Below, one piece after another: positions 1-64,000 of a stretch of DNA of 64,000 bases. How positions within the stretch are numbered: the stretch's first letter is position 1; every line of letters starts with the position of its first letter. The stretch is from Methylocapsa acidiphila B2 (GTDB lineage Bacteria > Pseudomonadota > Alphaproteobacteria > Rhizobiales > Beijerinckiaceae). The stretch spans positions 3,512,004 to 3,576,003 of the forward strand of contig NZ_KE386496.1 in NCBI RefSeq assembly GCF_000427445.1, in the 5' to 3' direction. The notes beneath the pieces are model-generated. The model did not search any database, had not been told where the DNA came from, and saw only the letters and a program-made list of their open reading frames with translations. The position numbers and the translations under genes were made by a program.

Positions 1-330
1 AAGGCCGGAATTAGATCTTCCGCCTGCATCCCGCGGCAAGTTAGAGCAATCGATAATGTTCGAACCCAAGCAAAGTCGCGCTCCGGAAAATGCTCCACAG
101 GTTTTTGAAGGGCCGCTGCGCTCCACGGACGGCTATTTCGTCGCGGAGGCCTTTACGGGACGCCCCGCAGGCTCGTCCGCTCTCGTGAACCAAAAGGGAA
201 ATGGCTTTCTATCGAGAGCGAAGGCCTTTTTCGTAATCCACTGAAATGATTTGTCAGCTTGACCGGCGTTTGCGAGAAAAACTATAAGCTCTTTTACCTA
301 CGAGGATAAATATTTCCAAGTGTAGATTAG

Positions 331-1341
331 ATGATTAAGCTTGCTACGCTAAAACGGGACGCGCATCCTTCGGATCCGCGCTGGGTGCCTTTGCGCCGCG
401 ACGTTCTTTATTTCGCATTGATTTCGGCGATCGTCTGGCTTGCGCTCTATGGCGTCTTCGCGGCCTTCCCGTTCGTCCGCAACGGCGCCGATGCGCTCGG
501 GGCGGCGAAGGTCGGCTATTTGACGTCGCATTCTATTTTCTCGCAGGAGGCGCGGGTGCGCCTCCTCGTTTTCGGCGACAGCAAGGTTCTCGCGGGCTTC
601 AACCCGACGATCTATGACGCCGCGCTTGGACGCGGCGTCGAAAGCTTCAACGCCGGGCGGCCGAGCGATGGCCGGGTGATTGATCTCTTGAAGCGCGTTC
701 TCACGCGCGGCGAGAGGCCGACGCATGTGCTCTTGCAATTGCTGACCGAGGAGGAGGGAGAGCCTGAGTGGCGCGATTATCTCGCGCATGACAAGCTGCT
801 GATCGATCTGCTCTTCCCTTTCCGTACATTCCCTCGTGATTTGGCCTTGTTCTTGATCTCATCGAGGCAGCAAGGCGGGATCGTCAACGCCTATCGAGAA
901 AATAAAGAGGCCGTCGCCGGAGTCATTGACGATCGAGGATATTATTTCATCAAGGGGCAGAGCCATTATCCAAATGATCGCTTGCCCGATGAGTATCGTC
1001 TGCCGATCGACCAGCCGATGTTGCCCTGGCGATGGACGATCGATCCCGACGCGCCCCAGTTCAAAGAGCTGGCGGGTCTCGCGGCGGCATATGGCTTCAA
1101 GGTGATCTTCATTCCGCGGCCGCTTCGCGTCGGCGAATTCGCCCCGCCGGAACCCACCGTTTTCGACGCCAAGGCGCAGCCGTTGCCTTCGACGCCGGGC
1201 TTCTATGTGGCGGGTCCCTCCGCCTGGCTTTTCGAGCCGCGCTATTTTTCGGACCCGGTTCATTTCAACAAGGAAGGCGCAGCCTTGTATTCGAACCGTC
1301 TCGCTGAAGTCACCGCCCCGATCGTGAACGGCAAGGACTAA
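331..1341 (+). CDS. SGNH-fold partner of an MBOAT O-acyltransferase
   Basis: A 336-residue protein with one N-terminal membrane segment (about residues 25-48) and a larger, probably periplasmic domain. Two signatures of SGNH/AlgX-like acyltransferase partners are visible: GDSK at 82-85, where the Ser is the expected nucleophile, and DPVH at 308-311, holding the Asp-x-x-His pair. Only 4 bases separate it from the downstream MBOAT gene, so the two are probably translationally coupled and act together in O-acylating an exported polysaccharide or other surface molecule. The substrate cannot be read from sequence. The upstream Shine-Dalgarno is weak, so the exact start is less certain than the family. 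Confidence 0.8.
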   Translation: MIKLATLKRDAHPSDPRWVPLRRDVLYFALISAIVWLALYGVFAAFPFVRNGADALGAAKVGYLTSHSIFSQEARVRLLVFGDSKVLAGFNPTIYDAALGRGVESFNAGRPSDGRVIDLLKRVLTRGERPTHVLLQLLTEEEGEPEWRDYLAHDKLLIDLLFPFRTFPRDLALFLISSRQQGGIVNAYRENKEAVAGVIDDRGYYFIKGQSHYPNDRLPDEYRLPIDQPMLPWRWTIDPDAPQFKELAGLAAAYGFKVIFIPRPLRVGEFAPPEPTVFDAKAQPLPSTPGFYVAGPSAWLFEPRYFSDPVHFNKEGAALYSNRLAEVTAPIVNGKD

Positions 1342-1345
1342 CGCC

Positions 1346-2803
1346 GTGCTGTTCAATTCCTTCGAATATGCGGTTTTCTTCGCAGCCATTCTCGCCGTCT
1401 ACTTCCGTCTGCCGGTGCGGCCGAGATGGCCCATTCTTCTCATCGCCAGCTATATTTTCTATATGGGCTGGCGGCCCTTGTTCGTCTTCCTCTTGATGTT
1501 CACGACGCTCGTCGATTATGTCGGCGGCCGGATCATCGACGGGGCGAAACGCGAATTGACGCGCCGCTTGGCCTTGGTCGGCTCGGTGTCGATCAATGTC
1601 GGCCTGCTCGCCTTCTTCAAATATTATAATTTTTTCATATCAAACGTGCACGCCGCGGCCTCCGGCTTCGGCTATGACTATGATTTCATCTATATAGACG
1701 TCATTCTTCCAGTCGGCATTTCTTTTTATACGTTTCAGTCGCTGTCTTATACATTCGACGTCTATGCGCGGAAACTGCCGGCGGAGCGCAACCTGCTTCG
1801 CTATGCGCTCTATGTCGCCTTCTTTCCGCAGCTCGAGGCCGGTCCGATTGAACGGGCGGCCAGGCTCGTTCCGCAGATCCAGAAGGACAAGTTCGCTGAT
1901 CCGCAACGGTTCAGGGACGGGCTCTGGCTGATCGGCTATGGGCTCTTCAAGAAGATGTGCATTTCCGATCTGATCGCGCCCGTGGTCATCGGCATCTACA
2001 AGGATCCGCATCAATATAACGGGTCCTATCTGTTGCTCGCGACGGCGCTGTTCGCGATTCAGATCTATTGCGATTTCTCCGGCTATTCCAATATCGCGAT
2101 CGGCTCCGCCAAAATGCTCGGATTCGATCTCATGACGAATTTCCGGCAGCCCTATTTCTCGCGCAGCCTCACTGAATTCTGGCGCCGTTGGCATATTTCA
2201 CTGTCCACCTGGTTCCGCGACTATGTCTATTTTCCTCTCGGCGGCAGCCGGCTCTCGATGCTGCGCTCGCTGCGCAATGTGATGATCGTGTTTCTTCTCA
2301 GCGGCGTCTGGCACGGCGCCGCTTGGACCTTCATCATTTGGGGCGGCTTGCATGGCGCGATTCTCTGCGTCGAGCGGCTGGGGGGCGCCTTTGTCGAGCG
2401 GACGAGCGGGGTGCGTCGCATCGTCGAAACGCGAGGAGGGGGCCTTTTTCTCGGCGCGGCGGGTTTCTTATGGACAAGCGCGATCGTTCTCGTCGGCTGG
2501 GTCTTCTTCCGCGCCAATTCGCTCGCCGACGCGCTTTGGATTATCGGCCATCTCGGCCGCATCGGTCCCATCGACTACGGCACATTCAAGGTCCTGGGCC
2601 TGGCGTCGTTCGAGATCGTGCTCGCGATCTTTCAGATTTCGCTGCTTCTTTCCATTGATTATCTGATCTTCGCCAAGCCGGATCTTCTCGTGCGCTGGCG
2701 CAATATTCGTGCACTCGGGATGGCCGCGGCCGTGGCGCTCTTCTACAATATTATTCTCTTCGGCATTTTCGAAAAAGCGGAATTCATTTACTTTCAATTC
2801 TAG
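1346..2803 (+). CDS. MBOAT-family O-acyltransferase (AlgI-like)
   Basis: A 485-residue polytopic membrane protein with a GTG start. It opens with the usual AlgI-type N-terminus (MLFNSFEYAVFF). The conserved MBOAT core includes RRWHISLSTWFRDY near residue 280 and a second His in SGVWHGAAW near residue 322. In the family these residues transfer an acyl group, often acetyl, across the inner membrane to a polysaccharide with help from an SGNH protein, which here is the gene immediately upstream. Length fits AlgI/DltB relatives. No alginate or cellulose genes are adjacent, so the acceptor is unknown. A GC-rich hairpin lies about 30 bases after the stop. Confidence 0.9.
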   Translation: MLFNSFEYAVFFAAILAVYFRLPVRPRWPILLIASYIFYMGWRPLFVFLLMFTTLVDYVGGRIIDGAKRELTRRLALVGSVSINVGLLAFFKYYNFFISNVHAAASGFGYDYDFIYIDVILPVGISFYTFQSLSYTFDVYARKLPAERNLLRYALYVAFFPQLEAGPIERAARLVPQIQKDKFADPQRFRDGLWLIGYGLFKKMCISDLIAPVVIGIYKDPHQYNGSYLLLATALFAIQIYCDFSGYSNIAIGSAKMLGFDLMTNFRQPYFSRSLTEFWRRWHISLSTWFRDYVYFPLGGSRLSMLRSLRNVMIVFLLSGVWHGAAWTFIIWGGLHGAILCVERLGGAFVERTSGVRRIVETRGGGLFLGAAGFLWTSAIVLVGWVFFRANSLADALWIIGHLGRIGPIDYGTFKVLGLASFEIVLAIFQISLLLSIDYLIFAKPDLLVRWRNIRALGMAAAVALFYNIILFGIFEKAEFIYFQF

Positions 2804-2835
2804 ACAGGCGCGCGGATAAAGTCTGAACAAAAAAA

Positions 2836-2856
2836 CCCCGACGCGGCGCGTCGGGG
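2836..2856. terminator. Rho-independent terminator, probably bidirectional
   Basis: CCCCGACGC (2836-2844), a GGC loop and GCGTCGGGG (2848-2856) form a perfect 9-bp stem. A run of A precedes it on the plus strand, which gives a T-run after the hairpin on the minus strand. It is therefore best placed to end the minus-strand gene at 2955-3251, and it may also serve the convergent MBOAT gene. Confidence 0.8.
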
Positions 2857-2954
2857 TTCGTTACCAGAGTTGGCCGAGTGGGAGGGCTCTCGGCGCGCTT
2901 GTGATATTCTGCAAAGCTTGCGCGCGGCTGCCTCGCCAACAATGCGCGGCTGCC

Positions 2955-3251
2955 TCACCAATAAAACGGACGCCGCCAGCCCCACCATGGACGATAATAG
3001 CCGTAATAGGGACGCCGCCAATAGGGACGCGGCCCCCAATAGCGCCGCCAGCCGGGGACCCAGCGACAGCGGTAGGGACCGCAGATCCAGCGGGCTTTTT
3101 CGACCCCGGCCGGAGCGTCCGCCTGCGCCGCCGAACCGAGGCCGGCGATCGGCATGGCCGACGCCGAGGGCGCGAGAGCGCCCGTCCAACCGAGGCAGAA
3201 GCTTCCGAGGCCTAGACCCGCGGCTAAAAGCAACATCCGATTGATCTTCAT
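2955..3251 (-). CDS. Small secreted Trp/Tyr/Arg-rich protein
   Basis: The 98-residue start at 3251 is chosen because GGAGG lies 5-6 bases upstream; a longer frame to 3353 has no such site. A clear signal peptide (MKINRMLLLAAGLGLGSF, then a Ser/Ala-rich cleavage region ending near ASAM) precedes a short mature chain. That chain has two Cys in CGPYRC and a tail dense in W, Y, R and P (YWRRPYYGYYRPWWGWRRP). Proteins of this style are common in Methylobacterium and Bradyrhizobium relatives and have no assigned function. It is probably periplasmic or extracellular. It ends at the 2836-2856 hairpin. Confidence 0.7.
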   Translation of the reverse strand: MKINRMLLLAAGLGLGSFCLGWTGALAPSASAMPIAGLGSAAQADAPAGVEKARWICGPYRCRWVPGWRRYWGPRPYWRRPYYGYYRPWWGWRRPFYW

Positions 3252-3504
3252 CTGCGCCTCCATATTCCGGCCTTGAGCGCGTTCTGGTCGGCTGGAATCG
3301 TCCAATCGACAAAATTCGCTCCAGATCAATAAGCTCGAGCATGTTCCAATCAAAAATGTGGACTGGCTTTCTAGGAAAACTCTCCAAGCTTGCGCCGGAT
3401 CATATCTCCGAAAGTCGCAAATTGGCGCCTCGGCGCTGAAGATTTTCTGAAAAAACCACTCATCATCTATTCAAAGCAACAGGCGGCAAGCCGTTCTCGA
3501 GAGG

Positions 3505-4275
3505 CTATTTCAGGATCTGGCCGAGGAAAAGCCTCGTCCGTTCATGCTTCGGCGCAGTGAAAAAGGCCTCCGGACGATTGATCTCGACGATAGCGCCGTC
3601 GTCCATGAAAACGACTCTGTCGGCGACCTGCCGCGCGAAGCCCATTTCATGCGTCACGCACACCATGGTCATCCCTTCCTCAGCGAGCCCGATGATCGTC
3701 TCCAGGACTTCCTTGACCATTTCAGGATCGAGAGCGGAGGTCGGTTCGTCGAAGAGCATGATCTTGGGGCTCATGCAAAGCGCCCTTGCGATTGCGGCCC
3801 GCTGCTGCTGCCCGCCCGAGAGCTGGCCTGGATATTTATCCGCCTGCTCGGCGATCTGCACCTTGCGGAGATAGGCCGAGGCGAGTTCTTCCGCCTCCGC
3901 GCGCGCCAGCTTGCGCACGTGGATGGGGGCGAGGGTGCAATTTTCGAGAATGGTCAGATGCGGGAACAGATTGAAGTGCTGGAAGACCATGCCGACTTCG
4001 CGGCGGACTTCGTCGATGCGGCGCAGATCCGCCGTGAGTTCAATTCCATCGACGATGATCCGGCCGGACTGATGCGCCTCGAGCCGATTGAGGCAGCGGA
4101 TCAGGGTCGACTTGCCCGAGCCCGACGGGCCGCAAATGACGATTCGCTCGCCGCGCGCGACGATGAGGTCGATGTCGCGCAGCGCATGATAGGCGCCGAA
4201 CCATTTATTGACCCCGATCATCTCGATCGCGGGTCCTTCTGCGTCTTGCGCCGGATCAGACATGTGATCGCTCAT
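3505..4275 (-). CDS. aapP: General L-amino-acid ABC transporter, ATPase
   Basis: A 256-residue cytoplasmic ABC ATPase. Walker A is at 49-57 (GPSGSGKST), the signature LSGGQQQ at 152-158, Walker B at about 172-177 followed by EPTSALDP, and the H-loop His at 209. The sequence is that of polar amino-acid importers (GlnQ/AapP). Its ATG overlaps the aapM stop as ATGA, so the two are co-translated. It is the last gene of aapJQMP and powers uptake through the AapQ/AapM channel. An internal Met four codons on is an alternative start. Confidence 0.93.
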
Positions 4276-5423
4276 GCTGCGGCGCTCCCGAGCCTGCGCT
4301 CGACGAAGCGCGCATAAAGCGACATGCCGAAGCAAAAGGCGAAATAGAAAAGCGCCGCGAAAATATAGCCCGTCGCCGAAATGGTCGGGCCGGCCCAAGC
4401 CGGGTCCTGACGCGCCGCCTCGATCGTTTTCAGGAAATCGAAAATGCCGACGATCGCGACCAGGGTCGTGTCCTTGAATAGGCTGATGAAGGAATTGACC
4501 ACCCCCGGAATGACATGCCGCAACGCCTGGGGCAGGACGACGAGGCGCAAGGTCGGCCAGGGACGCAGGCCGAGCGCGGCGGCGCCCTCGAACTGACCTC
4601 TGGGGATCGCCTGCAAGCCGCCGCGCACGACCTCCGCCATATAGGCCGAGGCGAAGAGCGCGACCCCGATTAGCGGACGCGCCAGCCGGTCCGGCGCGAG
4701 ATCTTCGGGGACGAAGAGCGGCAGCATGGTGTTGGCCATGAACAGGACCGTGATCATCGGCACGCCCCGAACGAATTCGATGAAGCCGGTACAGGCGAGC
4801 TTCAGCGCCGGGAGGCGGGAGCGTCGGCCGAGAGCGAGGAGAATGCCGAGCGGCAGGGAAAAGACCATTCCGACAGAGGCGACGAGTAGGCTGACGAAAA
4901 CGCCGCCCCATAAATGGGTCTCAACGCGCGGCAGGCCGAGGGCCGGCGCGCCATGGAGCAGAATGAAGCCCTGCAGCGGATAGGCCACAAAAAAAAGGAA
5001 GGCGGCGAGCCGGCGCGCCGGCGCGTCGAGCCACAACAGCCAGACGATCAAAACGGCGCCGACGAACATAGTCACATCGACGCGCCACCGCTGGCTTTCC
5101 GGGTAGGAGCCATAGATGAAATAGGGCAATTTTTGCGCAATGAAGGCCCAGCAGGCGCCGGCCCCCGGCGCCCGGCAGAGCTCGCCGTCGGGGGCGGACC
5201 AGACCGCATCGAAAATCAGAAAGCGAAGCAGGGAGGGCAAAGCGAGGCCGACGAGCGTCAGGACCGCCAAGGTCGCGAGGCTCGTGCGCCAGTCGCCGAA
5301 AAGATTTCCGCGGAGCCCGCCGGCGAAGCTTTCGCTGGCGGGCGGCGGCTGCGCCGGCGCTGGCCCTTGCCGGACGAAGGCTTGGGCCGAGGCGGGGCGT
5401 CGATCCTGCGTCGCGCCGGGCAT
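4272..5423 (-). CDS. aapM: General L-amino-acid ABC transporter, permease AapM
   Basis: A 383-residue inner-membrane permease. A long N-terminal extension with extra membrane helices, typical of AapM, precedes the HisM-type domain; the EAA-loop region is near [24 protein letters not shown]. The start lies 2 bases beyond the aapQ stop and the end overlaps aapP, so the operon is tightly packed. With AapQ it forms the transmembrane path for L-amino acids delivered by AapJ. Confidence 0.92.
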
Positions 5424-5425
5424 GG

Positions 5426-6616
5426 CTAGCGCTCGATCGAGGCGAAGCGGCGGTTGAACAGATTCATCGCCAGCGAGGCGAGAAGCGAGACCGTGAGATA
5501 AACCGCCATGGTGATGAAGATCACTTGGACTGCGGCGCCGGTCTGGTTCAGCACCGTGCCGGCGAAGACCTGGACGAGATCCGGATAGCCGACGAAGACC
5601 GCGAGAGACGAGTTCTTGATCAGGTTCAAATATTGGCTGGTGAGCAAGGGAATGATGACGCGCATGGCTTGCGGCGCGACGACATGGCGGATCGCCGCGA
5701 GGCGCGAGAGGCCGAGCGCCGCCGCCGCTTCGCTCTGTCCGCGCGGCACCGCCTGCATGCCGGCGCGGACGACCTCCGCGATGAAGGCGGCCGTATAGAG
5801 GCTAAGGCCGAGAACGAGCGCGACGAATTCCGGCAGCAACCGAACGCCGCCGATGAAATTGAATCCTTTCAGCTCCGGCGGGACGAGGCTGAGCGGCGCC
5901 CCGGCGATGAGGAAGGCGGCGACGGGCGGCCCGAGGATGAGTGCGGCGGCGCCGATGCGCAAGCTGGCGTTCATGGCCGGTCGCCGCCTTCGGGAAAGCC
6001 ACCAGGCCGCAATTGCCGCGGCCGCGCTTGCGACGAGCGCCGCGCCCAGCCAGGGCGCGCCAGGGCCGAGCGCCAGTTCGGGCGCGAAAAGACCGCGATT
6101 GTTCAGAAAGACGCCGAAGGGCAGCGCGTAGGACTGGCGCGGCCCCGGCAAGGCCTTCAGCACGGCGTTGTACCAAAAGAGAAGCTGCAAGAGCAGCGGC
6201 ACATTGCGGAGGATTTCGACATAGACGGTCGCGAGCTGCGCCGCGGCCCAGTTTTTCGAAAGCCGCGCGATTCCCACCGTAAAGCCGACGATTGTCGCAA
6301 GAGCGAGGCTGATCGCCGAGACCAGGCAGGTGTTTAATAGGCCGACCAGGAAAGCGCGGCCATAGGTCGAGGTCGCCGAATAGCTGATCAAGGATTGGTT
6401 GATGTCGAAGCCCGCGGTGTCGTTCAGAAAGCCGAAGCCGGTCGGGATGCCGCGCGCCTGCATATTGGCTCGGACATGGATAAACGCCTCGACGGCGAGC
6501 CAGCCGAGGCCGAGAAGGAAGACGGCCTGAAGGACGGCGATGCGCAGCGCCTGCGGGTCGCGCCAAAAGGCGAGCCCGACCGCTGGCGGCGGCGAAGACG
6601 CGGCGGCCGGCGCCAC
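5426..6616 (-). CDS. aapQ: General L-amino-acid ABC transporter, permease AapQ
   Basis: A polytopic permease with the insertion between the first helices that is characteristic of AapQ, and an EAA loop near SEAAAALGLSRLAAIRHVV. An open frame runs upstream into aapJ, but no ATG is suitable. A GTG at 6616, 11 bases after the aapJ stop, gives 396 residues, close to the usual AapQ size. The longer 449-residue reading would overlap aapJ by about 50 codons with unrelated sequence. It partners with AapM. Confidence 0.9.
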   Translation of the reverse strand: MAPAAASSPPPAVGLAFWRDPQALRIAVLQAVFLLGLGWLAVEAFIHVRANMQARGIPTGFGFLNDTAGFDINQSLISYSATSTYGRAFLVGLLNTCLVSAISLALATIVGFTVGIARLSKNWAAAQLATVYVEILRNVPLLLQLLFWYNAVLKALPGPRQSYALPFGVFLNNRGLFAPELALGPGAPWLGAALVASAAAAIAAWWLSRRRRPAMNASLRIGAAALILGPPVAAFLIAGAPLSLVPPELKGFNFIGGVRLLPEFVALVLGLSLYTAAFIAEVVRAGMQAVPRGQSEAAAALGLSRLAAIRHVVAPQAMRVIIPLLTSQYLNLIKNSSLAVFVGYPDLVQVFAGTVLNQTGAAVQVIFITMAVYLTVSLLASLAMNLFNRRFASIER

Positions 6617-6627
6617 GCGGCGAGACC

Positions 6628-7641
6628 CTAGCGGATCGGCGGCGCGTATTGCAGGCCGCCTTTCGTCCAGAGCGAGTTGATCCCGCGCTTGATCTTCAAG
6701 CTGGAGCCCTCGCCGAGATTGCGGTCGAAGATCTCGCCATAATTGCCGACGCGCTTGACGATGCGATAGGCCCAATCCCCGGTGAGCCCCAAGGCCTCGC
6801 CGAAATTCCCCTCGAGGCCGAGCAAGCGCTTGATCTCGGGCCGATCCGACTTGAGTTTCTCATCGACGTTCTTCGAGGTGACGCCGAGCTCCTCGGCGTC
6901 GAGCATGGCGAAACCCACCCATTTCACCACGTTGAACCACTGATCGTCGCCTTGCCGCACCAGCGGTCCCAAAGGCTCTTTCGAGATGATTTCCGGCAGG
7001 ATGACGTGATCGTCGGGATTGGCGAGTTTCGGACGCTCCGCATAGAGGCCGGAGGCGTCCGTCGTATAGGCGTCGCAGCGGCCGGAATCATAGGCTTTGC
7101 GCGCTTCGTCAGCGGAGGCGAAGACCACCGGCTCGTAGTTCATGTTATTGCCGCGAAAGAAATCGGCGAGGTTCAATTCCGAGGTCGTGCCTTGCTGGAC
7201 GCAGATCGAGGCGCCGGATAGCTCCAAGGCCGAAGAGAGGTTCAGCTTCTTGCGCACCATGAAGCCCTGGCCGTCGAAATAAGTGATCCCGGTGAAAAGA
7301 AATCCCTGGCCGGCCTCGCGCGAAAGCGTCCAGGTCGTGTTGCGGGCGAGAATGTCGACCTCGCCCGATTGCAGGGCGGTGAATCGGTCCTTCGAGCTCA
7401 AGGGGATGAATTTCACCTTGCCCACGTCGTCGAAGATCGCGGCGGCGACAGCGCGGCAGAAATCGACGTCGAGTCCGGTCCAATGGCCCTTGTCGTCAGG
7501 CAGGCCGAAGCCGGCGACGCCGGTGTTCGATCCGCAGGCTAGCGTTCCCCGCTTCTTGATTTGGTCGAGCGCGCCGGCGTGAGCGAGGGTTGCGACGAGC
7601 ATCAGGCCGGCGGCGAGCGCCAAGACGTTCCTCTTGAGCAT
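6628..7641 (-). CDS. aapJ: General L-amino-acid-binding periplasmic protein
   Basis: A 337-residue solute-binding protein. Residues 1 to about 22 are a signal peptide ending in AHA, followed by a family 3 SBP fold (DQIKKRGTLACGSNTG, then FARG-type ligand-binding segments). It captures broad-range L-amino acids in the periplasm and delivers them to AapQ/AapM. First gene of the aapJQMP operon. In Rhizobium this operon answers to nitrogen status, but I see no clear operator in the 228 bases between it and the divergent metC. Confidence 0.93.
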   Translation of the reverse strand: MLKRNVLALAAGLMLVATLAHAGALDQIKKRGTLACGSNTGVAGFGLPDDKGHWTGLDVDFCRAVAAAIFDDVGKVKFIPLSSKDRFTALQSGEVDILARNTTWTLSREAGQGFLFTGITYFDGQGFMVRKKLNLSSALELSGASICVQQGTTSELNLADFFRGNNMNYEPVVFASADEARKAYDSGRCDAYTTDASGLYAERPKLANPDDHVILPEIISKEPLGPLVRQGDDQWFNVVKWVGFAMLDAEELGVTSKNVDEKLKSDRPEIKRLLGLEGNFGEALGLTGDWAYRIVKRVGNYGEIFDRNLGEGSSLKIKRGINSLWTKGGLQYAPPIR

Positions 7642-7869
7642 GTGAGACGATTCCGAATTGATCCACGATTGCGCGCCGAAACGCGCCGCGATCGCCTGGA
7701 GCGCGGCGTTGAGCGCTCAGGGTGAGGCCTTTGATCCGGCCGGTCAAGCTGCGGGGAAGGGCACGATCGAACGCGCCTCGCCACGCGAAGCCGGCCGGCG
7801 CGGGCTTGACGAGGGCGCCATCAAAACCCCAGTTTGCGGCGCGCATAAGACAGATTGGACGCGAGGCCC

Positions 7870-9057
7870 ATGACCGAGACGACGCCCGACGACCGCAAGG
7901 GCTTGAAGGCCAAGACGAGGCTCATCCATGCGGGCCGGCGGCCTTCAGAGCAATTCGGCTTCGTCAATACGCCGATCTATCGGGGCTCGACGGTGCTTTT
8001 TCCGACCCTGGACGATCTTACCCGGCGCAATGCGAAATTCTCCTATGGAACGCAGGGCACGCCGACGACAGAGGCGCTCGAGACCGCCTGGACGGAACTT
8101 TCGGGCGCCGCCGGAACTGTGCTGGTGCCTTCCGGCCTCGCGGCGATCAGCCTCGCGCTTCTGACGGCTGTCAAGGCCGGCGATCACATCCTCGTCACCG
8201 ATTCGGCCTATCGCCCGACCCGTATTTTCTGCGATGGAATTCTCGCCCGCATGGGGGTGGAGACCACCTATTACGATCCTTGGATCGGGGCCGGAATCGA
8301 GGCGCTGATCCGGGCCAACACCAGCGTGATCTTTCTCGAGGCGCCGGGGTCGCAAAGCTTCGAGATGCAGGATGTCCCCGCAATCGCCAAGGTCGCCCGC
8401 GCCAAGGGCGTCTGCACCATCCTCGACAATACTTGGGCGACGCCGATCTTCTTTCCGCCGCATGAGCGCGGCGTCGACATGGCGATCGAGGCCGGCACAA
8501 AATATCTTTCCGGCCATTCCGATCTTTTGCTTGGGCTCGTGTCCGCCAATGCGCAATGGCTCAACCGCCTGCGCGCGACGTTCGACGCCTTCGCTATGTG
8601 TCCCGGCCCGGAGGATGTGTTTTTGGCCTTGCGCGGCTTGCGCACGCTGGACCTGCGTCTGCGCGAGGCCGAGCGGCAGGGACTCGCACTCGCCACTTGG
8701 CTCGCGGAGCGCGACGAAGTCGCCGTCGTCCTGCATCCGGCTCTGCCGTCATGCCCCGGCCACGCCTTGTGGAAACGGGATTTCCTCGGGTCTTCCGGAC
8801 TTTTCTCCGTCATTCTCAGGCCCTGCTCGACGGCGGCGCTCGCCGCCATGCTCGATGGGCTCAAGCTGTTCGGTATGGGCTTTTCCTGGGGCGGCTTCGA
8901 GAGCCTCGTCATTCCTTTCGACTGCCGCGTCTATCGGACCGCGACCCAATGGAGCCCGCCAGGACCGGCGTTGCGGTTTTCGGTCGGGCTCGAGGATATC
9001 GAGGATCTGAAAGCCGATCTCGCTGAAGGGTTCGAGCGGCTGCGGGCGGTTGGGTGA
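7870..9057 (+). CDS. metC: Cystathionine beta-lyase (PLP-dependent)
   Basis: A 395-residue Cys/Met-metabolism PLP enzyme. The PLP lysine is in GTKYLSGHSD (about residue 211), with the upstream ILDNTWATP aspartate and the YGTQGTPT substrate loop. The alphaproteobacterial MetC subfamily cleaves cystathionine to homocysteine, ammonia and pyruvate in methionine synthesis. ATG at 7870 is preferred over a TTG five codons upstream because alignment with the family begins just after it. It is transcribed divergently from aapJ. A related gamma-synthase or lyase activity cannot be excluded from sequence alone. Confidence 0.85.
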   Translation: MTETTPDDRKGLKAKTRLIHAGRRPSEQFGFVNTPIYRGSTVLFPTLDDLTRRNAKFSYGTQGTPTTEALETAWTELSGAAGTVLVPSGLAAISLALLTAVKAGDHILVTDSAYRPTRIFCDGILARMGVETTYYDPWIGAGIEALIRANTSVIFLEAPGSQSFEMQDVPAIAKVARAKGVCTILDNTWATPIFFPPHERGVDMAIEAGTKYLSGHSDLLLGLVSANAQWLNRLRATFDAFAMCPGPEDVFLALRGLRTLDLRLREAERQGLALATWLAERDEVAVVLHPALPSCPGHALWKRDFLGSSGLFSVILRPCSTAALAAMLDGLKLFGMGFSWGGFESLVIPFDCRVYRTATQWSPPGPALRFSVGLEDIEDLKADLAEGFERLRAVG

Positions 9058-9145
9058 TCGGCTCGCCGCGGCGCCCTTGCGGATGGCTTGCCAATCTCTG
9101 GGTTGTAAGCGAACTTCCTTTATCTCGACGCGGAGATCCGCTTCC

Positions 9146-9955
9146 ATGCATGTCCTGAGGCTTGCGCTGCTCGGCCTCGCAGCTCTCGTCGCTCTCATTC
9201 TCGGCTGGACCTTTTGGATAGAAGCGAATCGGCTGGGAAGCCCGCCTTCGTCGCAAAACGCCGAGGCTTCGGTCTCGCCTGAAGCCGTCGAGGCCGCGCG
9301 GCGTGCGATCGAGGCCAATCTCGCGGCGGTCCCTGAATATGCCGAATTTTTGGAGCGGATGAAGACGAGCTTCCCGGTCGAATACGAGGCCTTTCTCGCC
9401 AAGGCGGCGCGGCGGGCTGCCGCGACCGGCGAAAGGGCGAGCGCCGATTTTCTCATGATCGAGGCCGTTCGCCTTCTGCGCGCCTCGCATGGAGTGCTCG
9501 CGGCCAAGGCGGGCCAGCTCGCGCTCGACCATGTGTTCGAGATGCAGCTCGCCATGCTGCGCGCTCTGGCCGAGAAGAACCAGGGGCTCTGCGTCGACTT
9601 CCTCTATGGCGGCGCCAGAGGAGATTTTCTCGAATTTTCGGTCGCAAATCGCGGCCTCGTGGGGGCCATGGCGAGCGCCGGCGTCGAGGCTATCCGCGAC
9701 GGGCAGGCCAATCGAATCGATCGCGACGACCCGACGGCGGAGGATTTCCAGAAGCTCGAGGAAGCGCTTCGCGCCAAAGGCCTCGAGACGCCGGAGATCG
9801 AAGCCCTGCTCGACGGCAAGACACCCGATCCGCCGCTCGCCGACGCGCGCCTTTGCCAGGCCGGCGTGATTTATCTCGAGGCGCTTGCGGCCATGCCCGA
9901 GCCGCAGCGCCTGCGCATCTATGGCTTTGCGGTCGAGCTGATGGCGAGGTCGTGA
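9146..9955 (+). CDS. Hypothetical membrane-anchored protein
   Basis: A 269-residue protein starting at an ATG with a GGAG-like site upstream. One N-terminal hydrophobic helix (LRLALLGLAALVALILGW) could be an uncleaved anchor or signal. The rest is Ala/Glu-rich and mostly helical, with no motif I recognise; a conserved-looking stretch is NQGLCVDFLYGG. It lies after metC and converges on ftfL, separated by a terminator-like hairpin. Function unknown; probably periplasm-facing. Confidence 0.6.
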   Translation: MHVLRLALLGLAALVALILGWTFWIEANRLGSPPSSQNAEASVSPEAVEAARRAIEANLAAVPEYAEFLERMKTSFPVEYEAFLAKAARRAAATGERASADFLMIEAVRLLRASHGVLAAKAGQLALDHVFEMQLAMLRALAEKNQGLCVDFLYGGARGDFLEFSVANRGLVGAMASAGVEAIRDGQANRIDRDDPTAEDFQKLEEALRAKGLETPEIEALLDGKTPDPPLADARLCQAGVIYLEALAAMPEPQRLRIYGFAVELMARS

Positions 9956-9959
9956 GTCG

Positions 9960-9989
9960 GAGCCGGAATGAGAAAACGCATCCCGGCTC
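9960..9989. terminator. Hairpin between convergent genes
   Basis: GAGCCGGAATG (9960-9970) pairs with CATCCCGGCTC (9979-9989), with one mismatch and an 8-base loop. It sits between the stop of the 9146-9955 gene and the stop of ftfL on the opposite strand, as expected for a shared terminator. There is no long U-run on either side. Confidence 0.55.
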
Positions 9990-10031
9990 TGACGATTTGT
10001 CTGTTCAAACGGTCTTTTGCCGAGTGAACGG

Positions 10032-11708
10032 CTAGAACAAGCCGACGACCTTCCCGGCGTCGTCGAGGTCGATATTATTGGCCGAGGGAACCTTCGGCAG
10101 GCCCGGCATGGTCATCACGTCGCCGCAGATCATCACGATGAACTCGGCGCCCGCGGCGAGCCGCACCTCGCGAATATTGATCTCATGGCCGCTCGGCGCG
10201 CCGCGCAGCTTTTGATCGGTCGAGAAGGAATATTGGGTCTTGGCGACGCAAATCGGGTAATGGCCATAGCCCGCATCCTGGAGCTTCTTGATCTGGGCGC
10301 GGATCTTCGAATCGGCCGTCACCTCGCTCGCGCCATAGAGCTTGGTCGCGATCGCCGTCACCTTGTCCCAAAGCGTCGCCTCGTCTTCATAGACGAAGTG
10401 GAAGTCGCTCGGCGTCTTGTCGATGAGCTCGACGACTGTCCGCGCGAGTTCCTCCGCGCCTTTGCCGCCTTCCGCCCAGTGCCGGCAGACCACGACCGGC
10501 GCTTCATGATGCGCCATTTTCTTTTGCAGAAGATCGAGCTCGGCGATCGTGTCGAAGGTGAAATGGTTGATCGCGACGACGCAGGGCAAGCCGTAATGGT
10601 TGCGGATATTGTTGACGTGACGCTCGAGATTGGCGACGCCTTTGGACAGCGCGTCGAGATTCTCCGTATTCAAATCCTTCAGCTCGACGCCGCCATGATA
10701 TTTGAGCGCGCGGATCGTCGCGACGATCACCGCCGCTTGGGGCCGCAGGCCGGACTTGCGGCATTTGATGTCGACGAATTTTTCGGCCCCGAGATCCGCG
10801 CCGAACCCGGCTTCGGTCACGACATAATCGGATAGCTTCAGCGCCGCCTTGGTGGCGAGCACTGAATTGCATCCATGCGCAATATTAGCGAAGGGACCGC
10901 CATGGATGAAGGCGGGGTTGTTCTCGAGAGTCTGGACGAGATTGGGCTTGAGCGCGTTCTTCAGCAGCACGGCCATGGCGCCATGGCCGTTCAAGTCGCC
11001 AGCATGAATGGGCTTCTGGTCTCTGGTGTAGCCGACGACGATCTTCGCCAGCCTGGCCTTCAGGTCGGCGATCGAGGTCGCGAGGCAGAAGATCGCCATC
11101 ACTTCCGAAGCGACGACAATGTCGAAACCGTCCTCGCGCGGAAAGCCGTTGGCGACGCCGCCGAGGCCGACGGTGATCTGCCGCAGCGCCCGATCGTTCA
11201 TGTCGACCACGCGCTTCCAGGTGACGCGCCGGACGTCGAAGCCGAGCTCATTGCCCTGATGAATGTGGTTGTCGATCAAGGCGGCCAATAGATTGTTGGC
11301 CAGCGCGATCGCGCTGAAATCGCCGGTGAAATGGAGGTTGATGTCCTCCATCGGCACGACCTGGGAATAGCCGCCGCCCGCCGCGCCGCCTTTCATGCCG
11401 AAGACGGGGCCAAGAGAAGGTTCGCGCAGGCAGATCGAAGCTTTCTTCCCGATGCGGTTCAAGGCGTCGCCGAGGCCGACGGTCGTCGTCGTCTTGCCTT
11501 CGCCGGCGGGGGTGGGGCTGATCGCGGTCACCAGGATCAGCTTGCCGTCCGGGCGATCAGCCAGGCTGTTGATGTAGTCGAGCGAGATCTTCGCCATGTA
11601 GTGGCCATAGGGGTCGAGAAATTCGTCCCCCACGCCGAGCTTGTCGAGCGCGACGTCAGTGATGCGGCGCAGCGTCGCCTGCTGGGCGATTTCGATATCC
11701 GACGGCAT
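10032..11708 (-). CDS. ftfL: Formate-tetrahydrofolate ligase
   Basis: A 558-residue enzyme, matching the usual ~557. The ATP-binding loop PTPAGEGKT is at 65-73, followed by the conserved GLGDALN and [20 protein letters not shown] segments. Start 11708 has a strong GAGGAGG site; the frame extends 99 codons further upstream without family similarity. It joins formate to THF using ATP, giving 10-formyl-THF, the entry of one-carbon units into the serine cycle. It is the last gene of a minus-strand series with gckA, sgaA and hprA, although the gaps suggest separate promoters. Confidence 0.95.
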
Positions 11709-12066
11709 GGATCCTCCTCTCGAAACTGGATGCGGCCGATCTTGCGCCTCGGCGAGCAAGTCGGAACTGAACTTCACTTTTTGCACGGCCATCGGTCCGG
11801 CGCCGCGCCGGATAAAATCGCTGCGAGCCCAAAGAGCGACTGCGTCGGGCCCGCCGCGCATTGAACCGCGCGCCTTTGCTCGACTGCGCTCTCTCGCGCT
11901 TGCGAATGCTCCAGCCGAACTGCGCAGCCCCGCCGGAACGATCTCGTTCGAATTCTCTCGGATCTCAGGCGGCCGGAGCATGCCGGAAACGGAAACGTCG
12001 ATCAACCGTCCGACGAACGCTTTGGAGCTCGCCGCGGCTTCGGCGGCGAGGCTCGATCGCTAAAGC
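11709..12066. other. Intergenic region upstream of ftfL
   Basis: This 358-base gap between hprA and ftfL holds the ftfL ribosome-binding site next to 11708 and presumably its promoter. I see no confident -35/-10 pair, hairpin or small gene; the frames that cross it look like chance openings in GC-rich DNA. Confidence 0.4.
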
Positions 12067-13008
12067 CTAGGCTTCCACCACATTCTGCGGCTTTCCGGCG
12101 GCGAAAGCGTCCACATTGTCGATGAGCTGGTCGGCGAGAACCTGCATCGCCTCGCGGCTCGCCCATGCGACATGCGGAGTGATGATGAAATTGGGCAGGC
12201 GGAGATCGAGCAGGATATTGCCCTGCTTGGGCGGCTCGACCGTCAGCACGTCGAAGCCGGCGCCGCCGATGACGCCCTGCGTCAGGGCCTCGGCGAGCGC
12301 CGCCTCGTCGACGAGCCCGCCGCGGCCGGTGTTGATCAGGACCGCGTCGCGCTTCATCATGCGCAATTCGCGCGGGCCGATCATATTCTTGGTCTCCGCC
12401 GTCAGCGGCGCGTGAAGCGTGATGATGTCGCTCTCGCGCAGCACGGTCTCGAAATCGACAAGGCCAGGCTGCGGGAACACGTCATAGGCGAGAACCTTGA
12501 GGCCGAAGGCCTCTGCGATTTGCGCCAGCGATTTACCGATCGCGCCATAACCGATAATGCCGAGCGTCGAGCCGCGCATGTCGCGGATCGGATGATCGAA
12601 GAAGCAGAATTGATCGCATTCCTGCCAGCGGCCGGCGCGCACGTCGTCGCGATAGGCGACAATGTTGCGACGCAACGCGAAGGCGAGGGCGAAGACATGC
12701 TCCGGAACCGTGTTGAACGCGTAATTGCGGATATTCGAGACGACGATCCCGCGCGACTTCGCATAGGCTTTGTCGACTACGTCCGTGCCCGTCGCCGCCA
12801 CCGCGATCAATTTGAGATTGGGCAACTGGGCGAGCGTCGCCTCGCGCATCGGCACCTTATTGATGATCGCGATGGTTGCGTCGGCGAGGCGCTCGACGAT
12901 CTGATCCGGCGCGGTCTTCTCGTATTCCTTGTAGCTATGCGGAAAATTAGGCGTCCGCAAATTCGCCTCGAGTGTCGAACGGTCGAGAAAGACGATCGAA
13001 TGCTGCAC
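12067..13008 (-). CDS. hprA: Hydroxypyruvate reductase (NAD(P)H)
   Basis: A 313-residue D-2-hydroxyacid dehydrogenase. The Rossmann nucleotide motif GYGAIG is at 153-158; the catalytic set Arg229 (NTGRGG), Glu258 (TVEPP) and His279 (TPHVAWAS) is intact. Length and sequence match methylotroph HprA, which reduces hydroxypyruvate to D-glycerate in the serine cycle. It lies between sgaA, which supplies hydroxypyruvate, and ftfL, on the same strand. It could also reduce glyoxylate as a side activity. Confidence 0.92.
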   Translation of the reverse strand: MQHSIVFLDRSTLEANLRTPNFPHSYKEYEKTAPDQIVERLADATIAIINKVPMREATLAQLPNLKLIAVAATGTDVVDKAYAKSRGIVVSNIRNYAFNTVPEHVFALAFALRRNIVAYRDDVRAGRWQECDQFCFFDHPIRDMRGSTLGIIGYGAIGKSLAQIAEAFGLKVLAYDVFPQPGLVDFETVLRESDIITLHAPLTAETKNMIGPRELRMMKRDAVLINTGRGGLVDEAALAEALTQGVIGGAGFDVLTVEPPKQGNILLDLRLPNFIITPHVAWASREAMQVLADQLIDNVDAFAAGKPQNVVEA

Positions 13009-13353
13009 GGCGCTAACTCTCTTTAGAACGTGGGTTGCGAACGCATGGTCGCCGCTGAATCAGGGTCGTGTTGACGGAAGGTAAGCCGAACGGCGCGGTT
13101 TTTGTCGACCTTCGCTCGCGGCTTTCGCGTCTCGGCCTTTCGCCGGTTCGCGCGCGGAGTGCGGGCGGACCGGCGAAAGGCCGGCGCTATCGCCTCCTAC
13201 GCAAGTAGAACGGCCTCGGCGGGCCGCCCGTCTTGGCTGGCTAGAAAACGCTGCGGCCCGTTAAGCCTCGAAGGGCCGACGGCTCGGCGAGGAACGGACG
13301 TTGGTAGGACAAGCGCCTCGGCGCGAAGAAAGCCTTCGCGCCGAGGCTTCGAC
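13009..13353. other. Intergenic region with two inverted repeats
   Basis: This 345-base gap between sgaA and hprA has no credible gene. It holds a perfect 15-bp inverted repeat (13133-13147 with 13169-13183, core GGCCTTTCGCCGGT) around a 21-base spacer, and a 14-bp hairpin immediately after the sgaA stop. The first repeat lies about 125 bases upstream of the hprA start and could be a regulator site or an extragenic palindrome. Confidence 0.5.
13315..13347 (-). terminator. Hairpin just downstream of sgaA
   Basis: GCCTCGGCGCGAAG (13315-13328) and CTTCGCGCCGAGGC (13334-13347) pair perfectly over 14 bp around a 5-base loop. It begins 7 bases past the sgaA stop codon, so it is well placed as an intrinsic or processing terminator, although the following T-run is absent. 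Confidence 0.6.
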
Positions 13354-14592
13354 TCAATCGTTGAGGACGCCTTCGGGATGCACTTCGGCGAAGCGCTCCT
13401 GATCAGTCGGTTTTTTTTCCTTGGCCATGATGGTCGAGCGGAAATGCTCTTGAGCCGCGCCGACGCCGCTGCCGAGCTGGATGTCGATGCCGACGTCGCG
13501 CATCGCCATTTCCGCTCCGGCGATCGCGCCGAGAACCATCAGGTCGTTGAGATCGCCGAGATGGCCGATGCGGAAGACCTTGCCGGCGACCTGGGACAGG
13601 CCGGCGCCGAGCGACAGGTTATAGCGACGATAGGCGGTGTCGATCACGTCGGCGCCGTTGATGCCCGCCGGGACAACGATGGCCGTGACCGTGTCGGAAT
13701 CCCATTTCGCTTCCTTGGCGCAGGGATGGAGGCCCCAAGCCTTGACCGCGGCGCGGACGCCGCCAGCGAGGACGTGATGACGCTCGAACACATGCTCGAG
13801 CTTTTCCTCGAACAGGATGCGCATCGATTCGCGGAGGCCGTAGAGCATCGGCAGCGCCGGCGTGTAGGGGAAATAGCCCGTCGCATTGGCCTTGATCATG
13901 TCGGCGAAGTCGAAATAGACGCGCTTCAGCCCGGCGGTCTTGGTGGCGGCGAGTGCGCGGGGGCTCGCGCAGACGATGCCGAGGCCGGCCGGCAGCATCA
14001 GGCCCTTCTGCGAGCCGGCGATGGCGAGATCGACGCGCCATTCATCCGCGCGGAAATCCAAGCTGCCGATCGAGCTCACGCCGTCGACATAGAGGAGAGC
14101 CGGGTGGTTGGCGGCGTCGATCGCCTTGCGGACGGCCCCGATGTCGCTTGTCACGCCGGTCGCGGTCTCATTGTGGACCGCGAGCACCGCCTTGATCTGA
14201 TGCGACTTGTCCTCGCGAAGGATCGCCTCGATTTTCTCCGGCTTGACGCCCGTGCCCCATTCTTCCTCGAGCACTTGCACGTCGAGGCCGAGCCGCTGGG
14301 CGAGATCGATCCACAAATGGCTGAACTGGCCGAAGCGGGACGCCAGAACCTTGTCGCCCGGCGACAGCGTGTTGCTGAGGGAGGCTTCCCAGGCGCCGGT
14401 GCCCGAGGACGGGAAGATGAAGACTTGGCCATCGACGCTTTTGAAGACTTTCTTCAAGTCCTCGAACAGAGGCAGCGTCAGTTCCGGAAATTTAGAAGAC
14501 CGATGGTCTTCCATCGCCACCAGCATGGCCCGCTGAACGCGGTCCGGCACATTGGTCGGCCCGGGGACGAAGAGAAAGTGGCGACCCGGCAT
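13354..14592 (-). CDS. sgaA: Serine-glyoxylate aminotransferase
   Basis: A 412-residue class V aminotransferase with the PLP lysine at 196 in GSQKGLMLPAG and N-terminal FVPGPTNVP. The start has a clear GGAGG site. It transfers the amino group of serine to glyoxylate, giving hydroxypyruvate and glycine, and so joins the two halves of the serine cycle. A C-terminal tail rich in charged residues (MAKEKKPTDQERFAEVHPEG) is typical of methylotroph homologues. It is followed by a 14-bp hairpin and then hprA. Confidence 0.93.
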   Translation of the reverse strand: MPGRHFLFVPGPTNVPDRVQRAMLVAMEDHRSSKFPELTLPLFEDLKKVFKSVDGQVFIFPSSGTGAWEASLSNTLSPGDKVLASRFGQFSHLWIDLAQRLGLDVQVLEEEWGTGVKPEKIEAILREDKSHQIKAVLAVHNETATGVTSDIGAVRKAIDAANHPALLYVDGVSSIGSLDFRADEWRVDLAIAGSQKGLMLPAGLGIVCASPRALAATKTAGLKRVYFDFADMIKANATGYFPYTPALPMLYGLRESMRILFEEKLEHVFERHHVLAGGVRAAVKAWGLHPCAKEAKWDSDTVTAIVVPAGINGADVIDTAYRRYNLSLGAGLSQVAGKVFRIGHLGDLNDLMVLGAIAGAEMAMRDVGIDIQLGSGVGAAQEHFRSTIMAKEKKPTDQERFAEVHPEGVLND

Positions 14593-14688
14593 ATTGCATC
14601 CTCCATAAGATAGCTTGCGACAATATTCACGAAAACATTGACGATCACAAGTCAGCGGGGCGAATCCCGCGACCGGCGATCGCCGCTA

Positions 14689-14736
14689 GAGCATGTTCCG
14701 ACAAAGCTGATCGACTTTTACGATCAGAACATGCTC
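14689..14736. repeat. Compound palindrome, probably a dispersed extragenic repeat
   Basis: GAGCATGTTC (14689-14698) pairs with GAACATGCTC (14727-14736). Inside it CTGATCG (14707-14713) pairs with CGATCAG (14721-14727), so a long hairpin can form. GAGCATGTTCCA recurs at 3337-3348. It lies between sgaA and gckA, 9 bases from the gckA stop, and may end gckA transcription. Confidence 0.6.
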
Positions 14737-14744
14737 CAATTTAC

Positions 14745-16109
14745 TCAACTGAAGCGCGCTCTTATCGATTGCAGGAGCTCCGCCAATCGAAACGCGCTTT
14801 TGGATGCCCGCGGCGAGCGCCTGCGCGTCGCAGCGTCGTCGACCTCATCGCTGATCAGGACCGCGCGGAAATCGTTCACATTGGTGAGCGTCGGACCCGT
14901 CACCACCAAATCTCCGACCGCCTTGAAAAACCCGTAGCCGTCATTGTCGGCGAGCCGCGCCTTGGCGGAGACGCCGAGGGCCGCCGCGCGGGCGAGGCTG
15001 TCGGGGAACAGCAAGGCGCCGGCGTTGTCCTCGGTGCCGTCGATCCCGTCGGTGTCGCCGGCGAGGGCATAGATCCCAGGATGCGCATCGAGCGCGACTG
15101 TGAGCGCCAGCAGGAATTCGGCGTTGCGGCCGCCCCGCCCGGATCCGCGCACTGTGACCGTGGTCTCGCCGCCGGAGATCAAGACGCAGGGCGGCGCGAT
15201 CGGCTGGCCGAAGCGACGCGATTGCCGCGCCATGGCGGCATGGACCAGAGCGACGTCGCGCGCTTCGCCCTCGATGTCATTGGCGAGGATGAGCGGCGCG
15301 ACGCCCGCCTCGCGCGCGACCGCCGCGGCGGCCTCGAGCGACATTTGCGGCGTCGCGATCATGACGTTCTCGACCTTTGCGAGCCGCCGATCGTCCGGCT
15401 TGAGCGTCTCGGCCGCGGCGGAACGCAAATGCGCCAGGACATTGTCCGGCGCGGCGATCCCATATTTGGCTAATATGGCGAGAGCTTCCGCGCTCGTCGT
15501 CGGATCGGCGACGGTCGGGCCCGAGGCGATGACGCTCGGATCGTCGCCGGGGACGTCGGAGATCAACAAAGCGACGACCCGCGCCGGCGCGGCGGCGGCG
15601 GCGAGCCTCCCGCCCTTGATCGCGGACAGATGCTTGCGGACGCAATTCATTTCCGTGATGGTCGCGCCGCTTTTCAGCAAGGCCTTGTTGACGCTTTGCT
15701 TATCAGCCAAGGTCACGCCAGGCGCCGGCAAGGCGAGCAAAGCCGAGCCGCCGCCCGAAATCAGGCAAATGACCAGATCGTCGGCGGTCAGGCCCTGAAC
15801 CGCCGCGAGGATGCGTTCCGCCGCCGCCAATCCCGCGGCGTCGGGGACCGGATGCGAAGCCTCGATCACCTCGATGCGGCTGCATGGCGCGCCATGGCCG
15901 TAGCGCGTCACCACCAGGCCCTCGAGCGGTCCGGGCCAATGGTCTTCGAGCGCTTTCGCCATGGATCCCGCCGCCTTTCCCGCGCCGACCACGATCGTCC
16001 GGCCCTTGGGCGGCGAGGGCAGATGGGGCGGCAGGCAACGGACGGGAGAGGCGGCGCCGACGGCGGCGTCGAACATATTCAGAAGCAATTGACGGGGATC
16101 GAAAGCCAT
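14745..16109 (-). CDS. gckA: Glycerate 2-kinase
   Basis: A 454-residue glycerate kinase of the GckA/MOFRL type. It has an N-terminal GAGKAAGSMA loop, LISGGGSALL near residue 115, and the MOFRL-domain stretch SGGETTVTVRGSGRGGRNAEF. Start 16109 is chosen because MAFDPRQLL matches the family and AAAGG lies upstream. It phosphorylates D-glycerate to 2-phosphoglycerate, feeding PEP carboxylase. About 33 residues follow the usual end (NVNDFRAVLI), a basic tail encoded beside the 14689 palindrome, so the original stop may have been lost. It is divergent from mtkA. Confidence 0.92.
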   Translation of the reverse strand: MAFDPRQLLLNMFDAAVGAASPVRCLPPHLPSPPKGRTIVVGAGKAAGSMAKALEDHWPGPLEGLVVTRYGHGAPCSRIEVIEASHPVPDAAGLAAAERILAAVQGLTADDLVICLISGGGSALLALPAPGVTLADKQSVNKALLKSGATITEMNCVRKHLSAIKGGRLAAAAAPARVVALLISDVPGDDPSVIASGPTVADPTTSAEALAILAKYGIAAPDNVLAHLRSAAAETLKPDDRRLAKVENVMIATPQMSLEAAAAVAREAGVAPLILANDIEGEARDVALVHAAMARQSRRFGQPIAPPCVLISGGETTVTVRGSGRGGRNAEFLLALTVALDAHPGIYALAGDTDGIDGTEDNAGALLFPDSLARAAALGVSAKARLADNDGYGFFKAVGDLVVTGPTLTNVNDFRAVLISDEVDDAATRRRSPRASKSAFRLAELLQSIRARFS

Positions 16110-16818
16110 GGCGCCTTTGAGTTTGCTTCGAGGGGTGCGTTTGCTTCGAGGTCTCGCCCGGGCCTTCGAGCCGGCAGGCGAGAGACGGCCGTCCGAGCGC
16201 CGAAGCGGCCGGCGCATTGGGCGTTGCGCCGAGCTGCGCGGCTCTCGATCATACCAGCGGAGACAACAGGCGCAGGGACTGTAAGCGCAAAGTCGCGGCG
16301 CGCCAACTCATGATGCGCAACGCCTCGACCGACGAACAACGGCGCGTGAGGGCGGCGCCGAAATCAATAGACATGCAAAATGCCCCAATTGAAAAGGCCT
16401 ATCGACTTTCATTCGACTACAAGACCGACCGGGTGTGGCCCGCGATGCCGGTCGCCGATGCGCCCGCGCCTACCGGCGCCGTTCTATAACCGCAAACGTA
16501 GGCGTTTCAACCTTTTTCTCAAAAGCAGCGCCGTTGCGGCGTTTTTGACGCTCCGGCGACAAGACAAATCGAATTCAGGCGGTTAAAGGTGGCGCCTGGA
16601 AGTGCGGGCGGGGGCGCCCGAGTGGATGGTCAAGACCGCGAAGGGCTGCTAAAGTTTGAACTCAAGCAATAGCATTCCTGCATCGCACAGTGATAAAGCG
16701 GTCCTGCGGCTCGAGCCCTTCCGAGAGTATCGCCGGGCCGTTTCGGCGTCGGGCGATTGTGACTGAATTTCAGGGTCGCGCCGAGGGGGCGCGGTCCGCA
16801 CACACGGAGGAGGCGAAG
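16110..16818. other. Divergent regulatory region between gckA and mtkA
   Basis: About 700 bases with no credible gene separate the two arms of the serine-cycle block. It must hold the promoters for gckA (minus) and mtkA-mtkB-ppc-mclA (plus). In Methylobacterium a LysR-type regulator, QscR, controls such genes, but I cannot point to a specific box here. GGAGGAGG at 16806-16813 is the mtkA ribosome-binding site. Confidence 0.45.
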
Positions 16819-18006
16819 CTGGACATTCACGAATATCAGGCCAAGGAGCTCCTGGCCAATTTCGGCGTTGCGACGCCTCGCGGCGCGGTCGCCTATAGCC
16901 CCGATCAAGCCGTTTATTGCGCAACAGAACTCGGCGGCTGGCATTGGGCGGTCAAGGCGCAGGTTCATTCGGGCGGGCGCGGCAAAGCCGGCGGCGTCAA
17001 GCTCTGCAAGACCTACAATGAAGTACGCGCGGCCGCGAATGAAATGCTCGGCAAGCATCTCGTCACCAACCAGACCGGCCCGGAAGGCAAGGTCGTTCAG
17101 CGCATCTATGTCGAGGTCGCCGAACCGTTCGAGCGTGAGATCTACCTCGGCTTCGTTCTCGACCGCAAAGTCGAACGCGTCCGCATCATCGCGTCGCGCT
17201 TCGGCGGCATGGAGATCGAAGAGATCGCCAAGGAGCACCCCGAGGAGATTCTCCAAGTCGTCGTCGAGCCGGCGGTCGGCCTTCAGGCCTTCGAGGCGCG
17301 CGAGATCGCGTTCGGCCTCGGCCTCAACCTGAAGCAGGTGAGCCGCGCGGTCGCCACGATGCTCGGCTGCTATCGCGCCTTTCGCGATCTGGACGCCACC
17401 ATGGTCGAGATCAACCCGCTGGTGGTGACGAAGGACGACCGCGTGTTGGCGCTCGACGCCAAGATGTCGTTCGACGACAACGCCTTGTTCCGGCGCAGCT
17501 CCGTCGCCGACATGCGCGACCATTCGCAGGAAGATCCGCGTGAGGTCCAGGCCGCGGAGCACAACCTCAACTATGTCGGCCTCGACGGCGACATCGGCTG
17601 CATCGTCAACGGCGCCGGGCTCGCGATGGCGACCATGGACATGATCAAATACGCCGGCGGCAGCCCCGCCAACTTCCTCGACGTCGGCGGCGGCGCCTCG
17701 CCCGAGCGCGTCGCGGCGGCCTTCCGACTCGTGCTCTCGGACCGCAACGTCAAGGCGATTCTGGTCAATGTGTTCGCCGGCATCAATCGTTGCGACTGGG
17801 TCGCCGAAGGCGTGGTGCAAGCCTGCCGTTCTCTCGACGTCAACGTTCCGCTCGTTGTGCGCCTCGCCGGCACTAATTACGAAGCGGGCCGCGACATCAT
17901 CGAGAAGAGCGGCCTGCCGATCATCTCCGCCGACACCTTGGCCAATGCCGCGCAAGCCGCCGTCACCGCTGCGTCCGGCGCCGGCAAGCAGGCGCGCGCG
18001 AGCTGA
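16819..18006 (+). CDS. mtkA: Malate-CoA ligase (malate thiokinase), beta subunit
   Basis: A 395-residue ATP-grasp subunit homologous to SucC. It starts with the family sequence [11 protein letters not shown] and carries [12 protein letters not shown] and a C-terminal ligase domain ([18 protein letters not shown]). It forms malyl-CoA from malate, CoA and ATP together with MtkB. No ATG fits: the codon before DIHEYQ is CTG, at ideal 5-base spacing after GGAGGAGG. A GTG at 16690 would add 43 unrelated residues without a ribosome-binding site. I therefore favour the rare CTG start. It leads the mtkA-mtkB-ppc-mclA series. Confidence 0.92.
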
Positions 18007-18091
18007 CCTGACCCCCGTGGCGCGGAGCTCGCTCATTGAGGAGCGACGCTCTGGCTTCGCCTGATAAATGCTCGAGGGAGCTTCATAACGA

Positions 18092-18997
18092 ATGAGCATT
18101 CTGATCGACGAAAACAGCCGGGTCCTGATCCAGGGATTCACCGGCGACAAGGGAACGTTTCACGCCAAGGAGATGATCGCCTGCGGCACCAAGGTCGTCG
18201 GCGGCGTCACGCCAGGCAAAGGCGGCGCCACCCATCTCGGCCTGCCGGTGTTCAACACGGTGAAGGAAGCGGTGCGCGCCACCGGCGCGACGACCAGCAT
18301 CACCTTCGTGGCGCCGGCTTTCTGCGCCGACGCCATCATGGAGGCGGCGGACGCGGGCATTCAGCTCGTCTGCTCGATCACCGACGGCATCCCCGCCCAG
18401 GACATGATGCGGGTGAAGCGCTATCTGCTGCGCTACAATCGCGAGCGGCGGACGTTGATGGTCGGGCCGAACTGCGCCGGCATCATTAGTCCCGGCAAGG
18501 CGATGCTCGGCATCATGCCGAGCAACATATACAAGCAGGGTTCGGTCGGCATCGTGTCGCGCTCGGGCACGCTCGGCTATGAGGCCGCGGCCCAGCTCAA
18601 GGAGCTCGGGCTCGGGGTCTCGACCAGCGTCGGCATTGGCGGCGACCCGATCAACGGCAGCTCGTTCCTCGATCATCTCATCCTGTTCGAGCGGGATCCG
18701 GAGACCGAGGCGGTGATGATGATCGGCGAGATCGGCGGGCCTCAGGAAGCCGAGGCGGCGGCCTGGATCCAGAAAAACATGACGAAGCCGGTCGTCGGCT
18801 ATGTCGCCGGCCTCACCGCCCCGAAGGGACGCCGCATGGGCCACGCGGGCGCGATCATTTCCGCGACCGGCGACAGCGCCGCAGAGAAAGCCGAGATCAT
18901 GAAATCCTATGGCCTCGCCGTGGCGCCGAGCCCGAGCGAGCTCGGCGCAACAATGGCGAAGGTGCTGGCCGAAAGAGGCGGCGCGCGGGCGCACTAG
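18092..18997 (+). CDS. mtkB: Malate-CoA ligase (malate thiokinase), alpha subunit
   Basis: A 301-residue SucD-like subunit. The CoA-binding Rossmann domain opens with RVLIQGFTGDKGTFHA, and the phosphorylated catalytic His is at 251 in GRRMGHAGAI. GAGGGAG lies upstream with slightly long spacing. With MtkA it makes malyl-CoA for cleavage by malyl-CoA lyase, giving glyoxylate and acetyl-CoA. Its place between mtkA and ppc separates it from the sucCD of the TCA cycle. Confidence 0.93.
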   Translation: MSILIDENSRVLIQGFTGDKGTFHAKEMIACGTKVVGGVTPGKGGATHLGLPVFNTVKEAVRATGATTSITFVAPAFCADAIMEAADAGIQLVCSITDGIPAQDMMRVKRYLLRYNRERRTLMVGPNCAGIISPGKAMLGIMPSNIYKQGSVGIVSRSGTLGYEAAAQLKELGLGVSTSVGIGGDPINGSSFLDHLILFERDPETEAVMMIGEIGGPQEAEAAAWIQKNMTKPVVGYVAGLTAPKGRRMGHAGAIISATGDSAAEKAEIMKSYGLAVAPSPSELGATMAKVLAERGGARAH

Positions 18998-19158
18998 CCG
19001 CGGGGCTTTGGTCGATTGGTTTTGAGCCTATCCAATCGGAATGCGCTCTAGGCGGTTTTCCGCCTGGAGCTCCATCCGCGGCGCTTTGCGTTTCGCGCCG
19101 CGGATCAGCGCCAATACAGCCGTAATCGAGCCGCAGTTTCTGAAACGAGGGGGGCGAC

Positions 19159-19212
19159 ATGATGAAGGCGATTCAACATATTGCGGCAGGCCGCCGCGGG
19201 CGCCGCTCATGA
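19159..19212 (+). CDS. Possible 17-codon leader peptide overlapping ppc
   Basis: An ATG at 19159 follows GAGGGGGG at good spacing and encodes MMKAIQHIAAGRRGRRS. Its TGA at 19210-19212 overlaps the ppc ATG at 19209 (ATGA). It could couple ppc translation to the leader, or just provide the ribosome-binding site for re-initiation. No database support is possible here, and it is too short for homology. Confidence 0.35.
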   Translation: MMKAIQHIAAGRRGRRS

Positions 19213-21974
19213 TGGAGCGGGACGTCTGCGCCCTGTCGACGCAGATGGCCGCCGAGTCGGCCGTCGGCGAAATTCCGTTGCGCGGCGACGAAGCCGCCGA
19301 CATCCTCTTCCAACTGCTTCTTGACGTCGTCGAGCGCCAGAATCCGCAAATCGCGGCGGCGCTCGCCGGAGACGCCAAATTCTGCGACGTCACGCCGGAG
19401 CTTCTCTCGCGCGTCTTCCAAGCCCATGGCATCTGGTTCCAGCTGCTGGCGATCGCCGAGCAGCACGCCGGCATGCGCGACCGCCGTCGGGACGAGCGCG
19501 AGCGCGGCGAGGCTGCCTTGCCGGGCACGTTCGCCAATCTCATCGCGACGGTCGCCGGGCGCGGCGTCGCGGCGAGCGAGCTGCGCGACCAGCTCGCTTC
19601 CTTGCGCATCCGGCCCGTCATCACAGCGCATCCGACGGAAGCCAAGCGGGTCACCGTTCTGGAAAAGCACCGCCGCATTTACCGGCTTCTCGTCGAGCTC
19701 GAGCAACCGCGTTGGACCGCGCGTGAGCGCTCCGGCCTTCTCGACCTACTTCGCGACGAGATCGAGCTTCTCTGGACGACCGGCGAATTGCGGCTCGAGA
19801 AGCCTTCGGTCGATCAGGAGGTCGCCTGGGGTCTTCACTTCTTCCACGAGACCCTTTTCGACGGCGTTCCCGAGCTGCTCAAGAAGCTCGATCGCGCGCT
19901 GCATCAATTCTACGCGGGGGAGAACTTTCCGCTCGCGCAGTTTTTCCAGTTTGGCTCCTGGATCGGCGGCGATCGCGACGGCAATCCTTTCGTCACCAAT
20001 GACGTCACGCGCCGCGCGCTCGCCGAGAATGCTTTGGCGAGCTTGCGTCACTACGAGGAGCGGCTGTCGGTTCTGCTTCAGCGGATGTCCATCACCGAGC
20101 GCGCATTGCCGCCTCCGCAAGCCTTTCGCGAGGCGCTCGCCCGAGCCTTGGCGGCGAGCGGCGACGGCGACCAAATCGCCCAGCGCAATCCCGGCGAGCC
20201 CTATCGTCAATTTTTGTCCTGCATGCAGCGCAAGCTCAAGGCGACGCTCGTCCGCGTCGAGGGCGGGCGATCCGTCGGCGCGGCCGATTACGCCAGCGCC
20301 GACGAACTCATCGCCGATCTCGCGGTCATGGAGGAGGCGCTGAGCGAAAGCGGCAGCGTCGGCCTCGCCGCCGACCTCGTGCGTCCCTTGCGCGTGGCAG
20401 TCGAAGTCTTCCGGTTCCGCACGGTCAGGCTCGATCTCCGCGAGAACACGACACGCCTAACCCAGACGGTCCAGGCCCTCTGGCGCGCGAGAGCCGGCGC
20501 CGACGCGGGCGACCCGCCCGATCCCGAATCGCCCGAGTGGAAAGCCTGGATCGTCGCCGAGCTCGCCAAGCCGCGCCAAGGCGGGCGCTCAACGCTCACG
20601 TTGCCGCCCGACGCGCAGCAGACGCTCGACATGTTCAAGCTCGCCTGCGATGCGAGCGAGGAATTCGACCGCGAGGCATTCGGCAGCTTCATCCTCAGCA
20701 TGAGCCGTTCGGTCGTCGATATTCTCGCCGCCTATCTCCTCGCCAAGGAGGCGGGAATGTTCCGCGACGCCGCCGGCGTCGAGGCCTGCACCTTGCCGAT
20801 AACGCCGCTGTTCGAGACCATTCCCGATTTGCGCGCCGCGCCGGCGATCATGCGCGAATTGCTCTCCGTGCCCGTAGTGCGGCGCAGCGCCCGCGCGCAA
20901 GGCGGCATCCAGGAAGTGATGATCGGCTATTCCGACTCCAACAAGGACGGCGGCTTCCTGTCGTCCAACTGGGAGCTGTTCAAGGCGCAGAACCGCCTGG
21001 CGAAGGTCGGCCAGGAGGCCGGAATTCCGATCGCCTTCTTTCATGGCCGCGGCGGCTCGGTGAGCCGCGGCGGCCTGCCGACCGCCCATGCGATCGCGGC
21101 GCAGCCGGCGGGCTCGATCAAGGGCCGGTTCCGGGTGACCGAGCAAGGCGAGGTCGTCTCGTTCAAATACGCCAATCGCGGCACCGCCGCCTATCAGATG
21201 GAAGTGCTCTCGGCTGGCGTTTTCGAGCATGTGCTCCTGTCCGAGCGCGAGGAGGCGCTCGCGCCGCGCGCCGAGTTCGACGAGGCGATGGAGGCGCTTT
21301 CCGGCGCGTCGCATGCGGCCTATGCCGGGCTCATCGGCAATCCCGGCCTTCTCGCCTATTTCCAGTCGGCGAGCCCACTCGATGAAATTTCACTTTTGAA
21401 CATTGGATCGCGGCCGGCGCGGCGCTTCGGCGCGCGCACTTTGAGCGACCTGCGCGCGATTCCCTGGGTTTTCGCCTGGTCGCAGAACCGCCACGTCATC
21501 ACCGGCTGGTATGGCGTCGGCAGCGGCATCGCCAGTTTCCTCGACGTGCGCAAGGAGCGCGGCGAGGCCTTGCTGCAGCGTATGTTCCGCGAATCGCGCT
21601 TGTTCCGGCTGATCATCGCCGAGGTCGAGAAGACCATGTGCCTAGTCGACCTGTCGATCGCTCGGGAATACGCGAGCCTCGTGCCCGACGCCGCCGTGCG
21701 GGATGAGATCTTTGGGCTGATCGAGGCCGAATTCGCGCTGACGGCGGATATGGTCCGCCGCGTCGCGCAGGAGGACGAAATCGGTGAGCGCTTCCCGCAT
21801 TACCGCAGCCGGCTAGAGCATCGCCTGCCGACCATCAACAAGATCAATCGCGAACAGGTCGAGCTGTTGCGCGGGTTCCGCGCCTCGACCAACGAGCTCG
21901 CGAAAGAAGCCTACAAGTCCAACCTGCTGCTTTCGATCAACTGCATCGCGAGCGGCCTCGGCGCCACCGGCTGA
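19209..21974 (+). CDS. ppc: Phosphoenolpyruvate carboxylase
   Basis: A 921-residue enzyme from ATG 19209. Catalytic signatures are intact: VITAHPTEAKR near 137-147, GGDRDGNPF near 254, GYSDSNKDGG near 574 and FHGRGGSVSRGG near 611. The C-terminus ends in a short Gly/Ala-rich tail. It carboxylates PEP to oxaloacetate, the CO2-fixing step of the serine cycle, and lies between malate thiokinase and malyl-CoA lyase as in Methylobacterium. The open frame extends 56 codons upstream with unrelated sequence. The 211-base gap after mtkB carries part of a dispersed repeat-like motif and a short leader frame. Confidence 0.95.
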   Translation: MMERDVCALSTQMAAESAVGEIPLRGDEAADILFQLLLDVVERQNPQIAAALAGDAKFCDVTPELLSRVFQAHGIWFQLLAIAEQHAGMRDRRRDERERGEAALPGTFANLIATVAGRGVAASELRDQLASLRIRPVITAHPTEAKRVTVLEKHRRIYRLLVELEQPRWTARERSGLLDLLRDEIELLWTTGELRLEKPSVDQEVAWGLHFFHETLFDGVPELLKKLDRALHQFYAGENFPLAQFFQFGSWIGGDRDGNPFVTNDVTRRALAENALASLRHYEERLSVLLQRMSITERALPPPQAFREALARALAASGDGDQIAQRNPGEPYRQFLSCMQRKLKATLVRVEGGRSVGAADYASADELIADLAVMEEALSESGSVGLAADLVRPLRVAVEVFRFRTVRLDLRENTTRLTQTVQALWRARAGADAGDPPDPESPEWKAWIVAELAKPRQGGRSTLTLPPDAQQTLDMFKLACDASEEFDREAFGSFILSMSRSVVDILAAYLLAKEAGMFRDAAGVEACTLPITPLFETIPDLRAAPAIMRELLSVPVVRRSARAQGGIQEVMIGYSDSNKDGGFLSSNWELFKAQNRLAKVGQEAGIPIAFFHGRGGSVSRGGLPTAHAIAAQPAGSIKGRFRVTEQGEVVSFKYANRGTAAYQMEVLSAGVFEHVLLSEREEALAPRAEFDEAMEALSGASHAAYAGLIGNPGLLAYFQSASPLDEISLLNIGSRPARRFGARTLSDLRAIPWVFAWSQNRHVITGWYGVGSGIASFLDVRKERGEALLQRMFRESRLFRLIIAEVEKTMCLVDLSIAREYASLVPDAAVRDEIFGLIEAEFALTADMVRRVAQEDEIGERFPHYRSRLEHRLPTINKINREQVELLRGFRASTNELAKEAYKSNLLLSINCIASGLGATG

Positions 21975-22037
21975 ACCGGCGCGGCGCGCCAGACCAGGCG
22001 CCACGCCACAACGAAGCATCAAAGAGGAACGACGGCC

Positions 22038-23015
22038 ATGAGCTTCACGATCATCGAACAGGCGACGCCCCGCCTGCATCGCTCCGAACTCGCGGTTCCG
22101 GGCTCCAATCCCGGACTGTTCGAGAAAGCCGCGAAATCGGCTGCGGACATTATCTTCCTCGACGTCGAGGACGCCGTCGCCCCCGACGACAAGGAGCAGG
22201 CCCGCAAGAACATTATCGCGGCGCTCAATGAGATCGACTGGGGCGCGAAGACCATGATGATCCGCATCAATGGCCTCGACACCCATTACATGTACCGCGA
22301 CGTGGTCGACATCGTGGAGGCCAGCCCGCGCCTCGACATGATTCTGATCCCCAAGGTCGGCGTTCCGGCCGACGTCTATGCGATCGACATGCTGGTCACC
22401 CAGATCGAGGCCGCCAAGAAACGCGAGAAGCGCATTGGTTTCGAGGTCCTGATCGAGACCGCGCTCGGCATGGCCAATGTCGAGGCGATCGCGCAATCGA
22501 GCCGGCGGCTCGAGGCCATGTCCTTCGGCGTCGCCGATTACGCCGCCTCGACGCGCGCGCGCACGACGGTGATCGGCGGCGTCAACGCCGATTATGGCGT
22601 GCTGACGGACAAGGACGCCAACGGAAATCGCCAATATTTCTGGAGCGATCCCTGGCACGCCGCCCAAACCCGAATGATGGTCGCCTGCCGCGCCTATGGT
22701 CTAAGGCCGATCGACGGCCCGTTTGGCGATTTCAACGATCCCGACGCCTTCATCGCGGCGGCGAACCGCGCCGCCGTGCTCGGCTATGAAGGCAAATGGG
22801 CGATCCATCCGTCGCAGATCGAGCTCGCCAACCAGGTGTTCACGCCGTCCGAGGCCGAAGTGACCAAGGCGCGCCGCATCCTCGCGGCCATGGACGACGC
22901 GGCCAAGGCCGGCAAGGGCGCGGTCTCGCTCGACGGGCGCCTCATCGACATCGCGAGCATCCGCATGGCCGAGGCTCTGCTGAAAAAGGCGGACGCGCTC
23001 GGCGTCGCCGCCTGA
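22038..23015 (+). CDS. mclA: L-malyl-CoA/beta-methylmalyl-CoA lyase
   Basis: A 325-residue HpcH/HpaI-aldolase/CitE-fold lyase. Visible are RSELAVPGSNP (CoA-binding region), the metal-binding LDVEDAVAPDDK segment, FEVLIETALGMANVE with the catalytic Glu, and WAIHPSQIELAN near the C-terminus. It splits malyl-CoA into glyoxylate and acetyl-CoA, closing the serine cycle. It starts 63 bases after ppc with a GAGG site and is followed by a strong hairpin, marking the end of the plus-strand operon. Confidence 0.94.
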   Translation: MSFTIIEQATPRLHRSELAVPGSNPGLFEKAAKSAADIIFLDVEDAVAPDDKEQARKNIIAALNEIDWGAKTMMIRINGLDTHYMYRDVVDIVEASPRLDMILIPKVGVPADVYAIDMLVTQIEAAKKREKRIGFEVLIETALGMANVEAIAQSSRRLEAMSFGVADYAASTRARTTVIGGVNADYGVLTDKDANGNRQYFWSDPWHAAQTRMMVACRAYGLRPIDGPFGDFNDPDAFIAAANRAAVLGYEGKWAIHPSQIELANQVFTPSEAEVTKARRILAAMDDAAKAGKGAVSLDGRLIDIASIRMAEALLKKADALGVAA

Positions 23016-23061
23016 GGCGTCGCATCTGGGAAGCGGCGTCGTAGCCGCGGAATGCTGCTCG

Positions 23062-23098
23062 ATTTGGCCTCCGTCGCCTTGCGCGACGGGGGCCAAAT
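23062..23098 (+). terminator. Terminator hairpin after mclA
   Basis: ATTTGGCCTCCGTCGC (23062-23077) pairs with GCGACGGGGGCCAAAT (23083-23098) over 16 positions, one of them G-U, around a 5-base loop. It sits about 50 bases past the mclA stop and before the csbD-like gene, so it probably ends the serine-cycle transcript. Confidence 0.7.
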
Positions 23099-23197
23099 CC
23101 ATTTTCAGTGCGCCTGATTTAGATCAAAGGGAATCCGCTGCGTCGCGGCATAGGTTCTTCCAGCGCGGACGAGAAAAGCCGCCGACAGGAGAGATCT

Positions 23198-23416
23198 ATG
23201 GACTGGGATCACCTTGAGGAAAATTGGAAACATTTCGCGGCCTCGGTCAAAGAGAAATGGACCAAGCTCAGCGACGAAGAGATCGCCGACTTGAAAGGCA
23301 AGCGCGAGCATCTCGAAGCTAAAATTCACGAGGCCTATGGCCACGCCAAGGACGAGATCAAGAAGGACGTCGACGCTTGGTTGACCGCCCTCAAGAAAAA
23401 AAACGATTCTCTGTGA
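23198..23416 (+). CDS. CsbD-family stress protein
   Basis: A 72-residue, highly charged, all-helical protein. The pattern MDWDHLEENWKHF..SVKEKWTKLSDEE..DLKGKREHLEAKI matches the CsbD family, whose members are induced by general stress in many bacteria but lack a defined activity. AGGAGA lies 6 bases upstream. A weak GGAAT-N18-GGTT match at 23132-23159 resembles the EcfG general-stress promoter, but it is not a full consensus. Confidence 0.85.
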   Translation: MDWDHLEENWKHFAASVKEKWTKLSDEEIADLKGKREHLEAKIHEAYGHAKDEIKKDVDAWLTALKKKNDSL

Positions 23417-23549
23417 GGAGCCCTGAACGCCGGTGCGTCGATGGCGCCGGCGTTGTTTTCGCCGAAGGTGCGCCTTCGGACAAAAGCGCCGGCGGTTCTA
23501 TCGACGGTAGTCGCCTAGACCGAGCGGCGATAATCCTGGCGGCGCTCGA

Positions 23550-23900
23550 TCAAGCGGCGTCGCGATCTTTGGCCTCGACCTGCGCAGCGCTGTAAAAAGG
23601 CGAGTCCATGCCGCGGCTCGCCGCTTCGACGGCATTTCCGTCATAGAGCCGCACCGTTAGGCTGCCGCCGAGCTGCTCGGCCGCCTTGGCGAGATAGCCG
23701 ACGGCATAGGCTTTGGCGTTCTCGACCGAATCGAATTCATAGAATCCGCCGATCGTATTGGTGTTGAGGCCGCTGAGCCAGGTCTTGCTCTTCAAGCCCT
23801 TCTCTTGCTTCATCGAGACATTGATCGATGGCCAGTCGATTTCGGCGAAGGGAAGCGAAACCTGAATTTCGGCATAGAGATAGACCTTGCTGAGGCTCAT
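23550..23900 (-). CDS. YdhR-like putative monooxygenase
   Basis: A 116-residue protein with an alpha/beta ferredoxin-like layout. MSLSKVYLYAEIQVSLP opens it, KSKTWLSGLNTNTIGGFYEF is the central strand pair, and SVENAKAYAVGYL is the helix seen in YdhR (dimeric alpha-beta barrel) proteins. Start 23900 is where family similarity begins; the frame continues 64 codons upstream without it. Substrate unknown. It converges on the csbD-like gene. Confidence 0.7.
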   Translation of the reverse strand: MSLSKVYLYAEIQVSLPFAEIDWPSINVSMKQEKGLKSKTWLSGLNTNTIGGFYEFDSVENAKAYAVGYLAKAAEQLGGSLTVRLYDGNAVEAASRGMDSPFYSAAQVEAKDRDAA

Positions 23901-24324
23901 TGGCTTTTGCTCCGGGGTTGAAGCGCGCCTTCTCATCAGGATGGCGCGCATTGTATCGGCTCGATAGCCCAATTTCATCAACGGCCTGACGCCGAGCCGC
24001 AATAGATCGGCTGTGGCCCTCCGAAATCGGCTTGTCGCGCGCGATTTTGCGCGTTCCGCCACACACAATATATATCTTCTATGGAATAACAAGGTCTACT
24101 GCGGCCCGGTCGCGAACCATGCGCAAAATGCAGTTGGGCGGTCGCGAGAATATTATTGACATTATCTATAGATTTAGAAATTAATGGTTCGCCTTCGCCT
24201 TCGCCTTCGCCTTCGCCTTCGCCTTCGCCTTCGCCTTCGCCTTCGCCTTCGCCTTCGCCTTCGCCTTCGCCTTCGCCTTCGCCTTCGCCGCGTTCTCGTC
24301 GGCGCCCGCAGCCCGGAGAAAAGC
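23901..24324. other. Intergenic region carrying a hexanucleotide repeat
   Basis: Between the divergent YdhR-like and MetX-like genes. The first half is AT-richer than its surroundings (around 24060-24185) and probably holds promoters. The second half is a 17-copy TTCGCC array that starts 101 bases, and ends 36 bases, before the preferred TTG start of the downstream gene. Confidence 0.6.
24188..24289. repeat. 17 perfect tandem copies of TTCGCC
   Basis: Exactly 102 bases of uninterrupted hexamer. Because the unit length is a multiple of three, copy-number change keeps the frame: read forward it would give (Arg-Leu)n, (Ser-Pro)n or (Phe-Ala)n, and in reverse (Ala-Lys)n, (Gly-Glu)n or (Arg-Arg)n-like runs. 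One forward frame, from ATG 24184, runs directly into the downstream hydrolase. Such arrays are prone to slippage, so strains may differ in length. Confidence 0.95.
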
Positions 24325-25371
24325 TTGAGCCGCTGCTCTCATTCCCAAGACGTTCATGGACCTTACGAAACCTATGATCTCGGCGATTTCGAGCTGGAGG
24401 CCGGCGGCGCGATCCGAGGCTTGAAGCTCGCCTATGTGACTTTTGGCAAACTGTCGCCCGGCAAGGACAATGCGATCCTCTTTCCGACTTGGTATTCGGG
24501 AACGACGAAAAACCTGGAGCAGGCCTATGTCGGCCCTGGGCGCGCGCTCGATCCGAGCAAATATTTCATCATTCTGGTCAATCAGATCGGCAATGGGCTT
24601 TCGAGCTCGCCGAGCACTGCGCCGCCGCCCTTTAATGCCGCGCGCTTCCCGCGCGCCCGCATCGGCGACGACGTGCGCGCCCAGCACAGGCTGATCGTCG
24701 AAAGATTCGGCGTGGAAAGATTGGCGCTGGTCCTCGGCGCCTCGATGGGCGCGCAGCAGACCTATGAATGGGCGGTCCGCTTTCCCGATGCGGTCGCGCG
24801 CGCCGCGCCAATCGCCGGCACGACGAGAACATCGCCGCATAACAGGCTGCTTTTGGATAATTTCATCGCGGCGATCGCCAGCGATCCGGCTTGGGACGGC
24901 GGCTGGTACGCCGACGCCTCAGCCGTTCATCGCGGACTGCGCCGCCACGCCCGCCTCTTCGCGCTCAATGGCTTCACCCCAGACCTCTATGCGCAGGCGC
25001 TTTGGCGTAAGCTTGGCTTTGTTTCCGATGAAGATTTTCTCACCGGCTTCGTCGAGGGACATTTCCTGCCGCAAGATCCAAACGATCTGATTTTCCTCGC
25101 AAGGAAATGGCGCGACAATGACGTGAGCCGCGCCGGCGGCGGCGACAAGGCAAGCGCGCTCGCCCGCATCAAGGCGAGAACCTTCGTCATCGCCATCGAG
25201 GAGGACGGCTTCTTTCCGCTCGCGGACATCGAGGCCGAGCAGAAGCTCATTGCGAACAGCGAGCTGAAGACCCTGTCTTCCAAATGGGGCCATCTCGCCT
25301 TGCTCGGCGTCGACCCCGGCTATGACGCGCGCATAGACGCCTTCCTGAAGGAGTTGTTGAGCCTATCCTGA
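24325..25371 (+). CDS. MetX-like alpha/beta hydrolase
   Basis: A hydrolase of the homoserine O-acetyltransferase superfamily: LAYVTFGKLSPGKDNAIL at the start, the nucleophile elbow GASMGAQQ near residue 140, and Asp/His toward the C-terminus (EEDGFFPLADIE, SKWGHLALLG). Classic MetX residues are only partly kept, so it may be another acyltransferase or esterase. TTG at 24325 with GGAG 6 bases upstream gives 348 residues. An ATG at 24184 would add 47 residues, mostly an (Arg-Leu)n repeat. It is followed by a methyltransferase gene. Confidence 0.7.
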   Translation: MSRCSHSQDVHGPYETYDLGDFELEAGGAIRGLKLAYVTFGKLSPGKDNAILFPTWYSGTTKNLEQAYVGPGRALDPSKYFIILVNQIGNGLSSSPSTAPPPFNAARFPRARIGDDVRAQHRLIVERFGVERLALVLGASMGAQQTYEWAVRFPDAVARAAPIAGTTRTSPHNRLLLDNFIAAIASDPAWDGGWYADASAVHRGLRRHARLFALNGFTPDLYAQALWRKLGFVSDEDFLTGFVEGHFLPQDPNDLIFLARKWRDNDVSRAGGGDKASALARIKARTFVIAIEEDGFFPLADIEAEQKLIANSELKTLSSKWGHLALLGVDPGYDARIDAFLKELLSLS

Positions 25372-25459
25372 TGATGGGCGGAGCGAGAGCGAGGCGGCGG
25401 GTCGAGCGAAACTCGCAATGACGCGCCGCGTCGCATTTGAAGACGCAAAGGAGAAAACC

Positions 25460-26122
25460 ATGCCTGTCGCGATACCGGCCGATCGGCCCGCCATAGATCC
25501 CTATCCGCTGAGCCCCTATGTGGCCTGGGCGGGCAATCGCAATCGCAACACCATCCTGAAAGCTTTCCAAGAGCTTTTCCCTAAGACCGGCGACGCCCTC
25601 GAACTCGCCAGCGGCAGCGGCATGCATATTAACTACTTCGCGCCGCATTTTCCGCAGCTGCGGTTTCAGCCTTCCGACTACAATTCGGAAGTATTCGACT
25701 CGATCAAGGCCAAGCGAGCGGAAGCCGGCAACGCCAATGTGGCGGATCCGATCGCCATCGATCTCACGAGCGCAGAGACCTGGCCTGATCCAAAGGATAA
25801 GCTTTACGACGCGATTTTCGTCATAAACCTTTTCCAAGTGGCTCCAGTCGCGATCATCGACGGAATCGCGCAGGTCGCCGCCAGGGTTTTGAAGAACGAC
25901 GGCCTTCTGGCGATCTACGGCCCGTTCAAGGTCGCGGGCGCATATACGACGGAGTCGAATGAGGCCTTCGACAATGAAATCCTTGCGGCGAATGTGCCGG
26001 AATGGGGGCTGAAGGACGTCTCCGACCTCGAAAGGGCCGCCAATAAACATGGCGTCGTCCTCAAAAAGAGGGTCGACGGCCTGCCGTGCAATAATTTCAT
26101 TCTTGTCTTCGGCAAGGCCTGA
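25460..26122 (+). CDS. DUF938 SAM-dependent methyltransferase
   Basis: A 220-residue class I methyltransferase-like protein. A SAM-binding loop is seen in ALELASGSGMHINYF, with the acidic strand end at SDYNSEVFDS and a motif IV-like region at YDAIFVINLFQVAP. It matches the DUF938 (METTL26-like) family of unknown substrate. The start at 25460 has AAGGAG; a start 14 codons earlier lacks it. It is probably cotranscribed with the hydrolase upstream. Confidence 0.8.
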   Translation: MPVAIPADRPAIDPYPLSPYVAWAGNRNRNTILKAFQELFPKTGDALELASGSGMHINYFAPHFPQLRFQPSDYNSEVFDSIKAKRAEAGNANVADPIAIDLTSAETWPDPKDKLYDAIFVINLFQVAPVAIIDGIAQVAARVLKNDGLLAIYGPFKVAGAYTTESNEAFDNEILAANVPEWGLKDVSDLERAANKHGVVLKKRVDGLPCNNFILVFGKA

Positions 26123-26207
26123 GAGAGGACCGCGGCTTCGGCGGCCTGACTCTTGAATCTCGACGCGCCAGAGCGGCAGACGCCACAGACCAAAATCGGG
26201 GGATCAT

Positions 26208-26936
26208 TTGGCCTCGGGCACGGCGGTTGTGATTGGCGTTGGAGCGGAGGCGGGCGTCGGCGCGGCGCTGGCGCGACGCTTCGCGCGAGAGGGCCTGCGG
26301 GTCGTCCTCGCTGGGCGAACCGCGAGCCGTCTGGAAGCCATCGCCAAATCGATCGAGAAAGCCGGCGGAGGCGCCCTTCCCATCGCGGCGGACGCCTCGC
26401 GCGAGGACGATGTCATCGCCCTGTTCGAAAAGGCCGACGCCGACGGCGACCTGAAGCTCGTCGCCTATAATGTCGGCAACAATGCGCGGACCCCTCTGCT
26501 CGAGACCGAAGCCGGTGTTTTCGAGGCCATGTGGCGGCAAAATGCGCTCGGCGGTTTTCTGGTCGGGCGGGAGGCCGCCCGCAAAATGCTTCCCAAGGGC
26601 AAAGGCGCAATCTTTTTCACCGGCGCGACCGCCTCGCTGAAGGCGCGGCCTCCTTTTGTCGCCTTCGCCTCGGCTAAGGCGGCGCTTCGCGCGGTGGCGC
26701 AAAGCCTTGCGCGGGAGCTCGGCCCGCAGGGCGTGCATGTGGCGCATGTCGTGATCGACGGCGTCATCAATGGCGATTACGCCCGCGACAATTTCCCTGA
26801 TTTCGTCCAGGCCAAGGGCGCAGACGGCCTCCTCGATGCGGACGCCATAGCGGAAAGTTTCTGGGCGCTTTATCGGCAGCCGAAAAGCGCCTGGACGCAT
26901 GAACTCGATCTTCGGCCCTTCAAAGAGCCATTTTGA
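26208..26936 (+). CDS. Short-chain dehydrogenase/reductase, Tyr-less variant
   Basis: A 242-residue Rossmann protein with a TTG start after GGGGGA. The nucleotide-binding segment VVIGVGAEAGVGAALA and the NVGNNA motif (89-93 region) are present. At the active site Ser143 is kept, but the usual YxxxK reads FxxxK (Phe153, Lys157), so the catalytic Tyr is missing. A group of rhizobial SDRs shares this change (from memory), along with ARELGPQGVHVAHVVIDG. Activity may be altered or absent. Substrate unknown. Confidence 0.75.
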   Translation: MASGTAVVIGVGAEAGVGAALARRFAREGLRVVLAGRTASRLEAIAKSIEKAGGGALPIAADASREDDVIALFEKADADGDLKLVAYNVGNNARTPLLETEAGVFEAMWRQNALGGFLVGREAARKMLPKGKGAIFFTGATASLKARPPFVAFASAKAALRAVAQSLARELGPQGVHVAHVVIDGVINGDYARDNFPDFVQAKGADGLLDADAIAESFWALYRQPKSAWTHELDLRPFKEPF

Positions 26937-26969
26937 CTTCTCGTGTTCCGCTCCGGCGCGTCCGCCGGT

Positions 26970-27644
26970 TCAATAGGCCGCGATCATCTCGTCGGAGACC
27001 GCGCGCACACCGCTGACGTCCTCGGCCAGCGCGACGAGCGCCTTGCGCTCCTCCGGCGTGCCGACGAGCCCCCAAATATGCACGACGCCGTTCGAGACGA
27101 CGATATTGCGCTCGCCGAAATCCGTCCAGGATTGCTTGCCGAGCTCGGCGAGAACCGACGCCCTGATCCCGCGATCCGCAAGCCGGTCGTCGGCGGGCGG
27201 CGGCGGCGCCGAGGCCAGCGCCTGTATGAGATTGGACCGGCTGACGATTCCAACCAGCTTGCCGTCCTTCACGATCGGAACGCGCTTGATCCGATTTTTC
27301 TCCAGAATATTCGCCAATTCGGCGAGCGTGGCGTCCTCGCCGGCTGAAACGACCCGGTCGGACATGAGCTCGGATACTTTGCGGCCATGCGATTTGGAAT
27401 AGTCGAAGGCCAGCACGCTCGCGGGGGTGATGGCTTCGAGCCACCACGGCCGCGTTTTCTCCGTGCCGATCTCCTCGCGACGCAGCAAATCGCCTTCGCT
27501 CAGAATTCCGATCACCCGGCGCTCGCCGTCGACAACCGAAAGAGCGCTGATGTCATGATCGACGAGGAGCCGGACGGCTTTCGCCAAATCATCGTCAGGG
27601 CCGACCGTGACGACGTCATGGACCATCACATCGCTGGCATTCAT
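26970..27644 (-). CDS. CBS-pair plus BON domain protein
   Basis: A 224-residue protein starting at ATG 27644. Two CBS repeats (about residues 5-60 and 90-145; DLAKAVRLLVDHDISALSVVD and ATLAELANILEKNRIKRVPIV) are followed by a C-terminal BON domain (about 160-224, NGVVHIWGLVGTPEERKALVALA). CBS pairs bind adenosyl ligands and BON domains contact phospholipid. Such fusions are common in Rhizobiales and are thought to be regulatory or stress-related; no target is known. Confidence 0.85.
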   Translation of the reverse strand: MNASDVMVHDVVTVGPDDDLAKAVRLLVDHDISALSVVDGERRVIGILSEGDLLRREEIGTEKTRPWWLEAITPASVLAFDYSKSHGRKVSELMSDRVVSAGEDATLAELANILEKNRIKRVPIVKDGKLVGIVSRSNLIQALASAPPPPADDRLADRGIRASVLAELGKQSWTDFGERNIVVSNGVVHIWGLVGTPEERKALVALAEDVSGVRAVSDEMIAAY

Positions 27645-27798
27645 ATCGTGTCCTCGCTTGTCGCCGCCTTGGTCTTCGCGCATCGAGCCGCGGGGCTTGG
27701 CTCGCGCGTGAACCGCCTGACACTATAATGCGCGGCATGTGACGAGCTTGATACAGCGCAAGCGCGGGGGCGCGCCGGGCTGGCGACAATCGTCGGGA

Positions 27799-28899
27799 TC
27801 AGGCTCCGGGGGGCGCGTTTCTCGCGGCGGCGGCGCGGGCGGCGATCGTCTCCATATTGTGTCGCGAGCTTCGCGCGAGTCCGTGCTCCGTCTTGTGCCA
27901 ATGATGCGGACGCAGGATCAAATCATAAAGCGCGGCCCAAGCGGCGGCCGACATCATGAGATAATAGGGAAAAAGCAGCGGCAGAAACGGCCAAAGGCCG
28001 AGGAGCTTGCGCCGTTTCATGCCAAGCAGCGAGAGCCAGATCACCGAGCCGCCGCCGAAAAGGACCACCGAAGCCCAGAGCGCCGCGATGACGAAGTCGA
28101 GCCCGGTGGCCGGATGGGGCAGGCCGAAGGCGGCGAGCTCGTAAATGGTGGCGGCGGTCAGAAAGGGCCAAAGCGGCGGCGCGAGGACGAGGCTCGTCAG
28201 CATTAGAACCAACGCTCCGGCGTTGATTGCTCCGACCTCGGCGACGAGGCGGCGCGGATGCCGGCTCAGGGTGATCAGCGTTTGCATCCATCCCTTGGAC
28301 CAGCGCCGCCTTTGCGTGAGCCAGGCGCTGAACCTGCTCGGCGCTTCCTCCTGGGTGTGGGAAGGCAGCGTGCCCGCGCGATAGCCGAAACGGGCGAGCC
28401 GAAGGCCGAGGTCGGCGTCCTCGGTCACGTTCCAGGCGTCCCAGCCGCACACTTCGTGCAGCACGTCAGCGCGGAAATGGTTCGACGACCCTCCGAGCGG
28501 CGGCGGCAGGCGAAGCGCAGCGGTCCCGGGGTTCAGAACGTCGAACAGCGACGCATATTCGATCGAGAACATCCGGGTCAGCCAAGAATCCTCGATATTG
28601 TCGATCGTCAGCCGCGCTTGAAGACAGGCGAGCCGGCGGGGCTCGCGCAAGAAGCGCTCGGCCGCCTCGCGGAGCTGCAGGGCCGAGGGGGCGTCCTCCG
28701 CGTCGAAGACCGCCACGAATTGGCCGCGGAGGAGCGGCAGGGCGACATTGAGCGCGCGCGGTTTCGTGCGCGGCGACCCAGGCGGCGCGACGACGATCTC
28801 ATAGGTCGGCGGTAGGCGCAAAGCTTCGAGCGCGAGACGGGTGGGGTGGTCATCCGACTCGACGACGAGCTTGATGTCGAGCTTGCCGCGCGGATAGTC
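27799..28899 (-). pseudogene. C-terminal part of a transposon-split GT2 glycosyltransferase
   Basis: This is 366 codons of a membrane glycosyltransferase, running from the target duplication to the stop. It contains the catalytic middle and end: FDAEDAPSALQL (donor-binding Asp pair), a TED motif in WNVTEDADLGLRL, and the QRRRW motif in WLTQRRRWSKGWMQ, then several C-terminal membrane helices. On its own it lacks the N-terminal domain and first GT-A strand, which lie at 32789-33687. The reading frame is continuous when the halves are joined at one copy of GGATAGTC, giving 663 residues. It is probably inactive now. Confidence 0.88.
28892..28899. repeat. Target-site duplication of element 1, left copy
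   Basis: GGATAGTC directly abuts the left inverted repeat and is repeated exactly at 32789-32796 just outside the right one. Eight bases is the duplication length known for the IS1595 family. Confidence 0.92.
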
Positions 28900-28997
28900 C
28901 GGTATTATGGCGCAACTGCCACAAGCGATTTAGCTCCAGTCCCCCATCTGATTCCGAAAGGAGTCAGTGAGTGAGGGCGGCTGCGCTGGGCGCGCTT

Positions 28998-29918
28998 CTA
29001 TCTTGTAGTATTCTGTTTTCCTACTGGATTAATTCTCCAGTTTGGTACCTCAATCCCCTTTTTTTGCATCATTCCATTTCCTTGGATACGAAGGCAAACC
29101 TCAGAGACCCTTGTGGTGCTATTAAAAATATCTGTATACTTCACGGCGCTATAAAGGAACATTATTTTACTCCCGCTCAACACAGCAGCCAATTCGAGAT
29201 CTCCTATAGCGCGTGGAGTAGAATTGGCAGAAGCCCCTGGGCCAACTGGGAAATCCCCGCGCGATTCTTGCCAATTTGCCCCAAAGACGGGGATATCCTC
29301 TTCAAAGATAGGGGTATCATCACTCTGATTAATGATCCTATGGTCGATGAAAATAATTACGCCGATAGCGGGTGTCCTACCAAAGTTCTTCCAACGAACG
29401 GAGAACCCTACGGCCCTTTGGAACGAGATTTCATTTATCCTGCTATTAAAGGAAGGAAAACTTTCAACAGTTTCAAAGCATATCCACGCCCTCTCGGTGC
29501 CAACAGCAAGTATTGCTGCATTAGCAGAATCACGAGCCGCAGAGATAGTGTCTTTCATATCGGCCGCTTGTTGATCAGCGGCAATGCGCAGCCCGGCAGT
29601 TTCCCTAAACAAACCAGCAGTGGCGTAATAAAGGAGATACGTAAAGAGCACCAAAAGACCGTTGAATATGACAAGCAAAGTATCGGTGGGCTTCTCAAAA
29701 ATTTGCTCAACCCAATGACTTTTTTGCTCTCCTTTATCATAATATTGATTATGATCCAGCGTCGCAGCAAACTTGCGGGAATCGCGATTATGATATGGGG
29801 CTACGGCTGGCTGGCCGCTACTATGTGGTTCGGGATGTTCCACGCCCAATAAACCAAAGAGGCTAGCTCCAAAGAGCGCTAACAGCGCAAATAGCGGCCC
29901 CCACGCCTTAATAACCAT
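28998..29918 (-). CDS. Passenger membrane protein of unknown function
   Basis: A 306-residue protein with two likely membrane segments, near 7-25 (WGPLFALLALFGASLFGLLG) and near 80-105 (TLLVIFNGLLVLFTYLLYY). A helical stretch (ADQQAADMKDTISAARDSAN) and a beta-rich C-terminal domain beginning around GTERAWICFETVESFP follow. Proteins with this helix pair plus ERAW-type domain are common hypotheticals on rhizobial mobile DNA. An opposite-strand frame of similar length is treated as its shadow. It is the passenger nearest the left end of element 1. Confidence 0.65.
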   Translation of the reverse strand: MVIKAWGPLFALLALFGASLFGLLGVEHPEPHSSGQPAVAPYHNRDSRKFAATLDHNQYYDKGEQKSHWVEQIFEKPTDTLLVIFNGLLVLFTYLLYYATAGLFRETAGLRIAADQQAADMKDTISAARDSANAAILAVGTERAWICFETVESFPSFNSRINEISFQRAVGFSVRWKNFGRTPAIGVIIFIDHRIINQSDDTPIFEEDIPVFGANWQESRGDFPVGPGASANSTPRAIGDLELAAVLSGSKIMFLYSAVKYTDIFNSTTRVSEVCLRIQGNGMMQKKGIEVPNWRINPVGKQNTTR

Positions 29919-29936
29919 TTCCAAAATACCAATTTA

Positions 29937-30176
29937 TTAAAAGTCGTCTAACCTTATGCCTTCTAGCTCTAGCGCTGCAAGGCAGGCCAGCAAAAATGTC
30001 GCGGCGAATGTCCCCCGCTTTAGCTTCATCGTGATAGAGGCTTCGGTCTCTTCAAAGCCGTGCTCTTTCAGCCGGTCCACAAGCTCAACATAGGTGACGC
30101 CAGCTTCCTTCATTTTGGCTTTCAAAAAAGAGCTAGCTCGCGCTTGCCATTCCTCTTCGGTCTTTGCGAATCCCAT
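29937..30176 (-). CDS. DUF6471-family small protein
   Basis: A 79-residue protein whose pattern EEWQARASSFLKAKM..AGVTYVELVDRL then EASITMKLKRGTF matches DUF6471. It reads like a compact helix-turn-helix (a Cro/XRE-like helix pair followed by a recognition helix). The start is ATG 30176. It is divergent from the transposase across a 105-base promoter region with two similar repeats, so I infer that it may regulate transposition. It lies 18 bases upstream of the 306-residue membrane protein and may be cotranscribed with it. Confidence 0.75.
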   Translation of the reverse strand: MGFAKTEEEWQARASSFLKAKMKEAGVTYVELVDRLKEHGFEETEASITMKLKRGTFAATFLLACLAALELEGIRLDDF

Positions 30177-30198
30177 AGCCAAGCCTATCGTTTAAGAG

Positions 30199-30272
30199 AG
30201 CTATCAAAAACGATAGATTGTTGTTGACAGGCTGTCAAACCTACCATATTCGTTAGCTATCAAATTCGATAG
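30199..30272. promoter_or_regulatory. Divergent promoter with paired operator-like repeats
   Basis: AGCTATCAAAAACGATAG (30199-30216) and AGCTATCAAATTCGATAG (30255-30272) are direct repeats, identical at 16 of 18 positions, each an imperfect dyad (CTATC/GATAG). Between them TTGACA (30224-30229) with a 17-base spacer to TATTCG (30247-30252) forms a plausible transposase promoter. A repressor bound at both sites could control tnp and the divergent DUF6471 gene. Confidence 0.6.
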
Positions 30273-30281
30273 GTAGCGAAT

Positions 30282-31265
30282 ATGTCGCAGCATTTCCTCC
30301 TCTCCCGCCCTGCCAAGACCCTGAGCCTCGCTCAGGTCTTCCGCATGTCGGACGCGGAAGCTGAGACGATGTTCTGCAAAGTCCGTTGGCCCGAGACGGA
30401 AGGGAAGCCTGTCTGCCCCCATTGCGGCGGGCTGGAGCCCTATGAGTGCCGGCGCCCAAATGGCTCGCTCCGGTTCCGCTGCAAGGCCTGCAAGAAGGAC
30501 TTCACTGTCACCAGCGGGACGCTGTTTGCCTCGCATAAACTCCCGCTACGCGGCTATCTCGCGGCCATCGCGATCTTCTGCAATGAAGTGAAGGGGAAGT
30601 CCGCTCTGGCGATCTCTCGCGATCTCGGATTGTCTTACAAGGCCGCCTTCGTCCTCTTGCACAAACTGCGGGAAGCAATGGCAGAGGAAATGAAGGGCCG
30701 CACGGTCGGCGGCGAAGGCAAGGTCGCCGAGATCGACGGCGGGTATTTTGGCGGATACATCAAGCCGGCAAACATCAAGGAAAACCGCGTCGATCGCCGC
30801 TTAGGCCGCAACCAAAACGGCAAGCGCCAAGCTGTCGTCATCGTCCGCGAGCGTAATGGCCGTTCGCTTCCGGCCGTCTTCCGCACCGAAGGGCAGGCTC
30901 TTTCATTCATCCGCTCGCGCATTGCCAAGGGAACCGTCATCAATGCGGACGAAGGAAGCTCTTGGGACGCGCTGCATGCTCAATACGAGATGAAGCGCAT
31001 CAATCACCAAGAGGCCTACAGCCTAGACGGCGCTTGCACGAATTGGGCGGAAGAATTTTTCAGCCGCATGCGCCGCGCCGAGCAAGGCCATCATCATCAT
31101 ATTGCCGGGCCGTACCTGCTTCGTTACGCGCAAGAGGCATCTTGGCGGGAGGACCATCGCCGGATAAGCAACGGCGAGCAGGTTCATATGGTTTCTGGTC
31201 TGGCGATGCGGCGCGGGCCGTCTGTGGATTTCAGCGGATATTGGCAGCGCACGAAAGCTATTTGA
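30282..31265 (+). CDS. IS1595-family (ISXO2-like) transposase
   Basis: A 327-residue transposase. An N-terminal zinc ribbon (Cys45, 48, 67, 70; CPHCGG...CKAC) is followed by the DDE-type domain: Asp152 (AEIDGGYFGG), Asp223 (NADEGSS) and Asn254/Glu256-257 (TNWAEEFFSRMRR). It appears full length. AGGTAG is a possible ribosome-binding site. It is the only transposase in element 1, whose ends and 8-bp duplication fit this family. Confidence 0.93.
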   Translation: MSQHFLLSRPAKTLSLAQVFRMSDAEAETMFCKVRWPETEGKPVCPHCGGLEPYECRRPNGSLRFRCKACKKDFTVTSGTLFASHKLPLRGYLAAIAIFCNEVKGKSALAISRDLGLSYKAAFVLLHKLREAMAEEMKGRTVGGEGKVAEIDGGYFGGYIKPANIKENRVDRRLGRNQNGKRQAVVIVRERNGRSLPAVFRTEGQALSFIRSRIAKGTVINADEGSSWDALHAQYEMKRINHQEAYSLDGACTNWAEEFFSRMRRAEQGHHHHIAGPYLLRYAQEASWREDHRRISNGEQVHMVSGLAMRRGPSVDFSGYWQRTKAI

Positions 31266-31270
31266 TGACG

Positions 31271-31855
31271 CTATTCGTTTCGTAAGCTATCAAGTGGCGC
31301 ATACAATGAAAACTCATTGCCTTTGCAACCTTCGAATCCCAGTGTTTTGTACCACTGATAGAGACTTGAATTGTCGCGACCACCTTCGCTTTCGAGCACG
31401 ATTCCCCAAGCCGCGATATCTGGATTACGGTGAATGCGCCGTGCTGCATCTATTATCAAGGCAACACCAAGTCCCTGTGGGGCTAAATCATCACGCCCCA
31501 TGAAACCGATTCTAATCATAGGGACAGGAATGCCACGTGGGGCCTTCCGATCGTCGCGGTTGATAAGATTAGATTTCTGGATCAACGCCGCAGATAATGT
31601 ATAAAACCCCAAAATATGATTTGGGGACTCCGGGTTTTGAATGACGAAGGCTCGACAATAGTTTTTAGGAATCCATATTTTTGCTTCGGTTGAAAAAAAA
31701 TTTGAGATCCGCTCGCTTCTCGAAGATTTGAAGTCAGCAGTTAAGTGACGTTCAGCCAATAAAACAGTGTTTAAAGGCTCTGGCCTCGGAGCAACTTCAA
31801 GAGCTGTGTCCCCTTGCGGATCGCTTCTGTTGGCTGTTTTGGAGTCGTCATGCAT
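31271..31855 (-). CDS. GNAT acetyltransferase, TacT-like toxin candidate
   Basis: A 194-residue GNAT protein. FYTLSAALI, the IPVPMIRIGFMGRDD strand and the acetyl-CoA loop APQGLGVAL, then WYKTLGF near the end, follow the plan of TacT/AtaT toxins that acetylate aminoacyl-tRNA. Its first ~28 codons overlap the preceding antitoxin-like gene; similarity begins near LLAERHL, so the real start may be a TTG around 31763. The antitoxin-first, overlapping order is usual for TacAT. It converges with the transposase, 5 bases away. The toxin role is inferred. Confidence 0.75.
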   Translation of the reverse strand: MHDDSKTANRSDPQGDTALEVAPRPEPLNTVLLAERHLTADFKSSRSERISNFFSTEAKIWIPKNYCRAFVIQNPESPNHILGFYTLSAALIQKSNLINRDDRKAPRGIPVPMIRIGFMGRDDLAPQGLGVALIIDAARRIHRNPDIAAWGIVLESEGGRDNSSLYQWYKTLGFEGCKGNEFSLYAPLDSLRNE

Positions 31856-32031
31856 TGGATAAATTCATCAAAATCACTTTGCTCAAGCGTGACAATCCCC
31901 TCGAATTGGTCGCCGGAGTCAATAGGAAGCGCGGTCTCATTTTTCGTCTGGATCGTGTGATAATTAGTTTGTTCGGCCGTTAGCGGATCAAAAGGCCCGA
32001 CAGTTTGGCCACAGATTGAATCGAAGGTCAT
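31771..32031 (-). CDS. Antitoxin-like protein lacking an RHH domain
   Basis: An 86-residue protein from ATG 32031 (AAAAGGG upstream). Only the C-terminal third resembles DUF1778/TacA antitoxins: LEQSDFDEFIQCMTTPKQPTE fits the toxin-neutralising tail (a helix ending in a Phe/Pro-rich clamp). The N-terminal ribbon-helix-helix DNA-binding part of TacA is absent, replaced by an unrelated ~50-residue stretch. It immediately precedes and overlaps the GNAT gene, so a cognate antitoxin is the best guess. Confidence 0.6.
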   Translation of the reverse strand: MTFDSICGQTVGPFDPLTAEQTNYHTIQTKNETALPIDSGDQFEGIVTLEQSDFDEFIQCMTTPKQPTEAIRKGTQLLKLLRGQSL

Positions 32032-32265
32032 GGCTGATCCCTTTTCAGGGCAAATGAGATAGGGCCTGCGGCAAAGCCGCAGAAGGGCGTCTGTGCTAGG
32101 CACAGACTATGGTCTCAATAATAAGCATTAACGGAGAGCTGCCACACACTCCGCATATCGGCGTAACAATCAAAGTCACAGCATATGGTTGCCAGTCAAT
32201 CGCCCATTGACAGGAATGAAAGTTTATGTTACAGGCCTTAGCCTGCGGATAGGCCTGTCAATAAT

Positions 32266-32730
32266 TCAAAAAATATTTTCATGAGCGCGTTGATGTGGCG
32301 GCCTTGCCACGAATAAGCTCCACACTCGGACGCCCCCGCGCTTCTCCGTCCCATCAATCATCCCTCTCCGGCATTGCTGGCGCAACGCATGGATAAGCCG
32401 GGCCGCGACAGCCTTAGCGAGTACCTTGTCGCCAGTGTCGAGCCCCTTCGCTGCCATGACCTTCAAGGCTAGCTGGCGCGTATTGAGCGGGCCTTGCGCC
32501 AAAGCTTCCTTGCATAAGGCGATGGCCTCGCCTCGCTTGAAGCAGCGATGAATATCGACATAGGGCGGGATTTCTTCCCGATCGCCCGATGCCTCAAAGA
32601 TCGTGATCGCTGCGGTTATGTGCGCCAGGTCGGCCCGCGCTTGCGCGAGCTTCTTTTCATAGTTCGCGATTGAGGCGATGATTTCCGCTCTTTTGGAGCG
32701 AAGGGTCGTAACTGTGCGTATCTCTGCCAT
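32266..32730 (-). CDS. Passenger protein with coiled coil and helical domain
   Basis: A 154-residue protein. Residues about 8-45 are a coiled coil (RSKRAEIIASIANYEKKLAQ), and about 70-130 look like a winged-helix fold (EALAQGPLNTRQLALKVMAAKG). It resembles hypothetical proteins that recur in rhizobial insertion elements. DNA binding is possible. It stands alone at the right end of element 1, between the antitoxin-like gene and the right inverted repeat. Confidence 0.6.
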   Translation of the reverse strand: MAEIRTVTTLRSKRAEIIASIANYEKKLAQARADLAHITAAITIFEASGDREEIPPYVDIHRCFKRGEAIALCKEALAQGPLNTRQLALKVMAAKGLDTGDKVLAKAVAARLIHALRQQCRRGMIDGTEKRGGVRVWSLFVARPPHQRAHENIF

Positions 32731-32788
32731 GGGGCAGATTTAGGCGCTGGGCTGACTGATTTCTTGTGGCGGTTGCGCCATAATACCG

Positions 32789-33687
32789 GGATAGTCGATC
32801 GCTTGCAGCGCCGTCGCGAGCTGCGCCACGATGCGCGCTTCACGATGGAGGGCGATGACGATCGAATAGGTCGGGAGCATCCGGTCTGGGAGCCGGATAG
32901 GAGAGGGCGGGCTCGCCGCAGCGACGCTCGCCGAGCCGGCGAAGAGGCGCAACATGATCGCCGCCAGGAACAAGCCGTTCAAACTGAGAGACAATGTAGT
33001 CCAGGCGAAAGTGGGCGCCAGGGCGAGCAGGAGGGCCGCGATCGCGACCGCTATGACGGCGATCCGGCGTTGCGCCTCCGTCGCGCCGTCCTTTGCCGAA
33101 AAGCTTGGGTCGACGCTCGAAAGGCCGAGGCTCGCTGCGGCCGCGATGGTCGGCGCGGCGAAAGCCTGGACGAGCCGCGACAAATGGGCGGGCGTGGTGA
33201 TGGCGAGGCCGGCGCTCGCCAGATGATGACCGCCGCCCGCGCGAAGGAGATCGGCGAGAGCGGCGCCGCGCGGCGCTGCGAGCCAATGCAGGCCCATGTC
33301 TCCTTGCAGGGGAGCGACGCCGGCGTGAATGGAATGGGGGTAGCGGGCGCCGGCCCCGAGCGCGTGGTCGGTTTGCGTGAACGGCAAGCCGAGATGGCGC
33401 GCGATGGAGCTGTAGTAGAACGACTCGTCGACGACGCCGGTGGCGAGCAAGGCGGCGTCGGGGGAAATCGCCTGTTCCCGCGCTTGAGCCTGGACAAGGC
33501 GGAGAAACTCGGGAGGCGCGCCATAACGAGACAAAAAGGCGAGCTCGACCGTCAGCCCGTCCAAATGGCGATCGGCCGCCACGTCGGCGAGCGCCGTCGA
33601 TGTTGGCGGAGAAGGCGGACCGAGGCTCCTCGGGCCGACCGGTGATTGGTTTCGGTCGACGGACTGGAAATTCATTCGAAAATTCAC
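32789..33687 (-). pseudogene. N-terminal part of the split GT2 glycosyltransferase
   Basis: This is 297 codons plus the target duplication, ending inside element 1 at a new stop (32740). It holds an N-terminal domain like those of type II secretion/pilus ATPases (GAPPEFLRLVQAQAREQ...SFYYSSIARHLGLPF), two membrane helices (about 200-245) and the first GT-A strand YSIVIALHREARIVAQL. Joined to 27799-28899 it rebuilds a 663-residue protein reading DYP-RGK across the junction. The GTG at 33687 is assumed as start; an ATG four codons on is possible. It was probably a processive surface-glycan synthase. Confidence 0.88.
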
Positions 33688-34024
33688 AGGTCCAGCAAAT
33701 GTTGCCTTAACCTATACAACATTCATCAGGAGCTTGACTATCGAGTTCCGTCGGGTCAGGGCGGTTGTCGCGTGGCCCTGCGCCCTCGTTTCAGGGGGGC
33801 GTGAAAGCATCAGATCTAGCTTAAGTGAAGCAGTATCGTTGCGCGATCGGGAGGAAGATAAAAGCTCAGATCTAGCCGAAATTCGTCCATATGATCGACG
33901 TTTTTACGCGGAATATTAAGGCTGTGCCGCGTTCAAGCGATATTCTGATGAATAACACTTGATGGCGTTAAAATTTCTGTCAAAATAATTAAATTCAAAA
34001 AAATCATCGCCGGGAGGCGGCGCC
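33688..34024. other. Intergenic region
   Basis: These 337 bases lie between the divergent split glycosyltransferase and a small membrane protein. The part from about 33900 to 34000 is AT-rich and could hold promoters. I see no convincing gene or hairpin; a 61-codon frame at 33734 has no ribosome-binding site or recognisable sequence. Confidence 0.4.
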
Positions 34025-34351
34025 ATGCTTATTGCCATTGCGGGAAGTGCATTTTTAGGACTCACGCTTGCGTTGTTTTTTAGGGTCTATGTCCTTTGGC
34101 CGACCTGCGCAGTGCTGATCGTTCTTGTTTTCTCTAATTCGTTTCAGCCGGCGCAGAGCCTGGTCGGCGCGGTCATAATGATGGCCGCACTGATCACGAG
34201 CCTTCAAGTCGGCTATTTTACGGGCTTGATTTTAAAGATGTTTCCGCGCGCCCCCTTACGGGTCAAGAGAGGCGCGTTGGAGGGGCGTCCGATATCCTCG
34301 GCTGCTGCCTTGAGCCCGCGTTCTATCCGTCACCGGCGCATCCGACATTAA
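34025..34351 (+). CDS. Small membrane protein of unknown function
   Basis: A 108-residue protein after a strong GGGAGG site. Three hydrophobic segments are visible: about 1-20 (LIAIAGSAFLGLTLALFF), 22-40 (VYVLWPTCAVLIVLVFS) and 48-70 (LVGAVIMMAALITSLQVGYFTG). A basic tail follows. No known domain recognised. It stands alone between the glycosyltransferase remnant and the convergent trmB. Confidence 0.6.
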   Translation: MLIAIAGSAFLGLTLALFFRVYVLWPTCAVLIVLVFSNSFQPAQSLVGAVIMMAALITSLQVGYFTGLILKMFPRAPLRVKRGALEGRPISSAAALSPRSIRHRRIRH

Positions 34352-34453
34352 GGCTGCGATCAATCTGGAATGACGCGTGAGCCGCGAGCATTCGTCCTTC
34401 CGCGCGAGGATTCGGGCCTTTCAGCCGGCGCGCGCCACAGCAGTCGAAAGCTT

Positions 34454-35242
34454 TTATGAACGCTGGAAGGTGAGATAGACCGGCCGGCGTTCCTCGCGAA
34501 GAGCCTTGGACTCATATCGCGTTCCTTCCCAACCCTGCCAGGGTTGCAGCCAGTCCGAGGCGTTTTCGGCCGCCCAGCGGAAATCTGGCGACCTCAGCAC
34601 GCGGGCTAAGGTCCAGCCGGCATTGTCGTCTATGTCGGTTGCAAAGCGCAGCTCGGCGCCAGGACGCATGCGGCTCGCGAGGACCGTGAGCATCTCATCG
34701 GAGAGGAATCGCCGCTTGCGCTGTCGTCGTTTCGGCCAAGGGTCTGGATAGAGAAGATAGACTCCATCCAAGGAATTTTCGGGTATCGCCTCGATCACGG
34801 CGCGCGCGTCTCCATTATAAAGGCGCACATTCGTCAAATGTCCCTCCTCGATGAGGGCCACGGCCTTGGCGACTCCGTTCAGATAGGCTTCGCAGCCGAT
34901 AAAGCCGAGATCGGGGTGCAGGCGGGCCTCGGCGGCGAGATGCTCGCCGGCGCCGAACCCGATTTCGAGCCAGATCGCGGTCGGCTTTTCAAGAAAAAGC
35001 GACGGGGGGTCGGAAATTGGCCGGGAGGCGTCCAGAGCGGCGCCGGGAAGGACCGTCCGCAGCAGCTCAGCCTGCCGGTAGCGCAGCCTCTTTCCTTTGC
35101 GGCGGCCGTAAAGGCCCCGGGGGCGGTCCGGAGTCTCCGCCGAAAGATCGGGCCTCGCCAAATCGGGACTTGAGAAATTCTCGGGCGTCGGCGAAGCGGG
35201 ACCCCCGGCGGCCGGCTCGCCGAATTGCCTTTTTCGCGTCAT
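34454..35242 (-). CDS. trmB: tRNA (guanine-N7)-methyltransferase
   Basis: A 262-residue SAM-dependent methyltransferase. EIGFGAGEHL is the SAM-binding loop, and YLLYPDPWPKRRQRKRRF is the hallmark TrmB segment with the catalytic Asp. An N-terminal extension of about 40 residues precedes the GLYGRRKGK start of the core. It makes m7G46 in tRNA. It begins 29 bases after metK, so the two are cotranscribed and the methyl donor gene directly precedes a methyltransferase. Confidence 0.92.
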   Translation of the reverse strand: MTRKRQFGEPAAGGPASPTPENFSSPDLARPDLSAETPDRPRGLYGRRKGKRLRYRQAELLRTVLPGAALDASRPISDPPSLFLEKPTAIWLEIGFGAGEHLAAEARLHPDLGFIGCEAYLNGVAKAVALIEEGHLTNVRLYNGDARAVIEAIPENSLDGVYLLYPDPWPKRRQRKRRFLSDEMLTVLASRMRPGAELRFATDIDDNAGWTLARVLRSPDFRWAAENASDWLQPWQGWEGTRYESKALREERRPVYLTFQRS

Positions 35243-35271
35243 CCGAGCCGCCGAACGGTCTTTGCGAGAGT

Positions 35272-36468
35272 TCAGGCGAGATAAGCTTTGATCTTGTCCG
35301 CGAGGTCCGTATTTTCCCAGGAAAAGCCGCCCTCGACGTCGGGCGCGCGGCCAAAATGTCCGTAAGCGGAGGTCCGCGCATAGATCGGCCGGTTGAGATT
35401 GAGATGCTCCCGGATTCCGCGCGGCGAAAGTCTCATGCTCTGCCCGAGCGCTGCCTCCAGGCGATCCTCGGAGACTTTCCCGGTGCCATGGGTATCGACA
35501 TAAATGGACAGTGGATCGGCGACGCCGATCGCATAGGCCAGCTGAATGGTCACGCGATCGGCAAGTCCGGCCGCGACGACATTCTTGGCGAGATAGCGGG
35601 CGGCATAGGCCGCCGAGCGGTCGACCTTCGTCGGGTCCTTTCCAGAAAAAGCGCCGCCGCCATGGGGCGCCGCGCCGCCGTAAGTGTCCACGATGATCTT
35701 GCGGCCGGTCAGACCGGTGTCGCCGTCAGGTCCCCCGATGACGAATTTTCCGGTGGGGTTCACGTGCCAAACCGTCTCTGGGTTGATCCAGCCTTCCGGC
35801 AGCGTCGCCCGAATGTAAGGCTCGACGATCGCGCGGACGTCGGACGAGCTCAAATTCTCGTCGAGATGCTGGGTCGAGAGCACGATCTGGGTCACCCCGA
35901 CCGGCTTACCGTCGACATATCTGACAGTCACTTGACTTTTCGCGTCCGGCCCGAGCTTGGCGGCGTCGCCCTCACCAGCTTTTCTGGCTTTGGCGAGGGT
36001 CTCGAGGATTTTATGCGCATAAAAAAGCGGCGCCGGCATCAATTCCGGCGTCTCACGGCAGGCGTAACCGAACATAATGCCTTGATCGCCGGCGCCTTCA
36101 TCCTTATTGCCGCTCGCGTCGACGCCTTGCGCGATGTCGGCCGATTGGGCGTGAAGAACCACGTCGACATTGGCGTTCCGCCAGTGAAAGCCGTCCTGCT
36201 CGTAGCCAATGTTCTTGATCGCGTCCCGCGCCGTCGCCTCGATCTGCTCTTTCGAGATGGCCGGGCCGCGAACCTCGCCGGCGATGACAACGCGATTGGT
36301 CGTCGCCAGAGTCTCGCAGGCGACGCGGATCTGATAGGGATCGACGCCGGATTTTGCGCCCTCGCGGAAGAACAAGTCGACGATCTCGTCGGAAATCCGG
36401 TCGCAAACCTTATCGGGATGCCCTTCCGAGACAGATTCACTGGTGAAAAGATAGTTCGCGCGGGGCAC
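35272..36468 (-). CDS. metK: S-adenosylmethionine synthetase
   Basis: A 398-residue enzyme. Signatures: SEGHPDK near the N-terminus, [12 protein letters not shown] (the ATP motif) near residue 120, and [19 protein letters not shown] (the P-loop-like motif) further on. The start is GTG with GGAG upstream. It makes SAM from methionine and ATP. It is preceded by a sigma-70-type promoter and a leader of about 120 bases that can fold into a hairpin, and followed by trmB. An XRE regulator and lnt lie upstream on the same strand. Confidence 0.95.
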
Positions 36469-36995
36469 TGCTCGTCTCCATGGGCGAAAAAATCAAAGGT
36501 GCGGCGAATTTCAAATGGCGGCGAAGATTATCGGTCGCGCTCCAAAGGCGGGCGTCGGCGTTGGAGACGCGCCGGCCTGGGCGTGACAAGCCCGGGATGT
36601 AGAAATAACTTGTTCGTTTTGTCAAGCGATTTGGCTGGAAACGTTCGATAGACAGAACGGCGGCTCGCCAAAGCGGCGACTGAATTGAGACCGTCAACTC
36701 CATCGGAAAACGCGTTAAGCCCTTGAGTGAGCCTTATCTCATTGACCAAACGGATAAGGTTCAACGGGATTTCGGACAATACGAGGCGAAAGCGGCGTCA
36801 TCGCTCAATCAGAGCGGGCTCGCGATCGTTTTTGTTCCATGTCCGGAGCTGTGGCGCGTGGCGGACGGCGCGTCATGGGCCGAGCCGCGTAAGTCGCGAC
36901 GGCGCAAAAGGCTCTGGCGATCCTTTACAGGCGAAGGGAATAGTCGGGCGCTGCGCTCGGCAAAAGCGGCGTAGCGACAGCGTCAAGACACGGGC
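36469..36995. promoter_or_regulatory. metK promoter and structured leader
   Basis: On the minus strand TTGACA (36620-36625), a 17-base spacer and CTACAT (36597-36602) form a good promoter. The leader then carries an inverted repeat, CGCGCTCCAA (36536-36545) against TTGGAGACGCG (36561-36571) with one bulged base. None of the SAM-I, SAM-II or SAM/SAH riboswitch cores I know is evident. The remainder up to 36995 has no convincing gene. Confidence 0.6.
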
Positions 36996-37481
36996 TCAGT
37001 CGACCGGGTCGTCTTCAGACCGGTCCCGTCCATTCGTCTCGTCTCCGGCCAAGGCCGTCACGAGATCGATGATCCGCTTGCGGACCTTCGGATCGTGGAT
37101 CCGCGCGAAGGCCATATTGAGATGCAGGCCCTCGGCGGTGGATAAGAAATCCGCGACATAGCTCGTATGGGAATCTTCCGCGACGCCGGCATGGCCGTTT
37201 TCGCCATTGGGGACGGTTTCGAAGGAGGGCGCACCCTCGAAGAAGAAAGCCGGCGGAACGTCGAGAGTCCGCGAGATCTGCTGCAATCGGCTGGCCCCGA
37301 TCCTGTTTGCGCCCTTCTCGTATTTTTGCACTTGCTGGAATGTCAGTCCCAAGGCTTCGCCGAGCTTTTCCTGGCTCATGCCGAGGATCACGCGCCGCAT
37401 TCGAACGCGGCTGCCGACATGCCGGTCGATCGGGTTCGGGACCTTCTTCATTTTGCTCATCGTCAGACTTGCTTCACTCAT
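36996..37481 (-). CDS. XRE-family transcriptional regulator
   Basis: A 161-residue protein. The helix-turn-helix spans about residues 20-75 (VGSRVRMRRVILGMSQEKLG, then LTFQQVQKYEKGANRIGASR), matching a rhizobial SinR-like group; the C-terminal part has a conserved ARIHDPKVRKRIIDLV helix. ATG 37481 has AGGAAG upstream at long spacing; 37460 or 37451 are alternatives. It lies between lnt and metK in the same orientation, as in many Rhizobiales. Targets unknown. Confidence 0.85.
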   Translation of the reverse strand: MSEASLTMSKMKKVPNPIDRHVGSRVRMRRVILGMSQEKLGEALGLTFQQVQKYEKGANRIGASRLQQISRTLDVPPAFFFEGAPSFETVPNGENGHAGVAEDSHTSYVADFLSTAEGLHLNMAFARIHDPKVRKRIIDLVTALAGDETNGRDRSEDDPVD

Positions 37482-37644
37482 CGCCAGGCGTTCTTCCTTT
37501 ATTGTAGAGCTTTCTGCGTCCGGCGCTACCAATGGGAAACCCCAGCGCTCGCCGCAATTGACTTCCAGAACTGCCAAAGGGTCGCGTCCGATCTCCTAAC
37601 TTCGGAGCGGAAAAAAGCGCGTCATAAACAAATATGAATAAAGA

Positions 37645-39360
37645 TCAGTCGTAACCTCTTGTCAAATCATTCCGCCGGGCCACAACGGCCGCCAGAAGCA
37701 TCGCGATCCAGACGACGAACGCGCAGGAGAAAGGCGCCTTGGCGAAGATCGGGCGGGCGATGCTCTGCGGCAGGGCGCCCTGGAGCAGGCCTTCGGCGCC
37801 GAGGGGCAACTGGGCGAGAATGCGACCATAGGGGTCGATGATGGCGGAAATGCCGGTGTTGGCGGCGCGAATGAGGGGCAGGCCTTCCTCGATCGCGCGC
37901 AGCCTCGCCTGCGCGAAATGCTGATGAGGGCCGGCGGTCGCCCCGAACCAGCCGTCATTGGTCAAATTGAGCAAGAGTCCGGGCCGCGGGCCGTTCGACC
38001 AATCGGGCTCCACCTCGCCTGGAAAGATCGCCTCGTAGCAAACGAGCGGCGAGACGATCGGCAGGCCGGGGACCGCGAGCGTCCGCCTCTCCGGCCCGGC
38101 TTCGAATCCGCCGGGCACGTGCACGAAATTGCGGAGGCCCAAGACCTCCAGGATTGACCGAAGCGGCAAATACTCGCCGAACGGAACAAGATGCACTTTG
38201 TCGTAACTGTCGAGGATGCGCCCGCCGCTCGCGATCACTTGCACGGCGTTGTAATAGCGCGGGCGCGGACGCGCATCAGCCGCCAAGACCACCTCGGGCG
38301 GGGGCGGAACGCCATTCTCCTGCCGCGCGGCGCCGGTAACGAGAACGGTTCTTGGCGACAAGAAGGCGCCGATCAGAGCCAGCGCCTGGCGATCGCGCGA
38401 CAAGATGAACGGAAAGGCCGATTCCGGCCAGATCAGGACCGTCACGCCGGCTGGCGAGGTCGCGCTCTCCAAATCCGACAGCCGCAGGTAATGCGCGAGA
38501 ATCTCTGCCTTGTTCTCCGGTCTGAACCTGTCGTCTTGGGGGAGATTGGGCTGCATGATGCGCAGCGTCACTCCGGCGACGTCGGCGCGATCGGCCGTCG
38601 CGAGGCGAAGGGCGCCGAAGCCGCAGATGGCGGCGAAAGCGAGGAGAGCGAAAAGCATTACGCCTGCGGGCGCGGACGCCCATCGCCGCAAGCTTCCGTC
38701 GCGCGCGCCCGGTTTAGGCGCGGCGTCGGCCAGGACCGCTGGGGCCGAAGACAGAAGGATCGTGATGGCGGCGAGCCCGTAAAGGCCGATGACCGAGGCC
38801 AATTGGGCGGTGACCAGATGGTCGCCGAGCGCCATGCCGAAATTATTCCAGGGAAAGCCGGTCAAGACATGGCCGCGTAGCCATTCCGCCAATGTGAGCC
38901 CGGCGGCGAAGGCGAAAAGCCGGCCTGGTCCCGACGACCACAGGAGATGCGCCAGGGCGAAACCAAAGGCCGGGAAAAAGGCCAGGACTGCGGGCAGACC
39001 GAGGACTCCGAGCGGCAGCGCCCAGGCGAACTCGTCGGCGTCGACGAGAAAAGCCGCGCCGAGCCACCAGAGGCCCGCGACGAAATAGCCAAAGCCCCAC
39101 CACCAGCCAGCCGCGAAGGCGCGTCTGGTCGCCCGCGGCGGGACGAGACGGGCGGCGAATCCGCGCGGGCGCGCCGAATATATGGCCTTCGCCTCCGCTG
39201 ATCCATCGATCAGCCAGACGCCGACGGTCATTGAGACCATCATCAGGGGAAGAAAATCGAAGGGGGCCATGGCGAGCGCGCCGACCGCTCCAACAGCGAA
39301 GGCGAGCAGACTCCTTCGCCAACTCTCGGCGCGAGTGATCCAGGCGGCGAGCGCGCGCAT
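37645..39360 (-). CDS. lnt: Apolipoprotein N-acyltransferase
   Basis: A 571-residue inner-membrane enzyme. About six N-terminal helices precede a periplasmic nitrilase-like domain with the Glu-Lys-Cys triad: Glu in VLIWPESAFPF, Lys in SYDKVHLVPFGEYLP, Cys in SPLVCYEAIFPG; a final C-terminal helix follows. It adds the third acyl chain to lipoproteins. The start is ATG 39360; an upstream TTG would add four residues. It follows corC on the same strand. Confidence 0.94.
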   Translation of the reverse strand: MRALAAWITRAESWRRSLLAFAVGAVGALAMAPFDFLPLMMVSMTVGVWLIDGSAEAKAIYSARPRGFAARLVPPRATRRAFAAGWWWGFGYFVAGLWWLGAAFLVDADEFAWALPLGVLGLPAVLAFFPAFGFALAHLLWSSGPGRLFAFAAGLTLAEWLRGHVLTGFPWNNFGMALGDHLVTAQLASVIGLYGLAAITILLSSAPAVLADAAPKPGARDGSLRRWASAPAGVMLFALLAFAAICGFGALRLATADRADVAGVTLRIMQPNLPQDDRFRPENKAEILAHYLRLSDLESATSPAGVTVLIWPESAFPFILSRDRQALALIGAFLSPRTVLVTGAARQENGVPPPPEVVLAADARPRPRYYNAVQVIASGGRILDSYDKVHLVPFGEYLPLRSILEVLGLRNFVHVPGGFEAGPERRTLAVPGLPIVSPLVCYEAIFPGEVEPDWSNGPRPGLLLNLTNDGWFGATAGPHQHFAQARLRAIEEGLPLIRAANTGISAIIDPYGRILAQLPLGAEGLLQGALPQSIARPIFAKAPFSCAFVVWIAMLLAAVVARRNDLTRGYD

Positions 39361-39534
39361 GCAATGTTCCAAAGGTTTAAGTCTCGGGGGCGCTCTTATG
39401 CGCTATTCGCGCCATTTTCGTGATGGCGTCCGGCGCAAATAAAACAGCGGCTCCGCTGGATGAGCGAGCGCGACGCCAGACTTCGGCGAAGTTTTTCGAG
39501 ATCTAAGACGCCCCACGCTCCGACATCCGTCGGC

Positions 39535-40653
39535 TCATGCCCCCGGCGACGAGACGTCGGTTTTATCGTCTTGCGCATGATCCGTGCGCGCGCCCGACGC
39601 AGCCGCACGGCGGATGTGGCCGATATGGATCTTGATTCGCTTCACGCGGCGCGGATCGGCGTCGAGCACTTCGAATTCGAGCCCGCCTTCGACGATGATC
39701 TCCCCGCGCACCGGCACATGGCCGGCGAGGCTCGAGATCAGCCCGCCCAGCGTGTCGACCTCCTCGGCGTCGCTGAGCTCGGTCAGGTCGGCTTCGATGG
39801 CGTTGGAGACGTCCTCGAGGCTCGCCCGCGCGTCGACGATAAAGGCGCCTTCGGCCGTGGCGTCGATCTTGGGGCTTTCATCGAGGTCATGCTCATCCTC
39901 GATGTCGCCGACGATCGTCTCGACAATGTCCTCGATGGTGGCGAGTCCCTCGGTCCCGCCATATTCGTCGATGACCAGCGCCATATGCGTCCGCGTGGCC
40001 TGCATCTTCAGCAGAAGGTCGAGCGCCGGCATGGAGGGAGGCACGAAAAGAACGGGCCGCAAGATATTCGCTTGCGACAAGGCGACGTCGAGCCTGAAGG
40101 GCTCGATCCATGCCGCATGAGGGCTTCTCTCCGGTCCGTTCGCCGCGCGAGACGGCGCAGGCTCGGCCTCCGCAGTGGTCTCGGGCGGCGTGTCCTGCGC
40201 CGTCGGCGCGGATGCGGGCTCGGCGTGCGGTGCGTCCACGGCGGTCTCGGCGAAATAGGCCACGAAGTCGCGTATATGCACCATGCCGCGCGGGTCATCG
40301 AGCGTGTCGCCATGCACCGGCAGGCGGGAATGCCCCGCCGAGCGAAAGGTCGCAAGCACGTCGAGCAGGCTGGCCTCGAGCGAGACCGAGATGATGTCGG
40401 CGCGCGGCACCATGACGTCCGCCACTCGGAAGGCGTGCAGCGAGAGCACGTTCTTCAGCATGGCGCGCTCGTGCGGCGAAAAGCCCGCATCGGTCGAGGT
40501 GTCGGCCAGCGCGTCCTGGATGTCGTCGCGGATCGAGGCGCCGCCCAGACCAAAGAGGGCGCGCAGCCGCTCGAAAAGACTGGGCGAGGCTTCAGCTGCC
40601 GGCCTGTCGGTTCCGCCTTCGCTCACTTGGAGCATGTCGCGTTCGGTTGTCAT
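39535..40653 (-). CDS. corC: CorC/HlyC-type CBS-domain protein
   Basis: A 372-residue protein with an N-terminal linker, two CBS motifs (VADVMVPRADIISV and the later ALVIDEYGGTEGLATIEDIVE), and a C-terminal CorC_HlyC domain (about 280-360). A proline/alanine-rich insert (about 165-205) between the CBS motifs is longer than usual. Such proteins are linked to Mg/Co efflux or membrane repair. ATG 40653 lies just after the ybeY stop, so the two are coupled. Confidence 0.87.
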   Translation of the reverse strand: MTTERDMLQVSEGGTDRPAAEASPSLFERLRALFGLGGASIRDDIQDALADTSTDAGFSPHERAMLKNVLSLHAFRVADVMVPRADIISVSLEASLLDVLATFRSAGHSRLPVHGDTLDDPRGMVHIRDFVAYFAETAVDAPHAEPASAPTAQDTPPETTAEAEPAPSRAANGPERSPHAAWIEPFRLDVALSQANILRPVLFVPPSMPALDLLLKMQATRTHMALVIDEYGGTEGLATIEDIVETIVGDIEDEHDLDESPKIDATAEGAFIVDARASLEDVSNAIEADLTELSDAEEVDTLGGLISSLAGHVPVRGEIIVEGGLEFEVLDADPRRVKRIKIHIGHIRRAAASGARTDHAQDDKTDVSSPGA

Positions 40654-40658
40654 GATCG

Positions 40659-41177
40659 TCAATTCGCGGCCGCGGCCTCGGCTTCCTTGTAAGGATCGTC
40701 GATCCCGAGCCGCGCGAGGATCTCCCGCTCGAGCGCCTCCATCTCCAGCGCTTCGTCTTCGTCGATATGATCATAGCCGATCAGATGCAGGAAGCCATGG
40801 GCGAGAAGATGGGCGACATGATCCCTCAGCGGCTTGCCGGCTTCCTGCGCCTCTCTGGCGGCGGTTTCATAGGCGATTGCGATATCTCCCAGGATCGGAG
40901 TTTCGCTCAGATCGCCCCCGGACGGGAAGGAAAGGACATTCGTCGGGCGGTCGAGGCCGCGCCATTTGCGGTTGAGGTCCGCGATGAAGGCGTCGTCGCA
41001 AAGCAAGACGCTGACCTCGGCGCCTTCGGCGAGTGCGACGCCGCCGAGCGCCGCTGCAGCGCCGATCGTCTCCTCGGCGAGACGAAGGGGCTGCTCGAAA
41101 CCAGTCCAGCCCTCGGCTTCGATCGCGAGTTCGATCGTGGGGGCGCTTTGCGCAGGGGTCGGTTGCGCGGATGTCAT
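40659..41177 (-). CDS. ybeY: Endoribonuclease YbeY
   Basis: A 172-residue single-domain metalloprotein. The zinc motif H-x3-H-x5-H is at His127, 131 and 137 (HGFLHLIGYDH), with RPTNVLSFP before it. It acts in 16S rRNA 3'-end maturation and ribosome quality control. Its ATG overlaps the phoH stop as ATGA. It sits in the usual miaB-phoH-ybeY-corC order. Confidence 0.94.
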   Translation of the reverse strand: MTSAQPTPAQSAPTIELAIEAEGWTGFEQPLRLAEETIGAAAALGGVALAEGAEVSVLLCDDAFIADLNRKWRGLDRPTNVLSFPSGGDLSETPILGDIAIAYETAAREAQEAGKPLRDHVAHLLAHGFLHLIGYDHIDEDEALEMEALEREILARLGIDDPYKEAEAAAAN

Positions 41178-42238
41178 TTGCGCGCTTTCTCGGCGCCGGG
41201 GCCGGCCCGGCGAGCCGCCGCTTCATAAGCCCCGACGATCCGGCGGACGAGATCATGGCGGACGACGTCGGTTTCTCGAAACACGACATGGCCGATGCCG
41301 TCGAGGCCGGAGAGAAGCTCGATCGCCTCGCTCAGGCCGGACTTTTGCCCCGGCGGCAGGTCGGTCTGCGTCGGGTCGCCGGTCACGATCATACGCGAGC
41401 CTTCGCCGAGCCGCGTCAGGAACATCTTCATTTGCATCGTCGTCGCGTTTTGCGCCTCGTCGAGCAGAATGCAGGCCCGGCTCAAGGTGCGGCCGCGCAT
41501 GAAGGCGAGCGGGGCGACCTCGATCATGCCTGTCTGCATGCCGCGCTCGAGCATGCGGGCGTCCATGAAATCGGCCAAGGCGTCGAAAATCGGACGCAGA
41601 TAGGGGTCCACTTTTTCGCGCATGTCCCCGGGCAGAAAGCCGAGCCTTTCGCCAGCCTCCACCGCTGGCCGCGAGAGGATCAGCCGCTCCACGGCCCCTT
41701 GCTCGAGAAGCAGGACCGCGTAGCCGACGGCGAGCCAGGTCTTGCCTGTGCCTGCGGGTCCCTCCGCGAAGACGAGCTCATGACGCTTGAGAGCGCGCAG
41801 ATAAAGGTCCTGGGCGGCGTTGCGGGCGCGCACGGAGCCGCTGCGGCGCGTGCCGATCTGCTCGAAAACGACCCGCCCGACCTCCGCTTCACTGGGAAAA
41901 AGCGAGCCTTGCAATGCGCCTTCTTGAATCGCGCCGTCGACGTCGCCGAGGCTCACCGGCTGGCCGAGCTTGACCCGCGCATGGAGGGTTTCGAGTGCGC
42001 GGCGGGCGTGCTCGCAGGCTTCCGGCGCGCCCTTGATCGTGACGAGATTTCCGTTGGCGTTGGCGATCACGCCGAGCCGACGCTCCAGCTTGGCGAGATT
42101 TTGATCGTATTGGCCAAACACAAGAGCGGCGTAGCGATTGTCCTCGAAAACGAGGTTGATCTCGACCGTCTCGGCCTCGCCGAGGAGCGGCTTGGCCTCG
42201 GGGCGGACGAGCTGGGCGGCTCGATCGTTTGGTTTCAA
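41174..42238 (-). CDS. phoH: PhoH-like ATPase
   Basis: A 354-residue cytoplasmic protein. Walker A is [13 protein letters not shown] and Walker B is [12 protein letters not shown]; the N-terminal half contains the KH-like region seen in PhoH/YbeZ. A TTG at 42238 overlaps the miaB stop as TTGA, with AGAGG upstream. The ATG at 42322 would overlap miaB by 29 codons with non-family sequence. It works with YbeY in RNA metabolism. Confidence 0.9.
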
Positions 42239-43677
42239 ATCGGAACCTCTCGGGCGGCGCGGCTCGGCGCCACGCGGCCGAACAGCGAGTTCGAGCCCGC
42301 CGCGACGATCTCGACGGGGCATGTTTCGCCAATGAGATCGGCTGAGCCCTCGGCGTGAACGGCCTGCATGTAGGGCGTCTTGCCGGCGATCTGGCCGGGG
42401 TGGCGGCCGGGCTTTTCGAACAAGACCTCGACGACGCTTCCAACCAGCGCGTGGTTGAAAGCTTGGCGCTGAGCCTCAAGCAAAGCCTGAAGCCGGGACA
42501 AGCGCGTTGATTTCACGCTTTCCTCGACTTGATTCTCGAGATCGGATCCGGGCGTGCCGAGTCGGGGCGAATATTTGAACGAAAATGCGCTGGCGAATCC
42601 CACCCGCTCGACCAGATCGAGCGTGGCTTCGAAATCCGCCTCCGTTTCGCCGGGGAAGCCGACGATGAAATCGGACGAGAGTGCGATGTCCGGCCGCGCC
42701 GCGCGGATCTCGGCGACGAGCGCCACATAATCCGCGCTCTTATGCTTCCGGTTCATCGCGGCGAGGATACGGTCCGAGCCCGCCTGGACCGGCAGATGGA
42801 GGAAGGGCATCAGCGCGGCCTCATCGCGATGGGCCGCGATCAGGTCGGCGCTCATATCGTTGGGATGGCTGGTCGTGTAGCGAATTCGGGCGAGGCCGGG
42901 CGTCGCTGCGATTCGCGCGCAAAGCTCCGCGAGAGAGGCGGCGCCTCCAGCGCCGTTCGCGCCATGATAGGCGTTGACGTTTTGGCCGAGCAGAGTGACC
43001 TCGCGCACGCCTGCGGAAACAAGCGTCTTGACCTCGGCGACGATCTCGGCGACCGGCCGCGAGCTTTCCGCGCCGCGCGTATAGGGCACGACGCAAAAGC
43101 TGCAGAATTTGTCGCAGCCTTCCTGGACGGTGACGAAAGCGCTGACCCCGCGCTTGCGAACCTGTTCCGGCGTGGGAGGAACAAGGAAATCGAACTTGTC
43201 TTGCGCCGGAAATTCGGTCTCGACGAGGCCGCGCTCCGTTTCCGCGCGGCGCAAAAGCTCGGGCAGGCGATGATAGCTTTGCGGGCCGACGACGGCGTCC
43301 ACGGCCTTTTGGCGGCGGAAGATCTCGCCGCCTTCGGCTTGCGCGACGCAACCCGCGACGACGATCTTGGTGTCGCGTCCCGAGGCCGCGCGCTCCGACT
43401 TGACGGCGCGCAGCTTGCCGAGCTCGGAAAAAATCTTCTCGGCGGCGCGCTCGCGAATATGGCAGGTGTTCAATACGATGACGTCGGCGTCTTCGGCCTG
43501 TGACGTTTCCGCGTAGCCCTCCGGCGCGAGAAGGTCCGCCATGCGCTGCGCGTCGTAGACATTCATCTGACAGCCGAAGGACTGAATGAACAGCCTTCGC
43601 CGCGGCGCGCTTTCCGCGCGATGAGCGGCTTCGGTCAAAACGCCTGGCCCCTCGTGCAAATCATTCAAACCCGACAT
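42235..43677 (-). CDS. miaB: tRNA-2-methylthio-N6-dimethylallyladenosine synthase
   Basis: A 480-residue radical-SAM methylthiotransferase. The N-terminal UPF0004 domain has its Cys triplet in [15 protein letters not shown] and AGCVAQ. The radical-SAM motif is [19 protein letters not shown]-terminal TRAM domain ends the protein. It converts i6A37 to ms2i6A37 in tRNA. The stop overlaps the phoH TTG start. An N-terminal extension of about 27 residues precedes [10 protein letters not shown]. Confidence 0.95.
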
Positions 43678-43776
43678 ATTCCCTGCGTTCTTCGAGACTC
43701 GAGCCTCTCACGCCTATCCTAAAGCCATATGACGATCCAGAAAACAGGCAAGTTCCCTGCCGCGGCGCGCCGCGGT

Positions 43777-44259
43777 TTAATTTATGTCCAGCCGCATGAC
43801 GAGGGCGGTCGCGGGCGCGGCGTCGGCCACTCGATAATATGATTTGCGCTCGCCGACCTGGCGAAAGCCGAAGCTGACATAGAGCGTCCGCGCGCTGACA
43901 TTGGCGACGTCGACCTCCAGAAAGACCCGTTTGATCCCCATGGCGGCGAGATCGGCCAGATGGGCGGCGAGAAGGCTGCGGCCGATTCCGTTGCGCCGCC
44001 AAGCGGGCGCGACGGCGATAGTCAGGATTTCCGCTTCGTCGATCGCGCATCGGGACAAGATGAATCCTGCGAGATTCGATTCCTTGGTTTCGATCGCACC
44101 GCGGGCGCTGGTTTCCGGCGCTGCGAGCAGCTGCTCGAAATCCGCCTCCTTCCAAGGATAAGCAAAGCTCGAGCTATGCAGAATGGCGCATTCGGCGCTC
44201 CGCTCGGCGCCGATCGGGCGGGTGGCGGTCGCGACCCCTTTGGCGAACAAGCCGAACAT
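43777..44259 (-). CDS. rimI: Ribosomal-protein-alanine N-acetyltransferase
   Basis: A 160-residue GNAT protein. ILTIAVAPAWRRNGIGRSLLAAH is the acetyl-CoA motif (R-x-x-G-I-G) and VFLEVDVANVSARTLYVSFGF is the conserved C-terminal region. It starts 7 bases after tsaB, and the tsaB-rimI pairing supports RimI over other GNAT roles. Confidence 0.9.
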   Translation of the reverse strand: MFGLFAKGVATATRPIGAERSAECAILHSSSFAYPWKEADFEQLLAAPETSARGAIETKESNLAGFILSRCAIDEAEILTIAVAPAWRRNGIGRSLLAAHLADLAAMGIKRVFLEVDVANVSARTLYVSFGFRQVGERKSYYRVADAAPATALVMRLDIN

Positions 44260-44266
44260 ATTTTGC

Positions 44267-44956
44267 TCAGGGCGCGGGCGCGGGGATTTGCTGGGAATCG
44301 AGCGGCTTGGCGTCCGGCGCTTTCAGATAGAGAGGGCGCGCGGGCGCGGAGGACGGATCGGCGAGCAGCCCGAGCTTGGCGACGAACTCGATGTCCGGCG
44401 CGGCGAATTCGCTGACGATCTCCGCCATGATCCCGAGGCCCAAGGCTTCCTGAGCCAAAAGCGGCGCGCCCGGACCCGTGAGCCGGACGGGCCCCTCTCC
44501 GAGCGATCGGGCGGCCTCATGGACGGGAGCGAGCCGGGGAGAGAGAATCGTCCGTCCGTCCGGCCCGAAGGCGGCGAAAAAGACATTGCCATGGCGCGCG
44601 TCTATCGCCGCCGCGACAAGGCCCGGCTTTTGACTAAGGATCAGGGGCGCTGCGAGGGCGGCTAAGGTGGAGACCCCGACGACGGGAATTTCGCAAGCGA
44701 TTCCGATCGCGCGCGCCGCGGCGACGCCGACCCGCAAGCCGGTGAAGGATCCGGGCCCGACGGTGACGGCGACGCGGTAGAGCCCGCCGAAGCCGCCGTC
44801 GACGCGCGCCATGACCCTGTCTATCAAGGGCAAGAGAGCCTCGGCATGGCCGCGCTCCATCGCGATGGTCTCAAGCGCCTCCGCCTCTTCCGCTTCGTCG
44901 TCGAGGACGCACGCGGAAACCGCAGGCAGCGCGGTGTCAATCGCCAGGATCTTCAT
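44267..44956 (-). CDS. tsaB: tRNA threonylcarbamoyladenosine synthesis protein TsaB
   Basis: A 229-residue ASKHA-fold protein: MKILAIDTA at the start, PGSFTGLRVGVAAARAIG as the signature, and a short, probably inactive C-terminal half as usual for TsaB. It is the scaffold partner of TsaD in t6A37 formation. It precedes rimI by 7 bases and follows nfu by about 117. Confidence 0.93.
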   Translation of the reverse strand: MKILAIDTALPAVSACVLDDEAEEAEALETIAMERGHAEALLPLIDRVMARVDGGFGGLYRVAVTVGPGSFTGLRVGVAAARAIGIACEIPVVGVSTLAALAAPLILSQKPGLVAAAIDARHGNVFFAAFGPDGRTILSPRLAPVHEAARSLGEGPVRLTGPGAPLLAQEALGLGIMAEIVSEFAAPDIEFVAKLGLLADPSSAPARPLYLKAPDAKPLDSQQIPAPAP

Positions 44957-45073
44957 GCGCGCGCTATTTCATGCCCCGTCAGCTCTCCATTCACGTCATG
45001 CGGCTCTCAAGCTAATCTGTGAAGCTTATGCGCCGCCAGTCGCCTCGTCCATAGGGCCGTTTGGTTATCGCGC

Positions 45074-45637
45074 CTAAACCTGTTCGACGGATCGGATGTC
45101 GGGCAGGTAATGCTTGAGCAAATTCTGAATTCCGTGCCGCAATGTCGCCGATGAAGAAGGACAGCCGGAACACGACCCTTTCATGGCGAGATAGACGGTC
45201 CCCTCTCGGAATCCGCGAAATTTAATGTCGCCGCCGTCATTGGCGACCGCCGGCCGGACATGGCTCTCGATGAGCTTTTTGATCGTTGCGACCGTTTCGG
45301 CGTCGTCCGGCGCAAAGAACTCGTCGCCGTCGCCTTGCGACGGAAGGGCCGATTCGTCGTAGAGCAATGGCGCGCCGGAGAGGTAATGCTCCATGATGGC
45401 GCCGAGCGCGGCCGGCTTGATCTCTTGCCAATCGCCGCCGGATTTGGTGACGGAGATGAAATCGGCCCCGAAAAACACGCCGGAGACCCCATCGAGCGCA
45501 AAGAGCGCTTGAGCGAGCGGCGATTGCTCAGCCCCGTCCGGGCTTCTTATGTCCAGCGTCCCGAGGGGCATGACAGGGCGTCCCGGCAAAAATTTCAACG
45601 TGGCGGGATTAGGCGTAGCTTCTGTTTGAATGAACAT
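45074..45637 (-). CDS. NFU-type iron-sulfur carrier
   Basis: A 187-residue protein. An Nfu_N domain (MFIQTEATPNPATLKFLPG) leads to a C-terminal NifU-like domain with the cluster-binding CSGCPSS motif. It delivers Fe-S clusters to target proteins. A GGGAGAGG site precedes the ATG. It starts the minus-strand housekeeping series and is divergent from the sigma factor. Confidence 0.92.
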   Translation of the reverse strand: MFIQTEATPNPATLKFLPGRPVMPLGTLDIRSPDGAEQSPLAQALFALDGVSGVFFGADFISVTKSGGDWQEIKPAALGAIMEHYLSGAPLLYDESALPSQGDGDEFFAPDDAETVATIKKLIESHVRPAVANDGGDIKFRGFREGTVYLAMKGSCSGCPSSSATLRHGIQNLLKHYLPDIRSVEQV

Positions 45638-45927
45638 GAACCTCTCCCAAGCGTCCGGTTCAAGGCCGGAGTTGGATGCAGCGGATCGGAATCCTTCTAA
45701 AATATGATCGAGACTGGACGATTGAGCAAGCGCCCTTGCGCCGTGGGTCCGTCGCGCGGCTTCCGGGCGCCGCCTCTGGCGTGAGGATTGGCGGAACCTG
45801 CCGCGCCGGGCGTTCGTTTAAGAATAGCGCGATTGGCCGGACGCGCCGGACGCGCATGACTGGCTCGGAAAGTCTTCTCGGCCTTCCGAGCCGCATAAGG
45901 GCGTCCGTAAGTCGATGGGCGAGACTC

Positions 45928-46803
45928 ATGGCGCAGGTTCCCGGCATTGGACGGCAGTTGGCTGCGGCGGCTATGGCCGCCCCCTTTCTGGGGCCGGAAG
46001 AAGAGCGCGCGCTGGCGCTGCGCTGGAAAAACCAGCGCGACGTCAAGGCCATGCATGAGCTTGCGCGGGCCCATATGCGGCTCGTCATCGCTCTTGCTGT
46101 GCGGTTTCGCCATTATGGGCTCTCGGTGCCGGACCTCATCCAGGAAGGTCATGTCGGGCTGATGGAGGCCGCGGCGCGGTTCGAGCCAGAGCGCGAGGTG
46201 CGCTTCTCCACCTATGCGACCTGGTGGATTCGCGCCTCCATGCAGGACTATATCCTTCATAATTGGTCGATCGTGCGCGGCGGCACGAGTTCGGCGCAAA
46301 AGGCGCTCTTCTTCAATTTCCGGCGGGTTCGGGCGAAGTTGACGCGCGGAAGCGAAGATCTTGGCAATATGGAGCTTTTCAGCCAGATCGCCCAGGCGCT
46401 TCGCGTCACGCGATCGGATGTGGAGACCATGGAGGCGCGTCTCTCGGCGCCGGACGTCTCCTTGAATGCGCCGATGGGCGATTCAGAGGGGAGCGCTCCT
46501 AGCGAAAAGGTCGAATTTCTCGTCGACGACAAACCATTGCCCGATGAGGCCGCGGGCCTTGCGATCGACACCGATCGGCGGATCGATTGGCTGAACGATG
46601 CTTTGACCAGCCTCTCCGAGAGGGAGCGGCGCATTCTGCGCGAGCGGCGCCTCGTGGATGAGGCGGCGACGCTCGAAGCTCTGGGGTCCCGTCTCGGCAT
46701 TTCCAAGGAGCGGGTGCGCCAGATCGAAAGCCGCGCTCTGGAAAAGCTGCGCCAGGCGTTGGCGAAGCGCCATATGGAGAACGCCGCCGAGGCGATGATC
46801 TGA
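45928..46803 (+). CDS. rpoH: RNA polymerase sigma-32-like factor (RpoH paralogue)
   Basis: A 291-residue sigma-70-family protein from ATG 45928. Region 2 shows MRLVIALAVRFRHYGLSVPDLIQEGHVGLMEAA split by the RpoH-type AARFEPEREVRFSTYATWWIRASMQ. Region 4 ends with LGISKERVRQIESRALEKLRQAL. The W-I-R-A and QDYILHNWSIVR residues are RpoH-specific. Earlier in-frame ATGs exist (45856) but add unrelated sequence. It is probably one of several RpoH copies, acting in heat or oxidative stress. Confidence 0.88.
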   Translation: MAQVPGIGRQLAAAAMAAPFLGPEEERALALRWKNQRDVKAMHELARAHMRLVIALAVRFRHYGLSVPDLIQEGHVGLMEAAARFEPEREVRFSTYATWWIRASMQDYILHNWSIVRGGTSSAQKALFFNFRRVRAKLTRGSEDLGNMELFSQIAQALRVTRSDVETMEARLSAPDVSLNAPMGDSEGSAPSEKVEFLVDDKPLPDEAAGLAIDTDRRIDWLNDALTSLSERERRILRERRLVDEAATLEALGSRLGISKERVRQIESRALEKLRQALAKRHMENAAEAMI

Positions 46804-47300
46804 AACAAATTTCCAGGCGCAGGGCGGCGGCCCGGTCGAAAAATTCAGTTTTCCCCAAATGAGTTTTGCGTCTGCGCGGACCGCGTCCCGCTGTGAGGCG
46901 GTGCGCATTCAAAAAAAACGCCGCCGTTTTCCCTGAAAGGGCGCGGAGGACGTTTTGCGGGAGGCCTACAAAGCCATTCTAACTCAAATATTTATAAGCT
47001 ATTCGATCAAGCCGAGGTCGTAAAGGTGGCGGCGGGGGAGCCGCCTTTCGGCAGGCGGGAAAAGCGTCTCGCACCTAGGGGCGAATCGCTGTCCATGTCA
47101 CCGTATCGGCAGCGGTTCGCCCGCCGAAACAGGCCCTTGCGCGGCCGCGCGCTTCGACAATCTTCATGTCCTTCGCTTGACGAGGCGCGATCCTTGGGGT
47201 TCCGTCATGACAAGCGCGTTCACAAATGAGTCGGAAGCAGCTTCGCCGATCGGTATTTGCGCTCAAATCATCCGACACGAAATTCATGGAGGCAGACGGG
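46804..47300. other. Intergenic region
   Basis: About 500 bases between the sigma-factor gene and the SWIB gene. Nothing convincing: short frames here have no ribosome-binding site or recognisable sequence. The SWIB ribosome-binding site (GGAGG near 47288) lies at its end, and a CTTGAC around 47177 might belong to a promoter. Confidence 0.35.
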
Positions 47301-47675
47301 ATGACGACTTCAAGCAAAAAGCCTCAAGCCGCGCCGAGCAAGCGCGCCGCCGCTCCGGCCCCCGCCGCCGCGAAAGCGCCCGCCAAGGCCGCGGCCGCGG
47401 CTCCGGCTAAGGACGCAAAGAAGGCGAAGCCGGCGACCAGCGCTTTCACAAAGCCCTTGACGCCCTCCAAGGAACTCGCCGCCGTCGTCGGCGCCGAGCC
47501 CCTGCCGCGCACAGAGGTCGTGAGCAAGGTTTGGGAATATATCAAGAAGCACAAGCTGCAGAACGAGGCGAATAAGCGCGAGATTCTCGCGGACGCCAAG
47601 CTCGGCGCGGTGTTCGGCAAGGACAAAGTGACCATGTTCGAGATGAACAAGTTCCTCGCCCAGCATCTGAAATAA
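47301..47675 (+). CDS. SWIB/MDM2 domain protein
   Basis: A 124-residue protein with GGAGG upstream. Residues 1 to about 50 are a Lys/Ala/Pro-rich tail (histone H1-like, KKPQAAPSKRAAAP). Residues about 52-124 form a SWIB domain (FTKPLTPSKELAAVVG...EVVSKVWEYIKKHKLQ...LGAVFGKDKVTMFEMNKFL). SWIB domains are best known from chromatin remodellers and from Chlamydia; alphaproteobacterial copies exist. The basic tail suggests nucleoid binding. Confidence 0.88.
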   Translation: MTTSSKKPQAAPSKRAAAPAPAAAKAPAKAAAAAPAKDAKKAKPATSAFTKPLTPSKELAAVVGAEPLPRTEVVSKVWEYIKKHKLQNEANKREILADAKLGAVFGKDKVTMFEMNKFLAQHLK

Positions 47676-47899
47676 GGCGCGTTGTCTCGAGGCGACGGCT
47701 GGACCAGGCCGCCTTCTCTTGGATCGACGAGATTAGCCGGTTGATCCGATCGTTGGGAAGTATAGATCGGCCGGGTTTCTCGAAGCCGCCTCTCGGGAAG
47801 CCTCAGCAGATTTGACGCAGCGCTTAGGCTCGTCGTCAGCGTGATCGCGGTGGGCGGACATGACGACGTCATGTCCCGAACGCATTTCTTCGGCGCAAA

Positions 47900-48769
47900 A
47901 TGCTTTCGATCGAGCGTCGACGGACGTCCGTGGGGAGATCAATCCAATTGGGCGGAGGCAGCCTTTCCGATCGACGCGGCTCCAATCTTAAGGACAAGGC
48001 CTTGCGCGAATTGCGCACGCTTCTTGTCATGTTCCTTTATCTTTGGCTCCTCTTCGCGATCTCGGACCTGCACCGGACCGTAATTCTGGCGGAAAACCAT
48101 CTGAACTATCAGGCCCAAGGCTTCGCCGCCATCAACGCCTTGATGCTCGCGAAAGTGATGCTGCTCGCGGAAAATCTTAAAGTCGGGCGGCGATTCAGCA
48201 ACCGGATGCTGATCCTCTCGATTCCCTATCAGGCCTTCGCGCTGACGATCCTGTTCATCGCGTTCCATGTCCTCGAAAAAGGCCTCGTCGGTCATTTCGA
48301 GGGCAAAACCTTCGCCCAAAGCCTCCCCGATCTGCATGAGCACGGGCTTTTGGTCACCCTGTCCGACGCCGCCCTCGTGTTCGTGGCCTTGATTCCCTTT
48401 TTCGCCTTCAAGGGGATCGCCGACGCCATCGGCGAGCGGGAGATGAGGGCGATTTTATTCGGCGGAAAGAAAGCCGAATCGCCAAAGCCCCAGGAAGCGC
48501 CGACGCCGGAAAAAGATTTGAAGCAGCGGGCGGCGCCGAGGTCCGAGGAAGCGCCGCGGCCGGACAAGACGCCGAGGCCAGACGCCGCGCGCCGGCTCGC
48601 GCCAATCCGCCCGGCCGTCGCGCCAGCTTCGTTCTGGAGAACGTCCGCGAAGGTTACGGCCGAAATCCTTCCGTCATGGCGCGCCGCGGCAAGTCCAAAA
48701 AAGATCCAGCCGCCGCTTTCTAACGGCGCTCGCGGCCACGCCCTGGACGCCCGCGTCGCGGGCCGATAA
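47900..48769 (+). CDS. Membrane protein of unknown function
   Basis: A 289-residue protein. Three or four hydrophobic helices lie in the first two thirds (ELRTLLVMFLYLWLLFAI; FAAINALMLAKVMLLA; LSIPYQAFALTILFIAFHVL; TLSDAALVFVALIPFFAF), then a long Pro/Ala/Lys-rich, probably disordered cytoplasmic tail (from about residue 190). The ribosome-binding site is weak, so the start may lie further in. No family recognised. Confidence 0.55.
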   Translation: MLSIERRRTSVGRSIQLGGGSLSDRRGSNLKDKALRELRTLLVMFLYLWLLFAISDLHRTVILAENHLNYQAQGFAAINALMLAKVMLLAENLKVGRRFSNRMLILSIPYQAFALTILFIAFHVLEKGLVGHFEGKTFAQSLPDLHEHGLLVTLSDAALVFVALIPFFAFKGIADAIGEREMRAILFGGKKAESPKPQEAPTPEKDLKQRAAPRSEEAPRPDKTPRPDAARRLAPIRPAVAPASFWRTSAKVTAEILPSWRAAASPKKIQPPLSNGARGHALDARVAGR

Positions 48770-48945
48770 GGACGAGGCGGCACAGGCTCTGCATGGCGCG
48801 GTGAAGACGCTCGGCGCGGCTCCGCGCGGGTCGGCGAAAGCCGGGGCAGCATTTTTGTGTTCCGCTTCAAGCACTTCGATTCGAGCGCATTCATGCGCTC
48901 CGCCGCTTTCGATTGGGCCGCGTCGCTATCAGGGGAAGCAAAGTC

Positions 48946-49896
48946 TTGAAATATCGGCAGCTCGGCGACAGCGACCTCCAGGTCTCGACCATTTCCCTCG
49001 GCTCCTGGCTGACCTATTCCGGCGGGGTGGAGAAAGCTCAGGCGATCGCCTGCGTCCACAAGGCGTTCGACGTCGGGATCAATCTGATCGACACGGCCAA
49101 TGTCTATGGGCGCGGCGCTGCCGAGACGCTGCTCGGCGAGGCGCTCGCGGGGATCGATCGCGGCTCCTATATTCTCGCGACCAAGCTCTACGGGCCGATG
49201 AGCGAGACCGACAAGGGCCTTTCGCGCGCGCAGGTCTTCAAGCAGATCGACGCGTCCCTGCGCCGCCTCAAAACCGATTATGTCGACCTCTATCAGTGTC
49301 ATCGCTATGACAATGACACGCCGCTCGAGGAGACCATGGAGGCCCTGACCGAGGTCGTGAAGCAGGGCAAGGCGCGCTATCTCGGTTTCAGCGAATGGCC
49401 GCTCGACAAGATCGAAGCGGCGGCCGAGCTCGAGGGCGTCACGCCTTTCGTGTCGAGCCAGCCGCAGTATTCAATGCTTTGGCCCTATCCGCAGACCGGT
49501 CTAATCCAGCGTTGCGCCGAATTGGGAATAACCCAGATCGTCTGGTCGCCGCTCGCGCAGGGTGTGCTGACCGGCAAATATAAGCCCGGCGCCCCGCCGC
49601 CGCCGGAGTCGCGGGCGGGCAGCGAATCGATGGGCTCCATGCTGCCGAAGCGTTGGCTGGAGGGGCCTCTTCTCGAGGCGGTGCAGAAAGTGAAGACCTT
49701 GGCCGAGGAGGAAGCCGGCGTGAGCCTGGCGCAATTCGCGCTCGCCTGGGTTCTCCGCAATGAAAATGTGTCGTCCGCGATTATCGGCGCCTCGCGCCCC
49801 GAGCAGATCGTCGAGAACGCCGCGGCGGCGGAGCTCCGCATCGCCAATGAGCTCTTTTATCGAGCCGAAGACTTTTTGGCGCCGCACCGGCAATAG
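48946..49896 (+). CDS. Aldo/keto reductase
   Basis: A 316-residue TIM-barrel oxidoreductase. The catalytic tetrad is visible: Asp and Tyr in INLIDTANVYGRG, Lys in ILATKLYGPM, His in LYQCHRYD. SAIIGASRPEQI near the end binds NADPH. The start is TTG 48946 after AGGGGAAG; a TTG 11 codons upstream is an alternative. Closest in pattern to voltage-gated-potassium-channel-beta-like AKRs; substrate unknown. Confidence 0.88.
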   Translation: MKYRQLGDSDLQVSTISLGSWLTYSGGVEKAQAIACVHKAFDVGINLIDTANVYGRGAAETLLGEALAGIDRGSYILATKLYGPMSETDKGLSRAQVFKQIDASLRRLKTDYVDLYQCHRYDNDTPLEETMEALTEVVKQGKARYLGFSEWPLDKIEAAAELEGVTPFVSSQPQYSMLWPYPQTGLIQRCAELGITQIVWSPLAQGVLTGKYKPGAPPPPESRAGSESMGSMLPKRWLEGPLLEAVQKVKTLAEEEAGVSLAQFALAWVLRNENVSSAIIGASRPEQIVENAAAAELRIANELFYRAEDFLAPHRQ

Positions 49897-50098
49897 GCGT
49901 CGAGCCGCCCAAACGCGCACTCTGGGGCCGCAGGAGAGCGAGCTTTAGAAGAGTGCGCTGAATTGGCGCGTCGGCAAGACGCCGCGGATATTGGCTAAGG
50001 GCGGTCGGGTTTCCCCAATCTTCGCGGAACTGTCGGTTGTTTGCGCAGTTGCTTCTCCAGGAAGTTTGCCTCTGAAGCTGAACCTCGAGGAGAATCAA

Positions 50099-50734
50099 AT
50101 GCATAATTTATCGACGACAGCGGCGGCGCTCATCGTGGCCGCCGCCGCGGCCGGAGTGAGCGGAAGCGCCGAAGCCGGACCGATGCAGAGCGCGCGCTTG
50201 GGCGCGGCGACTGACGCGGCATTGTTCCATCAGGCGCAATTTGTCTGGGGCGGTCGCGACTATTGCTTCTATTCGGACGGTTGGCGCGGACCCGGATTCT
50301 ACTGGTGCGGCTATCGTTGGCGTAGAGGGCACGGCTGGGGTGGCGGTTCCGGCTGGCATGGATGGACCCCTGGCCAAGAGGGCCATTGGCGCGGCGGCGA
50401 ACGCAACCGGGTCGGGCGCGGCGGGCCGGGGGAGGACATGGATAAGACTGGACAGGGGCGTAGCGTCAGTCCGGGTCCACAAAATGGGGCCGGCATGGGC
50501 CATCGCAATCAAGGCGCCCATCCGGGCGATATGGGAACGCAAGGACGTAGCGTCAGTCCTGGGCCTCAGACTGGCGGCATGGGCGGCACGGAAGGACGTA
50601 GCGTGAGCCCAGGGCCTCAAAATGGAGGCGGCATGGGCGTCCATAATCAAGGAGGAGGTCAACCAGGCGGCGCGCCGCGTACGCCAGGGGCGGCCGGTGG
50701 GCGCGGCCAAAGCAGCGGCGGCGACATTCATTAA
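50099..50734 (+). CDS. Secreted Gly-rich repeat protein
   Basis: A 211-residue protein with AGGAG upstream. The signal peptide runs to about residue 26 (cleavage after SAEA). A Trp/Tyr/Gly-rich block with three Cys (DYCFYSDGWRGPGFYWCGYRW) follows, then a low-complexity tail with three copies of GRSVSPGPQ separated by 10-25 residues. The front block resembles the small secreted family at 2955-3251. Probably extracellular or envelope-associated; function unknown. Confidence 0.65.
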   Translation: MHNLSTTAAALIVAAAAAGVSGSAEAGPMQSARLGAATDAALFHQAQFVWGGRDYCFYSDGWRGPGFYWCGYRWRRGHGWGGGSGWHGWTPGQEGHWRGGERNRVGRGGPGEDMDKTGQGRSVSPGPQNGAGMGHRNQGAHPGDMGTQGRSVSPGPQTGGMGGTEGRSVSPGPQNGGGMGVHNQGGGQPGGAPRTPGAAGGRGQSSGGDIH

Positions 50735-50816
50735 GGCTTGTCGAGGAAGCGTCCAGTTTGAGGGCGTTTCTCTATAGGCCGAGGAAATGGATATCGCCTC
50801 GATATCCCTTTTTCGG

Positions 50817-51089
50817 TCAGGCGGGCGCGCGTCCGAGCCGATAGGGACCTTTGAATGTGTCGGGATCCGCGGCGACCCCCTTGCGATAAATGATGATCTT
50901 GCCTTCCTTGGCGAGCTTTACCGCATTGTCGCGAACGGGCTGAAGATAACCTTCCCATGGGGCGCTGCGGCCTCTGCCGCTCACTTCCGCAAAAGCCTTG
51001 GCCGCGTCCACGGGATCAATTGTTCCGGCGTCAGGCGCGTCCTGGCAAAGCTGCAGGATAACATCCGCGATTTTAGGCGTCGCATCCAT
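50817..51089 (-). CDS. DUF3253-family protein
   Basis: A 90-residue winged-helix-like protein. TIDPVDAAKAF...WEGYLQPVRDNAVKLAKEGKIIIYRKG...GPYRLGR fits DUF3253, a small family with no established activity. It is probably cytoplasmic, and convergent with the secreted repeat protein. Confidence 0.8.
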   Translation of the reverse strand: MDATPKIADVILQLCQDAPDAGTIDPVDAAKAFAEVSGRGRSAPWEGYLQPVRDNAVKLAKEGKIIIYRKGVAADPDTFKGPYRLGRAPA

Positions 51090-51175
51090 GCTCAGGCGCT
51101 CCTATTTTAGCCTTTAAGCTGGACGCAAGAGATATGCCGTTGCGCCCCCAGGCCAGAAGCTAGCGGTATGAGGTC

Positions 51176-51568
51176 TTAAGCTGCAGTTGCGTTGGCGCGG
51201 TGACGGGGATTTTGGAGCTCAGGACCGAAGCTCGTCCATTCGGCGGCGAAGGCCTCGGCGGATTGATAAAAGGGATTATCGCAATCCGGGAAGAACTGGC
51301 GCCGGGTCAGATCGACGATGCAGCCGTCGAATCGGACGACATAATGGATCCAAAACTCCTGCGCTCCCGCCACGCGCCAGCGATCGTCGGCGTCGGGCGC
51401 ATTGGTCTTCAGACCTGCGCAGCGAAGAACTTGCGCCGAATGCCCATGCGAGAGGAGGTCATCCGACAATCTCTGTGATGCGGCGCGGCATTGGTTGTAG
51501 TAGATCGTGATCTTGTCCGAATTTGCCCGGATGATATGGTCGCTTGCCGTCTTGACGATATAAGTCAT
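51176..51568 (-). CDS. Small protein with a papain-like residue pattern
   Basis: A 130-residue protein with GAGAGG upstream. Cys27 (YYNQCRAASQRL) at the start of a helix, His75 in FWIHYVVRF and Asp86 in CIVDLTRRQF give the Cys-His-Asp order of papain-like folds, and the DLTRRQF strand is the sort seen in small papain-fold toxins and deamidases. No family is assigned with confidence. It has no signal peptide and stands alone. Hydrolase activity is inferred only. Confidence 0.5.
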   Translation of the reverse strand: MTYIVKTASDHIIRANSDKITIYYNQCRAASQRLSDDLLSHGHSAQVLRCAGLKTNAPDADDRWRVAGAQEFWIHYVVRFDGCIVDLTRRQFFPDCDNPFYQSAEAFAAEWTSFGPELQNPRHRANATAA

Positions 51569-51990
51569 GCCGTGCGCCTCTCGGTCGAGGTCGCTTGCGC
51601 GACGCGTCGAAATTCGATTGTGGAGTCAATCAAAAACGCGCGCGGCGGAAGCGGAGCGGGCGAATCGGATGGCGGCAAGGCGGGAAGGTTCAGGCGGGGC
51701 GGCACGATCGCTAATCTCCGTTCAATCCGAACGGAAAACGCCGCGAGGATAGAAGAAGCCTAGGCGCTAGAGTCGATGCTGTCCAGCAAAAGAGCTAAAG
51801 TTTTGCGACCGGCTGGCGACCTCGCCATTGCATTTCATGGCTCTTTCTTTATAAGACGCGCTTCCGAACCGCCCGGCCGTAGGGCTGCCGTGGCGGTTCT
51901 TTCGCTCGTTCGGAAACGAACGGCTGTGGGGCCAATGGCGCCACGCGACAATTACATGAAGGGCGCCGAGCGCCCGCGGAGACGAGCAAA
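51569..51990. other. Intergenic region upstream of rpmI
   Basis: A 422-base gap. A small hairpin, CGTTCG-GAAA-CGAACG (around 51906-51921), lies in what would be the rpmI leader, where ribosomal-protein autoregulation is common, but no L20-binding mimic can be asserted. The remainder shows nothing recognisable. Confidence 0.4.
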
Positions 51991-52191
51991 ATGCCCAAGC
52001 TGAAGACGAAATCCGGCGCCAAGAAGCGCTTTAAGATCACCGCCACTGGCAAGGTGATCTATGCGCAATCCGGCAAGCGCCACGGAATGATCAAGCGGAC
52101 GAATAAGCAGATCCGGAACCTGCGCGGCACCAATGTTCTGTTCAAGAGCGATGGCGATAACATCATTAAATACTTCCTGCCGAATGGCTGA
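51991..52191 (+). CDS. rpmI: 50S ribosomal protein L35
   Basis: A 66-residue basic protein, [17 protein letters not shown] at the start, typical of L35 in length and sequence. GGAG precedes it. It is followed 52 bases later by rplT. infC is not adjacent, as is common in Rhizobiales. Confidence 0.96.
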
Positions 52192-52243
52192 AGTCTATTC
52201 CATCCTTTGTTCAGCATGACCTGAATCGGTCCGGAGATTTATT

Positions 52244-52609
52244 ATGGCGCGCGTCAAACGCGGGGTCACCTCGCACGCTAAGCACAAGAAGACATTGGAT
52301 GCGGCGAAGGGCTTTTACGGCCGCCGCAAGAATACGATCCGCGCCGCCAAGGCGGCGGTCGATCGCTCGATGCAATATGCGACGCGCGATCGGCGCGCCA
52401 AGAAGCGGGTTTTCCGTGCTTTATGGATTCAGCGCCTGAACGCCGCCGTGCGCGAGCTCGGCCTCACCTATTCGCGCTTCATCGACGGGCTCGCTAAGGC
52501 CGGCGTCGAGATCGATCGCAAGGTGCTCTCGGAACTCGCCATCGCCCAGCCGGAGGCCTTCAAGGCCATTGTCGAAAAGGCGAAAAGCGCTTTGCCGACC
52601 AAGGCCTGA
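52244..52609 (+). CDS. rplT: 50S ribosomal protein L20
   Basis: A 121-residue basic protein starting [18 protein letters not shown] and containing [21 protein letters not shown], standard for L20. It binds 23S rRNA early in assembly and often represses the rpmI-rplT mRNA. pheST does not follow, unlike in many relatives. A strong hairpin lies 16 bases after the stop. Confidence 0.96.
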
Positions 52610-52625
52610 AGCGCAAAGCCATCGT

Positions 52626-52650
52626 GACCGAAAACGCCGCGTTTTCGGTC
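52626..52650 (+). terminator. Terminator hairpin after rplT
   Basis: GACCGAAAACG (52626-52636) and CGTTTTCGGTC (52640-52650) pair perfectly over 11 bp with a CCG loop. The position fits the end of the rpmI-rplT transcript. Confidence 0.7.
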
Positions 52651-52716
52651 AATCGCTTTTGGTCATAGCCGGTCCGTCGATAATCTTCTGGAGCGCGCTC
52701 CAGGCCCAAAAGATTC

Positions 52717-52766
52717 AAGAGCGGGATTAAGGAAGAGCAAGAGCGCTTTTCCTTAATCCCGCTCTT
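52717..52766. repeat. 18-bp inverted repeat, extragenic palindrome
   Basis: Arms 52717-52734 and 52749-52766 are perfectly complementary (core GAGCGGGATTAAGGAA) around a 14-base loop, followed by TGTTTT. It may act as a second terminator or be a copy of a dispersed element; a related hairpin core (GCGGGAT...GGAAA) is at 56882-56925. Confidence 0.7.
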
Positions 52767-52895
52767 TGTTTTCGTGACGATCGCAAGCAATTTCCGACCG
52801 GATCGAATTGATCCGATCGGCGATACTTTGCTTGATCTCTAGAAACTGCAGCAAGGCCGCGTCGACCGAATGTCTCCATTCAGTCGACAAACGGC

Positions 52896-54284
52896 TTAGG
52901 CCGAGGGCGCGCCGCCGCGGCGGGGTCCGTTTTGTCGGTTCGCCTGACCGGTGCGGGGGCGCTCGTGTGCGCTTGGCGCATGGAGGTCATGCGATCCGGC
53001 CGGCGCGCGTCCGCCGCCGCGCCGCTCCTTGGCCCAATGATGGGAGGAGGGATCGGCCGCCGCGCGAGGTTGGCGTCCAAATCCAGGCGTTTCCGCCGCT
53101 CGGCTCGGCGCGCTGGCGACGTTCCCGGTCGGGCGCGGCGCCTGCGCCATGTTGGGACTCGCGCGCCGGTCCTGCGCCGGCAGCCGGAGCCGCGTCAGTT
53201 TCTCGATATTGCGCAAAAGGTCGCGCTCGGCATTGTCGCAGAGCGAGATCGCCGTTCCCTCGGCGCCGGCGCGGGCCGTCCGGCCGATCCGGTGGACATA
53301 GGCTTCAGCCACTTCCGGCAGCTCGAAATTCACGACATGGGTCACCCCGTCGATGTCGATGCCGCGCGCCGCGATGTCGGTGGCGACGAGGACGCGGACG
53401 CGGCCGGAGCGAAAGGCCGCGAGCGAGCGCTCGCGCTGGCTCTGGCTCTTATTGCCATGGATGGCGAGGGCCGCGATCCCGGAGTCGTCGAGATGCTGGG
53501 TGACTTTATCGGCGCCGCGCTTGGTCCTGGTGAAGACGATCGCGCGGGTCATGTCGGCGTTCGCGAAAAGCTCGACTAGAATGTCCCGCTTGCGGTGGGT
53601 CTCGACGAAAAGGACCTGTTGGTTGACGCGGTCGGCGGTCTTTGCGATCGGGGTAACGGAGACCTGAACCGGATCATGGAGTAGGTCACCCGCGAGCTTG
53701 GCGATTTCGCTCGGCATGGTCGCAGAGAAGAACAGATTTTGACGCTGCTTGGGAAGCTCGCCGACGACTCGGCGGATCGCCTTGACGAAACCGAGGTCGA
53801 GCATCTGATCGACCTCGTCGAGGACGAAAAACTCGGTCTTGCCGAGATGCGCTGCGCGGGAGTCGAGATGATCGACGAGCCGGCCGGGCGTCGCGACCAG
53901 AATGTCGAGGCCGCGCGCGAGCGCCTTGATCTGGGCACCATGCGGCACGCCGCCGAAAATCACGGCGACGGATAGCCGCATGGCGGAGCCGAGATTGCGG
54001 AAGGATTCGGCGATCTGGCTGGCGAGTTCTCGCGTCGGGCTGAGAACGAGCACGCGGCAGCCGCCGCGCGGCGCCGGGCGTTCATTGGTCGCGAGATGAT
54101 GGAGAATGGGAAGGGCGAAAGCGGCGGTCTTGCCGGTTCCGGTCTGGGCGATGCCGATAAGGTCGCGGCCAGCCATGATGTTTGGGATGGCTTGGGCCTG
54201 GATCGGCGTCGGACAGGTAAAGCCTTGGTGAGAGAGCGCATGAAGAAGCGGCGCGGCGAGGCCGAGACCGTTGAAATCTTGCAA
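52896..54284 (-). CDS. DEAD-box RNA helicase, RhlE-like
   Basis: A 462-residue helicase with a TTG start. The Q motif (GFTCPTPIQAQAIP) and AQTGTGKT at 46-53 are intact. Motif II is DEVD (156-159), not DEAD. SAT follows near 190, and the second RecA domain ends in HRIGRTARAG. The C-terminal ~90 residues are Pro/Arg-rich and disordered, as in RhlE-type helicases. The upstream ribosome-binding site is weak. Probably acts in ribosome assembly or RNA decay under stress. Confidence 0.92.
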   Translation of the reverse strand: MQDFNGLGLAAPLLHALSHQGFTCPTPIQAQAIPNIMAGRDLIGIAQTGTGKTAAFALPILHHLATNERPAPRGGCRVLVLSPTRELASQIAESFRNLGSAMRLSVAVIFGGVPHGAQIKALARGLDILVATPGRLVDHLDSRAAHLGKTEFFVLDEVDQMLDLGFVKAIRRVVGELPKQRQNLFFSATMPSEIAKLAGDLLHDPVQVSVTPIAKTADRVNQQVLFVETHRKRDILVELFANADMTRAIVFTRTKRGADKVTQHLDDSGIAALAIHGNKSQSQRERSLAAFRSGRVRVLVATDIAARGIDIDGVTHVVNFELPEVAEAYVHRIGRTARAGAEGTAISLCDNAERDLLRNIEKLTRLRLPAQDRRASPNMAQAPRPTGNVASAPSRAAETPGFGRQPRAAADPSSHHWAKERRGGGRAPAGSHDLHAPSAHERPRTGQANRQNGPRRGGAPSA

Positions 54285-54697
54285 TGGGGAATCTTTCGAT
54301 GAGCCGCATTATCTGCCGGGCGATCCGGCGTTGCGGCTTTCAAATGGGAAGTGCGACGCCCTGCGTGGCCTGGGCGGTCGAGCGGATAAGCGCTGGCGCG
54401 CTCGACAGGAGGATGATGAAAACCATCCTTCACGCAGCCGGAGCGCGATGATCCACAGCTAGTGGATGCAGCTTCATCACGGCTAAGAGCGTAAAAGTCA
54501 AGCGGAAACGGGGATGGCCGACGGCGATCGGTCAGAGGGGCGAAGGGGCCGAGGTCAGCTTAGTTGCCGGTTTCACGATTACAAGGTAAAAGCACAATAT
54601 AAAAAATTACAATGATTCTTATCGACCGTCTCAATGCAAGTCCTACTCTCCTCGTCAGTTATTCAAGTACTTAAAAGAATTATTTGGAGCGCGGAAA
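54285..54697. other. Intergenic region between helicase and glycosyltransferase
   Basis: About 410 bases. From roughly 54570 the DNA is clearly AT-richer (AATATAAAAAATTACAATG) than its surroundings, presumably a promoter for the downstream glycosyltransferase and possibly of foreign origin. Frames across it have no recognisable sequence. Confidence 0.45.
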
Positions 54698-55918
54698 TTG
54701 GTCCATGGCCTAGAGCTTCCCTTGGTAAGCGTAATTATTGTCAATTATAATTACGGCCGCTTTTTGGGACAAGCCGTCGCGTCTGTTTTCGCGCAGGCTT
54801 ATCCCAATATTGAATGTATCGTGGTCGATAATGCATCGACCGACAATAGCGCTGAAGTACTGCGTGAGTTGGCGAAAGAGTTTCCGACTCTTTCGTGGAT
54901 TCAGCGGGGAGACAACGGGGGGCAGAGCGTCGCCTCAATCGAAGGCTTCGCGCGAAGTTCTGGGGAATACGTCGTATTCCTCGACGCTGATGACTTTCTT
55001 TTGCCAGGCTTCATCGAGACCCATGTCTTTGTCCACCTTTCGTTGCGCGTGCCGGTGGGCTTGTCGTCATCAGACATGGTTCAAACAGTCGACGCTCGGG
55101 TCGTCCTTGGGTCCTGTTCTGGGCTCAGCGACTATGTCAGGTCGGGGCGAGGAAAATGCGCGGATCTAATTCGTAGGGTCGATGCGCGAGGCGCTGGGTT
55201 ATGGTCTTTGGACGGCCCCTCCCCAGAAATCGAGAATCAGATTCACTTAGTTCGGCCCTACGACGTCGCCACCTGGTGCTGGTCTCCCACTTCGGGCAAT
55301 TGCTTTCGCCGTGACGCGCTCCGGCTTTTTCTGAATAACAAAGCCCTGGCGGCCTTGCCGAATAGCACGGACGCCTATTTGATTCGCGGCGTCAGCGTTT
55401 TGACCGGCAGTGTTCTGATCGATCGTCCGCTCTCGGCTTACCGCCTGCACGGGACTAATCAGTTCTCCCAACATCCTCACCTTAACGGCGTTGTAAATTA
55501 TGACAGATGCGGCCAGGGGAATAACGACCAATTGAGCCGGGTGATGCTCATTGATCACTTCATCGCCAATATTGACCTGTTCCTTTCCAAATCACATGCG
55601 CCGGAGAATTTTATTCGGGCCTTAGTGGCCTTGGATGAAGTGTGGCCGCCGACATCATCGACGGTTCCCGGCTGCTCCACATACCTGGCCGGCAAACTGG
55701 TGACGGAATCTGAAACCGTCGCGCGGGCGCTGGAGTGGCACAGATACATGGCGCTGCTGACTCAGCTCAAGATCGCGAAGACAACGATCGTCTTTGCGAT
55801 CTTCGCGCGGCGTCTGTTTGCCCATCGAAAGCGAGACAGCCGCGCAGCCGCGGTAAGCGACGGAGCCGCGAGCGCGGCCAGCGACAGTCTTGCATGGCGA
55901 CGCAAGGGGCAGCCGTAG
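54698..55918 (+). CDS. Family 2 glycosyltransferase
   Basis: A 406-residue protein. The GT-A domain shows VSVIIVNYNYGRFLGQAV, VVDNASTDNS and the metal-binding VFLDADDF (about 95-105). The C-terminal half is less conserved, with no membrane helix, so it is probably a cytoplasmic enzyme acting on surface glycan. The TTG at 54698 is the likely start (GGAGCG upstream); a TTG eight codons on is possible. Codon use is AT-richer at the N-terminus than in the neighbours, hinting at transfer. Confidence 0.8.
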   Translation: MVHGLELPLVSVIIVNYNYGRFLGQAVASVFAQAYPNIECIVVDNASTDNSAEVLRELAKEFPTLSWIQRGDNGGQSVASIEGFARSSGEYVVFLDADDFLLPGFIETHVFVHLSLRVPVGLSSSDMVQTVDARVVLGSCSGLSDYVRSGRGKCADLIRRVDARGAGLWSLDGPSPEIENQIHLVRPYDVATWCWSPTSGNCFRRDALRLFLNNKALAALPNSTDAYLIRGVSVLTGSVLIDRPLSAYRLHGTNQFSQHPHLNGVVNYDRCGQGNNDQLSRVMLIDHFIANIDLFLSKSHAPENFIRALVALDEVWPPTSSTVPGCSTYLAGKLVTESETVARALEWHRYMALLTQLKIAKTTIVFAIFARRLFAHRKRDSRAAAVSDGAASAASDSLAWRRKGQP

Positions 55919-55978
55919 GGAGACCCGCTGGCCTCGCCGGCGAGCCTCCTCGAGCATGCCGGCGCGCGATAATGCGGT

Positions 55979-56752
55979 CTAGACGTCGGTGCTGCCGTCG
56001 TCGTAGCCGACGTCCGAATTGTAATCGGACGCGTCCTGGAAATCGTCCTGATCCTGGTCGGCGTCCTGGTAGGCGTCCTGCTGCGAGCGTCCCGGTTCAT
56101 CCGAGCCATAGTAATTATTGACGATCGTCTCGCCGCCGAGGCCTCCGCCGAGCCCGCCGCCGCCAAATCCCGAGCCTATGCCGAGCGAATTATTGTGCCC
56201 GGCGAAAAGCCCGCGGATCGAATCGGCGAGAAGCACGCCGCCGGCGACGCCAGCCGCTGCGCCGAGCGCGCCCTTCAGAAAGCCGCCGCCTTGGGCAGGG
56301 GGCTGGCCGAAGGCTTGACCGGGCGCTTGGCCGCCCCAGGGACCTTGTTGCTGCGGAGGATAGGGCTGGCCATAGCCTTGCTGTGGCGGCTGTTGCCATC
56401 CGCTTGGAGGCGGAGACTGCCGCCAGCCGCCATCCTGCGGAGGCGCAGCCGGGCCGCGCGGCGCCCCGCCGCCGAACAGCGAGCCGATCCCGCTCAGGAA
56501 GCCGCCGCTCCCGCGCGAGGTCTGCTGCTCCAGTTCTTGAACCCTCGATTCGAGCTCCTGCAAGCGCGTGTTGGCGGCCTGCAGCGCCTGATCCTGGACG
56601 ATGACGGTCTGGGCGAGAAGATAGGGGGCGAAAGGCAAGCTCCGCACCGCGTCTGCGATGAACGCCTCGGCTTCCTTGTCGCGCGGACTATTCGCCTGAC
56701 TCTGCACGCGGTCGAAAAGACCTGTAAGCAGCTGGCGCTCTTCGGGTGACAT
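55979..56752 (-). CDS. DUF2076 domain protein
   Basis: A 257-residue protein with GGGAG upstream. The DUF2076 head (SPEERQLLTGLFDRVQSQAN..RDKEAEAFIADAV) leads into a coiled coil (about 50-75), then a Gly/Pro/Gln-rich low-complexity middle, a hydrophobic Gly-rich stretch (GALGAAAGVAGGVLLADSI) and an acidic tail. The family is widespread in alphaproteobacteria without known function; it may be periplasmic or envelope-linked. Confidence 0.85.
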   Translation of the reverse strand: MSPEERQLLTGLFDRVQSQANSPRDKEAEAFIADAVRSLPFAPYLLAQTVIVQDQALQAANTRLQELESRVQELEQQTSRGSGGFLSGIGSLFGGGAPRGPAAPPQDGGWRQSPPPSGWQQPPQQGYGQPYPPQQQGPWGGQAPGQAFGQPPAQGGGFLKGALGAAAGVAGGVLLADSIRGLFAGHNNSLGIGSGFGGGGLGGGLGGETIVNNYYGSDEPGRSQQDAYQDADQDQDDFQDASDYNSDVGYDDGSTDV

Positions 56753-56844
56753 CGGTTTTCTCCCTGCGAATTCGGCGGTTTTTCCACCCGCCGTGCCAAA
56801 TGTGGGAAGTTTTCCGTCGGTTCCAAGGCCTGCGCAACGGCGTC

Positions 56845-56864
56845 TAGATCATGTACATGATCTA
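56845..56864. promoter_or_regulatory. Perfect 20-bp palindrome
   Basis: TAGATCATGT followed by ACATGATCTA has no spacer. It is followed directly by CTAAT-CCA-ATTAG (56862-56874). It lies between the divergent DUF2076 gene and hisS, 93 bases upstream of the DUF2076 start. A dimeric regulator site is the simplest reading. Confidence 0.55.
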
Positions 56865-56881
56865 ATCCAATTAGTTAGAGA

Positions 56882-56925
56882 GCGGGATGCGGGCGGAAAA
56901 CAGTTTCCGCTTTTCCTCATCCCGC
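56882..56925. repeat. Nested hairpin upstream of hisS
   Basis: GCGGGATG (56882-56889) pairs with CATCCCGC (56918-56925), and GCGGAAA (56893-56899) with TTTCCGC (56904-56910). It resembles the 52717-52766 palindrome and is probably a member of the same dispersed set, or a leader structure of hisS. Confidence 0.6.
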
Positions 56926-57001
56926 CCTTGGGGCGACCCGCGCTTGCCGCTTCGTCACAGGCCTCGTAAGAAGCCGCGAGGAAGCGGGACTTAATGTAGA
57001 G

Positions 57002-58510
57002 ATGACGGACCAAAAGACAAATGCGCCGCGTGCGAGCGCGAGACTGCCGCGCGGCCTCGCCGACCGGGGGCCGGCCGACATTGCCGCGACCGACAGAATG
57101 CTCGCCGCCATCAAGGAGTCCTACGAGCTTTACGGGTTCGAGGCGGTCGAGACGCCCTTGATCGAGTTCACGGAGGCGCTGGGCAAATTCCTGCCCGACC
57201 AGGACCGCCCCAATGAAGGGGTCTTCTCGTTTCGCGACGATGACGAGAGTTGGCTCTCGCTGCGCTATGACCTGACCGCGCCGCTCGCCCGCTATGTGGC
57301 TGAAAATTTCGACAGATTGCCGAAGCCCTATCGCAGCTACCGCGCCGGCTATGTGTTTCGCAACGAGAAGCCAGGCCCGGGCCGCTTCCGCCAATTCATG
57401 CAATTCGACGCCGACACGGTGGGCGCGGCCTCGGTCGCGGCCGACGCCGAGATGTGCATGATGGCGGCGGACACGCTTGAGCGGCTCGGCATCCGGCGCG
57501 GCGATTATGTGATCAAGGTGAATAGCCGCAAGGTGCTCGACGGCGTTTTGGAAGCGATAGGGCTCGGTGGGGAAGAGAACGCCGGCCGCCGCCTGACTGT
57601 GCTGCGGGCGATCGACAAGTTGGACCGGCTGGGGCTCGCCGGGGTCAAGGAGCTTCTCGGCTCCGGCCGCAAGGATGAAAGCGGGGATTTCACCAAGGGC
57701 GCGAATCTCGATCCGGGCTCGGTGGAGCTTGTTCTTGGGCTGATCGAACCCGGCAAAGCGCCGGAAGATCAAGTCGCCTCGCTCGACCCAAGGCTCGCCG
57801 ATAGCAAGGTCGGACAAGAAGGCCGGCAGGAAATCGAAGAAATCGCCGCGCTTGTCGCAGCGTCCGGATATGACGATGGTCGGATTCGCATCGATCCCAC
57901 GGTCGTGCGCGGCCTTGAATATTACACAGGCCCCGTCTTCGAGGCCGAGCTGACTTTCGATGTTCGCGACGACAATGGCCATCCGGTCCGCTTCGGCTCG
58001 GTCGGCGGGGGCGGGCGCTATGACGGGCTCGTCGGGCGCTTTCGCGGCGAGAATGTCCCGGCGACGGGCTTCTCCATCGGCGTCTCGCGGCTCTATTCGG
58101 CGCTGAAGCTCGTCGGCTCCAGGATCGTCGCCGGCGCGGCGCGGCGCGGTCCCGTGGTCGTGCTCGTCCTCGATAAGACCGCCGCCGACCTCGCCCGCTA
58201 TCAAGGCTTCGTCGCCGCGCTGCGCAGCGAAGGGATCGCGGCGGAGCTTTACCTTGGCTCGTCCGGCATGAACGCCCAGCTCAAATATGCCGACAAGCGC
58301 GGCTCGCTCTGCGCCGTCATCCAGGGCTCGAACGAGCGGGAGAAAGGCGAGCTGGCGATTCGCGACCTTGCGCTCGGGGCGGAACTCGCCGCCTCGACCA
58401 AGGACCGCACGGATTATCTCGAGCTTCGCGCCAAGGCGCAGTTCAGCGTCAAGGAGACGGAGCTTGTCGCGGCGGTCCGCGAGGTTCTCGCGCGCCACGG
58501 TTTAGCTTAG
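57002..58510 (+). CDS. hisS: Histidyl-tRNA synthetase
   Basis: A 502-residue class II synthetase. Motif 2 ([26 protein letters not shown]), the histidine-binding [13 protein letters not shown] and the motif 3 region [17 protein letters not shown] are intact. A C-terminal anticodon-binding domain spans about 410-500. An alphaproteobacterial-type insertion lies near residues 190-290. The ribosome-binding site is weak; the start is placed at the first ATG that fits the family. hisZ and hisG are not adjacent. Confidence 0.95.
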
Positions 58511-58582
58511 TTTCAGGCAAGATCGAAACCCAAGGGCGGCTTGATCGCGCGCTCAGTCGATGGCGTCGGCGCAATTACGAGT

Positions 58583-58609
58583 CAAAGGGCGCGGCGAAAG
58601 CGCCCTTTG
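58583..58609. terminator. Hairpin after hisS
   Basis: CAAAGGGCGC (58583-58592) and GCGCCCTTTG (58600-58609) pair over 10 bp with a 7-base loop. It lies 70 bases past the hisS stop and before the convergent secreted-protein remnant, so it can serve both. Confidence 0.65.
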
Positions 58610-58655
58610 CTCGCGGAGGAAAGGCAGCCAATATTTAACGTGTGGGCTCGCCCAA

Positions 58656-60225
58656 TTAGCGATGATTCAAACAGCGCGACTCGTCCTCGTCCTCGCAAGG
58701 GCTAAAGGCCACGCCGCGGAGAACCTGTTGGTAGTCGGCGGTGTCCAGAATATTGAACTTTTCGTTAGCGGGAAGGTTCGTGGCGGCGAGATTGTCCGTG
58801 ATCGACACGAGACGGTTTGGATCTGCGCCTTGGTCGCCTGACGCGCTGACGGTCGAAGTGACGCCGAAGATTGTGACAGTGCCATCGCCATTTGATCGTC
58901 CGGTAATATTGCGCAGCCCGTCCGTGGCGGGGTCAAGGCTCGAATCCAAGTTGGCGACGCTATATTGCTCGCCGAGAGCTAGCCCGTTTTGGAGCGTGTA
59001 GGCGAGGCGCCAGGTTCCGCCGCTGAGGATCCATTTCTGCAGGCCCGCGTTCGGATTTTGCCCCGCGTTCGCCGGCGTGTTAACGCCATCGCCTTCATCG
59101 GCGACATAGAGCGTCGTAGCGTTCGCAAACCAGATCCCAAACGGATGAAAATTGGTCGTCGCGAACTTGGCCGAAGTTGGATCTGTGGAGATGGCCTTGG
59201 CGAGACCGGTGGGGAAGCCGGGCAGGATGGCGAATTGAGCGGCCGCCGCAGTCAATTCGGGAGGCAATGTTCCGGACGCGCCGACTTGATAGACGGTGTC
59301 GACGCCATTGCTCCCGCTGCCTTTGCTGACGTACAGTGTGTTGTGGAAAATCGTCTCGCCGCGGAAATTGTCATCTTTGCCGGATTTGTCGGCGGCATAG
59401 CCGTTTTGCGTCACTGAATATCCATATTGATACCCGGTGGCTGCGCCCGGCGTTCCTTGCAGCGCGCCGACGACGATCGTATCCGGCGTTTTCGGCTTGG
59501 CGATTTGCACGCCGGTATTGTTGACAATGATCGTCGGCTGAGTTCCAGAGCCATTGCCGGCGTTTCCGACTGTGTAGTAAACGTCGGATCCGTAACTGTC
59601 GTTCAAAATCGCGGCGCGGCCATTATTGCCGCTATAGGTGTTGACGGAGGTCACGAGCGGCGGCGCCCGATCGCTGCGGATCTGAACGATCGCCCGTTGA
59701 TAGGTCAAAGCGACCGGGTTGGTCGGATCGACATGGGAGGGCGTATTGGAGTTCGACACGTCGAGCGTGTTGAGCGGCGCGTTGTAACCCATGAAGGTCA
59801 AAGCGCTCCTTTTGGTCGATAGATTGAGCGCCAATTCCGATTTGGAGCTGAAGCTGGTGACGATGCCGGTTCGCTCGGTCACGTTCAAGCTGCCGATCAG
59901 ATGGGCCGAGCGACTATCGGGGGAAAGGCGATATTGCCTGAGGATGATCGGCGACGTGACGCCGAAGCTTCCATCCACCGTATTGTTTTTGAAAACATTG
60001 GGATATGTCCCATCGGCGATCGCCAAGCCGCCGCCGGGCAATGTCTGCCCGATCGTGACAGTGGCGGCCGTCCCAACGTAAGTGCTGCTGCTGACGATGA
60101 GGCCGCCCGAAGGGAGTGAAAACCCAGGATCCGCGTGGCCGGCGGTGGGAGTCATGCCGGCGGTGAGCGCGGCTCCAATCGATGCGGCGCAGGCGAGACG
60201 TGGACGAAGGCTCGCCTTGCCTGCG
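58656..60225 (-). pseudogene. Secreted protein gene split by element 2, main part
   Basis: About 520 codons of a secreted beta-rich protein with many Gly/Asn/Thr repeats (phytase/NHL-like NATTLYVADEGDG, IFGVTSTVSASGD). Its last residues of signal peptide (PRLACAASIGAALTAG...GHADPGF) lie just inside the left flank. The start codon and first 11 codons are at 63762-63795, past element 2. Joining the flanks at one TGCCTGCG copy gives MMQWTSKTCAGKASLRPR and a 531-residue protein. The present open frame begins within the transposon and would lack proper export. Confidence 0.85.
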
Positions 60226-60246
60226 GGTAGTGGGTCAGTTTGAAAT

Positions 60247-61131
60247 TTATTCGACTGACTTTTTGTAAGGCCCGCGCTTTTTCGGGGAAGACACTTCCTC
60301 GCTGGCCTCGACCAGCGCCACGATGTCAGCAACTTCCCAAAGGCGATCTGAAACGCCGGCCGCCATAGCTGGCGTCATCCGCAGCTTCGAATGAATGCGG
60401 ACGAAATTGTAATACATCATATGGAGCGCGACCGCGTAAGCGTGGTTCTCAATCTTCTTTGAGAAGGCATTTGTCAGGCGGGTGAAGCGGCGCATATGCA
60501 TCCGTATCGTGAGATTTTGCCGCTCCACATAGGATGTGGAAACATGCGCAAAATCGGGATTGCCTTCGATCCGTTCCTTACGCGCGCCGGTGCATTCGGC
60601 GGGGCTGTAGCGGCCCTTGGCGCCCTCGGGCGAAGCCCCGTAAATCTTGACCAGCATGGCATAATCAATATCACCGCCGAATGCGCCTTCGACCGCTTCA
60701 AGATAAGCCTTATGCCCGTCTGATGTGAGCTGGACGCGATTGGCGAGCCGCGAGCGCAGATCGTCCATGAACCACATGGCGCATTCGCCATCCCTCCCGC
60801 CGACAAAATAGGAAACGATCAGCTTCGTATCGGCTTCAATCGCCGTCCATGTCCAAGTGTCGCCGGCGCCGTCAGGCGCGGCCTTCGCCGTCGCGACGTT
60901 CTTTTGCTTAGCGTAGGTGAAGCTCCAAATTTCATCAACCTGAATGCGCTTTGCTTTCACGTTCCGCACGTTGGCGTCGTGAAAGGCCATGCACGTCTTG
61001 CCAGCATCAATAAGCAGCTTTGTCACGGTGTTCTTGCTCGCGCCGGTCAGGCGAGTAATTGCGCGAATTGACTGGCCTTCACAGAGAAGGTGAAGGATGC
61101 GGGCGCGTTCGGCTGGGTCGAGCTTATTCAT
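60247..61131 (-). CDS. IS1-like transposase
   Basis: A 294-residue, single-frame transposase. A helix-turn-helix (about 17-40, QSIRAITRLTGASKNTVTKLL) precedes a DDE domain: Asp66 (VDEIWSF), Asp138 (TSDGHKAY), Glu203 (YVERQN). The C-terminal tail is basic (SPKKRGPYKK). It is longer than classic IS1 InsAB and shows no frameshift; many Rhizobiales copies are labelled IS1 family. The stop overlaps the left inverted repeat. Confidence 0.9.
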   Translation of the reverse strand: MNKLDPAERARILHLLCEGQSIRAITRLTGASKNTVTKLLIDAGKTCMAFHDANVRNVKAKRIQVDEIWSFTYAKQKNVATAKAAPDGAGDTWTWTAIEADTKLIVSYFVGGRDGECAMWFMDDLRSRLANRVQLTSDGHKAYLEAVEGAFGGDIDYAMLVKIYGASPEGAKGRYSPAECTGARKERIEGNPDFAHVSTSYVERQNLTIRMHMRRFTRLTNAFSKKIENHAYAVALHMMYYNFVRIHSKLRMTPAMAAGVSDRLWEVADIVALVEASEEVSSPKKRGPYKKSVE

Positions 61132-61238
61132 GCATTTCAAACTATCCTTTCTTAGCCATAAGTCAAGCATAACGGTCAGTTTGCAAAATTTTAAAATTTC
61201 GATATTTTGATGATTGCCGCTGAGTCGGCGGGGGATGC

Positions 61239-62369
61239 ATGGATACGACGCGCTTCAAGACACCTGGTCAATTGTTGGAATGGCTCCTCTCAGAGAGGGG
61301 CTGGACAAAGCGGACCCTTGCCGTCGTGCTGGACCTGGACGAACAGAAGATCAACCGCTTCGCCGCCGACAAGCAACCAATGACTGCTGAGTTCGCGCTT
61401 CTGCTGGAGGAAGTGTTCGGCGTCGAAGCGAGTGTTTTTTTAGGGCTGCAATGTGCTTATGACTTAGCCAAAGCGCGGATAGTCGCACAGCCAGACCCGA
61501 AAAGAGCTACGCGGGCGCATATCCATCACGGCTTGCCGCTGGCAGACATGATCAAACGGGGATGGATCAACGCCAAAGATGTCCGTGATCCTGGTATCGA
61601 ACAGGAACTCGTGCGATTTTTTGGAACGAACCGCGTTGAAGATATAGAAATCCTTCCACATTCCGCGAAAAAGACGGAAGTGAGCGCGCCGGCGACGCCA
61701 ACACAAATTGCTTGGTTATACCGAGTGCGGAAGATCGCTAGTGAAATGTTGGTAGCTCGTTACAGCTCCGAGGCGCTCTCGTCGGCGGTCCCAAAATTAA
61801 AGTCACTTCTCGTTTCTCCTGAAGCCACGCGAAAAGCACCCCGCATATTGGCTGAAGCTGGGGTTCGTTACCTTATCGTCGAATCTCTTCCGGGAGCCAA
61901 GATCGACGGAGTTTGCTTCTGGCTGAACGAACGATCTCCCGTGATCGCGATGACGATGCGCTTCGACCGCATTGATAATTTTTGGTTCGTCCTTCGTCAC
62001 GAAATTGAGCATGTCCTTCAAGGGCACGGCAAAGACAAAGTCATGTTGGATACTGACTTGGCGGGCGATATTGCGGAGGAAGTAAACGTCGCAGACGAGG
62101 AATGCGTTGCGAATGCGGCGGCTGCTGATTTCTGCGTTCCCAAAAAGATGATGGACGCATTCGTCGCGCGCAAAGCCCCCTTTTTCCACGACCGCGATAT
62201 CTTGGCGTTCGCCAAGATGATCAGTGTTCACCCTGGGCTGATAGCGGGGCAGATTCGCCACAGAACGAACAACTACGCTAGGTTCCAAAACTATCTTGCA
62301 AAAGTACGATCATCCGTTTTGCCGAACGCGGTCGTCGACGGATGGGGAAGTGTGTATCCAGTTGAATAA
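61239..62369 (+). CDS. XRE-HTH plus ImmA/IrrE metallopeptidase
   Basis: A 376-residue protein. The N-terminal helix-turn-helix (about 8-60, LLEWLLSERGWTKRTLAVVL) is HigA-like. A middle region carries no known domain. A C-terminal ImmA/IrrE peptidase has the zinc motif HEIEH at 254-258 and downstream EEVNVADEECVANAAAADF. It starts after GGGGGATG and is divergent from the transposase. The pair with the next gene resembles XRE-peptidase toxin-antitoxin and RosmerTA-like anti-phage modules. Confidence 0.85.
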   Translation: MDTTRFKTPGQLLEWLLSERGWTKRTLAVVLDLDEQKINRFAADKQPMTAEFALLLEEVFGVEASVFLGLQCAYDLAKARIVAQPDPKRATRAHIHHGLPLADMIKRGWINAKDVRDPGIEQELVRFFGTNRVEDIEILPHSAKKTEVSAPATPTQIAWLYRVRKIASEMLVARYSSEALSSAVPKLKSLLVSPEATRKAPRILAEAGVRYLIVESLPGAKIDGVCFWLNERSPVIAMTMRFDRIDNFWFVLRHEIEHVLQGHGKDKVMLDTDLAGDIAEEVNVADEECVANAAAADFCVPKKMMDAFVARKAPFFHDRDILAFAKMISVHPGLIAGQIRHRTNNYARFQNYLAKVRSSVLPNAVVDGWGSVYPVE

Positions 62370-62380
62370 CAGGAGAAGGG

Positions 62381-62866
62381 ATGTCTAAAAAACGTGAAAT
62401 GCAACGACTTATCCGGGCGTACAAAGACGAAACCGGGAAACTAGAAATCGATATGAAGGATGTGGCAAGGTGGGCTGCGGGCAAAGGCTGGCCGCTCCCA
62501 GTTCCACGAAATCCGCTGGACCTTTTGGCGCAGCAATTTGCCGAGGCAGCACGTGAAGAAACCCGGCGCGACGGCAAAACAGGACGCGCATATCGCGCCA
62601 ACCACTCATTCAGTGTTACGCAGGGTGGTCAACAACTGCACTTGTGGATCGACATCGACGAAGCAGAACGCGGACCATTCTTGAAATCAGCAGTCACACG
62701 CCGCGAACAGATGGTCGGCGACGGATTGCAGCTTACACTCGACATCATGCATTGGAACTCCGTCAATGCCGATGAGAAGCCAATTGAACTTCCCATGGAT
62801 CTGACGTTCGATATTGAACTCCGACTTAATGCGCCGGAGGATGATGAAGACGATGAGGCGGCCTAG
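62381..62866 (+). CDS. Partner protein of the ImmA/IrrE gene
   Basis: A 161-residue protein 11 bases after the peptidase gene, with AGGAG upstream, so cotranscribed. It has a basic N-terminal part (MSKKREMQRLIRAYK), a middle GKTGRAYRANHSF and WIDIDEAERGPF, and a strongly acidic C-terminus (EDDEDDEAA). No family known to me. By position it is the likely toxin, antitoxin or peptidase substrate of a two-gene module. Confidence 0.75.
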   Translation: MSKKREMQRLIRAYKDETGKLEIDMKDVARWAAGKGWPLPVPRNPLDLLAQQFAEAAREETRRDGKTGRAYRANHSFSVTQGGQQLHLWIDIDEAERGPFLKSAVTRREQMVGDGLQLTLDIMHWNSVNADEKPIELPMDLTFDIELRLNAPEDDEDDEAA

Positions 62867-63087
62867 CCGCCCTTCTTCCATCGTGCTTCGGCCGCGACAC
62901 GGGCAATTTCTGATCGCTCGCCACCAGATAGAGCTCGCGCCCGAGCTGGACCGCCCTTAGCGCCAGCCTTTGCCGCCCGCTGCTGTTTAGGCGTAGCTGG
63001 TAGCGTCTCACCTTCTCCCGTCGCCACGTCCACGACGAACTTGGCAAGCTGGTTCGTGTCGCGGGGGCGTTTTGGCGTTTGGGTCAT
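62863..63087 (-). CDS. Small basic KGG-type protein
   Basis: A 74-residue protein. RPRDTNQLAKFVVDVATGE leads to a Lys/Arg/Gly-rich segment (AKAGAKGGPARARAL) and ERSEIARVAAEARWKKGG. Close relatives are widespread next to IS1-like transposases in Rhizobiales; a nucleic-acid-binding role is likely but unproven. It converges with the 161-residue gene, overlapping by 4 bases. Confidence 0.7.
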   Translation of the reverse strand: MTQTPKRPRDTNQLAKFVVDVATGEGETLPATPKQQRAAKAGAKGGPARARALSGGERSEIARVAAEARWKKGG

Positions 63088-63133
63088 GGGTAGAATATGG
63101 CATATGTGCTAGCAGAGTTCCACCTAGAGCGCG

Positions 63134-63592
63134 CTATTTTGGCACGCCCGGTATTGAATGAACCTGCTTTTGCACATTGTCTAATTGTATCCTGATTTTT
63201 TGCTCGTCGATTTGTATCGCGTCGATCCGCTCTGGCACATGCTCAAGTAGCTTCATGCTGTCCTGCAAGTGAAGCACAACATCATGAGTTTCTGCAAGTG
63301 TTTGTTCTAGTCTAGGCGACTTAGAAAGCAAATCTTTTACATCTATACTTTTTGTATATGCCTCACGAAATGAAGAATTTAGTTCTATTGTCGCGTTTTT
63401 AGTCTCTTTTATTTCATCTTTTAATCCGCCGTATATGACATAAAGCAAGCCGAAAAAGGCAGCGGCTATTACACCTAGCAGAGAGTAAAATTGTCCCCTG
63501 CTAAATTGGAAATTGACGATCGGCGGGTCTTGATCCGGCGGCGTTGCCTGAGCTGGCTGCGGGGTCTGAGCCGGGGTGGTTGCAGACGGCAT
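63134..63592 (-). CDS. Single-pass membrane coiled-coil protein
   Basis: A 152-residue protein. A Pro/Gln/Thr-rich N-terminus (about 1-25), a membrane helix about 33-55 (FYSLLGVIAAAFFGLLYVIYG), then a long coiled coil (about 57-145, EIKETKNATIELNSSFREA, LEQTLAETHDVVLHLQDSM). AT-richer than the host. No family recognised. It is nearest the right inverted repeat of element 2, like the membrane protein at the left end of element 1. Confidence 0.65.
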   Translation of the reverse strand: MPSATTPAQTPQPAQATPPDQDPPIVNFQFSRGQFYSLLGVIAAAFFGLLYVIYGGLKDEIKETKNATIELNSSFREAYTKSIDVKDLLSKSPRLEQTLAETHDVVLHLQDSMKLLEHVPERIDAIQIDEQKIRIQLDNVQKQVHSIPGVPK

Positions 63593-63761
63593 ATCTGGAA
63601 ATCCTTTTATCTAATATCTTATATGGTCATACCCCTTGACTCTTATCAAATAATTGCGATCTAATTTGGAGTCGAATCAGACATGGGTCTCTCTAACCGC
63701 TACGGCCTTCAGCTGGTTCCATGCCAGTCTGCTCTGCGGAATTTCAAACTGACCCACTACC

Positions 63762-63795
63762 TGCCTGCGCAGGTTTTTGAAGTCCATTGCATCAT
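63762..63795 (-). pseudogene. Start of the secreted-protein gene, separated by element 2
   Basis: ATG at 63795 after GGGAGG (10-base spacing) begins MMQWTSKTCAG and runs into the TGCCTGCG duplication. It continues in frame at 60217 when element 2 is removed. It is the missing N-terminal piece, including the basic start of the signal peptide. Confidence 0.82.
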
Positions 63796-64000
63796 GAAAT
63801 AAGATCCTCCCGCAGCTCGCAAAATGGCGAGGCTCAAAATCGGGCGTCATCGCGCTGGAGCGGGCTCCCGAAGCATCCGGGCGATTGTTATCCAAGCGTT
63901 GTTTTCCGCCGCGGTTTCCGGTTAAGGTTGAGTTATTGCGTTGTTGTGACGCTCGTCATTCTTAGCGGAAGGCGTTTGCTCTTTGCGGCTCTGCCGGGGC
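63770..64000. other. Upstream region of the interrupted secreted-protein gene
   Basis: Apart from the first codons of the split gene, this end of the window holds only its probable promoter region. I see no further gene, and no clear -35/-10 pair. Confidence 0.35.

Follow-up and report, generated by a model that had tools for sequence, protein, structure and literature searches.

A transposon of the IS1595 family splits a glycosyltransferase gene in the window (the whole 64,000-nucleotide stretch analysed here), and related elements in many other genomes occupy the same codons of that gene. The locus raises the question of what brings such elements to one place: an advantage to the host in losing the enzyme, as the earlier note had proposed, or a choice made by the element. 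Codon-recurrent insertion, the varied transposase subgroups involved and a target that follows a second small protein of the element, P154, together suggest that the element itself selects where it lands.

The element and the gene that it splits

The element spans 3,889 bp (28900–32788) inside a GT2 glycosyltransferase (GT) gene, and the features of the locus are as follows.

27799–28899, minus strand: 3′ portion of the interrupted GT2 glycosyltransferase gene (Glyco_trans_2_3, PF13632, 4.3e-22; joined frame)
28892–28899, no strand: target site duplication, left copy, GGATAGTC, exact 8-bp repeat; GACTATCC on the GT strand, codons D-Y-P
28900–28925, plus strand: left terminal inverted repeat, 26 bp, 25 matching
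28998–29924, minus strand: passenger, 308 aa; no Pfam, NCBIfam, PHROGs or PADLOC match at the limits used
29937–30182, minus strand: passenger, 81 aa, DUF6471 domain (PF20075, 6.5e-24)
30282–31265, plus strand: IS1595-family DDE transposase, 327 aa (PF12762, PF12760, NF033547)
31271–31855, minus strand: passenger, 194 aa, acetyltransferase-like (phrog_1758, 6.5e-13; no Pfam match)
31771–32103, minus strand: passenger ORF, 110 aa, overlapping the 194-aa passenger ORF; no family match
32266–32730, minus strand: P154, 154 aa, proposed target selector with a predicted long helix and winged helix; family in 97 of 99 elements
32763–32788, minus strand: right terminal inverted repeat, 26 bp, 25 of 26 matching the left
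32789–32796, no strand: target site duplication, right copy, GGATAGTC, exact 8-bp repeat
32789–33687, minus strand: 5′ portion of the interrupted glycosyltransferase gene; aligns with intact homologues, no match in Pfam or NCBIfam

The earlier note had described a passenger-carrying IS1595 transposon inside this gene, with 26-bp inverted repeats differing at one position, an exact duplication on either side and a host frame that reads through, and the transposase domains, the ends and the flanking frame all agree with that description. In Pfam the transposase has an ISXO2-like DDE domain (DDE_Tnp_IS1595, PF12762, E 1.2e-35) and an N-terminal zinc ribbon (Zn_ribbon_IS1595, PF12760, 7.6e-12; 45.4 bits against a cut-off of 25.4), and it passes the NCBIfam model transpos_IS1595 (NF033547, 9.3e-38; 130.2 bits against a cut-off of 75). 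When one copy of the duplication is removed, the flanks become a single open frame of 663 aa through ...QAI-DYP-RGK.... IS1595 elements typically have terminal inverted repeats, an 8-bp target duplication and occasional passenger genes. Our element shares the DDE domain, the zinc ribbon, the inverted repeats and the 8-bp duplication with this family, but the group to which it belongs differs in that nearly all members have a second conserved protein, P154, and many are site-selective; we found no description of either trait for IS1595 elements in the literature searched. A PADLOC search with four passengers found no family. ORFs clustering with the 308-aa passenger occur in 21 of 99 elements (clustering covered 99 of 100 elements, with the 15-kb L172 left out).

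The absence of any uninterrupted homologue would, according to the earlier note, have spoken against its reading; such homologues exist, so this objection falls away. Of 397 genomes in the GTDB family, 357 have a match to the GT protein at E ≤ 1e-20, often over its full length, and in 29 of the 397 an IS1595 end lies at a break in the gene. Unrelated integrase elements likewise interrupt it. Sixteen intact GT genes have a DYP site that matches as well as the occupied sites do (Mann-Whitney p = 0.31), and therefore empty sites are not lost sites; the idea that intact genes had lost the site was rejected.

Recurrent target sites

A survey of 248 family genomes gave 47 transposase matches; ends could be placed for 40 elements, with an exact duplication in 38, and the GT gene holds 20 of the 40. 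Three sites in this gene are fixed to the codon: DYP, a W^LT-type site near residue 401 (GT-401) and HFR. The register is constant, DYP shifting by one base, and elements are found in both orientations. Insertions fall at the same nucleotides (±1 base) across different genera and families and with different transposase subgroups. Occupants of one GT site can have transposases only ~58% identical, unlike inverted repeats and duplications offset by one base. In one genome, two different elements sit directly next to each other at a single GT site (L186), and at least two further genomes have elements at two sites within one GT gene.

The same group of elements also inserts elsewhere. The 55 loci from named organisms whose ends are exact include 13 in GT, 10 in dprA and 1 in comM (dprA and comM were identified by Pfam). 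The dprA insertions use one codon site, comM is hit by two elements in all, and 3′ ends of tRNA-Arg genes are targeted as well. Nearly half of the elements (48/100) lie outside the recurring targets, and for most of these no recurring target was found in the survey. An element recovered twice entered the counts a single time; L074 and L075, which are identical but lie at separate places in one genome, were both kept.

P154 and transposase as predictors of the target

The P154 gene begins 58 nt in from the right end of our element, convergent with the transposase gene, and across the element set its start commonly lies no more than ~60–70 nt from one end. The AF2 model (pLDDT 87.3) has a long N-terminal helix and a C-terminal winged helix, and a large number of winged-helix chains align with residues 61–143 (best Z 9.8, with an rmsd of 2.2 across 68 residues). 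No Foldseek match reached E ≤ 0.001, and since the best one was only at E 0.042 we read the predicted winged-helix fold as a likeness of fold and not of kinship. When solved structures were searched by sequence with the P154 alignment, no hit was better than E 0.054. There was no match in PHROGs, only DUF4919 in Pfam (E 0.095, far below cut-off), and one match in NCBIfam, under its cut-off.

As judged from sequence comparison, the target is tracked by the phylogeny of P154 and not by that of the transposase. For 48 elements, three target changes are needed on a careful P154 tree, which is the minimum, against 14 on a quick transposase tree; with both trees built quickly for 96 elements the figures are 4 and 16. 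(Trees were built without L031, L185 and L164, which have a short transposase or no P154.) When elements lying elsewhere are included, the P154 tree has 15 label changes where the least possible is 5. The P154 target groups have tree supports of 100/100, 100/99, 82/91 and 100/99, and the careful tree carries a warning that two long branches, those of the dprA and HFR groups, meet. AU tests rejected each target group as one transposase clade (p 4.5e-07, 1.2e-05, 3.8e-03 and 3.1e-04). The target was predicted correctly for all 50 elements from the nearest P154 and for 31 of them from the nearest transposase; when neighbours with a transposase identity of at least 60% are barred, these become 21/50 and 9/50. 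In one MAG, the transposases of L186b (GT) and L116 (dprA) are 88.7% identical while their P154 proteins are 26.9% identical; L186a and L186b, both at GT-DYP, have transposases 58% and P154 proteins 48% identical.

Off-target sites of the DYP clade are similar to the DYP site (7 among 78, p 4.6e-05), but those of the dprA and HFR clades showed no significant likeness to the target (p 0.24 and 0.15, respectively). These figures come from a Mann-Whitney test with a larger pseudocount and a slightly wider choice of register; an earlier run had used a small pseudocount and no rank test. Searching with P154 profiles also uncovered new elements in other families that occupy the predicted site. Of the new loci whose P154 scored high, 12 could be assessed, and seven of these were where predicted (GT-DYP 6/8, GT-401 1/4), the correct GT-401 case being a 684-bp element that carries P154 alone; the other five are L269 and L282, and L278, L279 and L281. 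L035, above 95 bits with the GT-401 profile, was previously known at another location. The dprA profile gave no new locus, its sole match above 95 bits (L276) being the known off-target L120.

A proposed selector and its significance

Could the transposase itself recognise the target, with P154 a travelling passenger or regulator? IS transposases can have target preferences, and target labels are to some degree grouped on the transposase tree, which needs 16 changes where shuffled labels need 25 on average. Yet the target differs between transposases that are 88.7% or 89.5% identical and agrees between others at 58% identity, and with the AU tests and the nearest-neighbour result we set this explanation aside as unlikely. 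The link between P154 and target could also arise because P154 lies near one element end, if elements meeting at one site, as in the doubly occupied site of L186, swapped P154-bearing ends by recombination without P154 choosing anything. This is quite unlikely, as DYP-clade elements at unrelated loci still occupy DYP-like sequence and the P154 profile found new elements where predicted.

Selection for loss of the GT enzyme, through phage resistance or a changed surface, would enrich for disruptive insertions and would fit both the 29 genomes broken by an IS1595 end and the integrase elements that break the same gene. Integrase elements are, however, usually site-specific themselves, and selection would neither fix three codon-exact sites nor pair each site with a P154 clade; nor does it suit a group that also enters dprA, comM and tRNA-Arg 3′ ends. 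With sites that are codon-exact and clade-bound, we consider surface change very unlikely as the main cause, and the recurrence of the site and its link to P154 indicate that the element chooses instead; selection may still act on whether an insertion, once made, is kept. A single ancient GT insertion, inherited vertically or moved horizontally with the gene, is extremely unlikely as a general account: some genomes of the same genus have a site in common, and it could hold for single pairs, but other genus mates have intact genes, occupants of a site are unlike, also in orientation, and double occupancy is seen both within one site and across two sites of one gene.

We thus favor choice by the element, and consider it likely that P154 recognises the target DNA and guides the transposase to it, much as in Tn7 but by means of an unrelated selector. 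The group would comprise widespread alphaproteobacterial IS1595 transposons with a two-gene core and variable passengers. The DDE transposase would cut and join, leaving the 8-bp duplications, and P154 (~145 aa) would pair a long N-terminal helix, probably a dimerising coiled coil, with a C-terminal winged helix; its binding to DNA, its contact with the transposase and its dimerisation are inferred. Each P154 clade would bind one DNA sequence, be it one of the three in the GT gene, the one in dprA, the one in comM or that adjoining a tRNA-Arg gene, and then bring the transposase there. For the DYP clade, specific binding is predicted around TCGACTATCC....G.CAAGCTCGACAT. P154 modules would have passed between transposase lineages, changing the target each time.

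With somewhat less confidence, we suggest that P154 proteins are small modular DNA-reading selectors, each clade with one conserved site, that a swap retargets a similar IS1595 transposase, and that elements with P154 alone can be delivered to the site in trans. Several of the targets (dprA, comM) serve natural transformation, so some of these elements may disable the pathway that lets hosts rid themselves of mobile DNA.

Tn7 and Tn7-like transposons use TnsD/TniQ target selectors, and AbaR islands lie in comM. Under our proposal, both systems would have in common a dedicated protein that guides a DDE transposase to a conserved place in the chromosome; comM is a target in both, as PMC11472951 gives it for a Tn7-like element. 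The selector here differs in being a ~145-aa predicted winged-helix protein without a TniQ match, and the target gene is split with no fixed orientation; Pfam found neither a TniQ/TnsD-type selector nor an AAA+ TnsC-type regulator in the six ORFs of the element. IS110/IS1111 elements are small and guided by a bridge RNA, with separable target choice. Size and separability are shared, whereas here there are a DDE IS1595 transposase, 8-bp duplications and a protein phylogeny that follows the target. We found no description of elements choosing targets through a P154-like protein in the literature searched.

To our knowledge, dedicated proteins that target transposition are known chiefly from Tn7-like systems, which comprise several proteins. 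The targeting cue proposed here is a ~145-aa protein beside one transposase, and natural clades pair selector with site, so that selector swaps would put the rules of target reading to a direct test; should the proposal be borne out in the laboratory, this would be a compact, protein-programmed insertion system. It would also explain the repeated breakage of one polysaccharide gene across alphaproteobacteria, and such breaks would call for caution before they are read as adaptive loss.

The window element and repeated insertion into the glycosyltransferase gene

By the features tested, the transposon in the window is an IS1595-family element, and its transposase belongs to that family. When the element is taken out together with one GGATAGTC copy, an open frame is regained through the DYP codons of a 663-residue glycosyltransferase (GT). 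Its G+C content is 51.8%, against 61.5% for the window, and the genome holds three copies of the transposase (E ≤ 1e-60).

Features of the window element
28900-32788: IS1595-family element of 3,889 bp; its 26-bp inverted repeats agree at 25 positions, and GGATAGTC is duplicated exactly on its flanks
32266-32730, minus strand: the element's member of the P154 family, the proposed target selector

The repeats, the exact duplication and the restored frame bear out the earlier note in its structural claim that an IS1595 element splits the GT gene. Its further suggestion, that the insertion might have been selected because loss of the enzyme could change the cell surface, phage receptors included, is superfluous, since the element appears to enter this gene by preference.

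A protein search of 60 related genomes gave a GT match in 55, several with the gene in two pieces, and in G008, G013 and G033 the break lies at about the same residue as in the window. The breaks that we opened in these three genomes and in G003 and G023 are IS1595 elements with 8-bp duplications, inserted at the DYP codons in the former three (GT-DYP), at HFR in G003 (GT-HFR) and near residue 401 in G023 (GT-401). When 248 genomes of the family were searched with the transposase (E ≤ 1e-60), 47 matches were found in 38 genomes. We placed the element ends of 40 of these: 38 show an exact 8-bp duplication, and the other two (L074, L096) have inverted repeats only; the repeats are weak in a few of the 40 (18/24 in L069, L073 and L085), and no ends were placed for seven matches (L083, L084, L089, L101-L104). 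The GT gene received 20 of the 40 insertions, each flanked by an exact duplication, and dprA and comM received one each; chance would put about 0.02 of 40 insertions into a gene of ~2 kb in a genome of ~4 Mb. We take 20/40 as the fair target figure, as the pooled set of 100 elements (GT 38, dprA 12, comM 2, other 48) includes L031, L185-L188, L193 and L194, which were found through a search for split GT genes. The GT gene was found in 357 of 397 family genomes (E ≤ 1e-20), and 29 of the 357 have an IS1595 end at a GT break, four of them (L198, L200, L203, L204) viewed from a single side.

L098 and L069 each carry elements at two sites of a single GT gene, as apparently does L272. A site already occupied can accept a second insertion: at L186 two different IS1595 elements (1828-6460 and 6468-9989) lie back to back at a single GT-DYP site. 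In each of the GT-DYP, GT-401, GT-HFR and dprA groups, elements occur in both orientations with respect to the target.

The gene is also broken near residues ~470-505 by larger elements of ~12-20 kb (L189, L190/L191, L192), with a tyrosine recombinase (Phage_integrase) gene adjoining each junction, and it seems to be an attachment site for unrelated mobile elements. Two more breaks span ~21 kb (G009, contig C1, 3875407-3896938) and ~40 kb (G119, contig C6, 31668-71973), and the parts read contain no IS1595 transposase match.

P154 and its proposed part in target choice

Clustering of the ORFs of 99 elements gave, besides the transposase, one protein family, P154, in 97. L164 lacks it, as does L185, a copy reduced to 1,278 bp by internal deletion, in which a remnant of the P154 start persists. 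In 76 of 89 tabulated elements P154 is an opposite-strand gene downstream of the transposase, and its start is commonly ~60-70 nt inside the element end. The genome of the window has a fourth P154-like gene (L281, contig C2, 407416-407844), which adjoins a transposase fragment (residues 1-93), has an inverted-repeat-like end and does not lie at a GT site.

Judged from sequence, the target goes with P154 and not with the transposase. On quick trees of 96 elements, 50 of which bear one of five target labels, the P154 tree accommodates the labels with the minimum of 4 changes, and the transposase tree takes 16 (mean ~25 on each in 100 label shuffles). Some elements of the target clades sit elsewhere, which raises the P154 count to 15 changes (minimum 5; shuffled mean 45.6) once the 46 'other' elements enter as a sixth label. 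A careful P154 tree of the 48 GT and dprA elements, which comes with a warning that the dprA and HFR groups, both on long branches, join each other, needs the minimum of 3 changes, with group support of 100/100 for GT-DYP, 100/99 for dprA, 82/91 for GT-401 and 100/99 for GT-HFR; the quick transposase tree of the same elements needs 14, and the AU test on the transposase data rejected every target group as one clade. The nearest P154 shares the target in 50/50 cases and the nearest transposase in 31/50, and the figures become 48/50 and 15/50 when neighbours with at least 70% transposase identity are barred, and 21/50 and 9/50 at 60%. Within one Methylocystis MAG, L186b (GT) and L116 (dprA) are 88.7% identical in transposase and 26.9% in P154, and the window element and L035 of its own genome, whose targets differ, share 92% and 39%.

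Prediction in new loci and proposed DNA recognition

We searched 397 genomes of the order with a profile of each of three P154 clades, GT-DYP (A3), dprA (A4) and GT-401 (A5), and used previously unresolved loci above 95 bits for prediction. With the two GT profiles together, 7/12 assessable new loci lie at the predicted site. For GT-DYP these were 6/8 (L270-L275; L269 and L282 lie outside the site), and for GT-401 1/4 (L277), the misses being L278, L279 and L281, with L280 left out as it ends at a contig edge. The sole dprA match above 95 bits was a locus already known. Four previously resolved loci exceed 95 bits yet lie off target (L036, L086 and L095 with the DYP profile, L035 with the GT-401 profile), and L283-L285, opened below this score, gave no GT match. 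The L277 element (8532-9215), 684 bp long, has perfect 24-bp inverted repeats and an 8-bp duplication, and P154 is its sole recognisable gene; this P154 may be decaying, as its frame stops ahead of the last conserved tryptophan.

Among 78 non-DYP sites ranked by their score against the DYP-site matrix, those of the seven DYP-clade elements outside GT-DYP came 1st, 3rd, 7th, 11th, 12th, 20th and 21st (p 4.6e-05). The corresponding resemblance was not significant for three dprA-clade elements (p 0.24; L120 ranks first of 85) or four HFR-clade elements (p 0.15). An AlphaFold model of P154, built on an alignment of 58 proteins from the window and the loci, predicts a helix at residues 3-46 and a winged-helix pattern past residue 68 (pLDDT 87.3). 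Residues 61-143 of the model align to many winged-helix chains with Z up to 9.8, and Foldseek E-values were weak (best 0.042).

L090 and L093, both of the DYP clade of P154, are inserted at a common intergenic site next to a palindrome, around TTTCACGTGAAA or a variant of this sequence, that resembles a parS site. By eye, further 'other' insertions lie in or near short palindromic or iterated repeats (L035, L110, L132, L151, L160; L138, L139, L155), and some of these elements group as P154 subclades.

Further targets and relation to known systems

In named genome contigs, exact ends were found in 55 of the best 80 loci among the matches listed (GT 13, dprA 10, comM 1, other 31), a count that leaves aside GT or dprA cases that lack an exact duplication or are one-ended (L105, L122, L130, L152). 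GT insertions occur, among others, in records of Methylocystis, Hyphomicrobium, Rhizomicrobium, Marinicaulis and Parvularculaceae, and with an inexact duplication in Hyphomonadaceae (L152). Across the whole set, the 12 elements in dprA are all inserted in one register, at the Gly-Pro codons of the motif IRS..(I/V)GP, and the two in comM likewise agree in register, at DELPEF. Pfam identifies L116 as DNA_processg_A (1.3e-39) and L141 as Mg_chelatase (2.4e-56), the remaining dprA and comM assignments being made by the common motif. L133, L134 and L146, of one P154 subclade, each adjoin a tRNA-Arg gene whose 3′ end is no more than ~10 bases away.

The window element appears to work like the Tn7-type targeted transposons, but its six ORFs gave neither a TniQ nor an AAA+ match, and for this reason we do not class it as Tn7-like. 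In the open PubMed Central library, which has few subscription papers, the entries and abstract openings listed contain no description of site-selective IS1595 elements or of P154. We know of no tie between the GT gene and transformation. PMC11472951 describes Acinetobacter comM as interrupted by Tn7-like and other mobile elements, and sets out the idea of a conflict over natural transformation. The insertions in dprA and comM are consistent with this idea.
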